From the NCBI GenBank assembly GCA_017474385.1, contig JAFVHU010000081.1, positions 1-45,706 on the forward strand: 45,706 nt of DNA, given 5' to 3'. A program made the position numbers and the translations under genes. The stretch is from Afipia sp. Lineage in GTDB: Bacteria; Pseudomonadota; Alphaproteobacteria; Rhizobiales; Xanthobacteraceae. The notes under the pieces are model-generated. The model saw only the letters and a program-made list of their open reading frames with translations. It was not told the origin of the DNA and ran no database searches. Below, in pieces: positions 1 through 45,706 of this stretch. How positions within the stretch are numbered: the first letter of the stretch is position 1; the number at the start of each line of letters is the position of its first letter.

Positions 1-58
1 CGAGCCCAGCGCCCCATGCCAGAAATGGCATTTACCTCAAAAATCTCAAAGGTTTAGC

Positions 59-340
59 ATGTCGTCTACATTCGATCAGGTCGCCACGATCATTGCGGAA
101 ACGTGCGACATTCCTCGCGACACGATCACCCCGGAAAGCCATGCCATCGACGATCTGGGCATCGACAGCCTCGACTTCCTCGATATCGCTTTCGCCATCG
201 ACAAGGCGTTCGGCATCAAGCTGCCGCTGGAGAAGTGGACGCAGGAGGTCAACGACGGCAAGGCCACGACCGAGCAGTACTTTGTCCTGAAGAACCTCAG
301 CGCGCGCATCGACGAATTGGTCGCCGCCAAGGGCGCCTGA
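59..340 (+). CDS. acpXL: Specialised acyl carrier protein AcpXL
   Basis: 93-residue acyl carrier protein that carries the growing very-long-chain hydroxy fatty acid destined for lipid A. The phosphopantetheine attachment motif GIDSLDF is visible with the modified serine at residue 37. Family knowledge: AcpXL is distinct from the housekeeping AcpP and is found in Rhizobiales next to its own dehydratase, two ketosynthases, reductase and acyltransferase, which is exactly the order here. The ATG is preceded by an AAAGG stretch about 7 nt upstream. It is the first gene of a same-strand run to 5368 with gaps or overlaps of only a few bases up to fabF1, so an operon is inferred. The promoter probably lies off the left edge or in bases 1-58. 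Confidence 0.95.
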
Positions 341-350
341 CGCCCCCGCC

Positions 351-824
351 ATGCAACTCGAATACTTCCAGATGGTTGACCGCATCACCGACCTCGACGT
401 CGGTAAGCGGACGATTACGGTCGAGTCGCAGGTGCCTGAGACAAGCACCATTTTCGAGGGGCACTTCCCCGGCTATCCACTGATGCCGGGCGTGCTGCTG
501 ACCGAGACGATGGCGCAGACCTCTGGCTGGCTCCTGATCGCGCTTCTGAAGTTCGAGCGCATGCCGTTCCTTGCCAGCGTCAAGGAAGCCAAGATGCGCG
601 ACTTCGTAAAGCCAGGCGAGTTGCTGACAGTCGACGCAAGCATCGTTCATGAGGGCTCGGGTTTTGCCGTCACAGATGCCAAGGTCCTCGTCGACGGCAA
701 GTTGAAATGCAATGCGACGCTGACCTTCCGCCATACGCCATTCCCTCACCCGGATTTGCGCGTGCACATGGAATCGATGGCGAAGCGGATCGGCTTTCCT
801 CAACAGGCAATCGCTCATGACTGA
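351..824 (+). CDS. FabZ-like 3-hydroxyacyl-ACP dehydratase (VLCFA pathway)
   Basis: 157-residue hot-dog-fold dehydratase. The FabZ signature HFPGYPLMPGV is present, with His38 as the catalytic histidine and Glu52 fourteen residues later, the usual FabZ spacing. It should remove water from 3-hydroxyacyl-AcpXL during each elongation round. It starts 10 nt after acpXL and its end overlaps the start of the next ketosynthase by 8 nt, so translation is probably coupled. Compared with housekeeping FabZ it has a C-terminal extension of about 20 residues. Membership of the VLCFA set is inferred from position beside acpXL. Confidence 0.93.
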   Translation: MQLEYFQMVDRITDLDVGKRTITVESQVPETSTIFEGHFPGYPLMPGVLLTETMAQTSGWLLIALLKFERMPFLASVKEAKMRDFVKPGELLTVDASIVHEGSGFAVTDAKVLVDGKLKCNATLTFRHTPFPHPDLRVHMESMAKRIGFPQQAIAHD

Positions 825-2016
825 GACCCCTTCACCAAAAGGCGAACCGCGCGAAGCCTGGATCACGGGCATCGGCCTTGCCACATCTCTCGGTGAGGGG
901 CTGGATGCGCATTGGGACGCGCTGAACGCCAAGACGATCAACGTCGACGAGACGACGTTCGCGCCCTACATCGTCCACCCAATGACCAAGCTGAGCTTCG
1001 ACGCGCAGATCCCCAAGAAGGGCGACCAGCGCCAGATGGAAGCGTGGCAGCGCATCGGCACGTATGCGGCGGGTCTCGCGCTCGACTCCGCTGGCGTCAA
1101 GGGTAATGCCGAGATCCTCTCGCGCATGGACATGATCGTTGCCGCAGGTGGCGGCGAACGCGACCTCGCGGTGGATTCCTCGATCGTCAACGCCAACATC
1201 CAGGGCAACGCCGACCCGGCCCTGCTCAACGAGCGGCTGATGAACGACCTGCGCCCCACGTTGTTTCTGGCGCAGCTCTCAAACTTGCTCGCCGGCAACA
1301 TCTCCATCGTTCACGGCGTCACGGGATCGTCCCGAACCTTCATGGGCGAGGAAGCCGCCGGCGTGGACGCTGCACGCATCGCTCTGGCGCGCATCCTCGA
1401 CGGACAAAGCGATATTGCACTTGTCGGCGCGGCTCAGAACAGCGAGCGCAAGGAAATGCTGATGCTCTACGAGTTCGGCGATTTCAATCTGAAAAACAAA
1501 TTTGCGCCGGTCTGGGAGCGCGACAACGGTTTTGCACTCGGTGCCGGCGGCGTGTTCCTCGTCATCGAGTCCAAGGAACACGCGCAGGCGCGCGGCGCGA
1601 AGCCCTATGCGAAGCTCACCAAAGTTATTTCCGACCATGCGCGACGCAAGACCGCCGGCGACGTGACCGCAGCACTCGATGGGCTGTGGTCAAAGATTGG
1701 GGCGGTGGGCGAAAACAGCGCGATTGTTACCGGTGCAACCGGAGCTGCGCCGGTTACCGCAGAAGAGCGTGCATTTCTCCATAAGCATCGCGATATTCCA
1801 GCCCGCGGCACCGCCACCCCTTTCGGCCATGTCGTAGAGGCTCAGTTCCCGCTCGGTCTGGCGCTCGCAGCGCTGTCGATCTCGCGCGGCGCGCTGTTTC
1901 CACCGAACGATAAAACCGGCGTCGAGATTGAAATGGCGAAGCCGCCATCCCAGATTATCGTGATTGGAGCCGGTCACTGGCGCGGCGAAGGCATGGCGCT
2001 GGTTGAGGCAATTTAG
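817..2016 (+). CDS. Degenerate ketosynthase FabF2, chain-length-factor-like
   Basis: 399-residue protein of the beta-ketoacyl-ACP synthase II fold, second of the two ketosynthase genes in AcpXL clusters. The N-terminal ITGIGLATSLG and C-terminal VIGAGHWRGEG glycine-rich stretches fit the thiolase fold. The active-site region reads GEEAAGVDA where the neighbour FabF1 reads TACASGATA, so an ungapped alignment puts Glu179 at the nucleophilic Cys. The first catalytic His motif (NAHGTGT) is replaced by VTGATGAA. The second His survives in PFGHVVEAQ. This pattern resembles chain-length factors (KS-beta) of type II polyketide synthases, which lack the Cys and pair with an active KS. A non-catalytic partner of FabF1 is inferred. 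It overlaps fabZ by 8 nt; fabF1 begins 17 nt after its stop. Confidence 0.9.
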   Translation: MTETPSPKGEPREAWITGIGLATSLGEGLDAHWDALNAKTINVDETTFAPYIVHPMTKLSFDAQIPKKGDQRQMEAWQRIGTYAAGLALDSAGVKGNAEILSRMDMIVAAGGGERDLAVDSSIVNANIQGNADPALLNERLMNDLRPTLFLAQLSNLLAGNISIVHGVTGSSRTFMGEEAAGVDAARIALARILDGQSDIALVGAAQNSERKEMLMLYEFGDFNLKNKFAPVWERDNGFALGAGGVFLVIESKEHAQARGAKPYAKLTKVISDHARRKTAGDVTAALDGLWSKIGAVGENSAIVTGATGAAPVTAEERAFLHKHRDIPARGTATPFGHVVEAQFPLGLALAALSISRGALFPPNDKTGVEIEMAKPPSQIIVIGAGHWRGEGMALVEAI

Positions 2017-2033
2017 CGAGATACGGGGGCACG

Positions 2034-3314
2034 ATGACATCGACTCGCGACAAGTTCGGACGACCCATCGTTGTCGTCACCGGCATGGGCGTCGTCACAT
2101 CCCTCGGCGCAGGCAAGTCCGACAACTGGGCTAAATTGACCGCAGGTGAATCGGGCATCCGGACCATCACGCGCTTCCCGACCAACGGCCTCAAGACCAC
2201 AATGGCCGGCACGATCGATTTCATTCCGGTCGAACCATTTTCGTCCACCACGCTGTCGGAGCGGCTTGCCGACGTCGCAACTGAAGAAGCCGTCGCGCAA
2301 TCGGGTATCGGCTCCAAGGGCGATTTCCCCGGGCCGCTGTTTCTGGCGGTCGCACCCATCGAACTCGAATGGCAACCGCGGCACGACATTGCCCGCGCCA
2401 CCGGAATGGCGTCCGGTATCGATTACGACGCCCTCCTCAACGCCAGCGGCAGCGGCCGCTTCACCGATCTGCATCGCCGGTTTCTGTTCGGCTCCGTTGC
2501 CGACCACTTGGCCGACGCCTTCGGCACCAAAGGCTCGCCGATCTCATTGTCGACGGCCTGTGCATCGGGCGCGACCGCGATTCAGCTTGGCGTCGAGGCG
2601 ATCCGCCGCGGCGAAACCGACGCCGCGCTGTGCGTGGCGACGGATGGCTCGGTCAATGCCGAAGCGCTGATCCGTTTCTCGCTGCTGTCCGCCCTCTCCA
2701 CCCACAACGATCCTCCGCAGGCAGCGGTACGTCCGTTCTCCAAAAACCGCGACGGTTTTGTCATGGCGGAAGGCGCCGGCGCACTGGTGCTCGAAAGCCT
2801 TGAAGCCGCCACCGCGCGCGGCGCAAAAATCCTCGGCGTCGTTGCCGGCTGCGGCGAACTCGCCGACTCATTCCATCGCACCCGTTCAAGCCCGGACGGC
2901 AAACCGATCGTCGGGTGCGTACGCAACGCACTTGCTGACGCTGGCGTCTGCGCCGAGCAGATCGACTACATCAACGCGCACGGCACCGGCACGCCCGAGA
3001 ACGACAAGATGGAATATCTCGGCATCTCGATGGTGTTCGGCGAACGCGCGAAAGAGATTCCGGTATCATCCAACAAGTCGATGGTCGGGCATACGCTCTC
3101 GGCCGCGGGCGCGGTGGAGGCCGTATTCTCCCTGCTGACCCTGGAACATCAGCGTATCCCGCCGACTATCAACTACGATGTGCCAGATCCGGCGATCCCG
3201 TTCGACGTGGTGCCCAACAAGGCCCGCGACGCTCGCGTAAACGCGGTCATGTCGAACTCGTTCGGATTCGGCGGCCAGAACGCCTCCCTGATCCTCACCC
3301 GCGAGCCAATGTAA
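2034..3314 (+). CDS. Beta-ketoacyl-ACP synthase FabF1 (VLCFA elongation)
   Basis: 426-residue KAS II enzyme that condenses malonyl-ACP with acyl-AcpXL. All three catalytic elements are intact: Cys176 in TACASG, the first His in NAHGTGT and the second His in VGHTLSAAG. It has the usual N-terminal VVVTGMGVVTSLG strand-turn and the FGFGGQN C-terminal loop. Its role in extending chains to about C28 comes from its place between fabF2 and the acyltransferase of the AcpXL set. Length is normal for FabF. The coding sequence follows fabF2 directly on the same strand. Confidence 0.95.
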   Translation: MTSTRDKFGRPIVVVTGMGVVTSLGAGKSDNWAKLTAGESGIRTITRFPTNGLKTTMAGTIDFIPVEPFSSTTLSERLADVATEEAVAQSGIGSKGDFPGPLFLAVAPIELEWQPRHDIARATGMASGIDYDALLNASGSGRFTDLHRRFLFGSVADHLADAFGTKGSPISLSTACASGATAIQLGVEAIRRGETDAALCVATDGSVNAEALIRFSLLSALSTHNDPPQAAVRPFSKNRDGFVMAEGAGALVLESLEAATARGAKILGVVAGCGELADSFHRTRSSPDGKPIVGCVRNALADAGVCAEQIDYINAHGTGTPENDKMEYLGISMVFGERAKEIPVSSNKSMVGHTLSAAGAVEAVFSLLTLEHQRIPPTINYDVPDPAIPFDVVPNKARDARVNAVMSNSFGFGGQNASLILTREPM

Positions 3315-3413
3315 AGGCTCGCGGCGGTGGCGTTCGGCGGTTGACGGCCTCCGCCGAACCGGCGATACCCACGTCCAAATCTACAAGCAAATTCAGCCTT
3401 TCAGGACGCCTTG

Positions 3414-4436
3414 ATGCGCGCGCTCACTCTCGTTGCCGACCGCCAGCTTGTGGTCGCGGATACCCCGCCTCCCCCGCCACCCGGCGCAGGCGAGGTACAG
3501 ATCCGCGTCAAGGCCGTCGCCCTCAACCACATCGACGTCTGGGGCTATCGCGGCATGGCTTTCGCCAAGCGCAAACTCCCGCTCGTGGTCGGCGCGGAAG
3601 CCTCCGGAGAGATTGCAGCCATCGGCGATGGCGTAACCCGCTTCAAGCCGGGACAGAAAGTCGTGATGTACGGCGCGCTGACCTGCGGCACTTGTCCCGC
3701 ATGTCAGGCTGGCCGCGACAACCTCTGCGAAAATGTTGCCGGTATCATGGGTTTCCATGTCGACGGCTTCGCCCGCGAATTGATGAACCTCAACGAGCGG
3801 CTGGTGATCCCGGTGCCGGACGGCGTCTCAGACCGTGACGCGGCCTGCGCGCCGATCGCATTCTCGACCGTTCAGCACATGCTGTTCGACAACGCCAAAT
3901 TGCTGCCCGGCGAAACCGTGCTGGTGCATGCCGGCGGCTCGGGTATTGGCACCGTCGCGATCATGATGGCAAAGGCCATCGGCTGCACCATCATCACCAC
4001 GGTCGGCGATGACTCCAAGATCGAAGGCGTGAAAGCGCTCGGCGCGGATCATGTCATCAATTATCGCAAGGATCGTTTCGAACACGAAACACGCAAGATA
4101 ACCAAGAAGAAGGGTGTCGACGTGGTCTTCGAACATGTCGGCGCCGACACTTTCAACGGCTCCCTGCTGGTCTTGAAGCGCGGCGGGCGGCTGGTCACCT
4201 GCGGCTCTACCTCGGGCCCGACAACCACGATCAACCTGATGCAGTTGTTCCAGCAGCAGTACCGCATCTTCGGATCGTTCGGAGCGACCATCCGCAACAT
4301 CGCCGAGAGCCTCGACAAGATGGCCACCGGCATGAAGCCGGTGATCGACACTGAAGTTCCGATCGAGGATGTTGCCGCGGCGCTCAAGCGCATGGAAAGC
4401 CGGCAGGTGTTCGGCAAAATCGTCGTCACATTCTGA
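3414..4436 (+). CDS. MDR-family zinc-containing reductase of the AcpXL cluster
   Basis: 340-residue medium-chain dehydrogenase/reductase. A structural-zinc lobe with four cysteines (TCGTCPACQ and NLC, about residues 91, 94, 97 and 105) and a Rossmann dinucleotide motif VHAGGSGIGTV near residue 170 are visible. The positions that normally hold catalytic-zinc ligands in alcohol dehydrogenases read ALNHIDVWG and GAEASG, without the expected Cys and His, as in quinone reductases. In AcpXL clusters this gene is annotated as an alcohol dehydrogenase or enoyl reductase; an enoyl-acyl reduction role is plausible but inferred. I start at ATG 3414 rather than TTG 3411 because AGGA sits 9 nt upstream. 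Its stop overlaps the next start by one base (TGATG). Confidence 0.88.
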   Translation: MRALTLVADRQLVVADTPPPPPPGAGEVQIRVKAVALNHIDVWGYRGMAFAKRKLPLVVGAEASGEIAAIGDGVTRFKPGQKVVMYGALTCGTCPACQAGRDNLCENVAGIMGFHVDGFARELMNLNERLVIPVPDGVSDRDAACAPIAFSTVQHMLFDNAKLLPGETVLVHAGGSGIGTVAIMMAKAIGCTIITTVGDDSKIEGVKALGADHVINYRKDRFEHETRKITKKKGVDVVFEHVGADTFNGSLLVLKRGGRLVTCGSTSGPTTTINLMQLFQQQYRIFGSFGATIRNIAESLDKMATGMKPVIDTEVPIEDVAAALKRMESRQVFGKIVVTF

Positions 4437-5368
4437 TGCGCCGCCTGCTCCTCCGCACCAAGGCCATTCTGCGCGACGCGCTCAAGCCCGTGACAGGAGC
4501 GATCCTTGGCGCGATCGCGGTCGGACTGTTGCGGGGCACCCGCTATTTCGATCCGGACCGCACTGCTAATTTCTTCGCATCGGTAACGCGCGCCGTCGGC
4601 CCTTGGCTGCCCGAACACAAGATTGGCCGAGCCAATCTGACCGCGGCCTTCCCGGAAAAATCTCCCCCCGAAATCGATACGATCTTGATGGGTGTGTGGG
4701 AAAATCTGGGCCGCGTTGGCGCGGAGTTCGCGCATATCGACCACCTCTGGGATCTCGATCCCGAAAGTTGGGAGAGCGGGCGCATCGAACCCGCTCCCGG
4801 CAGCATCGAGAAATTTCTCGCGCTGCGCGACGACGGCAAGGGTGCGTTGATATTCGCCAGTCATCTCGCAAATTGGGAATTGCCTGCACTCGCGGCTCCT
4901 GCCTATGGCCTCGAGTCAGCGGTGCTGTTTCGCCGGCCCAATATCGCGGCTGTCGACCGTGCGATCCAGGACATCCGCGCCGTCAACATGGGTACGATGG
5001 TCGCCACCACACACGATGCACCGTTGCGGCTGGCGCAAGCCCTGCAAAAAGGTGTCCATGTCGGCATGCTGGTGGATCAGCATTTCGGGCGCGGTGCGGA
5101 CATCACATTTTTTGGGCGGCCCGCCAAGGCCAACCCGCTGCTTGCACGCCTTGCCCGGCAGGTCGAATGCCCGATCCATGGTGTGCGGATCATCCGGCTG
5201 CCGAACCACCGTTTTCGCATCGAGATGTCAGACGAGGTGAAACCGGTGCGCGATGCCGAAGGCAAGATCGACGTGCAAGGCACCACGCAGGCCATCAACA
5301 ACGTGATCGAGGGATGGGTTCGCGAACATCCCGAGCAATGGCTCTGGCTGCACCGCCGCTGGCGATGA
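4436..5368 (+). CDS. lpxXL: Lipid A very-long-chain acyltransferase, LpxXL-like
   Basis: 310-residue member of the LpxL/HtrB lysophospholipid acyltransferase family. The HX4E catalytic motif is seen as HLANWE (His143, Glu148). An N-terminal hydrophobic stretch (about residues 20-33) fits the inner-membrane anchor of the family. In rhizobia this enzyme moves the 27-hydroxyoctacosanoyl group from AcpXL to lipid A; placement as last gene of the cluster supports that here. Translation is coupled to the preceding reductase through TGATG. The stop is immediately followed by the convergent stop of the PotF-like gene with no intervening base, so there is no room for a conventional terminator between them. 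Confidence 0.92.
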   Translation: MRRLLLRTKAILRDALKPVTGAILGAIAVGLLRGTRYFDPDRTANFFASVTRAVGPWLPEHKIGRANLTAAFPEKSPPEIDTILMGVWENLGRVGAEFAHIDHLWDLDPESWESGRIEPAPGSIEKFLALRDDGKGALIFASHLANWELPALAAPAYGLESAVLFRRPNIAAVDRAIQDIRAVNMGTMVATTHDAPLRLAQALQKGVHVGMLVDQHFGRGADITFFGRPAKANPLLARLARQVECPIHGVRIIRLPNHRFRIEMSDEVKPVRDAEGKIDVQGTTQAINNVIEGWVREHPEQWLWLHRRWR

Positions 5369-6481
5369 TCACCGGCCTGTCTTCACCCGAGTCCATAGCC
5401 GGTTGATGATGCGCTGGGTCGCCGGATCGCGCGCGGTGATCACGAACAGCCGACTCAAAGTCGCATCATCCGGATAGACCGTCTTGTCGTTGAATATCTT
5501 CGGGTCGATCAGCTTCTGGCTGGCGAGGTTACCGTTCGCATAGGACAAAAAATCTGAATTCTTTGCAGCAACGTCGGGTCGATAGAGATAGTTGATGAGT
5601 TCATAGGCCTCGGCGACGTTCTGCGCATCCGCCGGGATGACAAAGTTATCGAAGAACATCTGCGCGCCCTCTTTTGGGATCGCATACCCGATCTCGACGC
5701 CGTTCTTGGCCTCCGCCGCGCGGCTCTGTGCCTGCTTGATATCGCCCGACCAGCCAACCACAAAACAGATTTCGCCGGTCGCCAGCGCGTTCAGGTATTC
5801 CGAGGAATGAAACTTGCGCACATAGGGCCGCACCTTGCCGACAAGGTCGGCAGCCTTTTCCAGATCGGCCTGCTTGGTCGAATTCGGGTCGAGGCCGAGA
5901 TAGTTTAGCGCGGCCGGCAGGATATCATCCGCGGAATCCAGCATGTGAATCCCGCAATCCTTGAACTTCGCAAGGTTCTCGGGCTTGAACACCATCGACC
6001 AGGAATCGATCTTGGCGTCAGCGCCAAGAACTTCCTGCGCCTTCTTGACGTTGTAGCCGATGCCAGTGGTGCCCCACATGTAGTTGGCTGCGAAAGCATT
6101 GCCGGGATCGTAGACGGCAAGCCGTTTGGTCACCTCGGGCCACGCGTTGGCGAGGTTGGGCAATTTTGACTTGTCCAGCTTCTGGAAAATATTCGCAGCG
6201 ATCTGGCGTTGCAGAAAATACGCCGTCGGCACCACCACGTCGTAGCCGGATTTTCCAGCCAGCAACCGGGTCTCGAGAGTCTCGTTGGCGTCGAACGTGT
6301 CGTAGGTGACCTTGATACCGGTTTCCTTGGTGAATTGTTCGAGGACGCCCGGCGCCATATAGTTCGACCAGTTGTAGAAGTTTACGCTGCGCTGCTGAGC
6401 CAGCGTGAACGACGTCGAAGCCAAAAGAACACACGCAACGATTGCAGTGAAGGTCAGTCCCCTCTTCCCACCAGCGATCAC
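5369..6481 (-). CDS. Periplasmic putrescine/polyamine-binding protein, PotF-like
   Basis: 370-residue ABC transporter substrate-binding protein with an N-terminal signal peptide (hydrophobic TAIVACVLLAS then LAQ before the mature start). The mature N-terminus VNFYNWSNYM and the motifs GYDVVVPTAYFL and NFVIPADA are characteristic of PotD/PotF polyamine-binding proteins. Length matches PotF. No permease or ATPase gene of the potGHI type is adjacent: downstream is the convergent lpxXL and upstream an aminotransferase 10 nt away. The protein either serves a transporter encoded elsewhere or has a sensory role; substrate is inferred only from family. Confidence 0.87.
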   Translation of the reverse strand: MIAGGKRGLTFTAIVACVLLASTSFTLAQQRSVNFYNWSNYMAPGVLEQFTKETGIKVTYDTFDANETLETRLLAGKSGYDVVVPTAYFLQRQIAANIFQKLDKSKLPNLANAWPEVTKRLAVYDPGNAFAANYMWGTTGIGYNVKKAQEVLGADAKIDSWSMVFKPENLAKFKDCGIHMLDSADDILPAALNYLGLDPNSTKQADLEKAADLVGKVRPYVRKFHSSEYLNALATGEICFVVGWSGDIKQAQSRAAEAKNGVEIGYAIPKEGAQMFFDNFVIPADAQNVAEAYELINYLYRPDVAAKNSDFLSYANGNLASQKLIDPKIFNDKTVYPDDATLSRLFVITARDPATQRIINRLWTRVKTGR

Positions 6482-6491
6482 CGTATTCTCC

Positions 6492-7643
6492 TCAACCGTG
6501 AAGAACGTGCGTCAGCCGCTCAAGCGCCGTGTCGAGCGTTGCGTCCTTTTTCGAGAAGCAGAACCTCACGACGGACGTGACATGGTTCTCTTCATAGAAG
6601 GCTGACACGGGAATAGCAGCAACCTTGTGCTCATGCACAATGCGCTTGCAGAACGCCACGTCGCTCTCATTCAATCCGAGCGGCGCGAGATCGACATTGA
6701 GAAAATAAGTCCCCTGCGATTGCAGCACCGGGAAACCAAGGTTGACGAGGCCCCTGCTTAAACGGTCGCGGCTGCGCGCAAGATCGGTCCGCATTTGCAG
6801 GAAATAGTCGTCCGGCTTGCCAAGACCGTAGGCGACTGCGACCTGAAGGTTGGGCGGCGTGGTGAAGGTGATGAACTGATGCGCCTTCGCAAGGACACGC
6901 AGGATCTGTGGGGCGGCGCAGACGAATCCGATCTTCCAGCCGGTCAGACCGAAGATCTTTCCCGCCGATCCGATCTTCACAGTGCGATCGCGCATGCCCG
7001 GAATCGCGATCAGCGGAATGTGCTCGCGGCCGTCGAACACCACATGCTCCCAAACCTCGTCGCAAATGGCGATCAGGTTGTGCTCCTGACAAATCCGCCC
7101 GAGCATCTCGAGGTCCTCGCGCGGATAGACCACAGCCGCCGGGTTCAGCGGATTGTTGAGGATGACGTAACGCGTCTTCGGCGTGATCGCGGCGCGGATC
7201 GCCTCTTCCGGAAGGCGCCAGTGCGGCGGCTCGAGGCGCAGGAATTTGGGAATGCCGCCTGCCAGCCGGATGATCGGCACGTAGGAGTCGTACATCGGCT
7301 GGAACAAAAGCACTTCGTCGCCCGGCTGCACCAATCCGAGGATCGATCCTGTCAGCGCTTCCGTCGCGCCCGAGGTCACCATCACCTCGCTCATGGGATC
7401 GAGCTGGAGGTTGTGCCAATGCGCATAGTGCGTCGCGATGGCCTGGCGCAGTTCCGGGATCCCCATCATCGAGGGATACTGGTTGTAGCCGTTCAGGACA
7501 GCGTCGGCAGCTTTCTCCCTGACATCAAGCGGACCGGGGTCCTCTGGAAAGCCTTGACCGAGATTGATCGCGTTGAGGTCGCGTGCGGCCTGCGACATGA
7601 CGTCAAAAATGGTATTCGGCAGGTCCGCGAAAATCCTGTTCAC
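6492..7643 (-). CDS. PLP-dependent class I aminotransferase
   Basis: Fold-type I aminotransferase of 383 residues. Visible elements are NLGQGFPEDPGP near residue 28, NNPLNP near 163, the cofactor aspartate in CDEVWEH (Asp195) and the Schiff-base lysine in SAGKIFGLTGWKIGF (Lys229). The set resembles methionine/kynurenine-type aminotransferases (YbdL/KAT-like); exact amino donor unknown. I use GTG at 7643 because an upstream start would overlap the rhodanese gene; GTG is 5 nt after the rhodanese stop and has AGGCGG about 9 nt upstream. The pairing with rhodanese hints at sulfur amino acid metabolism, an inference only. Confidence 0.87.
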   Translation of the reverse strand: MNRIFADLPNTIFDVMSQAARDLNAINLGQGFPEDPGPLDVREKAADAVLNGYNQYPSMMGIPELRQAIATHYAHWHNLQLDPMSEVMVTSGATEALTGSILGLVQPGDEVLLFQPMYDSYVPIIRLAGGIPKFLRLEPPHWRLPEEAIRAAITPKTRYVILNNPLNPAAVVYPREDLEMLGRICQEHNLIAICDEVWEHVVFDGREHIPLIAIPGMRDRTVKIGSAGKIFGLTGWKIGFVCAAPQILRVLAKAHQFITFTTPPNLQVAVAYGLGKPDDYFLQMRTDLARSRDRLSRGLVNLGFPVLQSQGTYFLNVDLAPLGLNESDVAFCKRIVHEHKVAAIPVSAFYEENHVTSVVRFCFSKKDATLDTALERLTHVLHG

Positions 7644-7648
7644 GAGGA

Positions 7649-8005
7649 TCAGCCGCCTGTTTTGGACGGCAGCCCGGCAGCCTTCCACGCCAGCATGCCC
7701 CCCGCGAGGTGCGAGTCGTACGGCTTGCCGCCAGCCTGGGCGGCCAATGATGCCGTGACCGAACGCTTGCCGGAGCGGCAGGCAAAAACCACCGTCTTGC
7801 CCTGAGGGTCGGGGATTTCGGCCGGATCGAACGTCGACAGCGGCAGCACCACCGCGTCCGGATAGGCCTCGGCCGCGACCTCATTCGGCTCACGCACATC
7901 GATCAGGAGATAGCGCCCCTGTGCAATACCGGCGGCGACCTCTTCCGCCGTCAAATCGTGAACTTTTTCAGCCTGTGACACATCGACCTCCACGAGGTAA
8001 TCCAA
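7649..8005 (-). CDS. Single-domain rhodanese sulfurtransferase
   Basis: 118-residue rhodanese-like protein. The active-site loop VFACRSGKRSV carries the persulfide cysteine at residue 76, and the upstream LLIDVREPNE motif marks the CH2A region. Length suits a GlpE/PspE-like single-domain enzyme that transfers sulfane sulfur to cyanide or a protein acceptor. No signal peptide, so cytoplasmic. It lies 5 nt upstream of the aminotransferase start on the same strand, so the two are likely co-transcribed. The upstream kup gene ends 86 bp away. Confidence 0.88.
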   Translation of the reverse strand: MDYLVEVDVSQAEKVHDLTAEEVAAGIAQGRYLLIDVREPNEVAAEAYPDAVVLPLSTFDPAEIPDPQGKTVVFACRSGKRSVTASLAAQAGGKPYDSHLAGGMLAWKAAGLPSKTGG

Positions 8006-8091
8006 GATCAGCCCCCAAGATTAAGCGCGAACGGCGCACAACCTCTCTTTTTGCGGCAAGAAAATCAAGCTTAGCGGGCCGCCGGTTATCC

Positions 8092-10014
8092 CTAAATCGT
8101 GACCTGTGTTCCGACTTCCACCACGCGCCCGGTCGGGATTTGAAAGTAATCCGTGGCGTCGTTCGCCGAACGGCTCATGCTAATGAACAGGTGATCCTGC
8201 CAGCGCGGCATTCCGGACTGTGCGGCGGGCTTCAAGGCACGACGGGACAGAAAGAACGACGTCGACATGATGTCGAACTGCCAGCCGAGCTTGCGGGCAA
8301 TGGCGAGCGCTTTCGGAACGTTCGGCGACTCCATGAAGCCAAACTTGAGCGTGACCTTGGAGAACATCTCGCCGACATCCTCAAGCCGCACCCGCTCCGC
8401 GATATCCACGCGCGGCGTCGACGCGATCTCGATGGTGAGAATGACATTCTTCTGATGCAGCACCTTGTAGTGCTTCAGGCTGTGCATCAGTGCGGTCGGA
8501 GCATAATCCGGATTGCTGGTCAGAAACACGGCTGTGCCGGGTACGCGCTGCGGCGGCTTCTTCTCCAGCATCGTGATCAGATCGGTGAGAGGAATTTCCT
8601 GCCGGTGTGACTTTTCATAGAGCAGCCTGCTGCCGCGTCGCCACGTGTACATCAAAAGCATGACCGCGCCGCCAAGCGCCAGCGGCACCCAGCCGCCCTC
8701 GAAAACCTTGAGCAGGTTTGCCGTCAGGAACGTGAGGTCGATCGCGAGAAACGGCAGGATCAAAGCGGCCGCGGCGAGCGGTGACCATTTCCATACTTTC
8801 CAGATCACGACGAAACCCATCATCGCCGTGACCACCATCGTGCCTGTCACCGAAATTCCGTAGGCCGACGCCAATGAACTGGAGGAGCGAAACATCATGA
8901 CCAGCATCAGGACGCCAACGAGCAGCAGCGTGTTGACACGCGGAATATAAATCTGGCCCGAATGCGCTTCGGATGTGTGAGTGATCTCGAAACGCGGCAT
9001 CAGGCCTAGCTGAATGGCCTGCCGCGTCAAAGAATAGGCCCCCGTAATGACGGCCTGGCTCGCGATTACGGTCGCGACCGTTGCGAGCACAACCATCGGA
9101 ACCAACGCCCATTCAGGAAACATGAGGAAAAACGGATTCTCGATCGTGTGGGGATTGCCGATGACCAGTGCGCCCTGCCCGAGATAGTTCAGCGCCAGCG
9201 AGGGTAAAACCAAAAATAGCCATGCCGTCTGGATGGGACGTTTGCCGAAATGACCAAGATCAGCATAGAGCGCTTCGGCGCCGGTCACGGCGAGGAAAAC
9301 CGCGCCGAGCGTGATCAAACCAATGATCCCGTGATTGAGCAGGAATGAAACCGCATATGCGGGATTGAATGCGAGCAGCACGCTTGGCTGTTGTGCGATC
9401 AATGGAAGCGCCGCCCCCGCTATGACGGCGAACCAGATACACATGATCGGGCCGAAGAAAGCGGCGACGCGGGCCGTGCCGCGCGACTGGACCGCAAACA
9501 GCGCGAGAAGAATGAGAACCGTGATGGGCACAACGTAGTGGTCAAGCGCGGACGTGGCGAGCTTGATGCCTTCGACCGCAGACAACACCGACAGCGCCGG
9601 CGTGATGACCGCATCACCGTAGAAGAGCGCGCCGCTGATGATACCGAGCAAAACAACGATGCCGCCGCTGGTGCCCAGCGCGCGCTGCGCCAGCGCCATC
9701 AATGCAAGCGTTCCGCCTTCGCCGTTGTTATCGGCGCGCAGCAGGATCACGACGTATTTGAGCGTGACCACTACAATAAGGGCCCACAGAACTAGCGACA
9801 GCACGCCGAGCACGGCTTGCATGTTGGCCGTCGCGGCCGTCGCACCGGCGGCTGTCACTGCTTCCCGAAACGCGTACAGCGGGCTGGTGCCGATGTCGCC
9901 GTAAACAACACCGATACTTCCAAGCATCAGTCCCTTGAAGGATGCGGTGGAATGCGTCTCACCATGTCCATTTGCCGCCGGCGTCTCCGCCGCGGCTGAT
10001 GTCGTATCGGTCAT
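8092..10014 (-). CDS. kup: Kup family potassium uptake transporter (copy 1)
   Basis: 640-residue K+/H+ symporter of the KUP/HAK/KT family, an inner-membrane protein with about 12 hydrophobic spans followed by a C-terminal cytoplasmic domain. The N-terminal signature [20 protein letters not shown] is diagnostic. I start at ATG 10014 ([10 protein letters not shown]), which has GAGGCAA about 10 nt upstream; the longer frame adds a basic, poorly conserved leader. Its last ~65 residues are nearly identical to those of the second kup gene directly upstream, showing a tandem duplication. Housekeeping low-affinity potassium uptake is the usual role. Confidence 0.93.
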
Positions 10015-10098
10015 CAGGAAATTGCCTCGAAGTTCACTGCAAAATTGCAGCGCAGCAGGCCAATACTCCCGCGCTGTGCACATACGTTAGACTGTTTT

Positions 10099-10113
10099 CA
10101 TGCCATAGGCATG
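10099..10113. repeat. Short perfect inverted repeat between the kup genes
   Basis: CATGCC, a 3-nt loop, then GGCATG, flanked on both sides by TTTT. It lies in the 149-bp spacer between the end of kup copy 2 and the start of kup copy 1. The stem is only 6 bp and has no proper U-tract in the direction of transcription, so it is better viewed as a possible operator or weak structure than a terminator. Confidence 0.35.
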
Positions 10114-10163
10114 TTTTAACCGCATACACCAGCAATAGTTGTGATGGAATTTTGTCATATTAA

Positions 10164-12065
10164 TCAGATAGTTACCTGAGTTCCAACTTCCACCACGCGC
10201 CCGGTCGGAATCTGGAAATAGTCGGTGGCATCGTTCGCGGACCGGCTCATGGCGATGAACAGATGATCCTGCCACAGCGGCATGCCGGATTGAGCGGAAG
10301 GTTTTAGCGAGCGACGGGACACGAAAAACGACGTCGACATGATGTCGAACTGCCAGCCGAGCTTGCGCGCGATCGCCAGCGCCTTCGGCACGTTCGGCGA
10401 TTCCATGAAGCCGAAGGTGAGCCGGACGGTCGAGAACTTGTCGCTGATGTTCTCCATCCGCACGCGATCGGCCACATCAACGCGCGGCGTCTCGGCGGTG
10501 TGGATGGTCAATATGACGTTGTGTTCGTGGAGGACCTTGTTGTGCTTGAGGTTATGCAACAACGCAGTCGGAACGTATGCGGGATCGCTGGTGAGAAAAA
10601 CGGCGGTGCCCTTCACGATGTGCGGCGGCCGCTTTTCCAGACTCTTGATGAGATCGGTCAGCGGCACTTCCGTGCGCCGGGTCTTGTTGATGAGGATCAC
10701 GGCTCCGCGGCGCCATGTCCAGACCAGACCCGCCATCAGAATTCCGAACAACACCGGCACCCATGCGCCCTGAAGAAGCTTCAGGAGATTGGCGGTCAGG
10801 AACGTCAGATCGACAATCACCAAAGGTATGATCAGCGCGGCCGCAGTTGCAGCACGCCAGTTCCAGAGCTTCCAGATCACGACGAAGCACATAAGGCCGT
10901 CACAAACCATGGTCGTTGACACCGCGATGCCGTAGGCCGACGCAAGATTGCTTGACGAGCGGAACAGTCCGACAAGCAGCAGCACTCCGATCAGCAGCAT
11001 CACATTGACGCGCGGCAGGTAAATCTGCCCGGCGTGAGTCTCGGAGGTGTAGCGGACCTCGAACCGGGGCAGCAGTCCGAGCTGAATGGCCTGACGCACC
11101 AGAGAGAACGCACCGGTAATCACCGCCTGGCTGGCGATGACGGTTGCTGCCGTTGCAAGACAGATCAGCGGCACCAGCATGCTGTCCGGCACCATACGAT
11201 AGAATGGATTCTCGATAGCTTCCGGATGCGCGAGAACCAAAGCGCCCTGCCCGAAATAATTCAGCAGCAGGCACGGCAGAACGAAGTAGAACCACGCCGC
11301 CTGGATCGGCTTGCGGCCGAAGTGGCCAAGGTCGGCGTACAGTGCCTCACCGCCGGTCACGGCCAGAAACACCGCACCCAAAATCACCAGTCCTATGATG
11401 CCGTGTGTCAGCAAAAACTGGACGGCGAACACAGGGTTGATGGCGTGCACGATGCCGGGATCGTCGCTGATGTGCATCAGTCCCATCACGCCAAGGGTCA
11501 GGAACCAGATGATCATGACGGGGCCGAAGGCGCTGGCCACCATGGCGGTTCCACGGCTTTGCACAGCGAACAGACAGACAAGAATCACAATCGCCAGCGG
11601 AACGACATAGTGTTCGAGCGCCGGCGCGGCGATCTTCAGACCTTCGACCGCGGAAAGCACGGAAATGGCCGGCGTAATCATCGCGTCGCCGAGGAACATC
11701 GCTCCCCCGATCACGCCGAGCGCCAGGAGCAGCCAACTGCGCCGCCCCAACGCCCGCTGGCCGAGGGCCATCAGCGACAGCGTTCCGCCCTCGCCGTTGT
11801 TGTCGGCGCGCAGCAACAGCAGCACGTACTTGATGGTGACGACGACAATAAGCGACCAAAGGATCAGCGACAGAACGCCCAGCACGATCTCGCGTGAGAC
11901 GGGACCACCGTGGGTCGCGTTGTGGACAGCTTCACGGAAGGCATACAAAGGCGATGTGCCGATGTCGCCGAACACCACGCCGATGCTGCCAAGAGTAAGG
12001 GCCCAAAATCCGGTTGTTACCGGCACCTCTTGGGGCGTATCGGCGGATGTATCGCTGGCAGCCAT
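10164..12065 (-). CDS. kup: Kup family potassium uptake transporter (copy 2)
   Basis: 633-residue KUP transporter with the same N-terminal signature ([20 protein letters not shown]) and overall plan as its downstream neighbour. Differences cluster in the N-terminus and in some membrane spans, while the cytoplasmic tail is almost unchanged ([19 protein letters not shown] in both). The two genes are separated by 149 bp, enough for a separate promoter. Tandem kup paralogues are known in this bacterial group. Whether the copies differ in affinity or regulation cannot be told from sequence. Confidence 0.93.
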
Positions 12066-12218
12066 GATCGAAGGAACGCCCTGACGGTGTCTTTTGATCC
12101 CGGCAACCCGGCGATCACTTTTGAGTGGCGCTTCTTATATCACTGCCATCCGATGTCCAATGCGACGCATCCGCGGGAACCACGGAAACGCGGTCGATGG
12201 TACAATAATACGCCTAAA

Positions 12219-13049
12219 TCAGGGCTTCAGGTTGGGCGGCAGCGGCGGGTCCTCCCGCATCAATGTAATCGTCACGCGTCGATTTGCCGCCAGCGAAGGA
12301 TCGTCGGGAAACAAGGGTTGGGTGTCGGCCTTACCCGCCACAGAGGCGATATGTGACGTCGGCAAGCCCTCCTGTTCGAGAATCTGGCGGACGACGTTGG
12401 CACGGTCCGCCGATAGATCGAAGCCGCCGTAGCCCGATCGCGACGGTACGAAGCTGGCTGAGGTGTGCCCGACAATGGAAACAGGCAGCGGGGTCGCCTT
12501 AAGCGGGCCTGCCAGCTTCTGAATGAGGCGCCGGGTCCGCTCCAGGGGCTGCTTGGAGCCGTCGGCGAACATCGACCGGCCGTCCTGATCGACGATCTCG
12601 AGGTTGAGCCCCTGCTTGGTCTCCTCGAACATGATGTGCTTCGACAGTTCGGAAATCTCCGGCAGGTCCTGCAACGCCTGGCGAAGCGAGGCGGAGGCGA
12701 GCGCGAATTCACGATCGGTCTTCATGCGCGCGCCGGCCGTCTTGTTCTTGTCTTCCTGATCCGGCGTCGGATTGTTGGACGCTTCCTCCGGCGGGATATG
12801 CGCAACGTTCCGCATCTTGGGGCGTGTCGGCAAACCATCGGACTCGATGAGGCCCGAGAAGCGCGATGCGTTCTGAACACCGAAAGCATCCCGCATCGAA
12901 CCGGCGACGATTTTAAGCTTCTGCTGATCCTGGGTTGAAAAAGCGACGAGCATCACGAAGAAGCTCATGAGCAGTGCCATAAGATCGGCGAAGGTCACGA
13001 ACCAGCCGTGGCCTCCTGCGTGCGCCCCACCCTTCTTTTTCTTCGCCAT
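12219..13049 (-). CDS. motB: MotB-type stator protein with OmpA-like domain
   Basis: 276-residue protein. A lysine-rich N-terminus (KKKKGG) precedes one membrane span WFVTFADLMALLMSFFVMLV containing Asp22, the position of the proton-carrying aspartate of MotB. The C-terminal half is an OmpA-like peptidoglycan-binding domain (VGHTSASF about residue 193, then LSADRANVVRQIL and NRRVTITLM). It forms the stator with MotA, whose gene ends 32 bp upstream on the same strand. No other flagellar gene is in the window, so a role in the flagellum rather than another proton-driven machine is inferred from family resemblance. Confidence 0.9.
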   Translation of the reverse strand: MAKKKKGGAHAGGHGWFVTFADLMALLMSFFVMLVAFSTQDQQKLKIVAGSMRDAFGVQNASRFSGLIESDGLPTRPKMRNVAHIPPEEASNNPTPDQEDKNKTAGARMKTDREFALASASLRQALQDLPEISELSKHIMFEETKQGLNLEIVDQDGRSMFADGSKQPLERTRRLIQKLAGPLKATPLPVSIVGHTSASFVPSRSGYGGFDLSADRANVVRQILEQEGLPTSHIASVAGKADTQPLFPDDPSLAANRRVTITLMREDPPLPPNLKP

Positions 13050-13081
13050 AGCCTATGCCGCCTTACATCAAACGCGAAGGA

Positions 13082-13855
13082 TCAAGCCGGAACCGGCTCG
13101 CCCTCTTCATGGCGATGCTTTTCGGGCAGATACGCCAGCAGCATTTCGCGAACGAGCGTCGGCGACTTGGCGTCGCGGATCATAAGGATGCCGTCGATGA
13201 TCAGGGTACGGTTGGTATCTTCTTCTGTCAGTTTGACGTGCAGTTTGTCGGCGATCGGCAGACAGAACAGGTTCGCAACAAGCGCACCGTAGAGCGTTGC
13301 AAGCAGCGCCACCGCCATGAAGGGACCTAGCTTCGACGGATCGGACATGTTGGAGAACATCTGCACCATGCCGATCAGGGTGCCGATCATGCCGAAAGCC
13401 GGCGCGCAGTCGCCGATGGCGCGATAGATCTTCTGCCCCTCATCGAGATGCATCAGGAAATTGTCACGATCGCGCTCAAGGTTGTCGCGGATGAAATCCA
13501 TGTCGTAGCCGTCGGCCACGTATCGGATCCCTTTGGCAAGGAACGGATCGTCGGTTTCGACTTTTTCAAGTCCCACGGGTCCCTGCTTGCGGGCTACTTC
13601 CGCGAGTTGCGCCAGTTCATCGACCAAGTCACGTGATGTCGTTTGCCGCATCGTGAATGCGTACTTCAGCCCCATCGGCATGCCGTGAATCATGGCGACG
13701 AAAGGAAACCGGATCAGTGTTGCAGCAAACGAGCCACCCCCAATGATGATGATGGCGTGAATGTCGTAGAAAATCCGGAAATCGCCGCCCATCAGGATCA
13801 GGGTGACGAGAACGGCAATACCAGCGAGCAGGCCTGCCCCGGTGGCGATATCCAT
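13082..13855 (-). CDS. motA: MotA-type stator proton channel subunit
   Basis: 257-residue MotA/ExbB-family membrane protein. The hydrophobic N-terminal pair of helices (GLLAGIAVLVTLILMGG and HAIIIIGGGSFAATLI), a long cytoplasmic loop with charged residues, and the C-terminal pair including FGMIGTLIGMVQMF and AVALLATLYGALVANLF are visible. The ATG at 13855 (MDIATGAGLL) has GGAG 8 nt upstream and the family N-terminus, so the 19-residue extension to 13912 is rejected. It is co-oriented with motB and probably forms a two-gene operon with it. Confidence 0.9.
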   Translation of the reverse strand: MDIATGAGLLAGIAVLVTLILMGGDFRIFYDIHAIIIIGGGSFAATLIRFPFVAMIHGMPMGLKYAFTMRQTTSRDLVDELAQLAEVARKQGPVGLEKVETDDPFLAKGIRYVADGYDMDFIRDNLERDRDNFLMHLDEGQKIYRAIGDCAPAFGMIGTLIGMVQMFSNMSDPSKLGPFMAVALLATLYGALVANLFCLPIADKLHVKLTEEDTNRTLIIDGILMIRDAKSPTLVREMLLAYLPEKHRHEEGEPVPA

Positions 13856-14102
13856 TTCAAACTCCGACGCAACAATCACAGCGCAGCCCGTTCTGAGCGC
13901 GCATTGGAACACTAGCGTCGGTGCAATTAAGGTCGGGTAAAGGTTATCGAATTGATGCCAAGGTCCGGCAAGATTGCCGTGAGTACGACAGAACTGGCCT
14001 CAAACAACCGACATCTGAGCGAAAAGCCACGTTCCGATGGAAGCGATCGCGAAAAATCGCAGGGGTTCATTAACCATAAGGACGCGCCAGAGCGGCTGAC
14101 AG

Positions 14103-14987
14103 TCAGTTCAGCCGTGGCGGCCGATCGTCCTCAACGGGATCGGCGACGACGTTGAAATCCGCAGTCGCAGGACTTGAATAGCTCGGTTCGCTGCTCGTGG
14201 CGGCTGCCTCGCGCGCGCGGCGCTCGTGGGCGCGGTAGGATGCCCACCCGAGGGGAAGGCTCAACAAATAGATCAGCGAACCGCCGGTCAGAAGCTGCCA
14301 CGGATAGCTGATCAGAACGGCGATGAACAACACCACCAGCACGACGACCGGCAGAACCATATCCGGAGCGATCCTGCCGCCAATCATCTTGCCGGAGAAT
14401 ACCGGCAATCGCGATACCATCAGGAATGCGATCGACAGTGTGAACACCGCCGTAATCGGCGCCGGCAGTTGTGGCGCGCCGATGAACACCAGGTACATCG
14501 GCAGCAATACGCAAAGCGCGCCGAGCGGCGCCGGAACGCCGGTGAAGTAGTTCGCGGCGAAAGCAGGCTTGTTCGGATCGTCCATGGTAGCGTTGAAACG
14601 CGCCAGCCGCAGACCACCGCTGATCGCAAAGATCATCGCCGCGATCCAGCCGACGTTCTTCAGTTCATGCAACTGCCAGAAGTAGAGAATGAGCGCCGGC
14701 GCAACGCCGAAGTTGACGAAGTCCGCAAGGCTGTCGAGTTCCGCACCGAACCGGGACTGTCCCTTGATCATGCGGGCCACACGGCCATCGATGCCGTCGA
14801 GCACCGCGGCGAACACGATCGCCGCTAGCGCCAGTTCGTTGCGCCCTTCGATCGACAGCCGGATCGCGGTCAGACCCGCGCAGATCGCCAGCAACGTGAT
14901 GACGTTGGGCACGAGCATCCGGATCGGAATCTGGCGAAACCGGCGGCGGCGCAGATCAGGCGTTCTGGGATCGGAAGGCATGTCCAT
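14103..14987 (-). CDS. pssA: CDP-diacylglycerol-serine O-phosphatidyltransferase
   Basis: 294-residue membrane enzyme that makes phosphatidylserine from CDP-diacylglycerol and serine, the first committed step to phosphatidylethanolamine. The complete CDP-alcohol phosphatidyltransferase motif is present: Asp64, Asp67-Gly68, Ala71-Arg72, Gly81, Asp85 and Asp89. Several hydrophobic spans follow and the C-terminus is a hydrophilic tail. It lies downstream of psd on the same strand with 231 bp between, a spacer that holds a two-hairpin repeat (see 15041-15203). Type II (membrane) PssA is the form typical of alphaproteobacteria. Confidence 0.95.
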   Translation of the reverse strand: MDMPSDPRTPDLRRRRFRQIPIRMLVPNVITLLAICAGLTAIRLSIEGRNELALAAIVFAAVLDGIDGRVARMIKGQSRFGAELDSLADFVNFGVAPALILYFWQLHELKNVGWIAAMIFAISGGLRLARFNATMDDPNKPAFAANYFTGVPAPLGALCVLLPMYLVFIGAPQLPAPITAVFTLSIAFLMVSRLPVFSGKMIGGRIAPDMVLPVVVLVVLFIAVLISYPWQLLTGGSLIYLLSLPLGWASYRAHERRAREAAATSSEPSYSSPATADFNVVADPVEDDRPPRLN

Positions 14988-15040
14988 AAGCCCTTATATA
15001 GCAATCCCCTCCTTGCTTCGCCATTGTGGCGAAAAGCCTG

Positions 15041-15203
15041 CTAGTATCCTGAATCCGAAGTTCGCCTGATTTTGCGGCGCGGTCCGGAGCGAACTTCGGA
15101 TTCAAAAGGACACTAGAATCATGATTCTAGTGTGGTTTTTGTTCGCAAGTCCGCAAATGAACGTGCTGAGAAAACATTGCGGACTTTCGAACCACCACAC
15201 TAG
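15041..15203. repeat. Two-hairpin dispersed repeat, copy 1
   Basis: 163-bp element made of two consecutive imperfect palindromes. Hairpin A pairs 15041-15065 with 15089-15116: both arms hold GAATCCGAAGTTCGC (or its complement), and the outer CTAGTRTCCT arms pair with a 3-nt bulge. Hairpin B pairs 15127-15157 with 15177-15203 through CTAGTGTGGT and AAGTCCGCAA. The junction 15110-15133 is a separate 24-bp perfect palindrome. A second copy with compensatory differences is at 30338-30502. It lies 15 bp downstream of the psd stop and 53 bp upstream of the pssA start. No open frame or transposase is inside; a REP/BIME-like or MITE-like element is the nearest class, by structure only. Confidence 0.85.
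15110..15133. repeat. 24-bp perfect palindrome at the hairpin junction
   Basis: The half-site ACACTAGAATCA is followed immediately by its exact reverse complement. It is built from the right end of hairpin A and the left end of hairpin B of the repeat at 15041-15203. In the second copy the equivalent centre is degenerate (ACACCAGAAA then TTTCTAGTGT with a short spacer), so half-arm symmetry is retained but not base identity. Confidence 0.8.
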
Positions 15204-15218
15204 TGATCGCGGGCTTGG

Positions 15219-15917
15219 TTAATCCACCCGGTAGCTGCGGCCGCCGTCGCCGAGCTTGAAATCGGCCAGCACCGTTTCACCGGCGATGGCCGTCTGGCCT
15301 TCCGACACCAGAGCCTTGGCCCCTTCGGGCAGGAATACGTCGAGCCGCGAGCCGAAGCGGATGAGCCCGAAGCGCTCCCCCGCCCCGAGGACCTGGCCCT
15401 CTTTCACGAAAGACACAATGCGGCGGGCCACCAGCCCGGCAATCTGGATGACCCCGATACGGCCAGCCGGCGTCGAAATGACCAGTGAGTTGCGCTCGTT
15501 GTCTTCGCTCGCCTTGTCGAGATCGGCATTGAGGAATTTTCCGGGGCGATAGGCGATGCGGTCGATACGTCCAGCCACCGGGCTGCGGTTCACGTGGCAA
15601 TCGAACACGCTCATGAAGATCGAGATACGCGGCAGCGGCTTGTCGCCGAGACCGAGTTCAGCCGGCGGCACGGCCTGCACCACCATCGAGACGCGGCCAT
15701 CGGCCGGCGACACCACGATGCCTTCACGCACCGGCGTTACCCGTACCGGGTCGCGAAAGAACAGCGCGCACCAGACCGTGAGTGCAGATCCGATCCAGCC
15801 CAGCGGCGTCCAGATCCAGAACAGGATCAGACTGGCGAAGGCAAAAGCCCCGATGAATGGGTAGCCTTCCGGATGGATCGGCGGAATTTGGTCGCGAATG
15901 GACTTAACGACGGACAT
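15219..15917 (-). CDS. psd: Phosphatidylserine decarboxylase, short PSD-A type
   Basis: 232-residue pyruvoyl-dependent decarboxylase converting phosphatidylserine to phosphatidylethanolamine at the inner membrane. Two N-terminal hydrophobic segments (about residues 22-55), VVSPADGRV near 68-76 and [10 protein letters not shown] are visible. The self-cleavage site is Gly189-Ser190 in RFGSRLDVF, generating the alpha subunit with its pyruvoyl group. Length matches the short bacterial/archaeal form. It starts 34 nt after the Atm1-like exporter stop on the same strand and precedes pssA, so exporter, psd and pssA may be one transcript. Confidence 0.94.
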
Positions 15918-15951
15918 GCGCTCAAGAACCTGCGTTGAATTAGACCTAAAA

Positions 15952-17922
15952 CTATTCTGCTGCTTCCGGCGCTGCCAGCGGATCGTCGACCGGCGGCGGC
16001 ACGCGATTGGGCGCGATGTTCTCGTCGGCCATCATGGCCAGCTTTTCCCGCGCTTCCTGAGCCTCACGTTGCCTGTTCCACATGCTGGCGTAAAGGCCGT
16101 TTGCCGCCAGAAGTTGTGCGTGGGTGCCGCGCTCGGAAATGCGGCCCTGATCCAGCACGATAATTTCGTCCGCGCCGACAATGGTTGACAGCCGGTGCGC
16201 AATCACCAGCGACGTTCGGCCGCGCGCGACCTTCTCCAACTGATCCTGGATTTCCCGCTCGGTATGGCTGTCGAGCGCCGATGTCGCCTCGTCGAGCACC
16301 AGGATCGGCGGGCCCTTCAAGATCGTGCGCGCGATCGCGACCCGCTGCTTCTCGCCACCGGACAATTTCAGTCCGCGCTCGCCGACTTCGGTCTCATAAC
16401 CGTCCGGCGACATGCGGATAAAGCCGTCGATCTGCGCCATCGTCGCGGCCGCTTCCACCTCCGCGTCGGTCGCATCCCAGCGGCCGTAGCGGATGTTGTA
16501 GCGGATGGTGTCGTTGAACAGCACGGTGTCCTGAGGCACCATACCGATTGAGGCGCGCAGCGACGACTGCGTCACGTCGCGGATATTCTGGCCGTCGATG
16601 GTGATCTTGCCGCCGCTGACGTCGTACAGCCGGAACAACAGCCGGGAGATCGTCGATTTTCCCGCGCCCGATGGCCCAACGATAGCAACGGTCTTGCCCG
16701 CAGGTACCTCGAATGAGAGCCCTTTCAGGATCGGCCGCTCCAGGTCGTACGAGAAACGAACGTCTTCGAAGCGAACGGTACCTGCTGAAATCTGCAGCGG
16801 CTCCGCGCCCGGAATGTCCTTCACTTCCGGATTGCGCGACAGCACGCCGAACATCTTTTCGATATCGATGATCGCCTGTTTGATTTCGCGATAAACCATG
16901 CCCATGAAATTCAGTGGCTGATAAAGCTGGATCATCATGGCGTTGATCATGACGAAATCGCCAACCGTGTTGGTGCCGTTGCGGATCCCGACGGCACACA
17001 TCAGCATGGTTGCGGTGAGACCGAAGGTGAAGATCACCGCCTGCCCGGTGTTCAGCACCGCGAGCGACGTATAAGTATGAACGCTGGCGCGCTCGTAGCG
17101 CTGCATGGATTTGTCGTAGCGCTGCGCCTCACGCTCCTCGGCGCTGAAATACTTCACCGTCTCGTAATTGAGCAGCGAGTCGATCGCTTTGGTGTTGGCC
17201 TCGGTATCGGAATCGTTCATCCGCCGGCGGATCTCGATCCGCCATTCGGTCGCATAGTAAGTGTAGAGCATGTACACGACCACGGTGACGAACGTCACGA
17301 GCACATAGCGCCAGTCGAACTGCCACAGCAGCACGCCCATCATTAACGCCAGTTCGACGATGGTCGGCGCAAGTTGAAGTATGACCATGCGCACCATGGT
17401 CTCGATGCCGGTACGGCCGCGCTCCAGCACGCGCGTCAGCCCACCCGTCTTACGCTCCAGATGAAACCGCAACGACAACTCGTGCATGTGCACGAACGTG
17501 AGAAACGCCAGCTTGCGCACCGCATGCATCGCCACCTTGGCGAAAAGGCCGTCACGCCACTGCGTCAGCACCATCATGACAATGCGGATGGCGCCATAGC
17601 TGAGCGTCATAATGAGCGGCGACGCGATCAGCCACAGCGCCCAGTTCGACGACTGCACCGGTGCGGTGTCAGCGCCGGTGAGTGCATCGACCGCCCACTT
17701 GAAGGTGAAGGGGACAAACAGTGTCGCGGCCTTGGCGATGAGCAACAGCACCATCGACCAGACCACACGCATCTTCAGATCGGCACGGTCGCCCGGCCAG
17801 ATGTACGGCCACAAATGCGCCAGCGTTCCGAACAGCGTGGCTTTTTCGGCATTCACATCGGCGGGTGCGGGCTTGGCGTCGTTCAGCGCCTCCGCAGGCT
17901 CGGCGGGATAGAGGTCAGCCAT
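15952..17922 (-). CDS. Atm1-type ABC exporter (fused permease and ATPase)
   Basis: 656-residue half-transporter of the ABCB7/Atm1 class. About six membrane spans fill residues 50-340. The Atm1-typical stretches [16 protein letters not shown] and [15 protein letters not shown] are present. The nucleotide-binding domain has Walker [10 protein letters not shown] (about 416-424), signature LSGGEKQR and Walker [13 protein letters not shown]. Family members export glutathione-linked compounds for Fe-S assembly or metal detoxification; the exact cargo here is unknown. I choose ATG 17922 over the GTG at 17985, but neither has a strong ribosome site. The long soluble leader (about 50 residues) is usual for bacterial homologues. 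Confidence 0.88.
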
Positions 17923-18142
17923 TTTAGCGTCGGTCGCCTTGGGGCTGCCGAACGCGGCCGGAAGCGGCTCTTGCCGCCATATCACATGGTGGAGTCATAG
18001 GCGTCATATAGAGCGTTCCCGCCCCTTTCGCACCCTGCCCGGCGGTTCTTTTCCTTAAAAATCGCGTTTCGAGAAACAATCGACTGTGCGCCGCAAGATG
18101 CGCGTCTTGACGATGTCGCAATGCGATGCCACATCGCATAAT

Positions 18143-18748
18143 ATGAATACCATCAAGAATGTCTGCGTTTATTGCGGTTCCGGCCCTGGTACCAATCCCG
18201 AGTTCGTCAAAGCGGCCACAGCCTTCGGCAAGACCCTCGCCCAGAACGGGGTCGGTCTCGTCTATGGCGGCGGCTCCATCGGCCTCATGGGCGCGGTGGC
18301 GGCCGGCGCGCTCGACCACGGCGGCAAGGTCACGGGCATCATCCCGACCTTCCTGACGAAACGGGAGCACGTCCTGAAAGACGCGCAGGAACTCATCATC
18401 ACCAAGGACATGCACGAGCGCAAGCAACTGATGTTCGAGCACTCCGACGCGTTCGTCGCGTTTCCCGGCGGCGTCGGCACGCTGGAAGAACTGGTCGAGC
18501 AGATGACGTGGTCGCAGCTCGGCCGCCACAGCAAGCCGATCCTGCTCGCCAATATCGAGGGGTTCTGGAATCCCCTGCTCGCGCTGATCGATCACATGAA
18601 GCAGACGGCGTTCATCCGCGCCAACCTGTGGGTCGATGTTCTGACCGCCGATCGCGTCGAGGACATTCTCCCGACGCTTCAGAAGGTCGCTGCGCAAGTG
18701 CCCGAAGCGGCCAAGCTGATGGACGACCAGGTCGCGAGCCGACTGTAA
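18143..18748 (+). CDS. LOG family protein (cytokinin riboside phosphoribohydrolase-like)
   Basis: 201-residue Rossmann-like protein. The family motif PGGVGTLEE is at residues 108-116, with Arg93 (MHERK) and GGGSIGLMG near 42. LOG proteins cleave nucleoside monophosphates to the free base and ribose 5-phosphate; in plant-associated bacteria some make cytokinins, while others act on purine nucleotides. ATG 18143 gives the conserved N-terminus MNTIKNVCVYCGSGPG; two upstream in-frame starts add non-conserved residues and have no better ribosome site. Divergent from the Atm1-like gene, sharing a 220-bp promoter region. Confidence 0.88.
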   Translation: MNTIKNVCVYCGSGPGTNPEFVKAATAFGKTLAQNGVGLVYGGGSIGLMGAVAAGALDHGGKVTGIIPTFLTKREHVLKDAQELIITKDMHERKQLMFEHSDAFVAFPGGVGTLEELVEQMTWSQLGRHSKPILLANIEGFWNPLLALIDHMKQTAFIRANLWVDVLTADRVEDILPTLQKVAAQVPEAAKLMDDQVASRL

Positions 18749-18764
18749 ATCCGGCTCACGCCGG

Positions 18765-19145
18765 CTAATCGTCCCTGAGGAACGTCACCGCCTCGATGCG
18801 GTTTCCGTCCGGGTCGGCGACGAAGGCCGCGAAGTATTTCACGCGATCATGCGGACGCACGCCGGGTGGACCATCGTCCGTGCCACCTGCCCGTAGAGCC
18901 GCGGCATAAAACGCTTCAACCTCGCCTGTCGCCCTGGCGCGGAGGCAAATGTGCGTGCCGCTGTCCGGCGACGCGCGCGTCATGCCCGGGCGCAGATTGA
19001 TCCAGAATTCAGGATAGCTTTTTCCGAACCCGACCGTCGCCGGCCGCACGATCAATTTTGTCAGGCCAAGCGGCGCGAGCGCAGCCTCATAGAAGCCCGC
19101 AGCCCGCTCAAGATCGGCAACGCCTACCGAGACATGATCGAGCAT
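18765..19145 (-). CDS. VOC superfamily (glyoxalase/dioxygenase-like) protein
   Basis: 126-residue single-domain vicinal-oxygen-chelate protein. It opens with MLDHVSVGVADLERAAGFYEA-type sequence carrying a metal-ligand His at residue 4 and ends with the DPDGNRIEAV motif whose Glu is the usual last ligand. A second His lies in GTHICLRA. Substrate cannot be told: such proteins include glyoxalases, resistance proteins and unknowns. It lies 26 bp after cimA on the same strand and 16 bp from the convergent LOG stop. Confidence 0.82.
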   Translation of the reverse strand: MLDHVSVGVADLERAAGFYEAALAPLGLTKLIVRPATVGFGKSYPEFWINLRPGMTRASPDSGTHICLRARATGEVEAFYAAALRAGGTDDGPPGVRPHDRVKYFAAFVADPDGNRIEAVTFLRDD

Positions 19146-19171
19146 CTGCGCTTCCTTCTGCCGGAATGCGT

Positions 19172-20770
19172 TTATGCAGGCGCGCCGGACTTCACCAGCT
19201 TGTAGATCACCGAATCCATCAACGCCTGAAACGAAGCGTCGATGATGTTCGACGATACACCAACCGTGGTCCAGCGTTCGCCCGTCTCGTCCTCGCTTTC
19301 GATCAGCACCCGCGTCACAGCCTCGGTGCCGCCATTGAGGATACGCACGCGGTAATCGACCAGCTTCAGGCCCTCGATATACTTTTGATACTTACCGAGG
19401 TCCTTGCGCAACGCGACGTCGAGCGCATTGACCGGGCCGTTGCCTTCCGCCGCCGAGATCAGCAACTCGCCGGCGACATCGACTTTCACCACTGCCATTG
19501 CCACGGTGACGCGCTGGGCCAGCGCGTTGTAACGCTGCTCGACATTGACGTCGAACTGCACGACGCGGAAGTAGTCCGGCACCTTGCCAAGCGTGCGGCG
19601 CGCCAGCAGATCGAAAGAAGCATCCGCGGACTCATAGGCATAGCCCGCCGCCTCCTTCTCCTTCATCTCCTCGACCAGACGCGTCAGCTTCGGATCATTC
19701 TTCTCGAACGGAATACCGGCACGTTCCAGTTCTGCAATGACATTGGAACGACCGGCCTGATCGGAGACCAGAACCTTGCGGTGGTTACCGACAGCTTCCG
19801 GCGTGACGTGCTCGTAAGTCTGCGGGTCCTTCAGAACCGCCGACGCGTGGATGCCGGTCTTGGTGACGAATGCGCTTTCGCCGACATACGGCGCATGGCG
19901 ATCCGGCGCGCGGTTCAGGATATCGTCCAGCGCGCGCGAGGCATGCACCAGCGTAGCAAGCTTTTCCTGCGAGACGCCGATCTCGAACTTGTCGGCGAAT
20001 TCCTTCTTCAGTTTCAGCGTTGGGATCAGAGAGCAGAGATTGGCGTTGCCGCAGCGCTCGCCGAGGCCGTTCAGCGTGCCCTGGATCTGCCTGACGCCCG
20101 CTCGCACCGCAGCCAGCGAATTCGCCACCGCCTGCTCGGTATCGTTATGGGTGTGGATGCCGAGATGGTCGCCGGGAATCTGCTTCACGACCTCGCCGAC
20201 GATGCTCTCGATTTCGTTCGGCATGGTGCCGCCGTTGGTGTCGCACAGCACCACCCAGCGCGCACCGGAGTCATACGCAGCTTTGGCACAGGCCAGCGCG
20301 AATTGAGGGTTCTCCTTGTAGCCGTCAAAGAAGTGCTCGCAGTCGAGCATGACCTCGCGGCCGGCCGCCTTCGCCGCGCTGACGCTGTCGCGGATCGAGG
20401 CGAGATTTTCCTCGTTGGTGGTCTCAAGCGCCACCCGCACCTGATACTCGGACGATTTCGCCACGAAACAGATCGCGTCGGCTTTCGCCTCAAGCAATCC
20501 CGCGATACCCGGATCGTTCGACACCGAACGGCCCGGACGGCGCGTCATGCCGAAGGCGGTGAACTTCGCATGATCGAATTTCGGCTTGGCGGAAAAGAAT
20601 TCCGTATCCGAAGGGTTCGCGCCCGGATAGCCGCCCTCAACATAGTCAATGCCGAGATCGTCGAGCATGTTGGCGATGATCTGCTTGTCGTGCAGCGTGA
20701 AATCAACGCCGTTGGTCTGCGCGCCGTCGCGCAGCGTCGTGTCGAACAGATAGAGGCGCTCGCGGCTCAT
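19172..20770 (-). CDS. cimA: Citramalate synthase
   Basis: 532-residue member of the LeuA/HMG-CoA-lyase family that condenses pyruvate and acetyl-CoA to (R)-citramalate for threonine-independent isoleucine synthesis. Catalytic-domain motifs are LFDTTLRDGAQT (residues 8-19) and GIHTHND with metal-ligand His206 and His208; GLGERCGNANL follows. The C-terminal third is the LeuA-type regulatory dimer domain. The citramalate synthase subgroup is favoured over isopropylmalate synthase by the GAQTNGV and VEGGYPG motifs. The real start is ATG 20770: it overlaps the GNAT stop as ATGA, and the 71 residues upstream in frame are out-of-frame GNAT sequence. Confidence 0.9.
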   Translation of the reverse strand: MSRERLYLFDTTLRDGAQTNGVDFTLHDKQIIANMLDDLGIDYVEGGYPGANPSDTEFFSAKPKFDHAKFTAFGMTRRPGRSVSNDPGIAGLLEAKADAICFVAKSSEYQVRVALETTNEENLASIRDSVSAAKAAGREVMLDCEHFFDGYKENPQFALACAKAAYDSGARWVVLCDTNGGTMPNEIESIVGEVVKQIPGDHLGIHTHNDTEQAVANSLAAVRAGVRQIQGTLNGLGERCGNANLCSLIPTLKLKKEFADKFEIGVSQEKLATLVHASRALDDILNRAPDRHAPYVGESAFVTKTGIHASAVLKDPQTYEHVTPEAVGNHRKVLVSDQAGRSNVIAELERAGIPFEKNDPKLTRLVEEMKEKEAAGYAYESADASFDLLARRTLGKVPDYFRVVQFDVNVEQRYNALAQRVTVAMAVVKVDVAGELLISAAEGNGPVNALDVALRKDLGKYQKYIEGLKLVDYRVRILNGGTEAVTRVLIESEDETGERWTTVGVSSNIIDASFQALMDSVIYKLVKSGAPA

Positions 20771-21291
20771 GATGGTCTTCCCGGCATCTCGCCTCGCGGC
20801 GCATCGCCGCCCAGTGATTTTTTCATTGTGGTGTTGGCCAGCCATTCGTCGCCGACCGACACAGTATTCCGCTGCTGGGCGGTGTAACCGCGCTTGACGA
20901 AAAACGGCTCGGCAGTGTCGCTGGCCTCCGCCGTCAACGCAGTCGCACCGCGTGCGCCGGCGAGCTTCTCCAGCGCATCGCAAAGCGCCGTGGCGACGCC
21001 CTGTCGCGCGAAACCGGGAAGCACGTAGAGCAGATCGAGATGATCCTTGCCCTTCAGCGAGGCAAAGCCCACCGGCGAACTTTCGATAGTCGCCACCAGC
21101 GTCAACTGGCCCGCAAGCCGCTTGCCGAATTTGTCTTCATCCTCGGCGGCACGCGCCCAGGCCTCACGCTGCGCGTCCGAATAATCCTCCTCGGCCAGCT
21201 CATCGATGCTGGCGACGAAGATCGCCGCGAGCACCGGAGTGTCTTCGGGAAGAAACGGCCGCAAGCCGACTTTGGGAATAGATTGGCCCAT
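20767..21291 (-). CDS. GNAT family N-acetyltransferase
   Basis: 174-residue acetyltransferase. The acetyl-CoA binding motif A is visible as LYVLPGFARQGVATALCDAL, followed by ALTAEASDTAEPFFVKRGY, the usual beta5-beta6 region ending in a tyrosine. The acceptor substrate is unknown. ATG 21291 is used: it is 4 nt after the stop of a 37-residue membrane protein gene and is preceded by GGTAAG. Its stop overlaps cimA as ATGA. The gene thus sits inside a translationally coupled run cysS, small protein, GNAT, cimA. Confidence 0.85.
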   Translation of the reverse strand: MGQSIPKVGLRPFLPEDTPVLAAIFVASIDELAEEDYSDAQREAWARAAEDEDKFGKRLAGQLTLVATIESSPVGFASLKGKDHLDLLYVLPGFARQGVATALCDALEKLAGARGATALTAEASDTAEPFFVKRGYTAQQRNTVSVGDEWLANTTMKKSLGGDAPRGEMPGRPS

Positions 21292-21295
21292 TGTC

Positions 21296-21409
21296 TTACC
21301 AGACGTTGACGAGTTTGAGCGCAAGCGCGATGGCTGCAACAATCAACAGCCACTTGATCGCGATATAATAGCGCCAGTGCTTGGGAAAAGGCGTGTCGGG
21401 CTTGGTCAT
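21296..21409 (-). CDS. 37-residue single-span membrane protein coupled to cysS
   Basis: Short gene below usual length cut-offs. Translation starts [20 protein letters not shown] and continues with a hydrophobic span of about 16 residues ([14 protein letters not shown]) ending in NVW and TAA. Support: its ATG overlaps the cysS stop as ATGA, and its stop is 4 nt before the GNAT start, so it exactly fills the space between two coupled genes. The sequence has an amphipathic, aromatic N-terminus (HWRYY) before the span, typical of small inner-membrane proteins. Function unknown. I do not recognise a named family. Confidence 0.72.
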
Positions 21410-22818
21410 CGCGCGATCTCCCATGTGGTCACGGGCTTGCCGTCGGCATCCTTGCCGTCTTTCAGCACGATGCCGCGGGCAGCGAGTTCGTCGCGGATAC
21501 GATCGGATTCCTTGAAATCCTTTCGCGCCCGCGCGGCTGCGCGATCTGCGATCAGATCATCGACATTGCCCGCTTTGGAAACAGCGCTGGCATTGGCTTT
21601 GGCAACCCACGCTGAAAACCGCGCGGCATCGAGACCAAGGAACGCAAGCGCATTACCGAGTGCTGTCGAAGCTTCATCCCCCGGATCACGAACCTGTTTG
21701 CGCAAGGCGTGCAGTTCCGCGACCACCCTGGGTGTATTCAAATCGTCGGCCAAAGCTTCGATGACGGAAGCAGGCGGTTCTCCCGAGGTCGGAGGTGCCG
21801 CTACACTGAAAAAGTCCTTCAGCGTGTTGAAGGCATTGTCACATGCCGCCAACGACCAATCGATCGGCGAACGATATTGCGTCTGCATCATTGCAAACCG
21901 CAATGCATCGCCCGGCCATGAGCGGCCGCGCCAGCCTGTCAGCAACTCCCTGATTGTGACGAAGTTGCCGAGGCTTTTCGACATCTTCTCGCCTTCAACC
22001 TGAAGGAAGCCGTTGTGCATCCAGACATTGGCCATGCGGTCGGAGTGAAACGCGCAGCAGGACTGCGCCAGTTCATTTTCGTGATGTGGAAACACAAGAT
22101 CGATGCCGCCGCCGTGAATGTCGAACTGTTCGCCGAGATGCTTCCATGACATCGCGGAGCATTCGATGTGCCAGCCCGGACGTCCCTGCGCCGTGATGCC
22201 GCCCGGCGATGGCCACGACGGCTCACCCGGCTTTGACGGCTTCCACAAAACGAAATCCATCGGTTCACGCTTATAGGGCGCGACATCGACGCGAGCGCCG
22301 GCCAGCATCTCGTCGAGCGAACGCCGCGCAAGCTTTCCGTAGTTGGGATCGGACCCCACATTGAACAGGACATGATCCTGCTCGACATAGGCATTGCCGC
22401 CCGCGATCAGCTTCTCGATGATCGCACGCATTTCCGCGATGTGTTCGGTCGCGCGCGGCTCAACCGTCGGCCGCAGGCAGCCGAGCGCATCGACGTCGGC
22501 ATGAAACTGCTTTTCTGTCTCTTCAGTGACTTTGCGGATCGCCTCGTTCAGCGGCAGTCCAGGGAAATCCCGCGCCGCACGATCATTGATCTTGTCATCG
22601 ACGTCGGTGATGTTGCGGACATACTTGACGTGGTCCGCGCCGTAGGCGTGCCGCAGCAGGCGAAACAGCACATCGAACACGATGACGGGGCGCGCGTTGC
22701 CGATATGCGCGAAGTCATAGACCGTCGGCCCGCATACATACATGCGCACGTTGTTCGGATCGAGCGGCCGGAACGGCTGCTTCTCCTTGGTCAGCGTGTC
22801 GTAGAGCTTGAGCTCCAT
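21406..22818 (-). CDS. cysS: Cysteinyl-tRNA synthetase
   Basis: 470-residue class Ia synthetase charging tRNA-Cys. The HIGH-like motif is HIGN (38-41) and KMSKS is at 278-282. The zinc site ligands Cys29, Cys220, His245 and Glu249 are all present, as is YVCGPTVYD. Length is normal. ATG 22818 gives the canonical N-terminus [10 protein letters not shown]; the 13-residue extension is rejected. It heads a run of four overlapping or nearly touching genes ending in cimA. An upstream 290-bp spacer should hold its promoter. Confidence 0.96.
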
Positions 22819-23108
22819 GGAAATAGAATCCCTTGCCTTGCGGCCGGGTCGTCCCATGATCTCGATCGAGAAAAGACGGCTCCAGCCAGCGAATCGCTAG
22901 CTAATAATCTCGCGGCAGATGCCGAAAATGGAGAGAGAGCCGTTCATGGGCGGCACAATGGTCCAGCGGGGGGGACCGCGTCAAGGTCACACCTCATGGA
23001 TTTTGGCGTCCATAACCCCAATTGCCACGGAATTGCCGCCCTTAATCATTCTTAACCGTTCGGGCTTATTAATGGAGGCGCCTGTGCTTCTCCCGACCCG
23101 GTGCCACC
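22819..23108. other. Divergent intergenic region with TTAA boxes
   Basis: About 290 bp between cysS (-) and an exported protein gene (+). No convincing gene is seen; the frames that cross it have no conserved motif. Near the right side TTAA at 23042-23045 and TTAACC at 23052-23057 are separated by 6 bases, which resembles a CtrA site (TTAA, 7 bases, TTAA) but is one base short. The region probably contains both divergent promoters. Confidence 0.45.
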
Positions 23109-23408
23109 ATGCGATTCCTGTTCATGCTGACTGCCTGTGTATGTCTGATTGCCGCGACCGAGACCCGCGCCGACAGCCGCGTTTTCATCGTCGCCAATCA
23201 GTCGGACGGCTACGGCGTCGATGAATGTCTCGCCAAGGGTGAAAAATGCGGGGCACCGGCCGCCCGCGCCTACTGCCAGTCACGGGACTTTGCACAGGCC
23301 ACCGGTTACCGCCGCGTCGATCCCGATGAAGTGACCGGCGCTATCCCGGCCTCCACCGGTGGAGCCCGTAGCAACGGCGAGTTCGTGGCCATCACCTGCC
23401 AGCGCTAA
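23109..23408 (+). CDS. Small exported cysteine-containing protein, unknown function
   Basis: 99-residue protein with a clear signal peptide (MRFLFMLTACVCLIAATETRA, cleavage likely after ADS or TRA). The mature part of about 78 residues has four cysteines (DECLAKGEKC, AYCQS and the C-terminal ITCQR), enough for two disulfides in the periplasm. No family recognised with certainty; similar small exported proteins recur in Bradyrhizobiaceae. It ends at a good hairpin terminator (23409-23434), so it is a single-gene transcript. Possible CtrA-like boxes lie about 55-65 bp upstream. Confidence 0.75.
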   Translation: MRFLFMLTACVCLIAATETRADSRVFIVANQSDGYGVDECLAKGEKCGAPAARAYCQSRDFAQATGYRRVDPDEVTGAIPASTGGARSNGEFVAITCQR

Positions 23409-23434
23409 AAGCCACGGTTCCGGGGCTTCTTTTC
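23409..23434 (+). terminator. Rho-independent terminator after the small exported protein
   Basis: AAGCCACGG pairs with CCGGGGCTT with a single mismatch and a tight loop, followed by CTTTTC. It starts at the first base after the TAA stop of the preceding gene. Confidence 0.65.
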
Positions 23435-23542
23435 GTCACGATTCTCTGCCTTATCTGCGCCCCTGAATCGACGTGACCTTGCCGCCGGAAGCTAGTATGT
23501 GAGCCCGTCGGCCGCGCCGCGGTCAGCTAGGATCGTGACAGC

Positions 23543-24676
23543 TTGCCGAATTCTTCGTTCTTGCGATGGACTTTTGCCACCGCTGCGCTTGTGAGCGCGG
23601 CGTTGTTGAGCCATGGCGCTATGGCGCAACAGGGTTTTCCGCCCCCTCCGGCGGCGGGCCAGCCCGGAACCGCAAACCCCATCTGCCAACGGCTGGTCGG
23701 GCAGTTGTCGGCCATCGAAGGCGGTGGCGGCGACAGCGCCAAGGCGGACCAGATCCAGCGTTATGTCGAGGCGCAGAGCCGGCAACAGTCCGAGTTGGAG
23801 CGCGTGCAGGATCAGGCCAAGCGTCAGGGTTGCGATAGTTCGGGGTTTTTCTCGCTTTTCAGCGGCCAGTCCGCGCAATGCGGCCCGATCAACACGCGAA
23901 TTCAGCAGATGCGGTCGAATCTCGACCAGATCACCGGCAACCTTGAGCGACTGCGCGGCGGCGGGTTCGGCGGCTCCGAGCGCGAGAACCAGCGCCGTTC
24001 GGTATTGATGGCGCTTGCGCAGAACAATTGCGGCCCGCAATACGCAGCTCAACTGCGCAACAGCGGCGGCGGCAGCTTCCTCGACAACCTGTTCGGCAAT
24101 AACAACAACCCCGGTGGCGCGCCGATGGACAACGGCGCTGCATCCGGCACCTATCGCACGGTCTGCGCGCGTAGCTGCGACGGGTTTTATTTCCCGATCT
24201 CATTCGCCACCGTGCCGAGCCGCTTCCCGGACGACGAACGTACCTGCAAGGCACTTTGCCCCGCCTCGGACGCAACGTTGTTCACCTATCGCAATCCCGG
24301 CGAAGACATGAATCAGGCGGTGTCGATCAGCGGCCAGCCTTATTCGCAGTCGCCGAATGCGTTCAAGTACCGCCAGGCGTTCGACAAGTCATGCAGTTGC
24401 AAGGCCGTGGGCCAAACCTGGTCCGACGCGCTGAAGAACATCGACGACAAGGCGGCTGCCGCCCAGCAGGGCGACATCATCGTGACTGATGAGAGTTCGA
24501 AGAGAATGTCGCAGCCCCAAAAGGGAGCGCCTGCTTCGGCACAGAAGAAATCTGGCACGGTCGCAACGCCTGCGAACGCGCAACCGTTGCCAACCGGCGC
24601 GGCGCCAGAAACGCCCCCTGCTTCGGGCGACAAACCGATCCGCTCGGTCGGGCCAACGTTTATTCCGGCGCGCTAA
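23543..24676 (+). CDS. Exported DUF2865 domain protein
   Basis: 377-residue protein with a signal peptide (about residues 1-28, ending SHGAMAQ). After a proline-rich linker come a coiled-coil-prone, Gln/Arg-rich region (about 60-160) and the DUF2865 core, recognised by TYRTVCARSCDGFYFPISF and the cysteines in CKALCPA and CSCKA. The C-terminal 70 residues are Ala/Pro/Lys-rich and probably disordered. Start is TTG 23543: an in-frame TAG lies 15 bp upstream and AGGA precedes the TTG by 10 nt, so no ATG is possible without removing the signal peptide. Function unknown; periplasmic or envelope-associated is inferred. Its stop is 2 bp from the convergent nadE stop. Confidence 0.82.
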   Translation: MPNSSFLRWTFATAALVSAALLSHGAMAQQGFPPPPAAGQPGTANPICQRLVGQLSAIEGGGGDSAKADQIQRYVEAQSRQQSELERVQDQAKRQGCDSSGFFSLFSGQSAQCGPINTRIQQMRSNLDQITGNLERLRGGGFGGSERENQRRSVLMALAQNNCGPQYAAQLRNSGGGSFLDNLFGNNNNPGGAPMDNGAASGTYRTVCARSCDGFYFPISFATVPSRFPDDERTCKALCPASDATLFTYRNPGEDMNQAVSISGQPYSQSPNAFKYRQAFDKSCSCKAVGQTWSDALKNIDDKAAAAQQGDIIVTDESSKRMSQPQKGAPASAQKKSGTVATPANAQPLPTGAAPETPPASGDKPIRSVGPTFIPAR

Positions 24677-24678
24677 AC

Positions 24679-26430
24679 TCAGCCTTCGAACGCCTCAGCC
24701 GAGCCGCGGCTTGATCGCGTCACCAGTGAATGATCCGGGGCAGCTGGCGCTTTTCCGTTATCGCGAAACTTGTTGATGATCGGATAGCGGCGATCGCGGC
24801 CGAAATTCTTGCGCGTCACCTTCACGCCAGGCGCGGCCTGACGGCGCTTGTATTCGGCGATGTTCAGCAGGCGCGCAATGCGAACAACCGTATCGTAATC
24901 GAAGCCCTCAGAGACAATGGACGAGACAGAGTCTTCGCGCTCCACCAGCCGCACAAGAATGCCATCCAGCACATCGTAAGGCGGCAGCGAGTCCTGATCG
25001 GTCTGATTTTCACGCAGCTCCGCCGTCGGCGGGCGCGTGATGATGTTCGGCGGAATGACTTCGCCTGATGGGCCCAGCGCGCCCTCGGGCTTCCATGAAT
25101 TGCGAAGGGTTGAAAGCCGGAAGACCTCGGTCTTGTAGATGTCCTTGATCGGATTGTAGCCGCCATTCATGTCGCCATAGAGCGTGGCATAGCCCACCGA
25201 CATTTCCGACTTGTTGCCGGTGGTCACCAGCATGGCGCCGAACTTGTTGGAAATCGCCATCAGCAACACGCCGCGCGTGCGCGCCTGAAGATTCTCTTCG
25301 GTAACGTCGCGCTCTCGGCCGGCGAATGTCGGCTTTAGGATCTCCTCAAAGCCATGCACGGCAGGCGCGATCGGCAAAACTTCGTATTTGATGCCGAGCG
25401 CCTTCGCGAGTTTCGCGGCGTCATCGAGGGATTCCTGCGCCGTAAATCGAAACGGCAGCATGACACCGCGCACCTTGTCCGTGCCGAGCGCGTCCACTGC
25501 GATAGCTGCGCACAGTGCTGAATCGATGCCGCCCGACACGCCGAGCAACACGCCGGGAAAGCCGGTCTTGCCGACGTAGTCGCGCGATCCCAGCACGCAG
25601 GCGGCATAGTCGCCCTTGTCGCCATCGAGCACGGGAGTCACCGGACCCTTGCAACTCCAGCCGCCCTCGCCTTTCGTCCAGCGCACGGTCGTGATGTTTT
25701 CAACGAAACCCGGCAACTGGAACGCCAGTGAACGATCGGAGTTCAGCGCGAATGACGATCCGTCGAACACCAGTTCGTCCTGCCCGCCGACCTGATTGAG
25801 ATAGACCAGCGGCAGACCGCTTTCAGCCACGCGTGCGACCGACACCGACAGGCGCATGTCGTTCTTCTCGCGCGTGTACGGCGAGCCGTTCGGTACGATC
25901 AGGATTTCCGCGCCGGTTTCCGCGAGGCATTCGACAACGTTTTCGTAGTCCTCGGACTCTTCCATCCATGTGTCTTCACAGATGGGAACGCCGACCCGCA
26001 CGCCGCGGATCGTCACCGGCCCCGCCGCCGGTCCTCGCGCAAAGACGCGCTTTTCGTCGAACACGCCGTAGTTCGGCAAATTGGCCTTGAAGCGCAGCGC
26101 CGTGATCCGCCCCTCGTCGAGCAGCGCGCAGGCGTTGTAAAGCTTGCCGTCCTCGACCCAGGGGGTCCCGATCAGGACCGCCGGTCCGCCGTCGGACGTT
26201 TCCCGCGCCAGCGTCTCGATCTCGGCGCGGCATGCAGCCTGAAACGCCGGCTTCAGTACAAGGTCTTCAGGCGGATAGCCCGCGATAAACAGCTCGGACA
26301 GCACCAGCAGATCGGCGCCATCGGCTTTCGCGCGCAGACGGGCCGCGCGGGCCTTGGAGGCGTTACCGGTGACGTCCCCGACGACGGGATTAAGCTGCGC
26401 AAGCGTGATCGTGAGCTGGGATTTGGTCAT
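24679..26430 (-). CDS. nadE: Glutamine-dependent NAD+ synthetase
   Basis: 583-residue two-domain enzyme for the last step of NAD synthesis. The N-terminal nitrilase-type glutaminase domain has the complete Glu46, Lys115, Cys151 triad. The C-terminal synthetase domain has the ATP pyrophosphatase P-loop SGGIDS at 299-304. The short linker and size fit the form common in proteobacteria. It converges with the DUF2865 gene with a 2-bp gap. The upstream gene dgkA ends 55 bp away on the same strand. Confidence 0.95.
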   Translation of the reverse strand: MTKSQLTITLAQLNPVVGDVTGNASKARAARLRAKADGADLLVLSELFIAGYPPEDLVLKPAFQAACRAEIETLARETSDGGPAVLIGTPWVEDGKLYNACALLDEGRITALRFKANLPNYGVFDEKRVFARGPAAGPVTIRGVRVGVPICEDTWMEESEDYENVVECLAETGAEILIVPNGSPYTREKNDMRLSVSVARVAESGLPLVYLNQVGGQDELVFDGSSFALNSDRSLAFQLPGFVENITTVRWTKGEGGWSCKGPVTPVLDGDKGDYAACVLGSRDYVGKTGFPGVLLGVSGGIDSALCAAIAVDALGTDKVRGVMLPFRFTAQESLDDAAKLAKALGIKYEVLPIAPAVHGFEEILKPTFAGRERDVTEENLQARTRGVLLMAISNKFGAMLVTTGNKSEMSVGYATLYGDMNGGYNPIKDIYKTEVFRLSTLRNSWKPEGALGPSGEVIPPNIITRPPTAELRENQTDQDSLPPYDVLDGILVRLVEREDSVSSIVSEGFDYDTVVRIARLLNIAEYKRRQAAPGVKVTRKNFGRDRRYPIINKFRDNGKAPAAPDHSLVTRSSRGSAEAFEG

Positions 26431-26485
26431 GATCGCTTTTAGCCCGCCAAACGATGCATCCGCAATTGCTCAATATGAGCATAAA

Positions 26486-26854
26486 TCAGATGAGACCTAT
26501 GCGCTCGGCGATGGCGAACAGCCAAACTGCTCCGGCAATCAGCAGAGTGACGCCGACGGCCGCCGACCCCATGTCCTTGACGCGACCGATTTGCTTGTCG
26601 TGGTCCGTCGTCAGGCGATCGGCCAGCTTCTCAATGGCCGTATTCAACAATTCGACCACCATCAGCAGCAACACGATGCAGATCAACTGGATCTTGCGTT
26701 CCGGCGAAACACCGACCAGGAAAGCCAGCGGCACGGCGATAACAAGTGCGACGACCTCTTCACGGAAGGCCTGCTCGGAACGGAAGGCAAAAGCCAAGCC
26801 GTTGCGCGAGTTGATCGTAGCGCTCCACATGCGCGACAGCACCTTACGGAACAT
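26486..26854 (-). CDS. dgkA: Diacylglycerol kinase DgkA
   Basis: 122-residue integral membrane kinase that phosphorylates diacylglycerol (or undecaprenol in some relatives). The family signature VVELLNTAIEKLADR is at about residues 66-80, with three hydrophobic spans and an N-terminal amphipathic segment containing GLAFAFRSEQAFREE. ATG 26854 overlaps the DAHP synthase stop as ATGA, so it is coupled to that gene. A longer reading frame running upstream to 27202 is merely the wrong frame of the DAHP synthase. It complements pssA/psd as phospholipid recycling. Confidence 0.92.
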   Translation of the reverse strand: MFRKVLSRMWSATINSRNGLAFAFRSEQAFREEVVALVIAVPLAFLVGVSPERKIQLICIVLLLMVVELLNTAIEKLADRLTTDHDKQIGRVKDMGSAAVGVTLLIAGAVWLFAIAERIGLI

Positions 26855-28242
26855 CAGAATCCCGCGACAGCCGGCATGGGCTTCACCTTGCCCGCGCGTT
26901 CCTGCTTGAGCAGTTCGGCGATTAGGAAAGCCATGTCGATGGACTGCTCGGCGTTCAGGCGCGGATCGCAGACCGTGTGATAGCGGTCGTTGAGATCCTC
27001 GTCGGTGATCGCGCGAGCGCCGCCGATGCATTCGGTGACATCCTGTCCGGTCATTTCCAGATGGACGCCACCGGCGTGGGTGCCTTCCGCCGCGTGGATG
27101 GTGAAGAACGACTTCACCTCCGACAGCACGCGATCGAACGGCCGGGTCTTGTAGCCGGATGTCGACGTGATGGTGTTGCCGTGCATCGGATCGCACGACC
27201 AAACCACGACGCGGCCTTCGCGCTGCACAGCGCGAATGAGCTGCGGCAGGTGTGCATCGACCTTGTCCGAACCGAAGCGGTTGATCAGCGTCAACCGGCC
27301 CGGCTCGTTGTCCGGATTCAGGACGTCGATCAGCTTGATCAGTTCATCCGGCTTCAGCGATGGACCACACTTCAGGCCAATCGGGTTCTTGATGCCGCGG
27401 AAGTATTCGATGTGGCCGTGATCGAGCTGACGGGTGCGGTCGCCGATCCAGATCATGTGACCCGTGGTCGCGTACCAGTCGCCGGTCGTGGAATCGACGC
27501 GCGTGAAGGCCTGCTCGTAGCCGAGCAGCAGCGCCTCGTGGCTGGTGTAGAAATCGGTCGCGCGCAATTCCGGATGGCTCTCGAGATCGAGACCGCAGGC
27601 GCGCATGAAGTTGAGCGCTTCGGAAATACGATCGGCCAGTTCCTTGTAACGGCGGGACTGCGGCGAATCCTTCAGGAAGCCGAGCATCCACTGATGCACG
27701 CTGCCAAGATTGGCGAATCCGCCAGTCGCGAATGCGCGGAGCAGATTCAGCGTCGCCGCCGACTGACGGTACGCCATCAACTGGCGCTGCGGATCGGGGG
27801 TGCGCGCTTCCTTCGTGAACGCATTGTCGTTGACGATGTCGCCGCGATAGCTCGGCAACTCGACATCGCCCTGCTTTTCCATCGGCGACGAACGCGGCTT
27901 GGCGAACTGGCCGGCGATGCGGCCGACCTTCACCACCGGCAACGCGCCGGCATAGGTCAGCACCACCGCCATCTGGAGCAGCACACGGAAGAAATCGCGG
28001 ATGTTGTTCGCGCCATGCTCGGCGAAGCTTTCCGCACAATCGCCGCCCTGCAGAAGGAAGGCTTCGCCAGCCGCGACACGGCCCAGCGCCTTCTTCAGAT
28101 TGCGTGCTTCACCTGCAAAAACCAGCGGCGGAAACGTTGCAAGCTGCGCCTCGACATCGGCCAATGCCTTCGCATCGGGATAGTCTGGCACTTGCATAAC
28201 TGGCTTCTTGCGCCAGCTGTCGGGCGTCCACCGCTCGGACAT
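26854..28242 (-). CDS. aroG: Class II 3-deoxy-7-phosphoheptulonate synthase
   Basis: 462-residue plant/mycobacterial-type (class II) DAHP synthase, the entry step of the shikimate pathway. Visible motifs are [11 protein letters not shown] with the metal-ligand Cys69, [16 protein letters not shown], the metal-binding HGNT region in [12 protein letters not shown], and [18 protein letters not shown] near the C-terminus. It lacks the N-terminal regulatory extension of the mycobacterial enzyme. dgkA overlaps its stop. Upstream the glutathione reductase gene ends 160 bp away; that spacer has no recognisable gene. Confidence 0.94.
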
Positions 28243-28402
28243 GACTGAAACTCCTCAGGAAACGGCAATCTTGTGATAGCGCCGGGTTATACACAGATGG
28301 TCTCTGTCTTGCCAGATGCAAATCAGCATGATGCCTCAAGGGCTTGTCCGGGCTGAGGGCCCCTTTTTCGCTCAGCGTGGCGCAGCCGCTAGGCGGAGAT
28401 GG

Positions 28403-29788
28403 CTATTCCGCCGCCTGACGGACGTGCCGGGCGCTGGGCGTGCGCAGGGTTACGAGTTCTTCGGCGGCCGTCGGATGGACCGCCATTGTCGCATCGAAAT
28501 CGGCCTTGGTCGCCTTCATCTTGACGGCGATGCCAACGATCTGGATCAGTTCACCCGCCTCCGGCCCAACGATATGGCAGCCCAAAATCCGGTCGGTCGA
28601 GGCATCGACAATCAGCTTCATCATGATCCGGGATTCGCTTCCCGACAGCGTCGACTTCAGCGAACGGAAGTCGGTCTTGTAGATATCGACATGGGTATGC
28701 TGCGCCCGCGCTTCTGCCTCGTTCAGTCCTACCGTGCCAACCTCGGGTTGGGTGAAGACCGCTGTCGGAATGTCAGCATGATCCACCCGCGTCGGCCGTT
28801 TGCCGAACACTGTATCCGCGAAGGCGTGCCCCTCGCGGATCGCAACGGGCGTCAGGTTGAGACGGTGCGTGACATCGCCGACCGCATAGATGTGTGGCAC
28901 ATTGGTTTGCGAGAATCCGTCGACCGCAATGCCCCCGTTGACCGGATTGAGCGCAACACCCGCCTTCTCAAGCCCGAGACCTTTGACATTCGGATGCCGG
29001 CCAACCGCAAACATCACCTGGTCGGATGCGATGCTTGAACCGCTCGACAGATGCGTGGTGAACGCGTCGCCATGTTTTTCAACCTTCGTGACAACGCAGC
29101 CAGTAATCACGTTGATGCCCGACTTCTCCATCTCCTTGCGGACATGTGCCCGCACATCGTCATCGAAACCGCGCAGGATATTTTCGCCACGATAGATGAC
29201 GGTCACGTCAGAACCTAGTCCGGCGAAGATGCAGGCGAACTCCAGCGCAATGTAACCGCCGCCCTGGATCACGATCCGCTTCGGGAGTTTCGGAAGGTGG
29301 AACACCTCGTTGGACGAGATCACATGCTCGATACCGGGGATGGCTTCGCCGTGGTTCGGCGCACCGCCGGTGGCGATCAGCACATACTTTGCCTTGACGA
29401 TTTCGCCGGTCGAAAGGCGCAGCGTATGCGCATCTTCGAACCTCGCACGCGCCTTCAAGATTTTGGCCCCGGCCTTCTCGACGTTGAACGTATAGGCCGC
29501 CTCAAGCCGGGCGATCTCGCGGTCCTTGTTGGCGATCAGGGTCGGCCAGTCGAAGGTCGCGGGCGGAATGGTCCAGCCGAAACCCGCAGCGTCATCCAGT
29601 TCATGACGGACATGGGACGCGTAGACCATCAGCTTCTTGGGCACGCAGCCGCGGATCACGCAGGTGCCGCCCATGCGGTATTCCTCGGCGACCAGGACGC
29701 TTGCACCGTAACCCGCGGCGATCCGGGCGGCGCGTACGCCGCCGGAACCACCGCCAATCACGAACAGATCAACGTCCAAGTCCGCCAT
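28403..29788 (-). CDS. gor: Glutathione-disulfide reductase
   Basis: 461-residue flavoprotein disulfide reductase. FAD-binding VIGGGSGGVRAA is at residues 10-21, the redox pair is Cys43 and Cys48 in GGTCVIRGCVPKK, NADPH preference is suggested by GGGYIALEFA followed by arginines (IYRGENILRG), and the active-site His-Glu is in VHPTAAEELVT near the C-terminus. Length is standard. Cytoplasmic, keeps glutathione reduced. The upstream DUF2059 gene ends 19 bp away on the same strand, so they may be co-transcribed. Confidence 0.94.
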   Translation of the reverse strand: MADLDVDLFVIGGGSGGVRAARIAAGYGASVLVAEEYRMGGTCVIRGCVPKKLMVYASHVRHELDDAAGFGWTIPPATFDWPTLIANKDREIARLEAAYTFNVEKAGAKILKARARFEDAHTLRLSTGEIVKAKYVLIATGGAPNHGEAIPGIEHVISSNEVFHLPKLPKRIVIQGGGYIALEFACIFAGLGSDVTVIYRGENILRGFDDDVRAHVRKEMEKSGINVITGCVVTKVEKHGDAFTTHLSSGSSIASDQVMFAVGRHPNVKGLGLEKAGVALNPVNGGIAVDGFSQTNVPHIYAVGDVTHRLNLTPVAIREGHAFADTVFGKRPTRVDHADIPTAVFTQPEVGTVGLNEAEARAQHTHVDIYKTDFRSLKSTLSGSESRIMMKLIVDASTDRILGCHIVGPEAGELIQIVGIAVKMKATKADFDATMAVHPTAAEELVTLRTPSARHVRQAAE

Positions 29789-29807
29789 CTGGAACTTCCG
29801 ATCGTGC

Positions 29808-30314
29808 TTAGATTTCCTTGCCGCGCTTCTTCATTTCAGCACGAAACTTGCCGTTGATTTCTTCGCCGAACTTCTGCGCCCACTGGTCCATATATTGGCG
29901 GGCGGTGTTGAATGCCACCGGCTCTTGCGCGATCACCTTGACGCCAAGCGGCGACTTGTAGAACGCGGCGAGCTCCTTCAGCTCCTGTTCGGTAAAGGCG
30001 GTGGCGTAAATCTTCGCCATTTCCTCGCCGATTTCCTTTTCGCGGCCGGCGAGATCCTTCGCGACCTGAACGGCAACCTCGTTGAGGTCCTTCTGGTAGT
30101 TCAGGTTGGACTGCAACAGCACGTCCTTGGTCCGCTGCACGAGACCGGGAACAGCGCCCTGATAGATCGCGCTGACATTCTTGGATGTCAGGATTTCTTT
30201 CGCATAGCCGATGGCGGCGGGGGACGGCGGCTTCGGAGCCTGCGCCACCGCGCTGCCCAGCATCAGGCCCAGCGCTGCGCCTGCCGCGAGCAGAACGTTC
30301 GAAAACTTCCTCAT
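29808..30314 (-). CDS. Exported DUF2059 family protein
   Basis: 168-residue protein with a signal peptide (MRKFSNVLLAAGAALGLMLG, cleavage near AVAQA). The mature part is the helical DUF2059 domain: RTKDVLLQSNL, then FTEQELKELAAFYKSPLG, the family hallmark. Function of DUF2059 is unknown; periplasmic location inferred. ATG 30314 has an excellent GAGGAG 7 nt upstream. The longer frame to 30377 starts inside the dispersed repeat and is rejected. The element at 30338-30502 ends 23 bp before this start, so the promoter, if separate, must involve or precede it. Confidence 0.86.
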   Translation of the reverse strand: MRKFSNVLLAAGAALGLMLGSAVAQAPKPPSPAAIGYAKEILTSKNVSAIYQGAVPGLVQRTKDVLLQSNLNYQKDLNEVAVQVAKDLAGREKEIGEEMAKIYATAFTEQELKELAAFYKSPLGVKVIAQEPVAFNTARQYMDQWAQKFGEEINGKFRAEMKKRGKEI

Positions 30315-30337
30315 ATCAATTCTCCTCAATTGCGGCC

Positions 30338-30502
30338 CTGGTGTCCGGAATTCGAAGTTCGCCTGCACTTGCTGCACTCTCCTAGCGAACTTCGAATTCC
30401 AGAGGACACCAGAAACCTATGATTTCTAGTGTGGTTTGGTTCAGAAGTTCTCTGGTGGAGATCGCAGCAAAGCACAAGAGAACTTCTGAACCACCACACT
30501 AG
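30338..30502. repeat. Two-hairpin dispersed repeat, copy 2
   Basis: 165-bp element with the same plan as the copy at 15041-15203. Hairpin A pairs 30338-30362 with 30385-30412: arms hold GAATTCGAAGTTCGC, where copy 1 has GAATCCGAAGTTCGC, and the opposite arm changes to match; outer arms CTGGTGTCC/GGACACCAG also covary. The same 3-nt bulge sits on the same side. Hairpin B pairs 30426-30453 with 30477-30502 through CTAGTGTGGT and GGTTCAGAAGTTCTCT. The right end CTAG contains the TAG stop of rpiA (- strand). Orientation relative to neighbouring genes is the same as in copy 1. Confidence 0.85.
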
Positions 30503-31197
30503 CGCCGTTCAACAACGCGAATACCCTGAGGGCCTGCGAGCACAGCCGTCCGTGCAAGACCGATAAACAAGCCGTGCTCCACCACGCCAGGAATCGAATT
30601 CAATGCTGCCGCCAGTCTGGGGGAATCCGGTATCCGCCCAAGATGGGCATCGATAATCCAGTGGCCGCCATCGGTGACGAAAGCATGGCCATCCTTGGCC
30701 TTGCGGATATCCATTTGTCCGGAAACGCTATTTTCAGCAAAGGCCGTCTCGATGGCTCGGCGGGTCGCTCCCAGGCCAAACGGGATGACTTCGATCGGAA
30801 GCGGGAAGCGCCCGAGGGTCGGAACCCATTTAGACTCATCCGCGATCACAATCATCCGGTCGGACGCCGCCGCGACGATCTTTTCGCGCAGCAAGGCTCC
30901 GCCGCCACCCTTGATCAGTTCGAGATTCGGATCGATTTCGTCTGCGCCGTCCACGGTAAGGTCGAGCCGGTCGACCTCTTCCAGCGTTATCAGAGGCACA
31001 CCGCAGCGCTCGGCATCGGCACGCGTCGCCTCCGATGTCGGGACGCCGACGATCTTCAGACCCGCCTGCACGCGCTCGCCCAGAAGCTCGACGAAGTGCT
31101 TGGCCGTTGACCCGGTGCCAAGACCAAGCTTCATGCCGTCCCGCACCTGCTCGACCGCGCGCGCCGCCGCCTGCCTCTTCAGATCGTCCATCGACAT
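30499..31197 (-). CDS. rpiA: Ribose-5-phosphate isomerase A
   Basis: 232-residue isomerase interconverting ribose 5-phosphate and ribulose 5-phosphate. Motifs are [11 protein letters not shown] (about 25-35), TVDGADEID (81-89) with the catalytic-site aspartates, and [11 protein letters not shown] (96-106). Start ATG 31197 has GAGGG just upstream; ATG 31191 is a possible alternative. A much longer frame reaching 31989 is out-of-frame sequence opposite gph. Its TAG stop is furnished by the end of the dispersed repeat. Divergent from gph over 162 bp. Confidence 0.93.
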
Positions 31198-31359
31198 CGT
31201 ACCCTCGACGCTTCGTTCCCGTGGAACGCGAGGCATATAGCGCGGTTTCCGCGGCGGTGGATACGGCCTTGGGGCTGAAAAACGGCCAAAAAGGGCGGAC
31301 ATAATACCAATCCCGCCGCGGCCCTTGCATGATCCGGCTTCGCCCGCTAGCGATCCGCC

Positions 31360-32046
31360 ATGACCTCCTCCCCCCTTATTGTCTTCGATCTCGACGGCAC
31401 TCTTGTCGATACGGCCCCCGATCTGGTCGGCGCGCTGAATTTCGTGCTCCAGCGCGAGGGGCTGCCACTCGTACCGGTTGCATCCGCGCGCACGATGATC
31501 GGCGCGGGCGCGCGAAAGCTGATCGAGCGCGGGCTCGAACTCGATGGCCGCGCCATGAGCGTCGCGGACATCGACCGTTTGACCGACGACTTCATCGCCT
31601 ACTACAGGAATCATATCGCCGACGCCTCCAAGCCGTTTGAAGGTCTCTACGCAGCCCTCGACGAACTGGAGGGACGCGGTTTCAGGTTCGCCATCTGCAC
31701 CAACAAGCTGGAGGGGCTTTCTAAGCTCCTGCTCGCCGAACTGGATATGACGAAGCGCTTTGCCGCGATTTGCGGTGCCGACACATTCGGTGTGGCTAAG
31801 CCGGACCCGACCATCCTGCGCCAGACCATTGCCCGCGCCGGCGGAGACGTTTCCAGATCGATCATGGTCGGCGATTCCGGCCCGGACGTCGGGGTTGCAC
31901 GCCGGGCCGGGATTCCGGTAATTGGGGTCAACTTCGGCTACACCGAGATTCCCATCGCGGAACTGAAGCCCGACATTGTCATCGGTCATATGCGGGAACT
32001 GCCGCGAGCCGTGGAAAATCTAGCGGCAGCCTTTGCAAGTCACTGA
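31360..32046 (+). CDS. gph: Phosphoglycolate phosphatase (HAD family)
   Basis: 228-residue haloacid dehalogenase-type phosphatase. The nucleophile motif is [11 protein letters not shown] with Asp10 and Asp12; the later motifs are ICTNK near residue 113 and [16 protein letters not shown] near 168. A helical cap between motifs I and II and the family length support Gph, which removes 2-phosphoglycolate. Other small-phosphate substrates cannot be excluded. Divergent from rpiA, another sugar-phosphate gene. Confidence 0.88.
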
Positions 32047-32200
32047 AAGATATGGAATCTTCCTACGTCGTCCAGATTCGGAACCGGCATTAACCTTTGC
32101 GTAAGGAATGCACTGCGACAGGTTGCGCGGACAGAATGACACTTCTAAGGTCCCGCGCGGGGACTATGCGGCTATCACCGCATCACATGACGGATGCACC

Positions 32201-32638
32201 ATGCGTATCATTGTTGTCGTCGCGGCGGGCCTTGGCTTGGCGGGCTGCTCATCGTTCTCCATGCCTGACATGTTCAAGTCGACGCCGCCGAGCGCATCGA
32301 TTCAGCTTGAATCGCTGCCAGCCGGCGCTGAGGCGCGCGCGTCCAGCGGCGAGACCTGCAAAACCCCCTGCTCGCTTTCGGTAGTGGCCGCCGAAAATTT
32401 TTCCGTGACGTTCTCGCTGCCGAAGTACCAGCCTGAAACGGTGCCCGTTCAGCTCCTCAGAGACCCAAGCGGCCCTGGCGTGACCGTTGATCCAAATCCG
32501 GTCTATGCAGAGCTGCAACCGGCGCTTCCCGGCAAGAAAGGCGCGCGCGGAGCGCCCAAAGCCGCCCCAAAGGCCAAAAAGCCGCGCTCTGCGGCACCCG
32601 CGGAAGAATCGCCGTTTCCGCCGCCGCCGGCCCGCTGA
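32201..32638 (+). CDS. Lipoprotein with PEGA-like domain
   Basis: 145-residue predicted lipoprotein. The signal peptide ends in lipobox LAGC with Cys16. The following segment SIQLESLPAGAEARASSGETC then TPCSLSV, and KYQPETVPV, matches the layout of PEGA-type beta domains (short beta-sandwich, often with P-x-G and T-P motifs). The last 35 residues are Lys/Ala/Pro-rich and end in a proline run, as in envelope-spanning or peptidoglycan-contacting tails. ATG 32201 is used because the upstream part of the open frame would bury the signal peptide. Function unknown. Confidence 0.78.
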   Translation: MRIIVVVAAGLGLAGCSSFSMPDMFKSTPPSASIQLESLPAGAEARASSGETCKTPCSLSVVAAENFSVTFSLPKYQPETVPVQLLRDPSGPGVTVDPNPVYAELQPALPGKKGARGAPKAAPKAKKPRSAAPAEESPFPPPPAR

Positions 32639-32723
32639 CGCCGTTCCATCAGCGCTGTCTGCCTAACCCAGAGATTCATTTGTAAGCGCGCCTCATCGTG
32701 CCTAGATTGGGTCTGGGATACCA

Positions 32724-32742
32724 CGGCCGGAGTAACCGGCCG
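32724..32742 (+). promoter_or_regulatory. GC-rich hairpin in the moaA leader
   Basis: CGGCCGG and CCGGCCG pair perfectly around a 5-nt loop, directly followed by GGGGTGAAG, a strong Shine-Dalgarno-like sequence. It lies 27 bp upstream of the moaA start. It could influence access to the ribosome site; I see no match to a molybdenum-cofactor riboswitch. Confidence 0.4.
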
Positions 32743-32768
32743 GGGTGAAGCGATAAGCATGGCGCTGA

Positions 32769-33800
32769 ATGAGCGGACCCTTTCCAAGTTCCTTGGCCAC
32801 CACGTCTGCGATGACCGATCCCTTCGGGCGGTCGATCAGCTATTTGCGCGTCTCGGTGACCGACCGCTGCGACCTGCGCTGCTTCTACTGCATGTCCGAA
32901 GACATGACGTTTCTGCCGAAATCCGACCTGCTCACGCTTGAGGAGTTGGATCGCCTGTGTTCGGCGTTTATCGCCAAGGGCGTCCGCAAGCTGCGTTTGA
33001 CCGGTGGCGAACCGCTGGTTCGGCGCAACGTGATGTCGCTGGTACGCTCCCTTTCGCGCCATCTCGACAGCGGCGCGCTCAATGAATTGACGCTGACCAC
33101 CAACGGTTCGCTGCTCGAGAAATTCGCCGCCGAGCTCAAGGATAATGGCGTGCGGCGCATCAACGTCTCGCTGGACACCCTCGACGCCACGAAATTCCGC
33201 GCCATTACGCGCTGGGGTGACCTCGACAAGGTGCTGCGCGGCATCGAGGCGGCACGCTCCGTGGGTCTTAAGGTCAAGATCAACGCAGTGGCGCTCAAGA
33301 ATTTGAACGAGGACGAGATCCCCTCGCTGATGGAGTGGGCGCACGGCAAGGACATGGACCTCACCCTGATCGAGGTCATGCCGATGGGCGATATCGGCGA
33401 AGGCCGGATCGACCAGTACCTGCCGCTGTCGCTGCTGCGGGCTCGCCTCGCCGCCCGCTATACCCTGACTGATCTGCCCGACGACACCGGCGGTCCCGCG
33501 CGTTACGTCCGTGTCTCCGAGACCGGCGGCCGGCTGGGCTTCATCACACCGATGACCCACAATTTCTGCGAATCCTGCAACCGGGTCCGTATCACCTGCA
33601 CCGGGACGCTCCACACCTGCCTCGGCCATGAGGATGCGTCCGATTTGCGCAAGCCTCTGCGGGCATCCAGCGACGACGCCCTCCTCGCAGCCACGATCGA
33701 CCGGGCGATCGGGCTCAAGCCGAAGGGCCACGATTTCATTATCGACCGCCGCCACAACCGGCCAAGCGTCAGCCGGCACATGAGTGTGACCGGCGGCTGA
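32769..33800 (+). CDS. moaA: GTP 3',8-cyclase MoaA
   Basis: 343-residue radical SAM enzyme starting molybdenum cofactor synthesis. The N-terminal cluster motif CDLRCFYC gives Cys34, Cys38 and Cys41; the C-terminal cluster is C-x2-C-x13-C in [12 protein letters not shown] and [13 protein letters not shown] is the SAM-binding GGE motif. The protein ends with the Gly-Gly pair needed for activity. The start is not settled: an in-frame stop sits directly before ATG 32769, the strong ribosome site lies too far upstream for it, and Met15 ([11 protein letters not shown]) is an alternative. Confidence 0.94.
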
Positions 33801-33879
33801 TCGCTGCGAATATTGCTCAGTCGCTCCGGTTCTTTGACATAAATTTCGCGATCCCCAAGCCAGTCTCAGGTTAGTCATC

Positions 33880-33894
33880 GTTTCGCAGCGAAAC
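33880..33894. promoter_or_regulatory. Operator-like palindrome upstream of the TRAP permease genes
   Basis: GTTTCGC, one base, then GCGAAAC: a perfect 7+7 inverted repeat about 140 bp upstream of the dctQ-like start, in a 235-bp spacer without genes. A second short hairpin (CCTCGC, 4-nt loop, GCGAGG) lies at 33976-33991. Regulator binding is inferred from symmetry only. Confidence 0.35.
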
Positions 33895-34035
33895 CGTCAA
33901 ACTTCCAATTGACGGCGGCGTAAGTCGCTGAAATGGTGCCGCCGCGTCATAATGCCTCGGCAGAGTAGAGCCGCGCCTCGCGCATGCGAGGTAAGAAAAA
34001 GGCAAATGTATGTAGGTTGATCCTGGGGGGATGCG

Positions 34036-34572
34036 TTGGACATCGTAAAATTCACGCGCGTTGTCGACGGCATCAGTGATGTCGCCGGTTACATAGCGAA
34101 ATGGCTCGTGCTTCTCGCCTGCGTCGTGAGTGCAGGCAACGCGGTGGTCCGTTATCTGATCAGCTACAGCTCCAACGGGCTGCTTGAAATCCAGTGGTAC
34201 ATGTTTGGCGGTATCGTGCTTCTCGGGGCTGCGCAGACACTGCGGCTTAACGAGCATGTCCGTGTCGATCTCTTGTATTCGTCCGTGTCCGACAGGACGC
34301 GGCTGTGGATCGACATCTTCGGCTTCACGATCTTCCTGCTGCCGGTGATGGCATATCTGACCTATCTGACCTGGCCGTTCTTCTACAATTCCTTCCAGTC
34401 GAAGGAACTGTCGATGAACGCAGGCGGTCTGATCCTGTGGCCCGCCAAGGCCCTCCTTCCCGCCGGTTTCGCTTTGCTTTTCCTTCAAGGTCTTGCCGAG
34501 CTTGCCAAGCGCATTGCGGCGCTCTCCGGCGCGATACGCATCGACACGCACTACGAAGCTCCTCTGCAATAG
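34036..34572 (+). CDS. TRAP transporter small membrane subunit (TakQ/DctQ type)
   Basis: 178-residue four-span membrane protein. Spans are near residues 20-40 (KWLVLLACVVSAGNAVV), 54-72, 92-115 and 138-155. The motif LEIQWYMFGGIVLLGAA then LNEHVRVDLLY is typical of DctQ-type subunits. Start is TTG 34036 with a GGGGGG stretch 5 nt upstream; the overlapping ATG at 34031 is in another frame. It pairs with the large subunit 25 bp downstream. The neighbouring binding proteins suggest 2-oxo acid uptake. Confidence 0.88.
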   Translation: MDIVKFTRVVDGISDVAGYIAKWLVLLACVVSAGNAVVRYLISYSSNGLLEIQWYMFGGIVLLGAAQTLRLNEHVRVDLLYSSVSDRTRLWIDIFGFTIFLLPVMAYLTYLTWPFFYNSFQSKELSMNAGGLILWPAKALLPAGFALLFLQGLAELAKRIAALSGAIRIDTHYEAPLQ

Positions 34573-34597
34573 CAACCGCACGAGACGGGATTAATTG

Positions 34598-36004
34598 ATG
34601 TTTTCGCACGGCATATTTCCCCCGTTGATGTTCGGGACCATGATCCTGTTCATGCTGATCGGGTTTCCGGTCGCATTCTCGCTCGCCGCGGTTGGATTGT
34701 TCTTCGGCATTCTCGGAATCAATACAGGACACTTCGACCCGTCATTCCTGCAGGCGCTGCCCTTCCGCTTCTACGGAATCATTTCAAACGATCTGCTGCT
34801 GTCGATTCCGTTCTTCACTTTCATGGGCGCGATTCTTGAGCGCTGCGGTCTCGCCGAAGACTTGCTCGAAGGCACCGGCCAGTTGTTCGGAAAGATCCCG
34901 GGTGGTCTCGCCTACGCCGTGATCATCGTCGGCGCCATTCTTGGCGCCATCACCGGCACGGTTGCTGCCTCCGTCATCGCGATGGGTGTGATCTCGCTGC
35001 CCATCATGATCCGCTACGGTTACGACATGCGCCTTGCGACCGGGGTCATCGCTGCGTCCGGCACGATCACGCAGTTGATTCCTCCCTCGCTGGTGCTGAT
35101 CGTCCTCGCCGACCAGCTCGGCCGGTCCGTCGGTGACATGTATCTCGGTGCAATCGGCCCTTCGATCCTGCAGGTCGTGATCTTCCTGCTCTACATCGTC
35201 GGCGTGTCGATCCTCCAGCCGCAGAAGATGCCTCCTATCCCCGAGTCCGCTCGAGAGCCGATGGACTGGAAGCTCGTCAGCCGCGTGCTGTGGGGCATGA
35301 TCCCTTCGATCGTCTTGATCTTCCTGGTTCTCGGCACCATCGGACTCGGTCTCGCAACCCCCACCGAGGCCGGCGCCATGGGCGCAGTAGGCGCAATGGT
35401 TCTCGCAGCGATGCATCGCCGCCTGACGTGGCCGCTGGTCGAACAGGCCATGACGTCAACGATGCGCCTGACGGCCATGGTGGTGTTCATTCTTATTGGT
35501 TCAACCTGCTTCAGCCTTGTGTTCCAGGGCATGGATGGTGCGCGCTGGATCGAACATCTGCTGACGGGCCTGCCCGGTGGCGTCGTAGGCTTCCTGGTCT
35601 TCGTCAACATCTTCGTGTTTTTCCTGGCGTTCTTCCTCGACTTCTTCGAGATCGCCTTCATCATCATTCCGTTACTTGCGCCGGTTGCCGCCAAGCTTGG
35701 CATTGATCTCGTGTGGTTCGGTGTCCTGCTCTGCGTCAACATGCAGACGTCGTTCATGCATCCGCCGTTCGGCTTCGCTCTGTTCTATCTGCGCGGCATT
35801 GCACCGCCTGAAGTCAAAAGCTCGGACATCTACTGGGGCGCGATGCCCTGGGTGCTGATGCAGGTCATCCTGGTCATTATCGTGATCTACTGGCCGGGCG
35901 CGGTGACTTACTGGATCGACACCACGAAGGTCGACACAACCAACATCAAGATCGAAATCCCCCAGATCGAAATGCCTCAACTCGATCTCGGACCATCGAA
36001 GTAA
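34598..36004 (+). CDS. TRAP transporter large permease subunit (TakM/DctM type)
   Basis: 468-residue permease, the transport channel of the TRAP system, with about 12-13 hydrophobic spans and the family stretches GAILGAITGTVAASVIAMG and PTEAGAMGAVGAMV. It is about 40 residues longer than common DctM proteins because of a hydrophilic C-terminal tail with the reiterated pattern IEIPQIEMPQLDL. ATG 34598 is preferred over the adjoining TTG 34595. A strong hairpin follows the stop at 36030-36053. It converges with two binding-protein genes. Confidence 0.92.
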   Translation: MFSHGIFPPLMFGTMILFMLIGFPVAFSLAAVGLFFGILGINTGHFDPSFLQALPFRFYGIISNDLLLSIPFFTFMGAILERCGLAEDLLEGTGQLFGKIPGGLAYAVIIVGAILGAITGTVAASVIAMGVISLPIMIRYGYDMRLATGVIAASGTITQLIPPSLVLIVLADQLGRSVGDMYLGAIGPSILQVVIFLLYIVGVSILQPQKMPPIPESAREPMDWKLVSRVLWGMIPSIVLIFLVLGTIGLGLATPTEAGAMGAVGAMVLAAMHRRLTWPLVEQAMTSTMRLTAMVVFILIGSTCFSLVFQGMDGARWIEHLLTGLPGGVVGFLVFVNIFVFFLAFFLDFFEIAFIIIPLLAPVAAKLGIDLVWFGVLLCVNMQTSFMHPPFGFALFYLRGIAPPEVKSSDIYWGAMPWVLMQVILVIIVIYWPGAVTYWIDTTKVDTTNIKIEIPQIEMPQLDLGPSK

Positions 36005-36029
36005 CTGAAGCGAACAGGACAACGAAAGG

Positions 36030-36053
36030 GCCCGGCCTCGTGTGAGGCCGGGC
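36030..36053. terminator. Bidirectional hairpin between convergent TRAP genes
   Basis: GCCCGGCCTC and GAGGCCGGGC form a perfect 10-bp stem with a GTGT loop. On the + strand it is followed by TCTTCATTT, on the - strand by CCTTTCG, so the U-tracts are weak. It sits 25 bp after dctM and 31 bp after the convergent binding-protein gene and can serve both. Confidence 0.7.
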
Positions 36054-36084
36054 TCTTCATTTCCAGCGCTTGAGCGATGAGCTC

Positions 36085-37335
<1,251 letters not shown>

Positions 37336-37349
37336 TCAGTCGAACGAAA

Positions 37350-38567
<1,218 letters not shown>

Positions 38568-38600
38568 TCAAATCACGTAAAACAAGGCATTCTGAGGACG

Positions 38601-39734
38601 TCAGGCAGAAGCTGCCGCGCCTGCAAGCTGCTTTTTGATCTCCGTGCCGATGGCCCGATAAATCGCAGCGTGGGCGCCGTCCGGCTCGCTGTCGACGACC
38701 GGTGTCCCGGCGTCCGACGAGGTGCGGATCGACATGTGCAACGGGATTTCACCGAGAAACGGAACCTTGAGCCGCTCCGCCTCGTGCCGCGCGCCGCCAT
38801 GTCCGAAAATATCGGAGCGCGTGCCGCATTCGGGGCACTGGAAGTAACTCATGTTCTCAACGATGCCGAGCGTCGGGACGCTGACCTTGTCGAACATGGC
38901 TATGCCCCTCCGGGCATCGATCAAGGCGAGGTCCTGCGGTGTCGAAACAATCACGACGCCCCGCAGCGGCACCTGCTGGGCAAGCGTCAACTGCGCGTCC
39001 CCCGTTCCGGGCGGCATGTCCACCACCAGCACGTCGAGTTCACCCCAGGCGACGTCCCACAGCATTTGCCGGATCGCAGACATGACCATCGGTCCTCGCC
39101 AGACCATCGCGGTCTCTTCCTCAACCAGAAAACCGATCGACATCAGCGGCAGCCCGAAGCGGACGATCGGGATCATCTTCTTGGCGTCGTTCAACGTCGG
39201 CTTTTCGCGGACCCCGGTTAGACGCGGAACCGAAGGCCCATAGATGTCGGCATCGAGCAGCCCCACCCGCAAACCGAGATCGCGCAGCGCCAAGGCGAGA
39301 TTGAGCGCCGTGGTCGATTTACCGACACCGCCCTTGCCGGACGCCACCGCGATGATGGAGGCGATACCGGGAATGGCGGCCTGCTTGCCCATAGGAGAAT
39401 CCGCCGGCGCACCTTGAGGCCGATGCTGTGCAACAGGCTTTACACCGTGCGAATGCTGGTGTGGCGCCGGAGCCGCCGCGGCGCCGGGTTTGCGCTCGGC
39501 GGTCAATGCAACCATAGCGGTCGTCACACCCGGAAGCGCCCGAACCGCAGCCTCAGCCTTGGCGCGAACTTCTTCCCATGCCCGCGCCTCATTGGCGTCG
39601 ACATTGATCGAGAAGAAAACCTTGCCGTCCGAGGCCATAATTTCGGAGAGCACCTTGGCATCGGTGAGCGGCACGCCACGCGGCGATGCCACGGCGCGAA
39701 GCGCTGCAAGAACCTGGGCTTTGTCGACTGCCAC
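38601..39734 (-). CDS. Mrp/ApbC-type Fe-S cluster carrier ATPase
   Basis: 377-residue MRP/NBP35-family P-loop ATPase. An N-terminal MIP18/DUF59 domain (residues 1-80) is followed by a His/Ala/Pro-rich linker (PHQHSHGVKP), deviant Walker A SGKGGVGKST (132-141), Walker B VLVVDMPPGTGD and the cluster-binding pair Cys300-x2-Cys303 in YFQCPECG. It delivers Fe-S clusters to apoproteins in the cytoplasm. Divergent from the beta-hydroxyacid dehydrogenase over 166 bp. Confidence 0.92.
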   Translation of the reverse strand: MAVDKAQVLAALRAVASPRGVPLTDAKVLSEIMASDGKVFFSINVDANEARAWEEVRAKAEAAVRALPGVTTAMVALTAERKPGAAAAPAPHQHSHGVKPVAQHRPQGAPADSPMGKQAAIPGIASIIAVASGKGGVGKSTTALNLALALRDLGLRVGLLDADIYGPSVPRLTGVREKPTLNDAKKMIPIVRFGLPLMSIGFLVEEETAMVWRGPMVMSAIRQMLWDVAWGELDVLVVDMPPGTGDAQLTLAQQVPLRGVVIVSTPQDLALIDARRGIAMFDKVSVPTLGIVENMSYFQCPECGTRSDIFGHGGARHEAERLKVPFLGEIPLHMSIRTSSDAGTPVVDSEPDGAHAAIYRAIGTEIKKQLAGAAASA

Positions 39735-39900
39735 AACACATCTCCCGGCATCAGCCCCGGGGGCCGCCGTACGTGGCCTTCATACGCGCGTCACCTGTGC
39801 CGTCAACGGCCTTGCAAGGCCGTCCATCATTCGCATAGCTGTCGCCATCCCACATGCCGGGAAATCCGGCCGAACACACCAGCAATCCAAAGAGCAAGAT

Positions 39901-40770
39901 ATGGCAAAAGTCGCATTTCTCGGCCTCGGCGTCATGGGATTCCCCATGGCGGGACACCTCGCCGCCAAGGGCGGCCATGAGGTGACCGTGTACAATCGCA
40001 CCGCCGCTAAATCGAAAGCATGGGCCGAGAAATTCGGCGGCCGCGCCGCCGCGACACCGAAGGCCGCGGCCGAAGGTCAGGATTTCGTGATGGCCTGCGT
40101 CGGCAACGACGACGACCTGCGTGCCGTGACCATCGGCGCCGATGGAGCGTTTTCGGGCATGAAGTCCGGTGCCGTTTTTGTCGACCACACCACGGCATCG
40201 GCCGAGGTGGCCCGGCAACTTGATGCCGAGGCCACCAAGCGCGGATTCCAGTTTATCGACGCGCCGGTTTCCGGTGGTCAGGCAGGCGCGGAAAACGGCG
40301 TGCTGACGGTCATGTGTGGCGGCGCCGAAACCGCCTACAAGCAAGCAGAGCCCGTGATCGCGTCATACGCCCGGATGTGCAAATTGCTCGGCCCCGCCGG
40401 CTCCGGTCAGCTCACCAAAATGGTCAACCAGATTTGCATTGCGGGTCTCGTCGAAGGGTTGTCGGAGGGACTTCATTTCGCCAAGAAAGCCGGGCTCGAC
40501 GTTGGGGCGGTGATCGACACCATCTCGAAGGGCGCCGCACAATCCTGGCAGATGGAAAACCGCTACAAGACCATGAACGAAGGCAAGTTCAATTTCGGCT
40601 TCGCCGTTGAATGGATGCGCAAAGACCTTTCGATCTGTCTCGCGGAAGCTCGCCGCAACGGTGCGAGCCTGCCGGTGACCGCACTGGTCGATAATTTCTA
40701 CGCTGAGGTCGAGGAAATGGGCGGCAAGCGCTGGGATACGTCGAGCCTGCTGGCACGGCTACAGCGGTAA
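39901..40770 (+). CDS. NAD(P)-dependent beta-hydroxyacid dehydrogenase
   Basis: 289-residue enzyme of the 3-hydroxyisobutyrate dehydrogenase family. Nucleotide-binding FLGLGVMGFPMAGHL is at the N-terminus, the substrate loop is DAPVSGGQAGAENG and the catalytic lysine is in GSGQLTKMVNQI. Substrate may be 3-hydroxyisobutyrate, tartronate semialdehyde or succinic semialdehyde; sequence does not decide. ATG 39901 gives the family N-terminus; an open frame extending upstream to 39490 is opposite Mrp and is not used. It ends in a strong terminator. Confidence 0.9.
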   Translation: MAKVAFLGLGVMGFPMAGHLAAKGGHEVTVYNRTAAKSKAWAEKFGGRAAATPKAAAEGQDFVMACVGNDDDLRAVTIGADGAFSGMKSGAVFVDHTTASAEVARQLDAEATKRGFQFIDAPVSGGQAGAENGVLTVMCGGAETAYKQAEPVIASYARMCKLLGPAGSGQLTKMVNQICIAGLVEGLSEGLHFAKKAGLDVGAVIDTISKGAAQSWQMENRYKTMNEGKFNFGFAVEWMRKDLSICLAEARRNGASLPVTALVDNFYAEVEEMGGKRWDTSSLLARLQR

Positions 40771-40798
40771 CAATCCGTCCACCTGGCGCGACAAACGA

Positions 40799-40833
40799 GG
40801 CGGCGCGGTATCCCGTGCCGCCTTTCTTCTTTT
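40799..40833 (+). terminator. Rho-independent terminator after the dehydrogenase gene
   Basis: GGCGGCGCGG pairs with CCGTGCCGCC (one G-T wobble) around a TATC loop, followed by TTTCTTCTTTT. It starts 28 bp after the stop codon. Confidence 0.85.
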
Positions 40834-40886
40834 CAATTTTGACAGGCGTGAACAGACCATCCTGAAGTACCGAAATTCATACTTTC

Positions 40887-40923
40887 TTAACCCGATTAAA
40901 TTGACCTTTAAGCCACCTCTTAA
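40887..40923. promoter_or_regulatory. Clustered TTAA boxes upstream of the histidine kinase
   Basis: TTAACC at 40887-40892, TTAA at 40896-40899 and TTAA at 40920-40923, in the spacer before the kinase gene. The first pair is spaced 5 bases apart, where a CtrA site has 7, so the match is partial. The region is AT-rich against its surroundings and probably contains the kinase promoter. Confidence 0.35.
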
Positions 40924-41009
40924 TGATTTAGCGCCAGAAATAGCGAGCAGCAGCATGCGCGCTTGGCCCAGCGCAGCATTGGTAATTGTTCGGGATTTGT
41001 CGCGTAAAA

Positions 41010-42605
41010 ATGAGTGAGTCCGCCGACAAAAAAGAACTCTCCGCGACATCGGCGGAAACACCGGCGCGCAGCCGCCGGGCGGCTTCGCAGCGCGTGCGCG
41101 AAGCCCGTGACCGTCTGACGTCGACCAGCGGAACGCGGCCAGCCTTCGATCATGAATTGTTGCGGCAATATGCGCAGACCCGCATCTCGGCCTCGCTGGT
41201 CGTCATTCTCCTCGTGGTCTCGACCGGCATCCTGGCAAGTTTCTGGATTCCTGCCGTCGCCGCCGTGATCTGGACCGCCGGAATTCTCGCGATCCACGGC
41301 ATCGTTATTCGCTTCTGCTCAAAGTTTCTCGCCATTACATCCTCGTCGCCTGCGATCACGCGCAAGTGGCGCATGCGGTTTGTGGGACTGGATCTGCTTT
41401 ACGGATTGGCCTGGACTCTCGTCCTGATCCATCCGTCAGGCATCGATGTCGTCTCAAACACGCTGATGCTGTTCGTCATGCTGCTGGTCATTGCCGTATC
41501 GAGCATGCTGGCGGCAAGCCTGCCGATTGCGGCTTTTGCGGCGACCGTTCCGGTATCAGCGGCAATCGCAGTGAACTTCATTCTTCGCGGAACCTTCGAC
41601 GATTACATCCTTGCAGCACTCGCGGTGACCGCGGAAGGCTATTTCGCCCTGCTGGCTCATCGTCTGCATTCGACCACGCTTGCGACGCTCGAAGCTCGCG
41701 CCGAGAAAGATGCGCTGATCGGCGAACTCGAACAGGCCAAGGCTATCTCCGACGAGGCACGCTACCGGGCAGAATCCGCCAACGTTTCGAAGTCGCGCTT
41801 TCTCGCCCAGATGAGTCACGAATTGCGCACACCGCTCAACGCCATTCTCGGATTTTCCGAAGTCATGAAGAGCGAGATTTTCGGGGCGCATGCCGTCGAG
41901 GTTTACAAGGATTACTCCGCCGACATCCACAACTCCGGCGTCCACCTCCTGAACCTCATCAATGAAATTCTCGATCTGTCGCGTATCGAGGCCGGGCGCT
42001 ACGAACTCAATGAAGAGCCTGTCTCGCTGGTGCATGTCGTCGCAGATTGTCACCACCTGCTGAAGCTGCGCGCGTCGAGCCGCGGCATTACGATTCATGA
42101 AGTTTTCGAACAGGACATGCCGAAGCTGTGGGGCGACGAGCGCGCCACACGGCAGGTCGTGCTCAACCTGTTGTCGAACTCGATCAAGTTCACGCCACAG
42201 GGCGGCGAGATCTGGCTCAAGGTCGGCTGGACTGCATCAGGCGGACAATATCTCAGCGTCAAGGATACCGGCTCCGGCATCGCCGAAGATGAGATTCCGA
42301 TTGTACTGGCGTCATTCGGCCAGGGGTCGAACTCGATCAAATCCGCTGAACAGGGCGCCGGCCTCGGTCTGCCGATCGCCAAAAGCCTGATCGACATGCA
42401 TGGCGGCACGTTCACGCTCAAGTCGACCCTGCGAGTCGGCACGGAAGTAATCGTCACCTATCCGCCGGAGCGTGTGATGACGGCTCTGGCGCCGATGCGT
42501 GAGGATTCCCCGCCGCTCCAGCCCGACAGGTCGCCAGAAGGGTTGACCGGGGATCGGAGCCGTCCGCGTTACAAGCCGATCATGAATGCAGGAACCGGCT
42601 TGTAG
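41010..42605 (+). CDS. Orphan membrane sensor histidine kinase
   Basis: 531-residue kinase. A charged N-terminal stretch of about 45 residues is followed by roughly six hydrophobic spans (about 50-220), a short coiled linker (EARAEKDALIGELEQAKAIS), the HisKA domain with phospho-acceptor His270 in QMSHELRTPLNAILGFSE, and HATPase_c with N-box LNLLSNSIKF, G1 DTGSGIAEDE and G2 GAGLGLPIAKS. The HisKA region resembles the DivJ/PleC/PdhS group of alphaproteobacteria. No PAS domain, receiver domain or neighbouring response regulator. ATG 41010 is preferred to TTG 40986. Signal unknown. Confidence 0.9.
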   Translation: MSESADKKELSATSAETPARSRRAASQRVREARDRLTSTSGTRPAFDHELLRQYAQTRISASLVVILLVVSTGILASFWIPAVAAVIWTAGILAIHGIVIRFCSKFLAITSSSPAITRKWRMRFVGLDLLYGLAWTLVLIHPSGIDVVSNTLMLFVMLLVIAVSSMLAASLPIAAFAATVPVSAAIAVNFILRGTFDDYILAALAVTAEGYFALLAHRLHSTTLATLEARAEKDALIGELEQAKAISDEARYRAESANVSKSRFLAQMSHELRTPLNAILGFSEVMKSEIFGAHAVEVYKDYSADIHNSGVHLLNLINEILDLSRIEAGRYELNEEPVSLVHVVADCHHLLKLRASSRGITIHEVFEQDMPKLWGDERATRQVVLNLLSNSIKFTPQGGEIWLKVGWTASGGQYLSVKDTGSGIAEDEIPIVLASFGQGSNSIKSAEQGAGLGLPIAKSLIDMHGGTFTLKSTLRVGTEVIVTYPPERVMTALAPMREDSPPLQPDRSPEGLTGDRSRPRYKPIMNAGTGL

Positions 42606-42647
42606 AACATCTTGCGCGAGCGATGAAAATGTCCATCAGTACAAATC

Positions 42648-42860
42648 ATGAAACAAGAAACGCCTTGCATCGCCGTCTGCTTCATCGATCCGAAGAGCAA
42701 GCTCTGCCTTGGCTGCGGGCGTACCCTCCCCGAGATCGCGCGCTGGCACAAAATGGACAGCAACGAACGGCTCGACGTCATGGCGACGCTGCATCAGCGC
42801 ATGCTGGACGCCGGGCTTCAGATTCCCGCGCCGCGCCCCGAGCGTCAGGCGAATTCCTGA
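42648..42860 (+). CDS. DUF1289 small cysteine-rich protein
   Basis: 70-residue protein with the DUF1289 pattern C-x3-C-x8-C-x2-C (Cys7, Cys11, Cys20, Cys23), then GRTLPEIARWH. Four cysteines suggest a metal or Fe-S site; function unknown. It lies 42 bp after the histidine kinase and 16 bp before the protease gene, so it may be part of a three-gene run. Confidence 0.88.
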   Translation: MKQETPCIAVCFIDPKSKLCLGCGRTLPEIARWHKMDSNERLDVMATLHQRMLDAGLQIPAPRPERQANS

Positions 42861-42876
42861 GCGCGGCAGGTGCCGC

Positions 42877-43392
42877 ATGATGCGCGCCTTCACGATTCTC
42901 GCCGTGGTGGTCTCGGCCGTCGGCTTTCTGCTGTCGATGTCGCATCCCGTGGCGTTCGCCAGCATGAAGGGTGCTTTGATCCGCGCCACGGACCAGACTC
43001 TGAATGCAAAGCCGGCACGCGCTGTTGAAATTGCCCGAAGCGACAGCGGCGAATTTTCCCTACGCGCGAAAATCAATGGATTCAGCACGCCGATGGTGAT
43101 CGATACCGGCGCCACTTCGGTTGTCCTGACCTATGAAACTGCGAAGGCCGCCGGTCTGCCGCTCGAGTTGCTGGATTACAGTGTGGATGTCGAGACTGCC
43201 GGCGGACGCGTACGTGCTGCGCGTCTGACCCTCGATCGTCTATCGGTCGGCAAATTGGTGGAACGCTCGGTGCCGGCGCTGGTGGTGCCGCGCGGGCAGA
43301 TGAAATCCAACCTGCTCGGCATGAGCTTTCTGAATCGGCTGGAAAGCTGGGAAGTCCGGCCGGACAAGGTGATGCTGCGCGGTTATCCGTAG
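42877..43392 (+). CDS. Retropepsin-like clan AA aspartic protease
   Basis: 171-residue protein (TIGR02281-type). One N-terminal hydrophobic segment (about 4-22) acts as signal anchor. The single-lobe aspartic protease core has VIDTGATSVVLT with catalytic Asp76 and a second hydrophobic-Gly element LLGMSFLNRLESWEV. Retropepsin-like enzymes of this type work as homodimers in the periplasm; the substrate is unknown. ATG 42877 follows AGGTG; the open frame to 42709 overlaps the DUF1289 gene in another frame and is not used. Converges with dusA, 7 bp apart. Confidence 0.86.
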   Translation: MMRAFTILAVVVSAVGFLLSMSHPVAFASMKGALIRATDQTLNAKPARAVEIARSDSGEFSLRAKINGFSTPMVIDTGATSVVLTYETAKAAGLPLELLDYSVDVETAGGRVRAARLTLDRLSVGKLVERSVPALVVPRGQMKSNLLGMSFLNRLESWEVRPDKVMLRGYP

Positions 43393-43399
43393 TTCAATC

Positions 43400-44395
43400 T
43401 CAAGCCGCGATGAGCGCAGCGGAACGCGGTTCGACAATCTTGAGCGCCTCGCGCAACGCCGCGGTGCCCGCACCCGGCTTGGTGCAGACTTCCGCAAGAT
43501 AACGTCGAAACGCCCGCGCACCCGGCACGCCATGAAACGCGCCGACCAGATGCCGCGTGATCGAATGCAGCCGCGTGCCAGCCGCAAGCTCGCGTTCTAT
43601 GTACGGCATCAACGCTTCGATGGCGTCATGCATCGTCGCGTGCGGCGCGGCTTCGCCGAATAATTCCGGATCGACACTCAGCAACCGCCACGGCTCCTGA
43701 TAGGCCGCACGTCCGAGCATCGCTCCATCCACATGATCGAGATGCTGCTTCGCGGCCGCGATCGTGACGATGCCGCCGTTGATGATGACCGGCACGTTCG
43801 GTAGCGTCGTCTTCAGGCGATAGACCCGGTCATAGTCGAGCGGTGGGATGTCGCGGTTTTCTTTCGGCGACAATCCGTTAAGCCATGCCTTGCGCGCGTG
43901 AACGACCAGTGCATCGGCGCCTGCGGCGATCACGGCGTGGCTCAGCGTATCCAACGCAACTTCAGGATCCTGATCGTCGATGCCGATGCGGCACTTCACT
44001 GTGACAGGAATTTTCACAGCCTGTTTCATCGCCGCAACGCATTCCGCAACGAGCTGCGGCTCCGCCATCAGGCACGCGCCGAAATTTCCACCCTTTACGC
44101 GATCAGACGGACAACCGACGTTCATGTTGATCTCGTCGTAGCCGAAGCCCTCACCGATCCGCGCGGCTTCCGCGAGATCGCGCGGGTTCGACCCGCCGAG
44201 TTGAAGCGCGACGGGATGCTCGGTGGCATCGAATCCCAGCAGGCGCTGGCGATCGCCGTGAATGATCGCGCCCGTGGTCACCATCTCGGTATAGAGCCGG
44301 GCACGCCGCGACAGCAGCCGGTGAAATACCCGGCAGTGGGTATCCGACCAGTCCATCATGGGCGCCACAGAAAAGCGATAGCCTTGATATTTCAA
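43400..44395 (-). CDS. dusA: tRNA-dihydrouridine synthase A
   Basis: 331-residue FMN enzyme reducing uridines in the tRNA D-loop. Motifs are the N-terminal VAPMMDWSD (residues 10-18), ALQLGGSNP, NMNVGCPSDRV with catalytic Cys95, KGGNFGACLM and VIINGGI. The start is TTG 44395 with AGGG 7 nt upstream; no ATG gives the conserved N-terminus. The first nine residues before VAPMMDW are the part that varies when mobile elements insert at this locus. An integrase remnant begins 134 bp upstream on the opposite strand. Confidence 0.92.
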   Translation of the reverse strand: MKYQGYRFSVAPMMDWSDTHCRVFHRLLSRRARLYTEMVTTGAIIHGDRQRLLGFDATEHPVALQLGGSNPRDLAEAARIGEGFGYDEINMNVGCPSDRVKGGNFGACLMAEPQLVAECVAAMKQAVKIPVTVKCRIGIDDQDPEVALDTLSHAVIAAGADALVVHARKAWLNGLSPKENRDIPPLDYDRVYRLKTTLPNVPVIINGGIVTIAAAKQHLDHVDGAMLGRAAYQEPWRLLSVDPELFGEAAPHATMHDAIEALMPYIERELAAGTRLHSITRHLVGAFHGVPGARAFRRYLAEVCTKPGAGTAALREALKIVEPRSAALIAA

Positions 44396-44433
44396 ACGTT
44401 TACCCTATGCTCTCAAAGGGATGAAGCAAGAAC

Positions 44434-44526
44434 GTGTGCACACCAAACTAGCCTAAATTGCACACGTTTGTACCCGTTTTGACCTCTCGGTGCACACATA
44501 GCGCACATGAAAACCGGAGTGCACAC
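44434..44526. repeat. Four TGCACAC repeats between dusA and the integrase remnant
   Basis: TGCACAC occurs at 44437, 44459, 44491 and 44520; the first lies in the perfect palindrome GTGTGCACAC (44434-44443). Spacings are 22, 32 and 29 bp. All lie between the dusA start and the GTG of the integrase remnant and are in the same orientation. Recombinase arm-type or regulator sites are plausible; inferred. Confidence 0.55.
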
Positions 44527-44528
44527 GC

Positions 44529-44615
44529 GTGGCGACCTTCACTCAACTGGCATCCGGCAACCGGCGCGTTCAAGTCCGGCGCAAGACCCGTTATGTGGCC
44601 GATACATTCCGAAGA
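44529..44615 (+). pseudogene. Remnant of a tyrosine recombinase (integrase) N-terminus
   Basis: From GTG 44529 the frame reads MATFTQLASGNRRVQVRRK, then YVADTFRR, the start of the SAM-like DNA-binding domain of many rhizobial site-specific integrases. Homology stops after about 29 residues; the rest of the open frame is merely the strand opposite an MFS fragment. No catalytic domain (Arg-His-Arg-Tyr) follows. A decayed integrase beside dusA fits a former genomic island or prophage edge. The short length limits confidence. Confidence 0.55.
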
Positions 44616-44658
44616 CCGCGCGGATATTCTCCGAGGCGTGTGAGATGGCGAAATTCGC

Positions 44659-45090
44659 TTACTCTGCCGCCGAGGTGGTTTGAGAGCCGAGGCGATCCGC
44701 CCGTGGTAAAAAAAGTAGTGCCACAAGAGCGGCCAGGCTCAAAAGCGATGAAACCACGACCACTCCCCTACCCATCGGTTCAATTAGCAATCCAAATCCA
44801 AGAGGCGCCTGCGCGATGCGCGATGGAGCTCCGATGATGCCGAGCGGATAGGTATAATTTTTCGGACCAAAGATCGCCAACGGCAGAGTGCCCCGCACGA
44901 TTGTGAGAATGCCATTACCAGCGCCATGGAGCAGCGCAAACGCCGCCGCGGCCCCACCTCCGAAGATTCCAATGATGCAGGCTCCGATCGGATGCGTGAT
45001 GCAGGCGAGCCGCGTCGAGAACAATGGGTGAAACCTGCTCAGAGTGCTTGCCTCCAGAACGCGCGCTGCCACCTGCGCATCACGCGCCCG
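44659..45090 (-). pseudogene. C-terminal fragment of an MFS transporter
   Basis: About 140 residues beginning near AQVAARVLE and including FHPLFST, LLHGAGNGILTIVRGTLPLA and FGPKNYTYPLGIIGAPSRIAQA, ending naturally in SQTTSAAE and a stop. These are the last four or so spans of a major facilitator superfamily permease. No N-terminal two thirds or proper start is present upstream, where similarity ends at about 45090, so the gene is 5'-truncated. Substrate unknown. It is adjacent to the integrase remnant on the opposite strand. Confidence 0.7.
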
Positions 45091-45539
45091 CTTTGTCCAA
45101 ATTCTTCAAAACGAGGACACGATTACAGCTCGCACTTTTGAATTCTGTATTCTGATCGCGACACGTACCAGCAAAACGATCGGTATCCGTAGCTGTCAAT
45201 CAAGCTCCTGCTCCGAAAGCAGACGAAGGAACTTGGATAGCGGTTCGCACGCTTCGCGACGTCAGGGCCAAGATGCGAAACATTGAGCGCGCTCCGATGA
45301 AGAGAGCCGTGATCTTGAACGCACCGGAAGCTTTTTTCATGCGACCGATACCTAAAAGTCGTGCGGATATTGCCGCCATTCTTGAGTCTGGATGAAGGGA
45401 CGCCGCTAACAACGTCATGCCAAGCGCGCGGCTTTTTTGCGGAGCTGATCGCGAGAACTGCGGTAGATTGCTCGCCTCTTTGCGAGGCAAGGCGCTGAAA
45501 GCCTCGCCAGTTCGTCATTGATGGCGAAATTACATCAAG
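45091..45539. other. Non-coding or unrecognised stretch between gene remnants
   Basis: 449 bp without a gene I can support. Lower G+C and more stop codons than the rest of the window. A 60-odd-codon open stretch on + (about 45160-45397) and a 140-codon frame on - (45123-45545) show no recognisable motif. A short hairpin GCCTC/GAGGC is at 45474-45488. Best read as decayed sequence. Confidence 0.5.
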
Positions 45540-45706
45540 CTCCATCTACGCTATCGGGCTGCGGCTCGGCGTGTTCGCCAACCGCGGCAACACCGCCAAC
45601 TACCGCAATGTGCTGGGCATCAGCGCGGCAAACCCCGGGCTCGACATCAATGACATCGTGCCGGGTGAGCGCCGGGAGCGATCGAAGTACGGCTTCTACG
45701 TCAACG
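45540..45706 (+). pseudogene. Internal fragment of an OprB-type carbohydrate porin (partial)
   Basis: From about 45540 the + frame reads SIYAIGLRLGVFANRGNTA, followed by NYRNVLGIS, NPGLDIND and SKYGFYVN to the window edge. This resembles the middle of outer-membrane carbohydrate-selective porins (OprB family), including the conserved KYGF turn. No start codon, signal peptide or N-terminal half lies upstream; an in-frame TGA is at about 45496 and the sequence before it is unrelated. Either a 5'-truncated gene or a fragment; the 3' part is outside the window. Confidence 0.55.

Follow-up and report, generated by a model that had tools for sequence, protein, structure and literature searches.

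A dispersed family of MITE-like two-hairpin repeats in Afipia and related Xanthobacteraceae

The window analysed here, i.e., the whole stretch of 45,706 nucleotides from an Afipia genome, holds two copies of a small repeat, each made up of two hairpins (A and B) separated by a spacer. Copy 1 lies between psd and pssA and copy 2 between rpiA and a gene for a DUF2059 protein. The features are as follows.

14103..14987, minus strand: CDP-alcohol phosphatidyltransferase gene (pssA; PF01066), downstream neighbour of copy 1
15041..15116, plus strand: copy 1, hairpin A, arms CTAGTATCC-TGAATCCGAAGTTCGC / GCGAACTTCGGATTCA-AAA-GGACACTAG
15117..15126, no strand: copy 1, spacer, AATCATGATT
15127..15203, plus strand: copy 1, hairpin B, an inverted, diverged relative of hairpin A with the bulge on the 5' side
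15219..15917, minus strand: phosphatidylserine decarboxylase gene (psd; PF02666), upstream neighbour of copy 1
29808..30377, minus strand: ORF of a DUF2059 protein (PF09832), downstream neighbour of copy 2
30338..30412, plus strand: copy 2, hairpin A, arms a compensated variant
30413..30425, no strand: copy 2, spacer
30426..30502, plus strand: copy 2, hairpin B, inner arm GTTCAGAAGTTCTCT replacing GTTCGCAAGTCCGC
30499..31989, minus strand: ORF with ribose 5-phosphate isomerase A (rpiA; PF06026), adjoining copy 2

The sequence-only reading had placed two elements with the same order of hairpins at 15041-15203 and 30338-30502, and both the coordinates and the order were borne out; folded as single-stranded DNA, copy 1 reached a z of -8.69 and copy 2 of -12.08, and 0 of 200 shuffles folded as well in either case. 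Both copies have the 3-nt bulge of hairpin A on its 3' side and arms with CTAG-like feet, and the compensated arm changes that had been reported are correct (GAATCC/GGATTC vs. GAATTC/GAATTC; CTAG/CTAG vs. CTGG/CCAG). The statement that the hairpin B arms differ almost completely was too strong, as the outer CTAGTGTGGTTT is identical between the copies and the inner part alone differs. The TAG stop of the rpiA ORF falls within the terminal CTAG of copy 2. The DUF2059 ORF as listed, with a GTG start, extends into copy 2, and our own gene-calling script puts the start 23 nt outside. Elsewhere in the window, two pairs of adjacent paralogous stretches with about 75-81% DNA identity were seen on the minus strand (8092-12065 and 36085-38534).

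As had been proposed from the two copies, the genome was searched with a covariance model, R1, which was built from 30 copies. At least 71 distinct full-length copies were recovered among the best 150 of 1408 candidates, while BLAST with copy 1 gave at least 40 distinct places, 38 of them over at least 150 nt, among the best 40 of 69 candidates. Nearly all of the 71 copies are 163-169 nt long (four are shorter, 136-161 nt) and no gene lies inside. The general plan is hairpin A, a short AT-rich spacer and an inverted, diverged hairpin B, about 165 bp altogether, with both bulges facing the centre. In the 30 copies the consensus of hairpin A is CTAGTGTCC-YGAATCCGAAGTTCGC / GCGAACTTCGGATTCR-AAA-GGACACTAG, that of the spacer about AAATTATAATT, and that of hairpin B CTAGTGTGGT-TTT-GGTTCGCAAGTCCGC / GCGGACTTGCGAACC-ACCACACTAG. 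The stems have a median of 26 paired positions with CTAG feet, and at least one compensated change occurs in 17 of 47 pairs. Several groups of copies keep the plan, the bulges and the CTAG feet with other arms (e.g., CTAGTGATCC..GGTTCTGACATTCGTA, CTAGTGGAG..GGATTTGACATTCGC and copy L231). Where a foot is not CTAG, an exactly complementary inner partner matches it in 19 of 31 cases for the A end and in 19 of 33 for the B end. The two ends were told apart by the better-scoring strand of R1, which is arbitrary for copies with two A-like hairpins (e.g., L102). A kissing interaction of the two loops was considered, loop A being similar to the reverse complement of loop B, and was rejected because 1518 of 2000 shuffles reached the likeness observed within the same copies (68 copies).

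The repeat is widespread among related bacteria of the soil as well. R1 matched all 25 genomes searched from the genus, 82 of 149 sampled genomes of the family in 32 of 47 genera (best 19 candidates per genome), and 0 of 16 genomes from other families of the order. Genome G159 holds at least 150 distinct copies and G012 at least 26, and 11 places were found within the 2.0 Mb examined of G014, the closest relative (strands merged). The matches listed by a pattern scan for hairpin A came from Afipia, Nitrobacter, Bradyrhizobium, Pseudolabrys, Rhodoplanes, Hyphomicrobium and others, including many MAGs, one record labelled Acidobacteria and one Devosia. In the plasmid collection, only seven Roseibium/Labrenzia records matched, with one copy each, and the phage records gave no match to the repeat.

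Comparison of the same sites among genomes showed that a site filled in one genome can be vacant in others. The psd/pssA site is filled in 2 of the 27 genomes having it (our genome and G018), and the rpiA/DUF2059 site in 2 of 29 (our genome and G008), with short remnants seen by eye in G001, G013 and G186; a search of 56 loci at both sites with R1 found full copies only in the four filled ones. When the 71 copies were compared with G014, both flanks could be joined for 34, and 28 of these sites had no full copy, one of them with a remnant. The remaining six had a gap of more than 120 nt, and four of them were shared copies by alignment. At the site of copy L017 in G014 (contig C10, near 210569), the 5' arm of hairpin A alone remains, the remaining element having been deleted.

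The junctions left at the sites in G014 without a full copy carry CTAG in 6 of 28 cases, where the frequency of CTAG between genes would give about 0.55 (Poisson, 2.5e-5); relative to the number predicted from composition, CTAG is depleted about 11-fold. On the other side stand the remaining 22 junctions, of which five differ from CTAG by one letter, as judged by eye, and the others are not CTAG-like or poorly aligned. At several sites without a copy, one CTAG stands in place of the CTAG-like sequences that bound the copy on either side at the filled site. In 16 of 71 copies of our genome, the TAG stop of a neighbouring gene lies inside the terminal CTAG, as it does in 27 of 91 from other species and in 6 of 19 from G159, G182 and G091; for comparison, 109 of 644 CTAG in G014 coincide with a TAG stop. 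In G182 (L407, contig C238) two copies, 935-1099 and 1096-1260, stand in direct tandem with one common CTAG, an arrangement that would result if the end of one copy had been the target of the next. Therefore, the junctions, the overlap with stops and this tandem together indicate insertion at CTAG, although duplications of 2 and 4 bp are indistinguishable because CTAG is palindromic. An attempt to read the target duplication from the outer tetranucleotides was abandoned, as the 22 copies with both feet other than CTAG gave five direct and five inverted repeats and thus no signal. Of the options raised by the sequence-only reading, a MITE-like element mobilised in trans is the one that gains support, from the many sites, the empty sites, the CTAG target and the gene-free interior.

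Under this explanation, a transposase acting in trans would move the copies, most likely one of the IS630 (Tc1/mariner) type, whose target is TA, preferably within CTAG. An IS630 relative is described as inserting at TA and doubling it, and a title cited in the same source speaks of a preference of IS630 for the TA in CTAG (as far as the excerpt of PMC2170065 goes). A 1.47-kb IS630 element is present in our genome (L439, contig C37, 1355-2827; NF033545, E 1e-72), whose inverted ends CTAGTGGTTCATCACAGTGATT are alike in 24 of 25 letters and have CTAG on both sides, like the repeat. By eye, the repeat agrees with these ends in CTAGTG and, at most, over about 10 nt, after which the likeness stops. 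Weaker ends, CTAGAGCGG (14 of 18), were seen at another locus of the genome, L436. An IS630-type transposase is the best, though unproven, candidate for the mover. Against it stand the shortness of that likeness and the complete genome G012, in which neither Y1_Tnp nor DDE_Tnp_1 nor DDE_3 gave a match. DDE_Tnp_1 matched eight times in our genome, five in G018, four in G182, two in G159 and none in G012; for DDE_3 the numbers were three in our genome, eight in G018, one (short) in G159, and none in G012 and G182. No larger element ending in these hairpins was found in our genome, where every partial match overlaps a full copy (best 150 of 1408 candidates), and no two single-hairpin matches lay 0.5-5 kb apart in four complete genomes (best 150 candidates per genome). 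Full copies occurred in two of 34 transposase loci (L421 and L423), none bracketing the transposase as its ends.

Another way of moving would be that of REP/BIME-type elements, in which a RAYT, i.e., a Y1 HUH transposase, reads the feet of hairpins in single-stranded DNA. Inverted pairs of palindromes between genes would fit, and the co-variation of the feet with their inner partners is what guide pairing would give. However, Y1_Tnp (PF01797), which occurs in 3 of 29 genomes of the genus, had no match in our genome (84% complete), G014 or the copy-rich G159 and G012; the stems of about 26 paired positions contrast with those of 5-13 bp (GTAG) and 8-9 bp (CGTC) given for REPs in the part of PMC3733652 consulted; and by eye the target resembles now the A foot and now the B foot, with no target polarity seen. 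The REP/RAYT option of the sequence-only reading was therefore not supported, and we regard it as very improbable. A further possibility is transposition that depends on the hairpins as the recognised feature, carried out by another kind of enzyme. The groups of copies in which arms were replaced while plan, bulges and CTAG feet were kept would agree with it, as would the co-varying feet and the absence of all three transposase families from G012. The lack of target polarity speaks against it, and the transposase searches covered these three families; all in all it appears unlikely.

Palindromic intergenic repeats have been recognised in several bacteria, and RIME (Rhizobium intergenic mosaic elements) and the Bru-RS palindromes are examples from Hyphomicrobiales, RIME consisting of two large palindromes. 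The present repeat resembles both in being an intergenic palindrome of that order. The CIR (Caulobacter CcrM-associated intergenic repeats) of alphaproteobacteria are about 110 bp long with GANTC at the terminal loop (PMC2229807, in part). According to this partial description, they share with our repeat the dispersed, intergenic, alphaproteobacterial occurrence, two long inverted repeats corresponding to two arms and a linker, and TA ends, but differ from it in length (about 165 bp here) and in the position of GANTC, which occurs in 54 of our 71 copies and is centred in the loop in 6. RUP of pneumococcus and the Correia elements are IS630-linked MITEs, and RUP was proposed to be mobilised by IS630-Spn1 (PMC2229807, in part). 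They are likewise small, palindromic and gene-free with TA at the ends; however, as described there, they form one end-to-end stem instead of two separate hairpins, and the likeness of the resident IS630 ends to our repeat extends over about 10 nt. The GTAG and CGTC REPs of Bradyrhizobium and Rhodopseudomonas (PMC3733652, in part) are also palindromes, often in inverted pairs and in the same bacterial family, but the account describes a short stem with a GTAG or CGTC tag, whereas here a long stem stands on CTAG feet and genomes rich in copies lack the Y1 transposase. The element behaves as a MITE targeting TA/CTAG would, stands next to CIR by its plan, and is not a REP.

The pairing of the arms is kept across the copies compared, as the sequence-only reading had expected of further copies; neither of the outcomes that would have refuted that reading, a lack of other copies or a loss of pairing in them, was seen. 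In 169 copies from our genome and others, 8253 of 8506 arm positions (97.0%) are Watson-Crick pairs; this set comprises the copies of at least 155 nt from our genome, 83 of the 91 from named species (eight lower-scoring ones were dropped) and 16 from G159. Among the mismatches, 100 are of the transversion type, 88 are A-C and 65 G-T (p = 0.07 for unequal A-C and G-T). The 16 G159 copies have nearly identical arms and variable loops (pairwise difference 2.5% in stems, 18% in loops), and the ratio of stem to loop differences among copies is 0.19 in our genome and 0.14 in G159. Ten pairs of copies at the same site were also compared, some of which could be independent insertions, above all copy 1/G018 and copy 2/G008 with their patchy presence. 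In these pairs, 48 of 938 stem positions and 86 of 670 loop positions are changed (p = 5e-8), a stem rate of 0.4 times that of loops. Of their 41 changed pairs, 24 are broken, 10 became G-T and 7 are compensated, where the stem rate would predict about 0.4. The four pairs with G014 alone show no difference (stems 14/376, loops 13/268); they had suggested that stems decay in place as fast as loops, an idea dropped with the ten pairs.

The slower change of stems and the seven compensated pairs could possibly reflect a structured RNA, if the copies were transcribed and the hairpins acted in mRNA as a terminator, RNase III site or stabiliser, and the intergenic position of the copies (1 of 71 overlaps a called gene) would be in agreement. 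However, constraint on an RNA strand should spare G-U and the mismatches show no such preference, so that the pairing constraint points to DNA. Moreover, most changed pairs were simply broken, presence at the same site is patchy across species, and no Rfam model matched the window at the gathering score or any of four loci when E values up to 1 were allowed. The structured RNA, which had been among the main options, is therefore disfavoured and seems to us improbable. Pairing at the level of DNA, as part of the MITE-like explanation, would be upheld if the ends or hairpins are recognised when a copy moves, if one arm is repaired from the other, or both, leaving the letters of the arms free to change while pairing holds. 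The data read as pairing enforced mainly during the making of copies, plus some repair or selection in place.

The position of the copies relative to genes was determined with our own gene-calling script for 71 copies of our genome, 91 of named species and 19 of G159, G182 and G091, leaving out partial and end-cut matches, second copies per locus and the G182 tandem pair. The neighbours in our genome are tandem or divergent in 47 and 21 cases, or 48 and 20, depending on the version of the script. Convergent neighbours occur for 1 of 71 copies there, compared with 43 of 335 intergenic CTAG sites in G014; this scarcity is confined to our genome (12 of 91 in other species, 4 of 19 in G159, G182 and G091).

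Two observations go beyond the sequence-only reading: the A end is turned towards close start codons, and its outward sequence is Shine-Dalgarno-like. Of the 31 start codons at most 10 nt from an end, 27 have the A end facing them (p = 3e-5), or 25 against 4 for the B end when two repeated sites are left out (p = 1e-4). Starts from -10 to +15 nt of an end were found for 17 copies of our genome, 19 of other species and 2 of G159, G182 and G091, and the ratios of A to B were 15:2, 13:6 (weaker) and 1:1, respectively. Between tandem genes, the A end points to the downstream gene in a ratio of 31:17 in our genome (p = 0.06), 34:13 in the others (p = 0.003) and 6:7 in G159, G182 and G091; in this last, small set the orientation bias is thus absent. 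Read outwards, the A end is mostly AGGACACTAG or GGGACACTAG, with AGGAC or GGGAC, and 4 of the 9 B-end cases keep their own GAGG or GGAGG ahead of the start. The A end is thus a predicted ribosome-binding site that may be portable, as judged from its letters and orientation; copies just before a start codon would survive mostly with the A end towards the gene because that end would supply the site.

Based on the results of this study, both elements of the window probably belong to one family of small, non-autonomous, MITE-like DNA, for which we infer an IS630-type mover, pairing at the level of DNA and a ribosome-binding site at the A end. A bolder version, to which we give little credence for now, is that the moving machinery reads the paired shape of the hairpins and not their letters, with arms that are replaceable while each hairpin pairs and feet that co-vary with their inner partners, in genomes rich in copies yet without the usual transposase families, and that one end has turned into a portable ribosome-binding site by which insertions survive at the stop/start junctions of operons. 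No description of this repeat family was found in the open-licence literature, and yet it reaches 71 to at least 150 copies per genome in parts of Xanthobacteraceae and also occurs in Hyphomicrobium and on Roseibium plasmids. With many insertions that have empty counterparts, and arms that differ and still pair, it offers a good set for studying how the pairing of palindromes is kept up in bacteria. The orientation bias at start codons suggests, moreover, how a small element may settle within an operon and leave the gene after it active.
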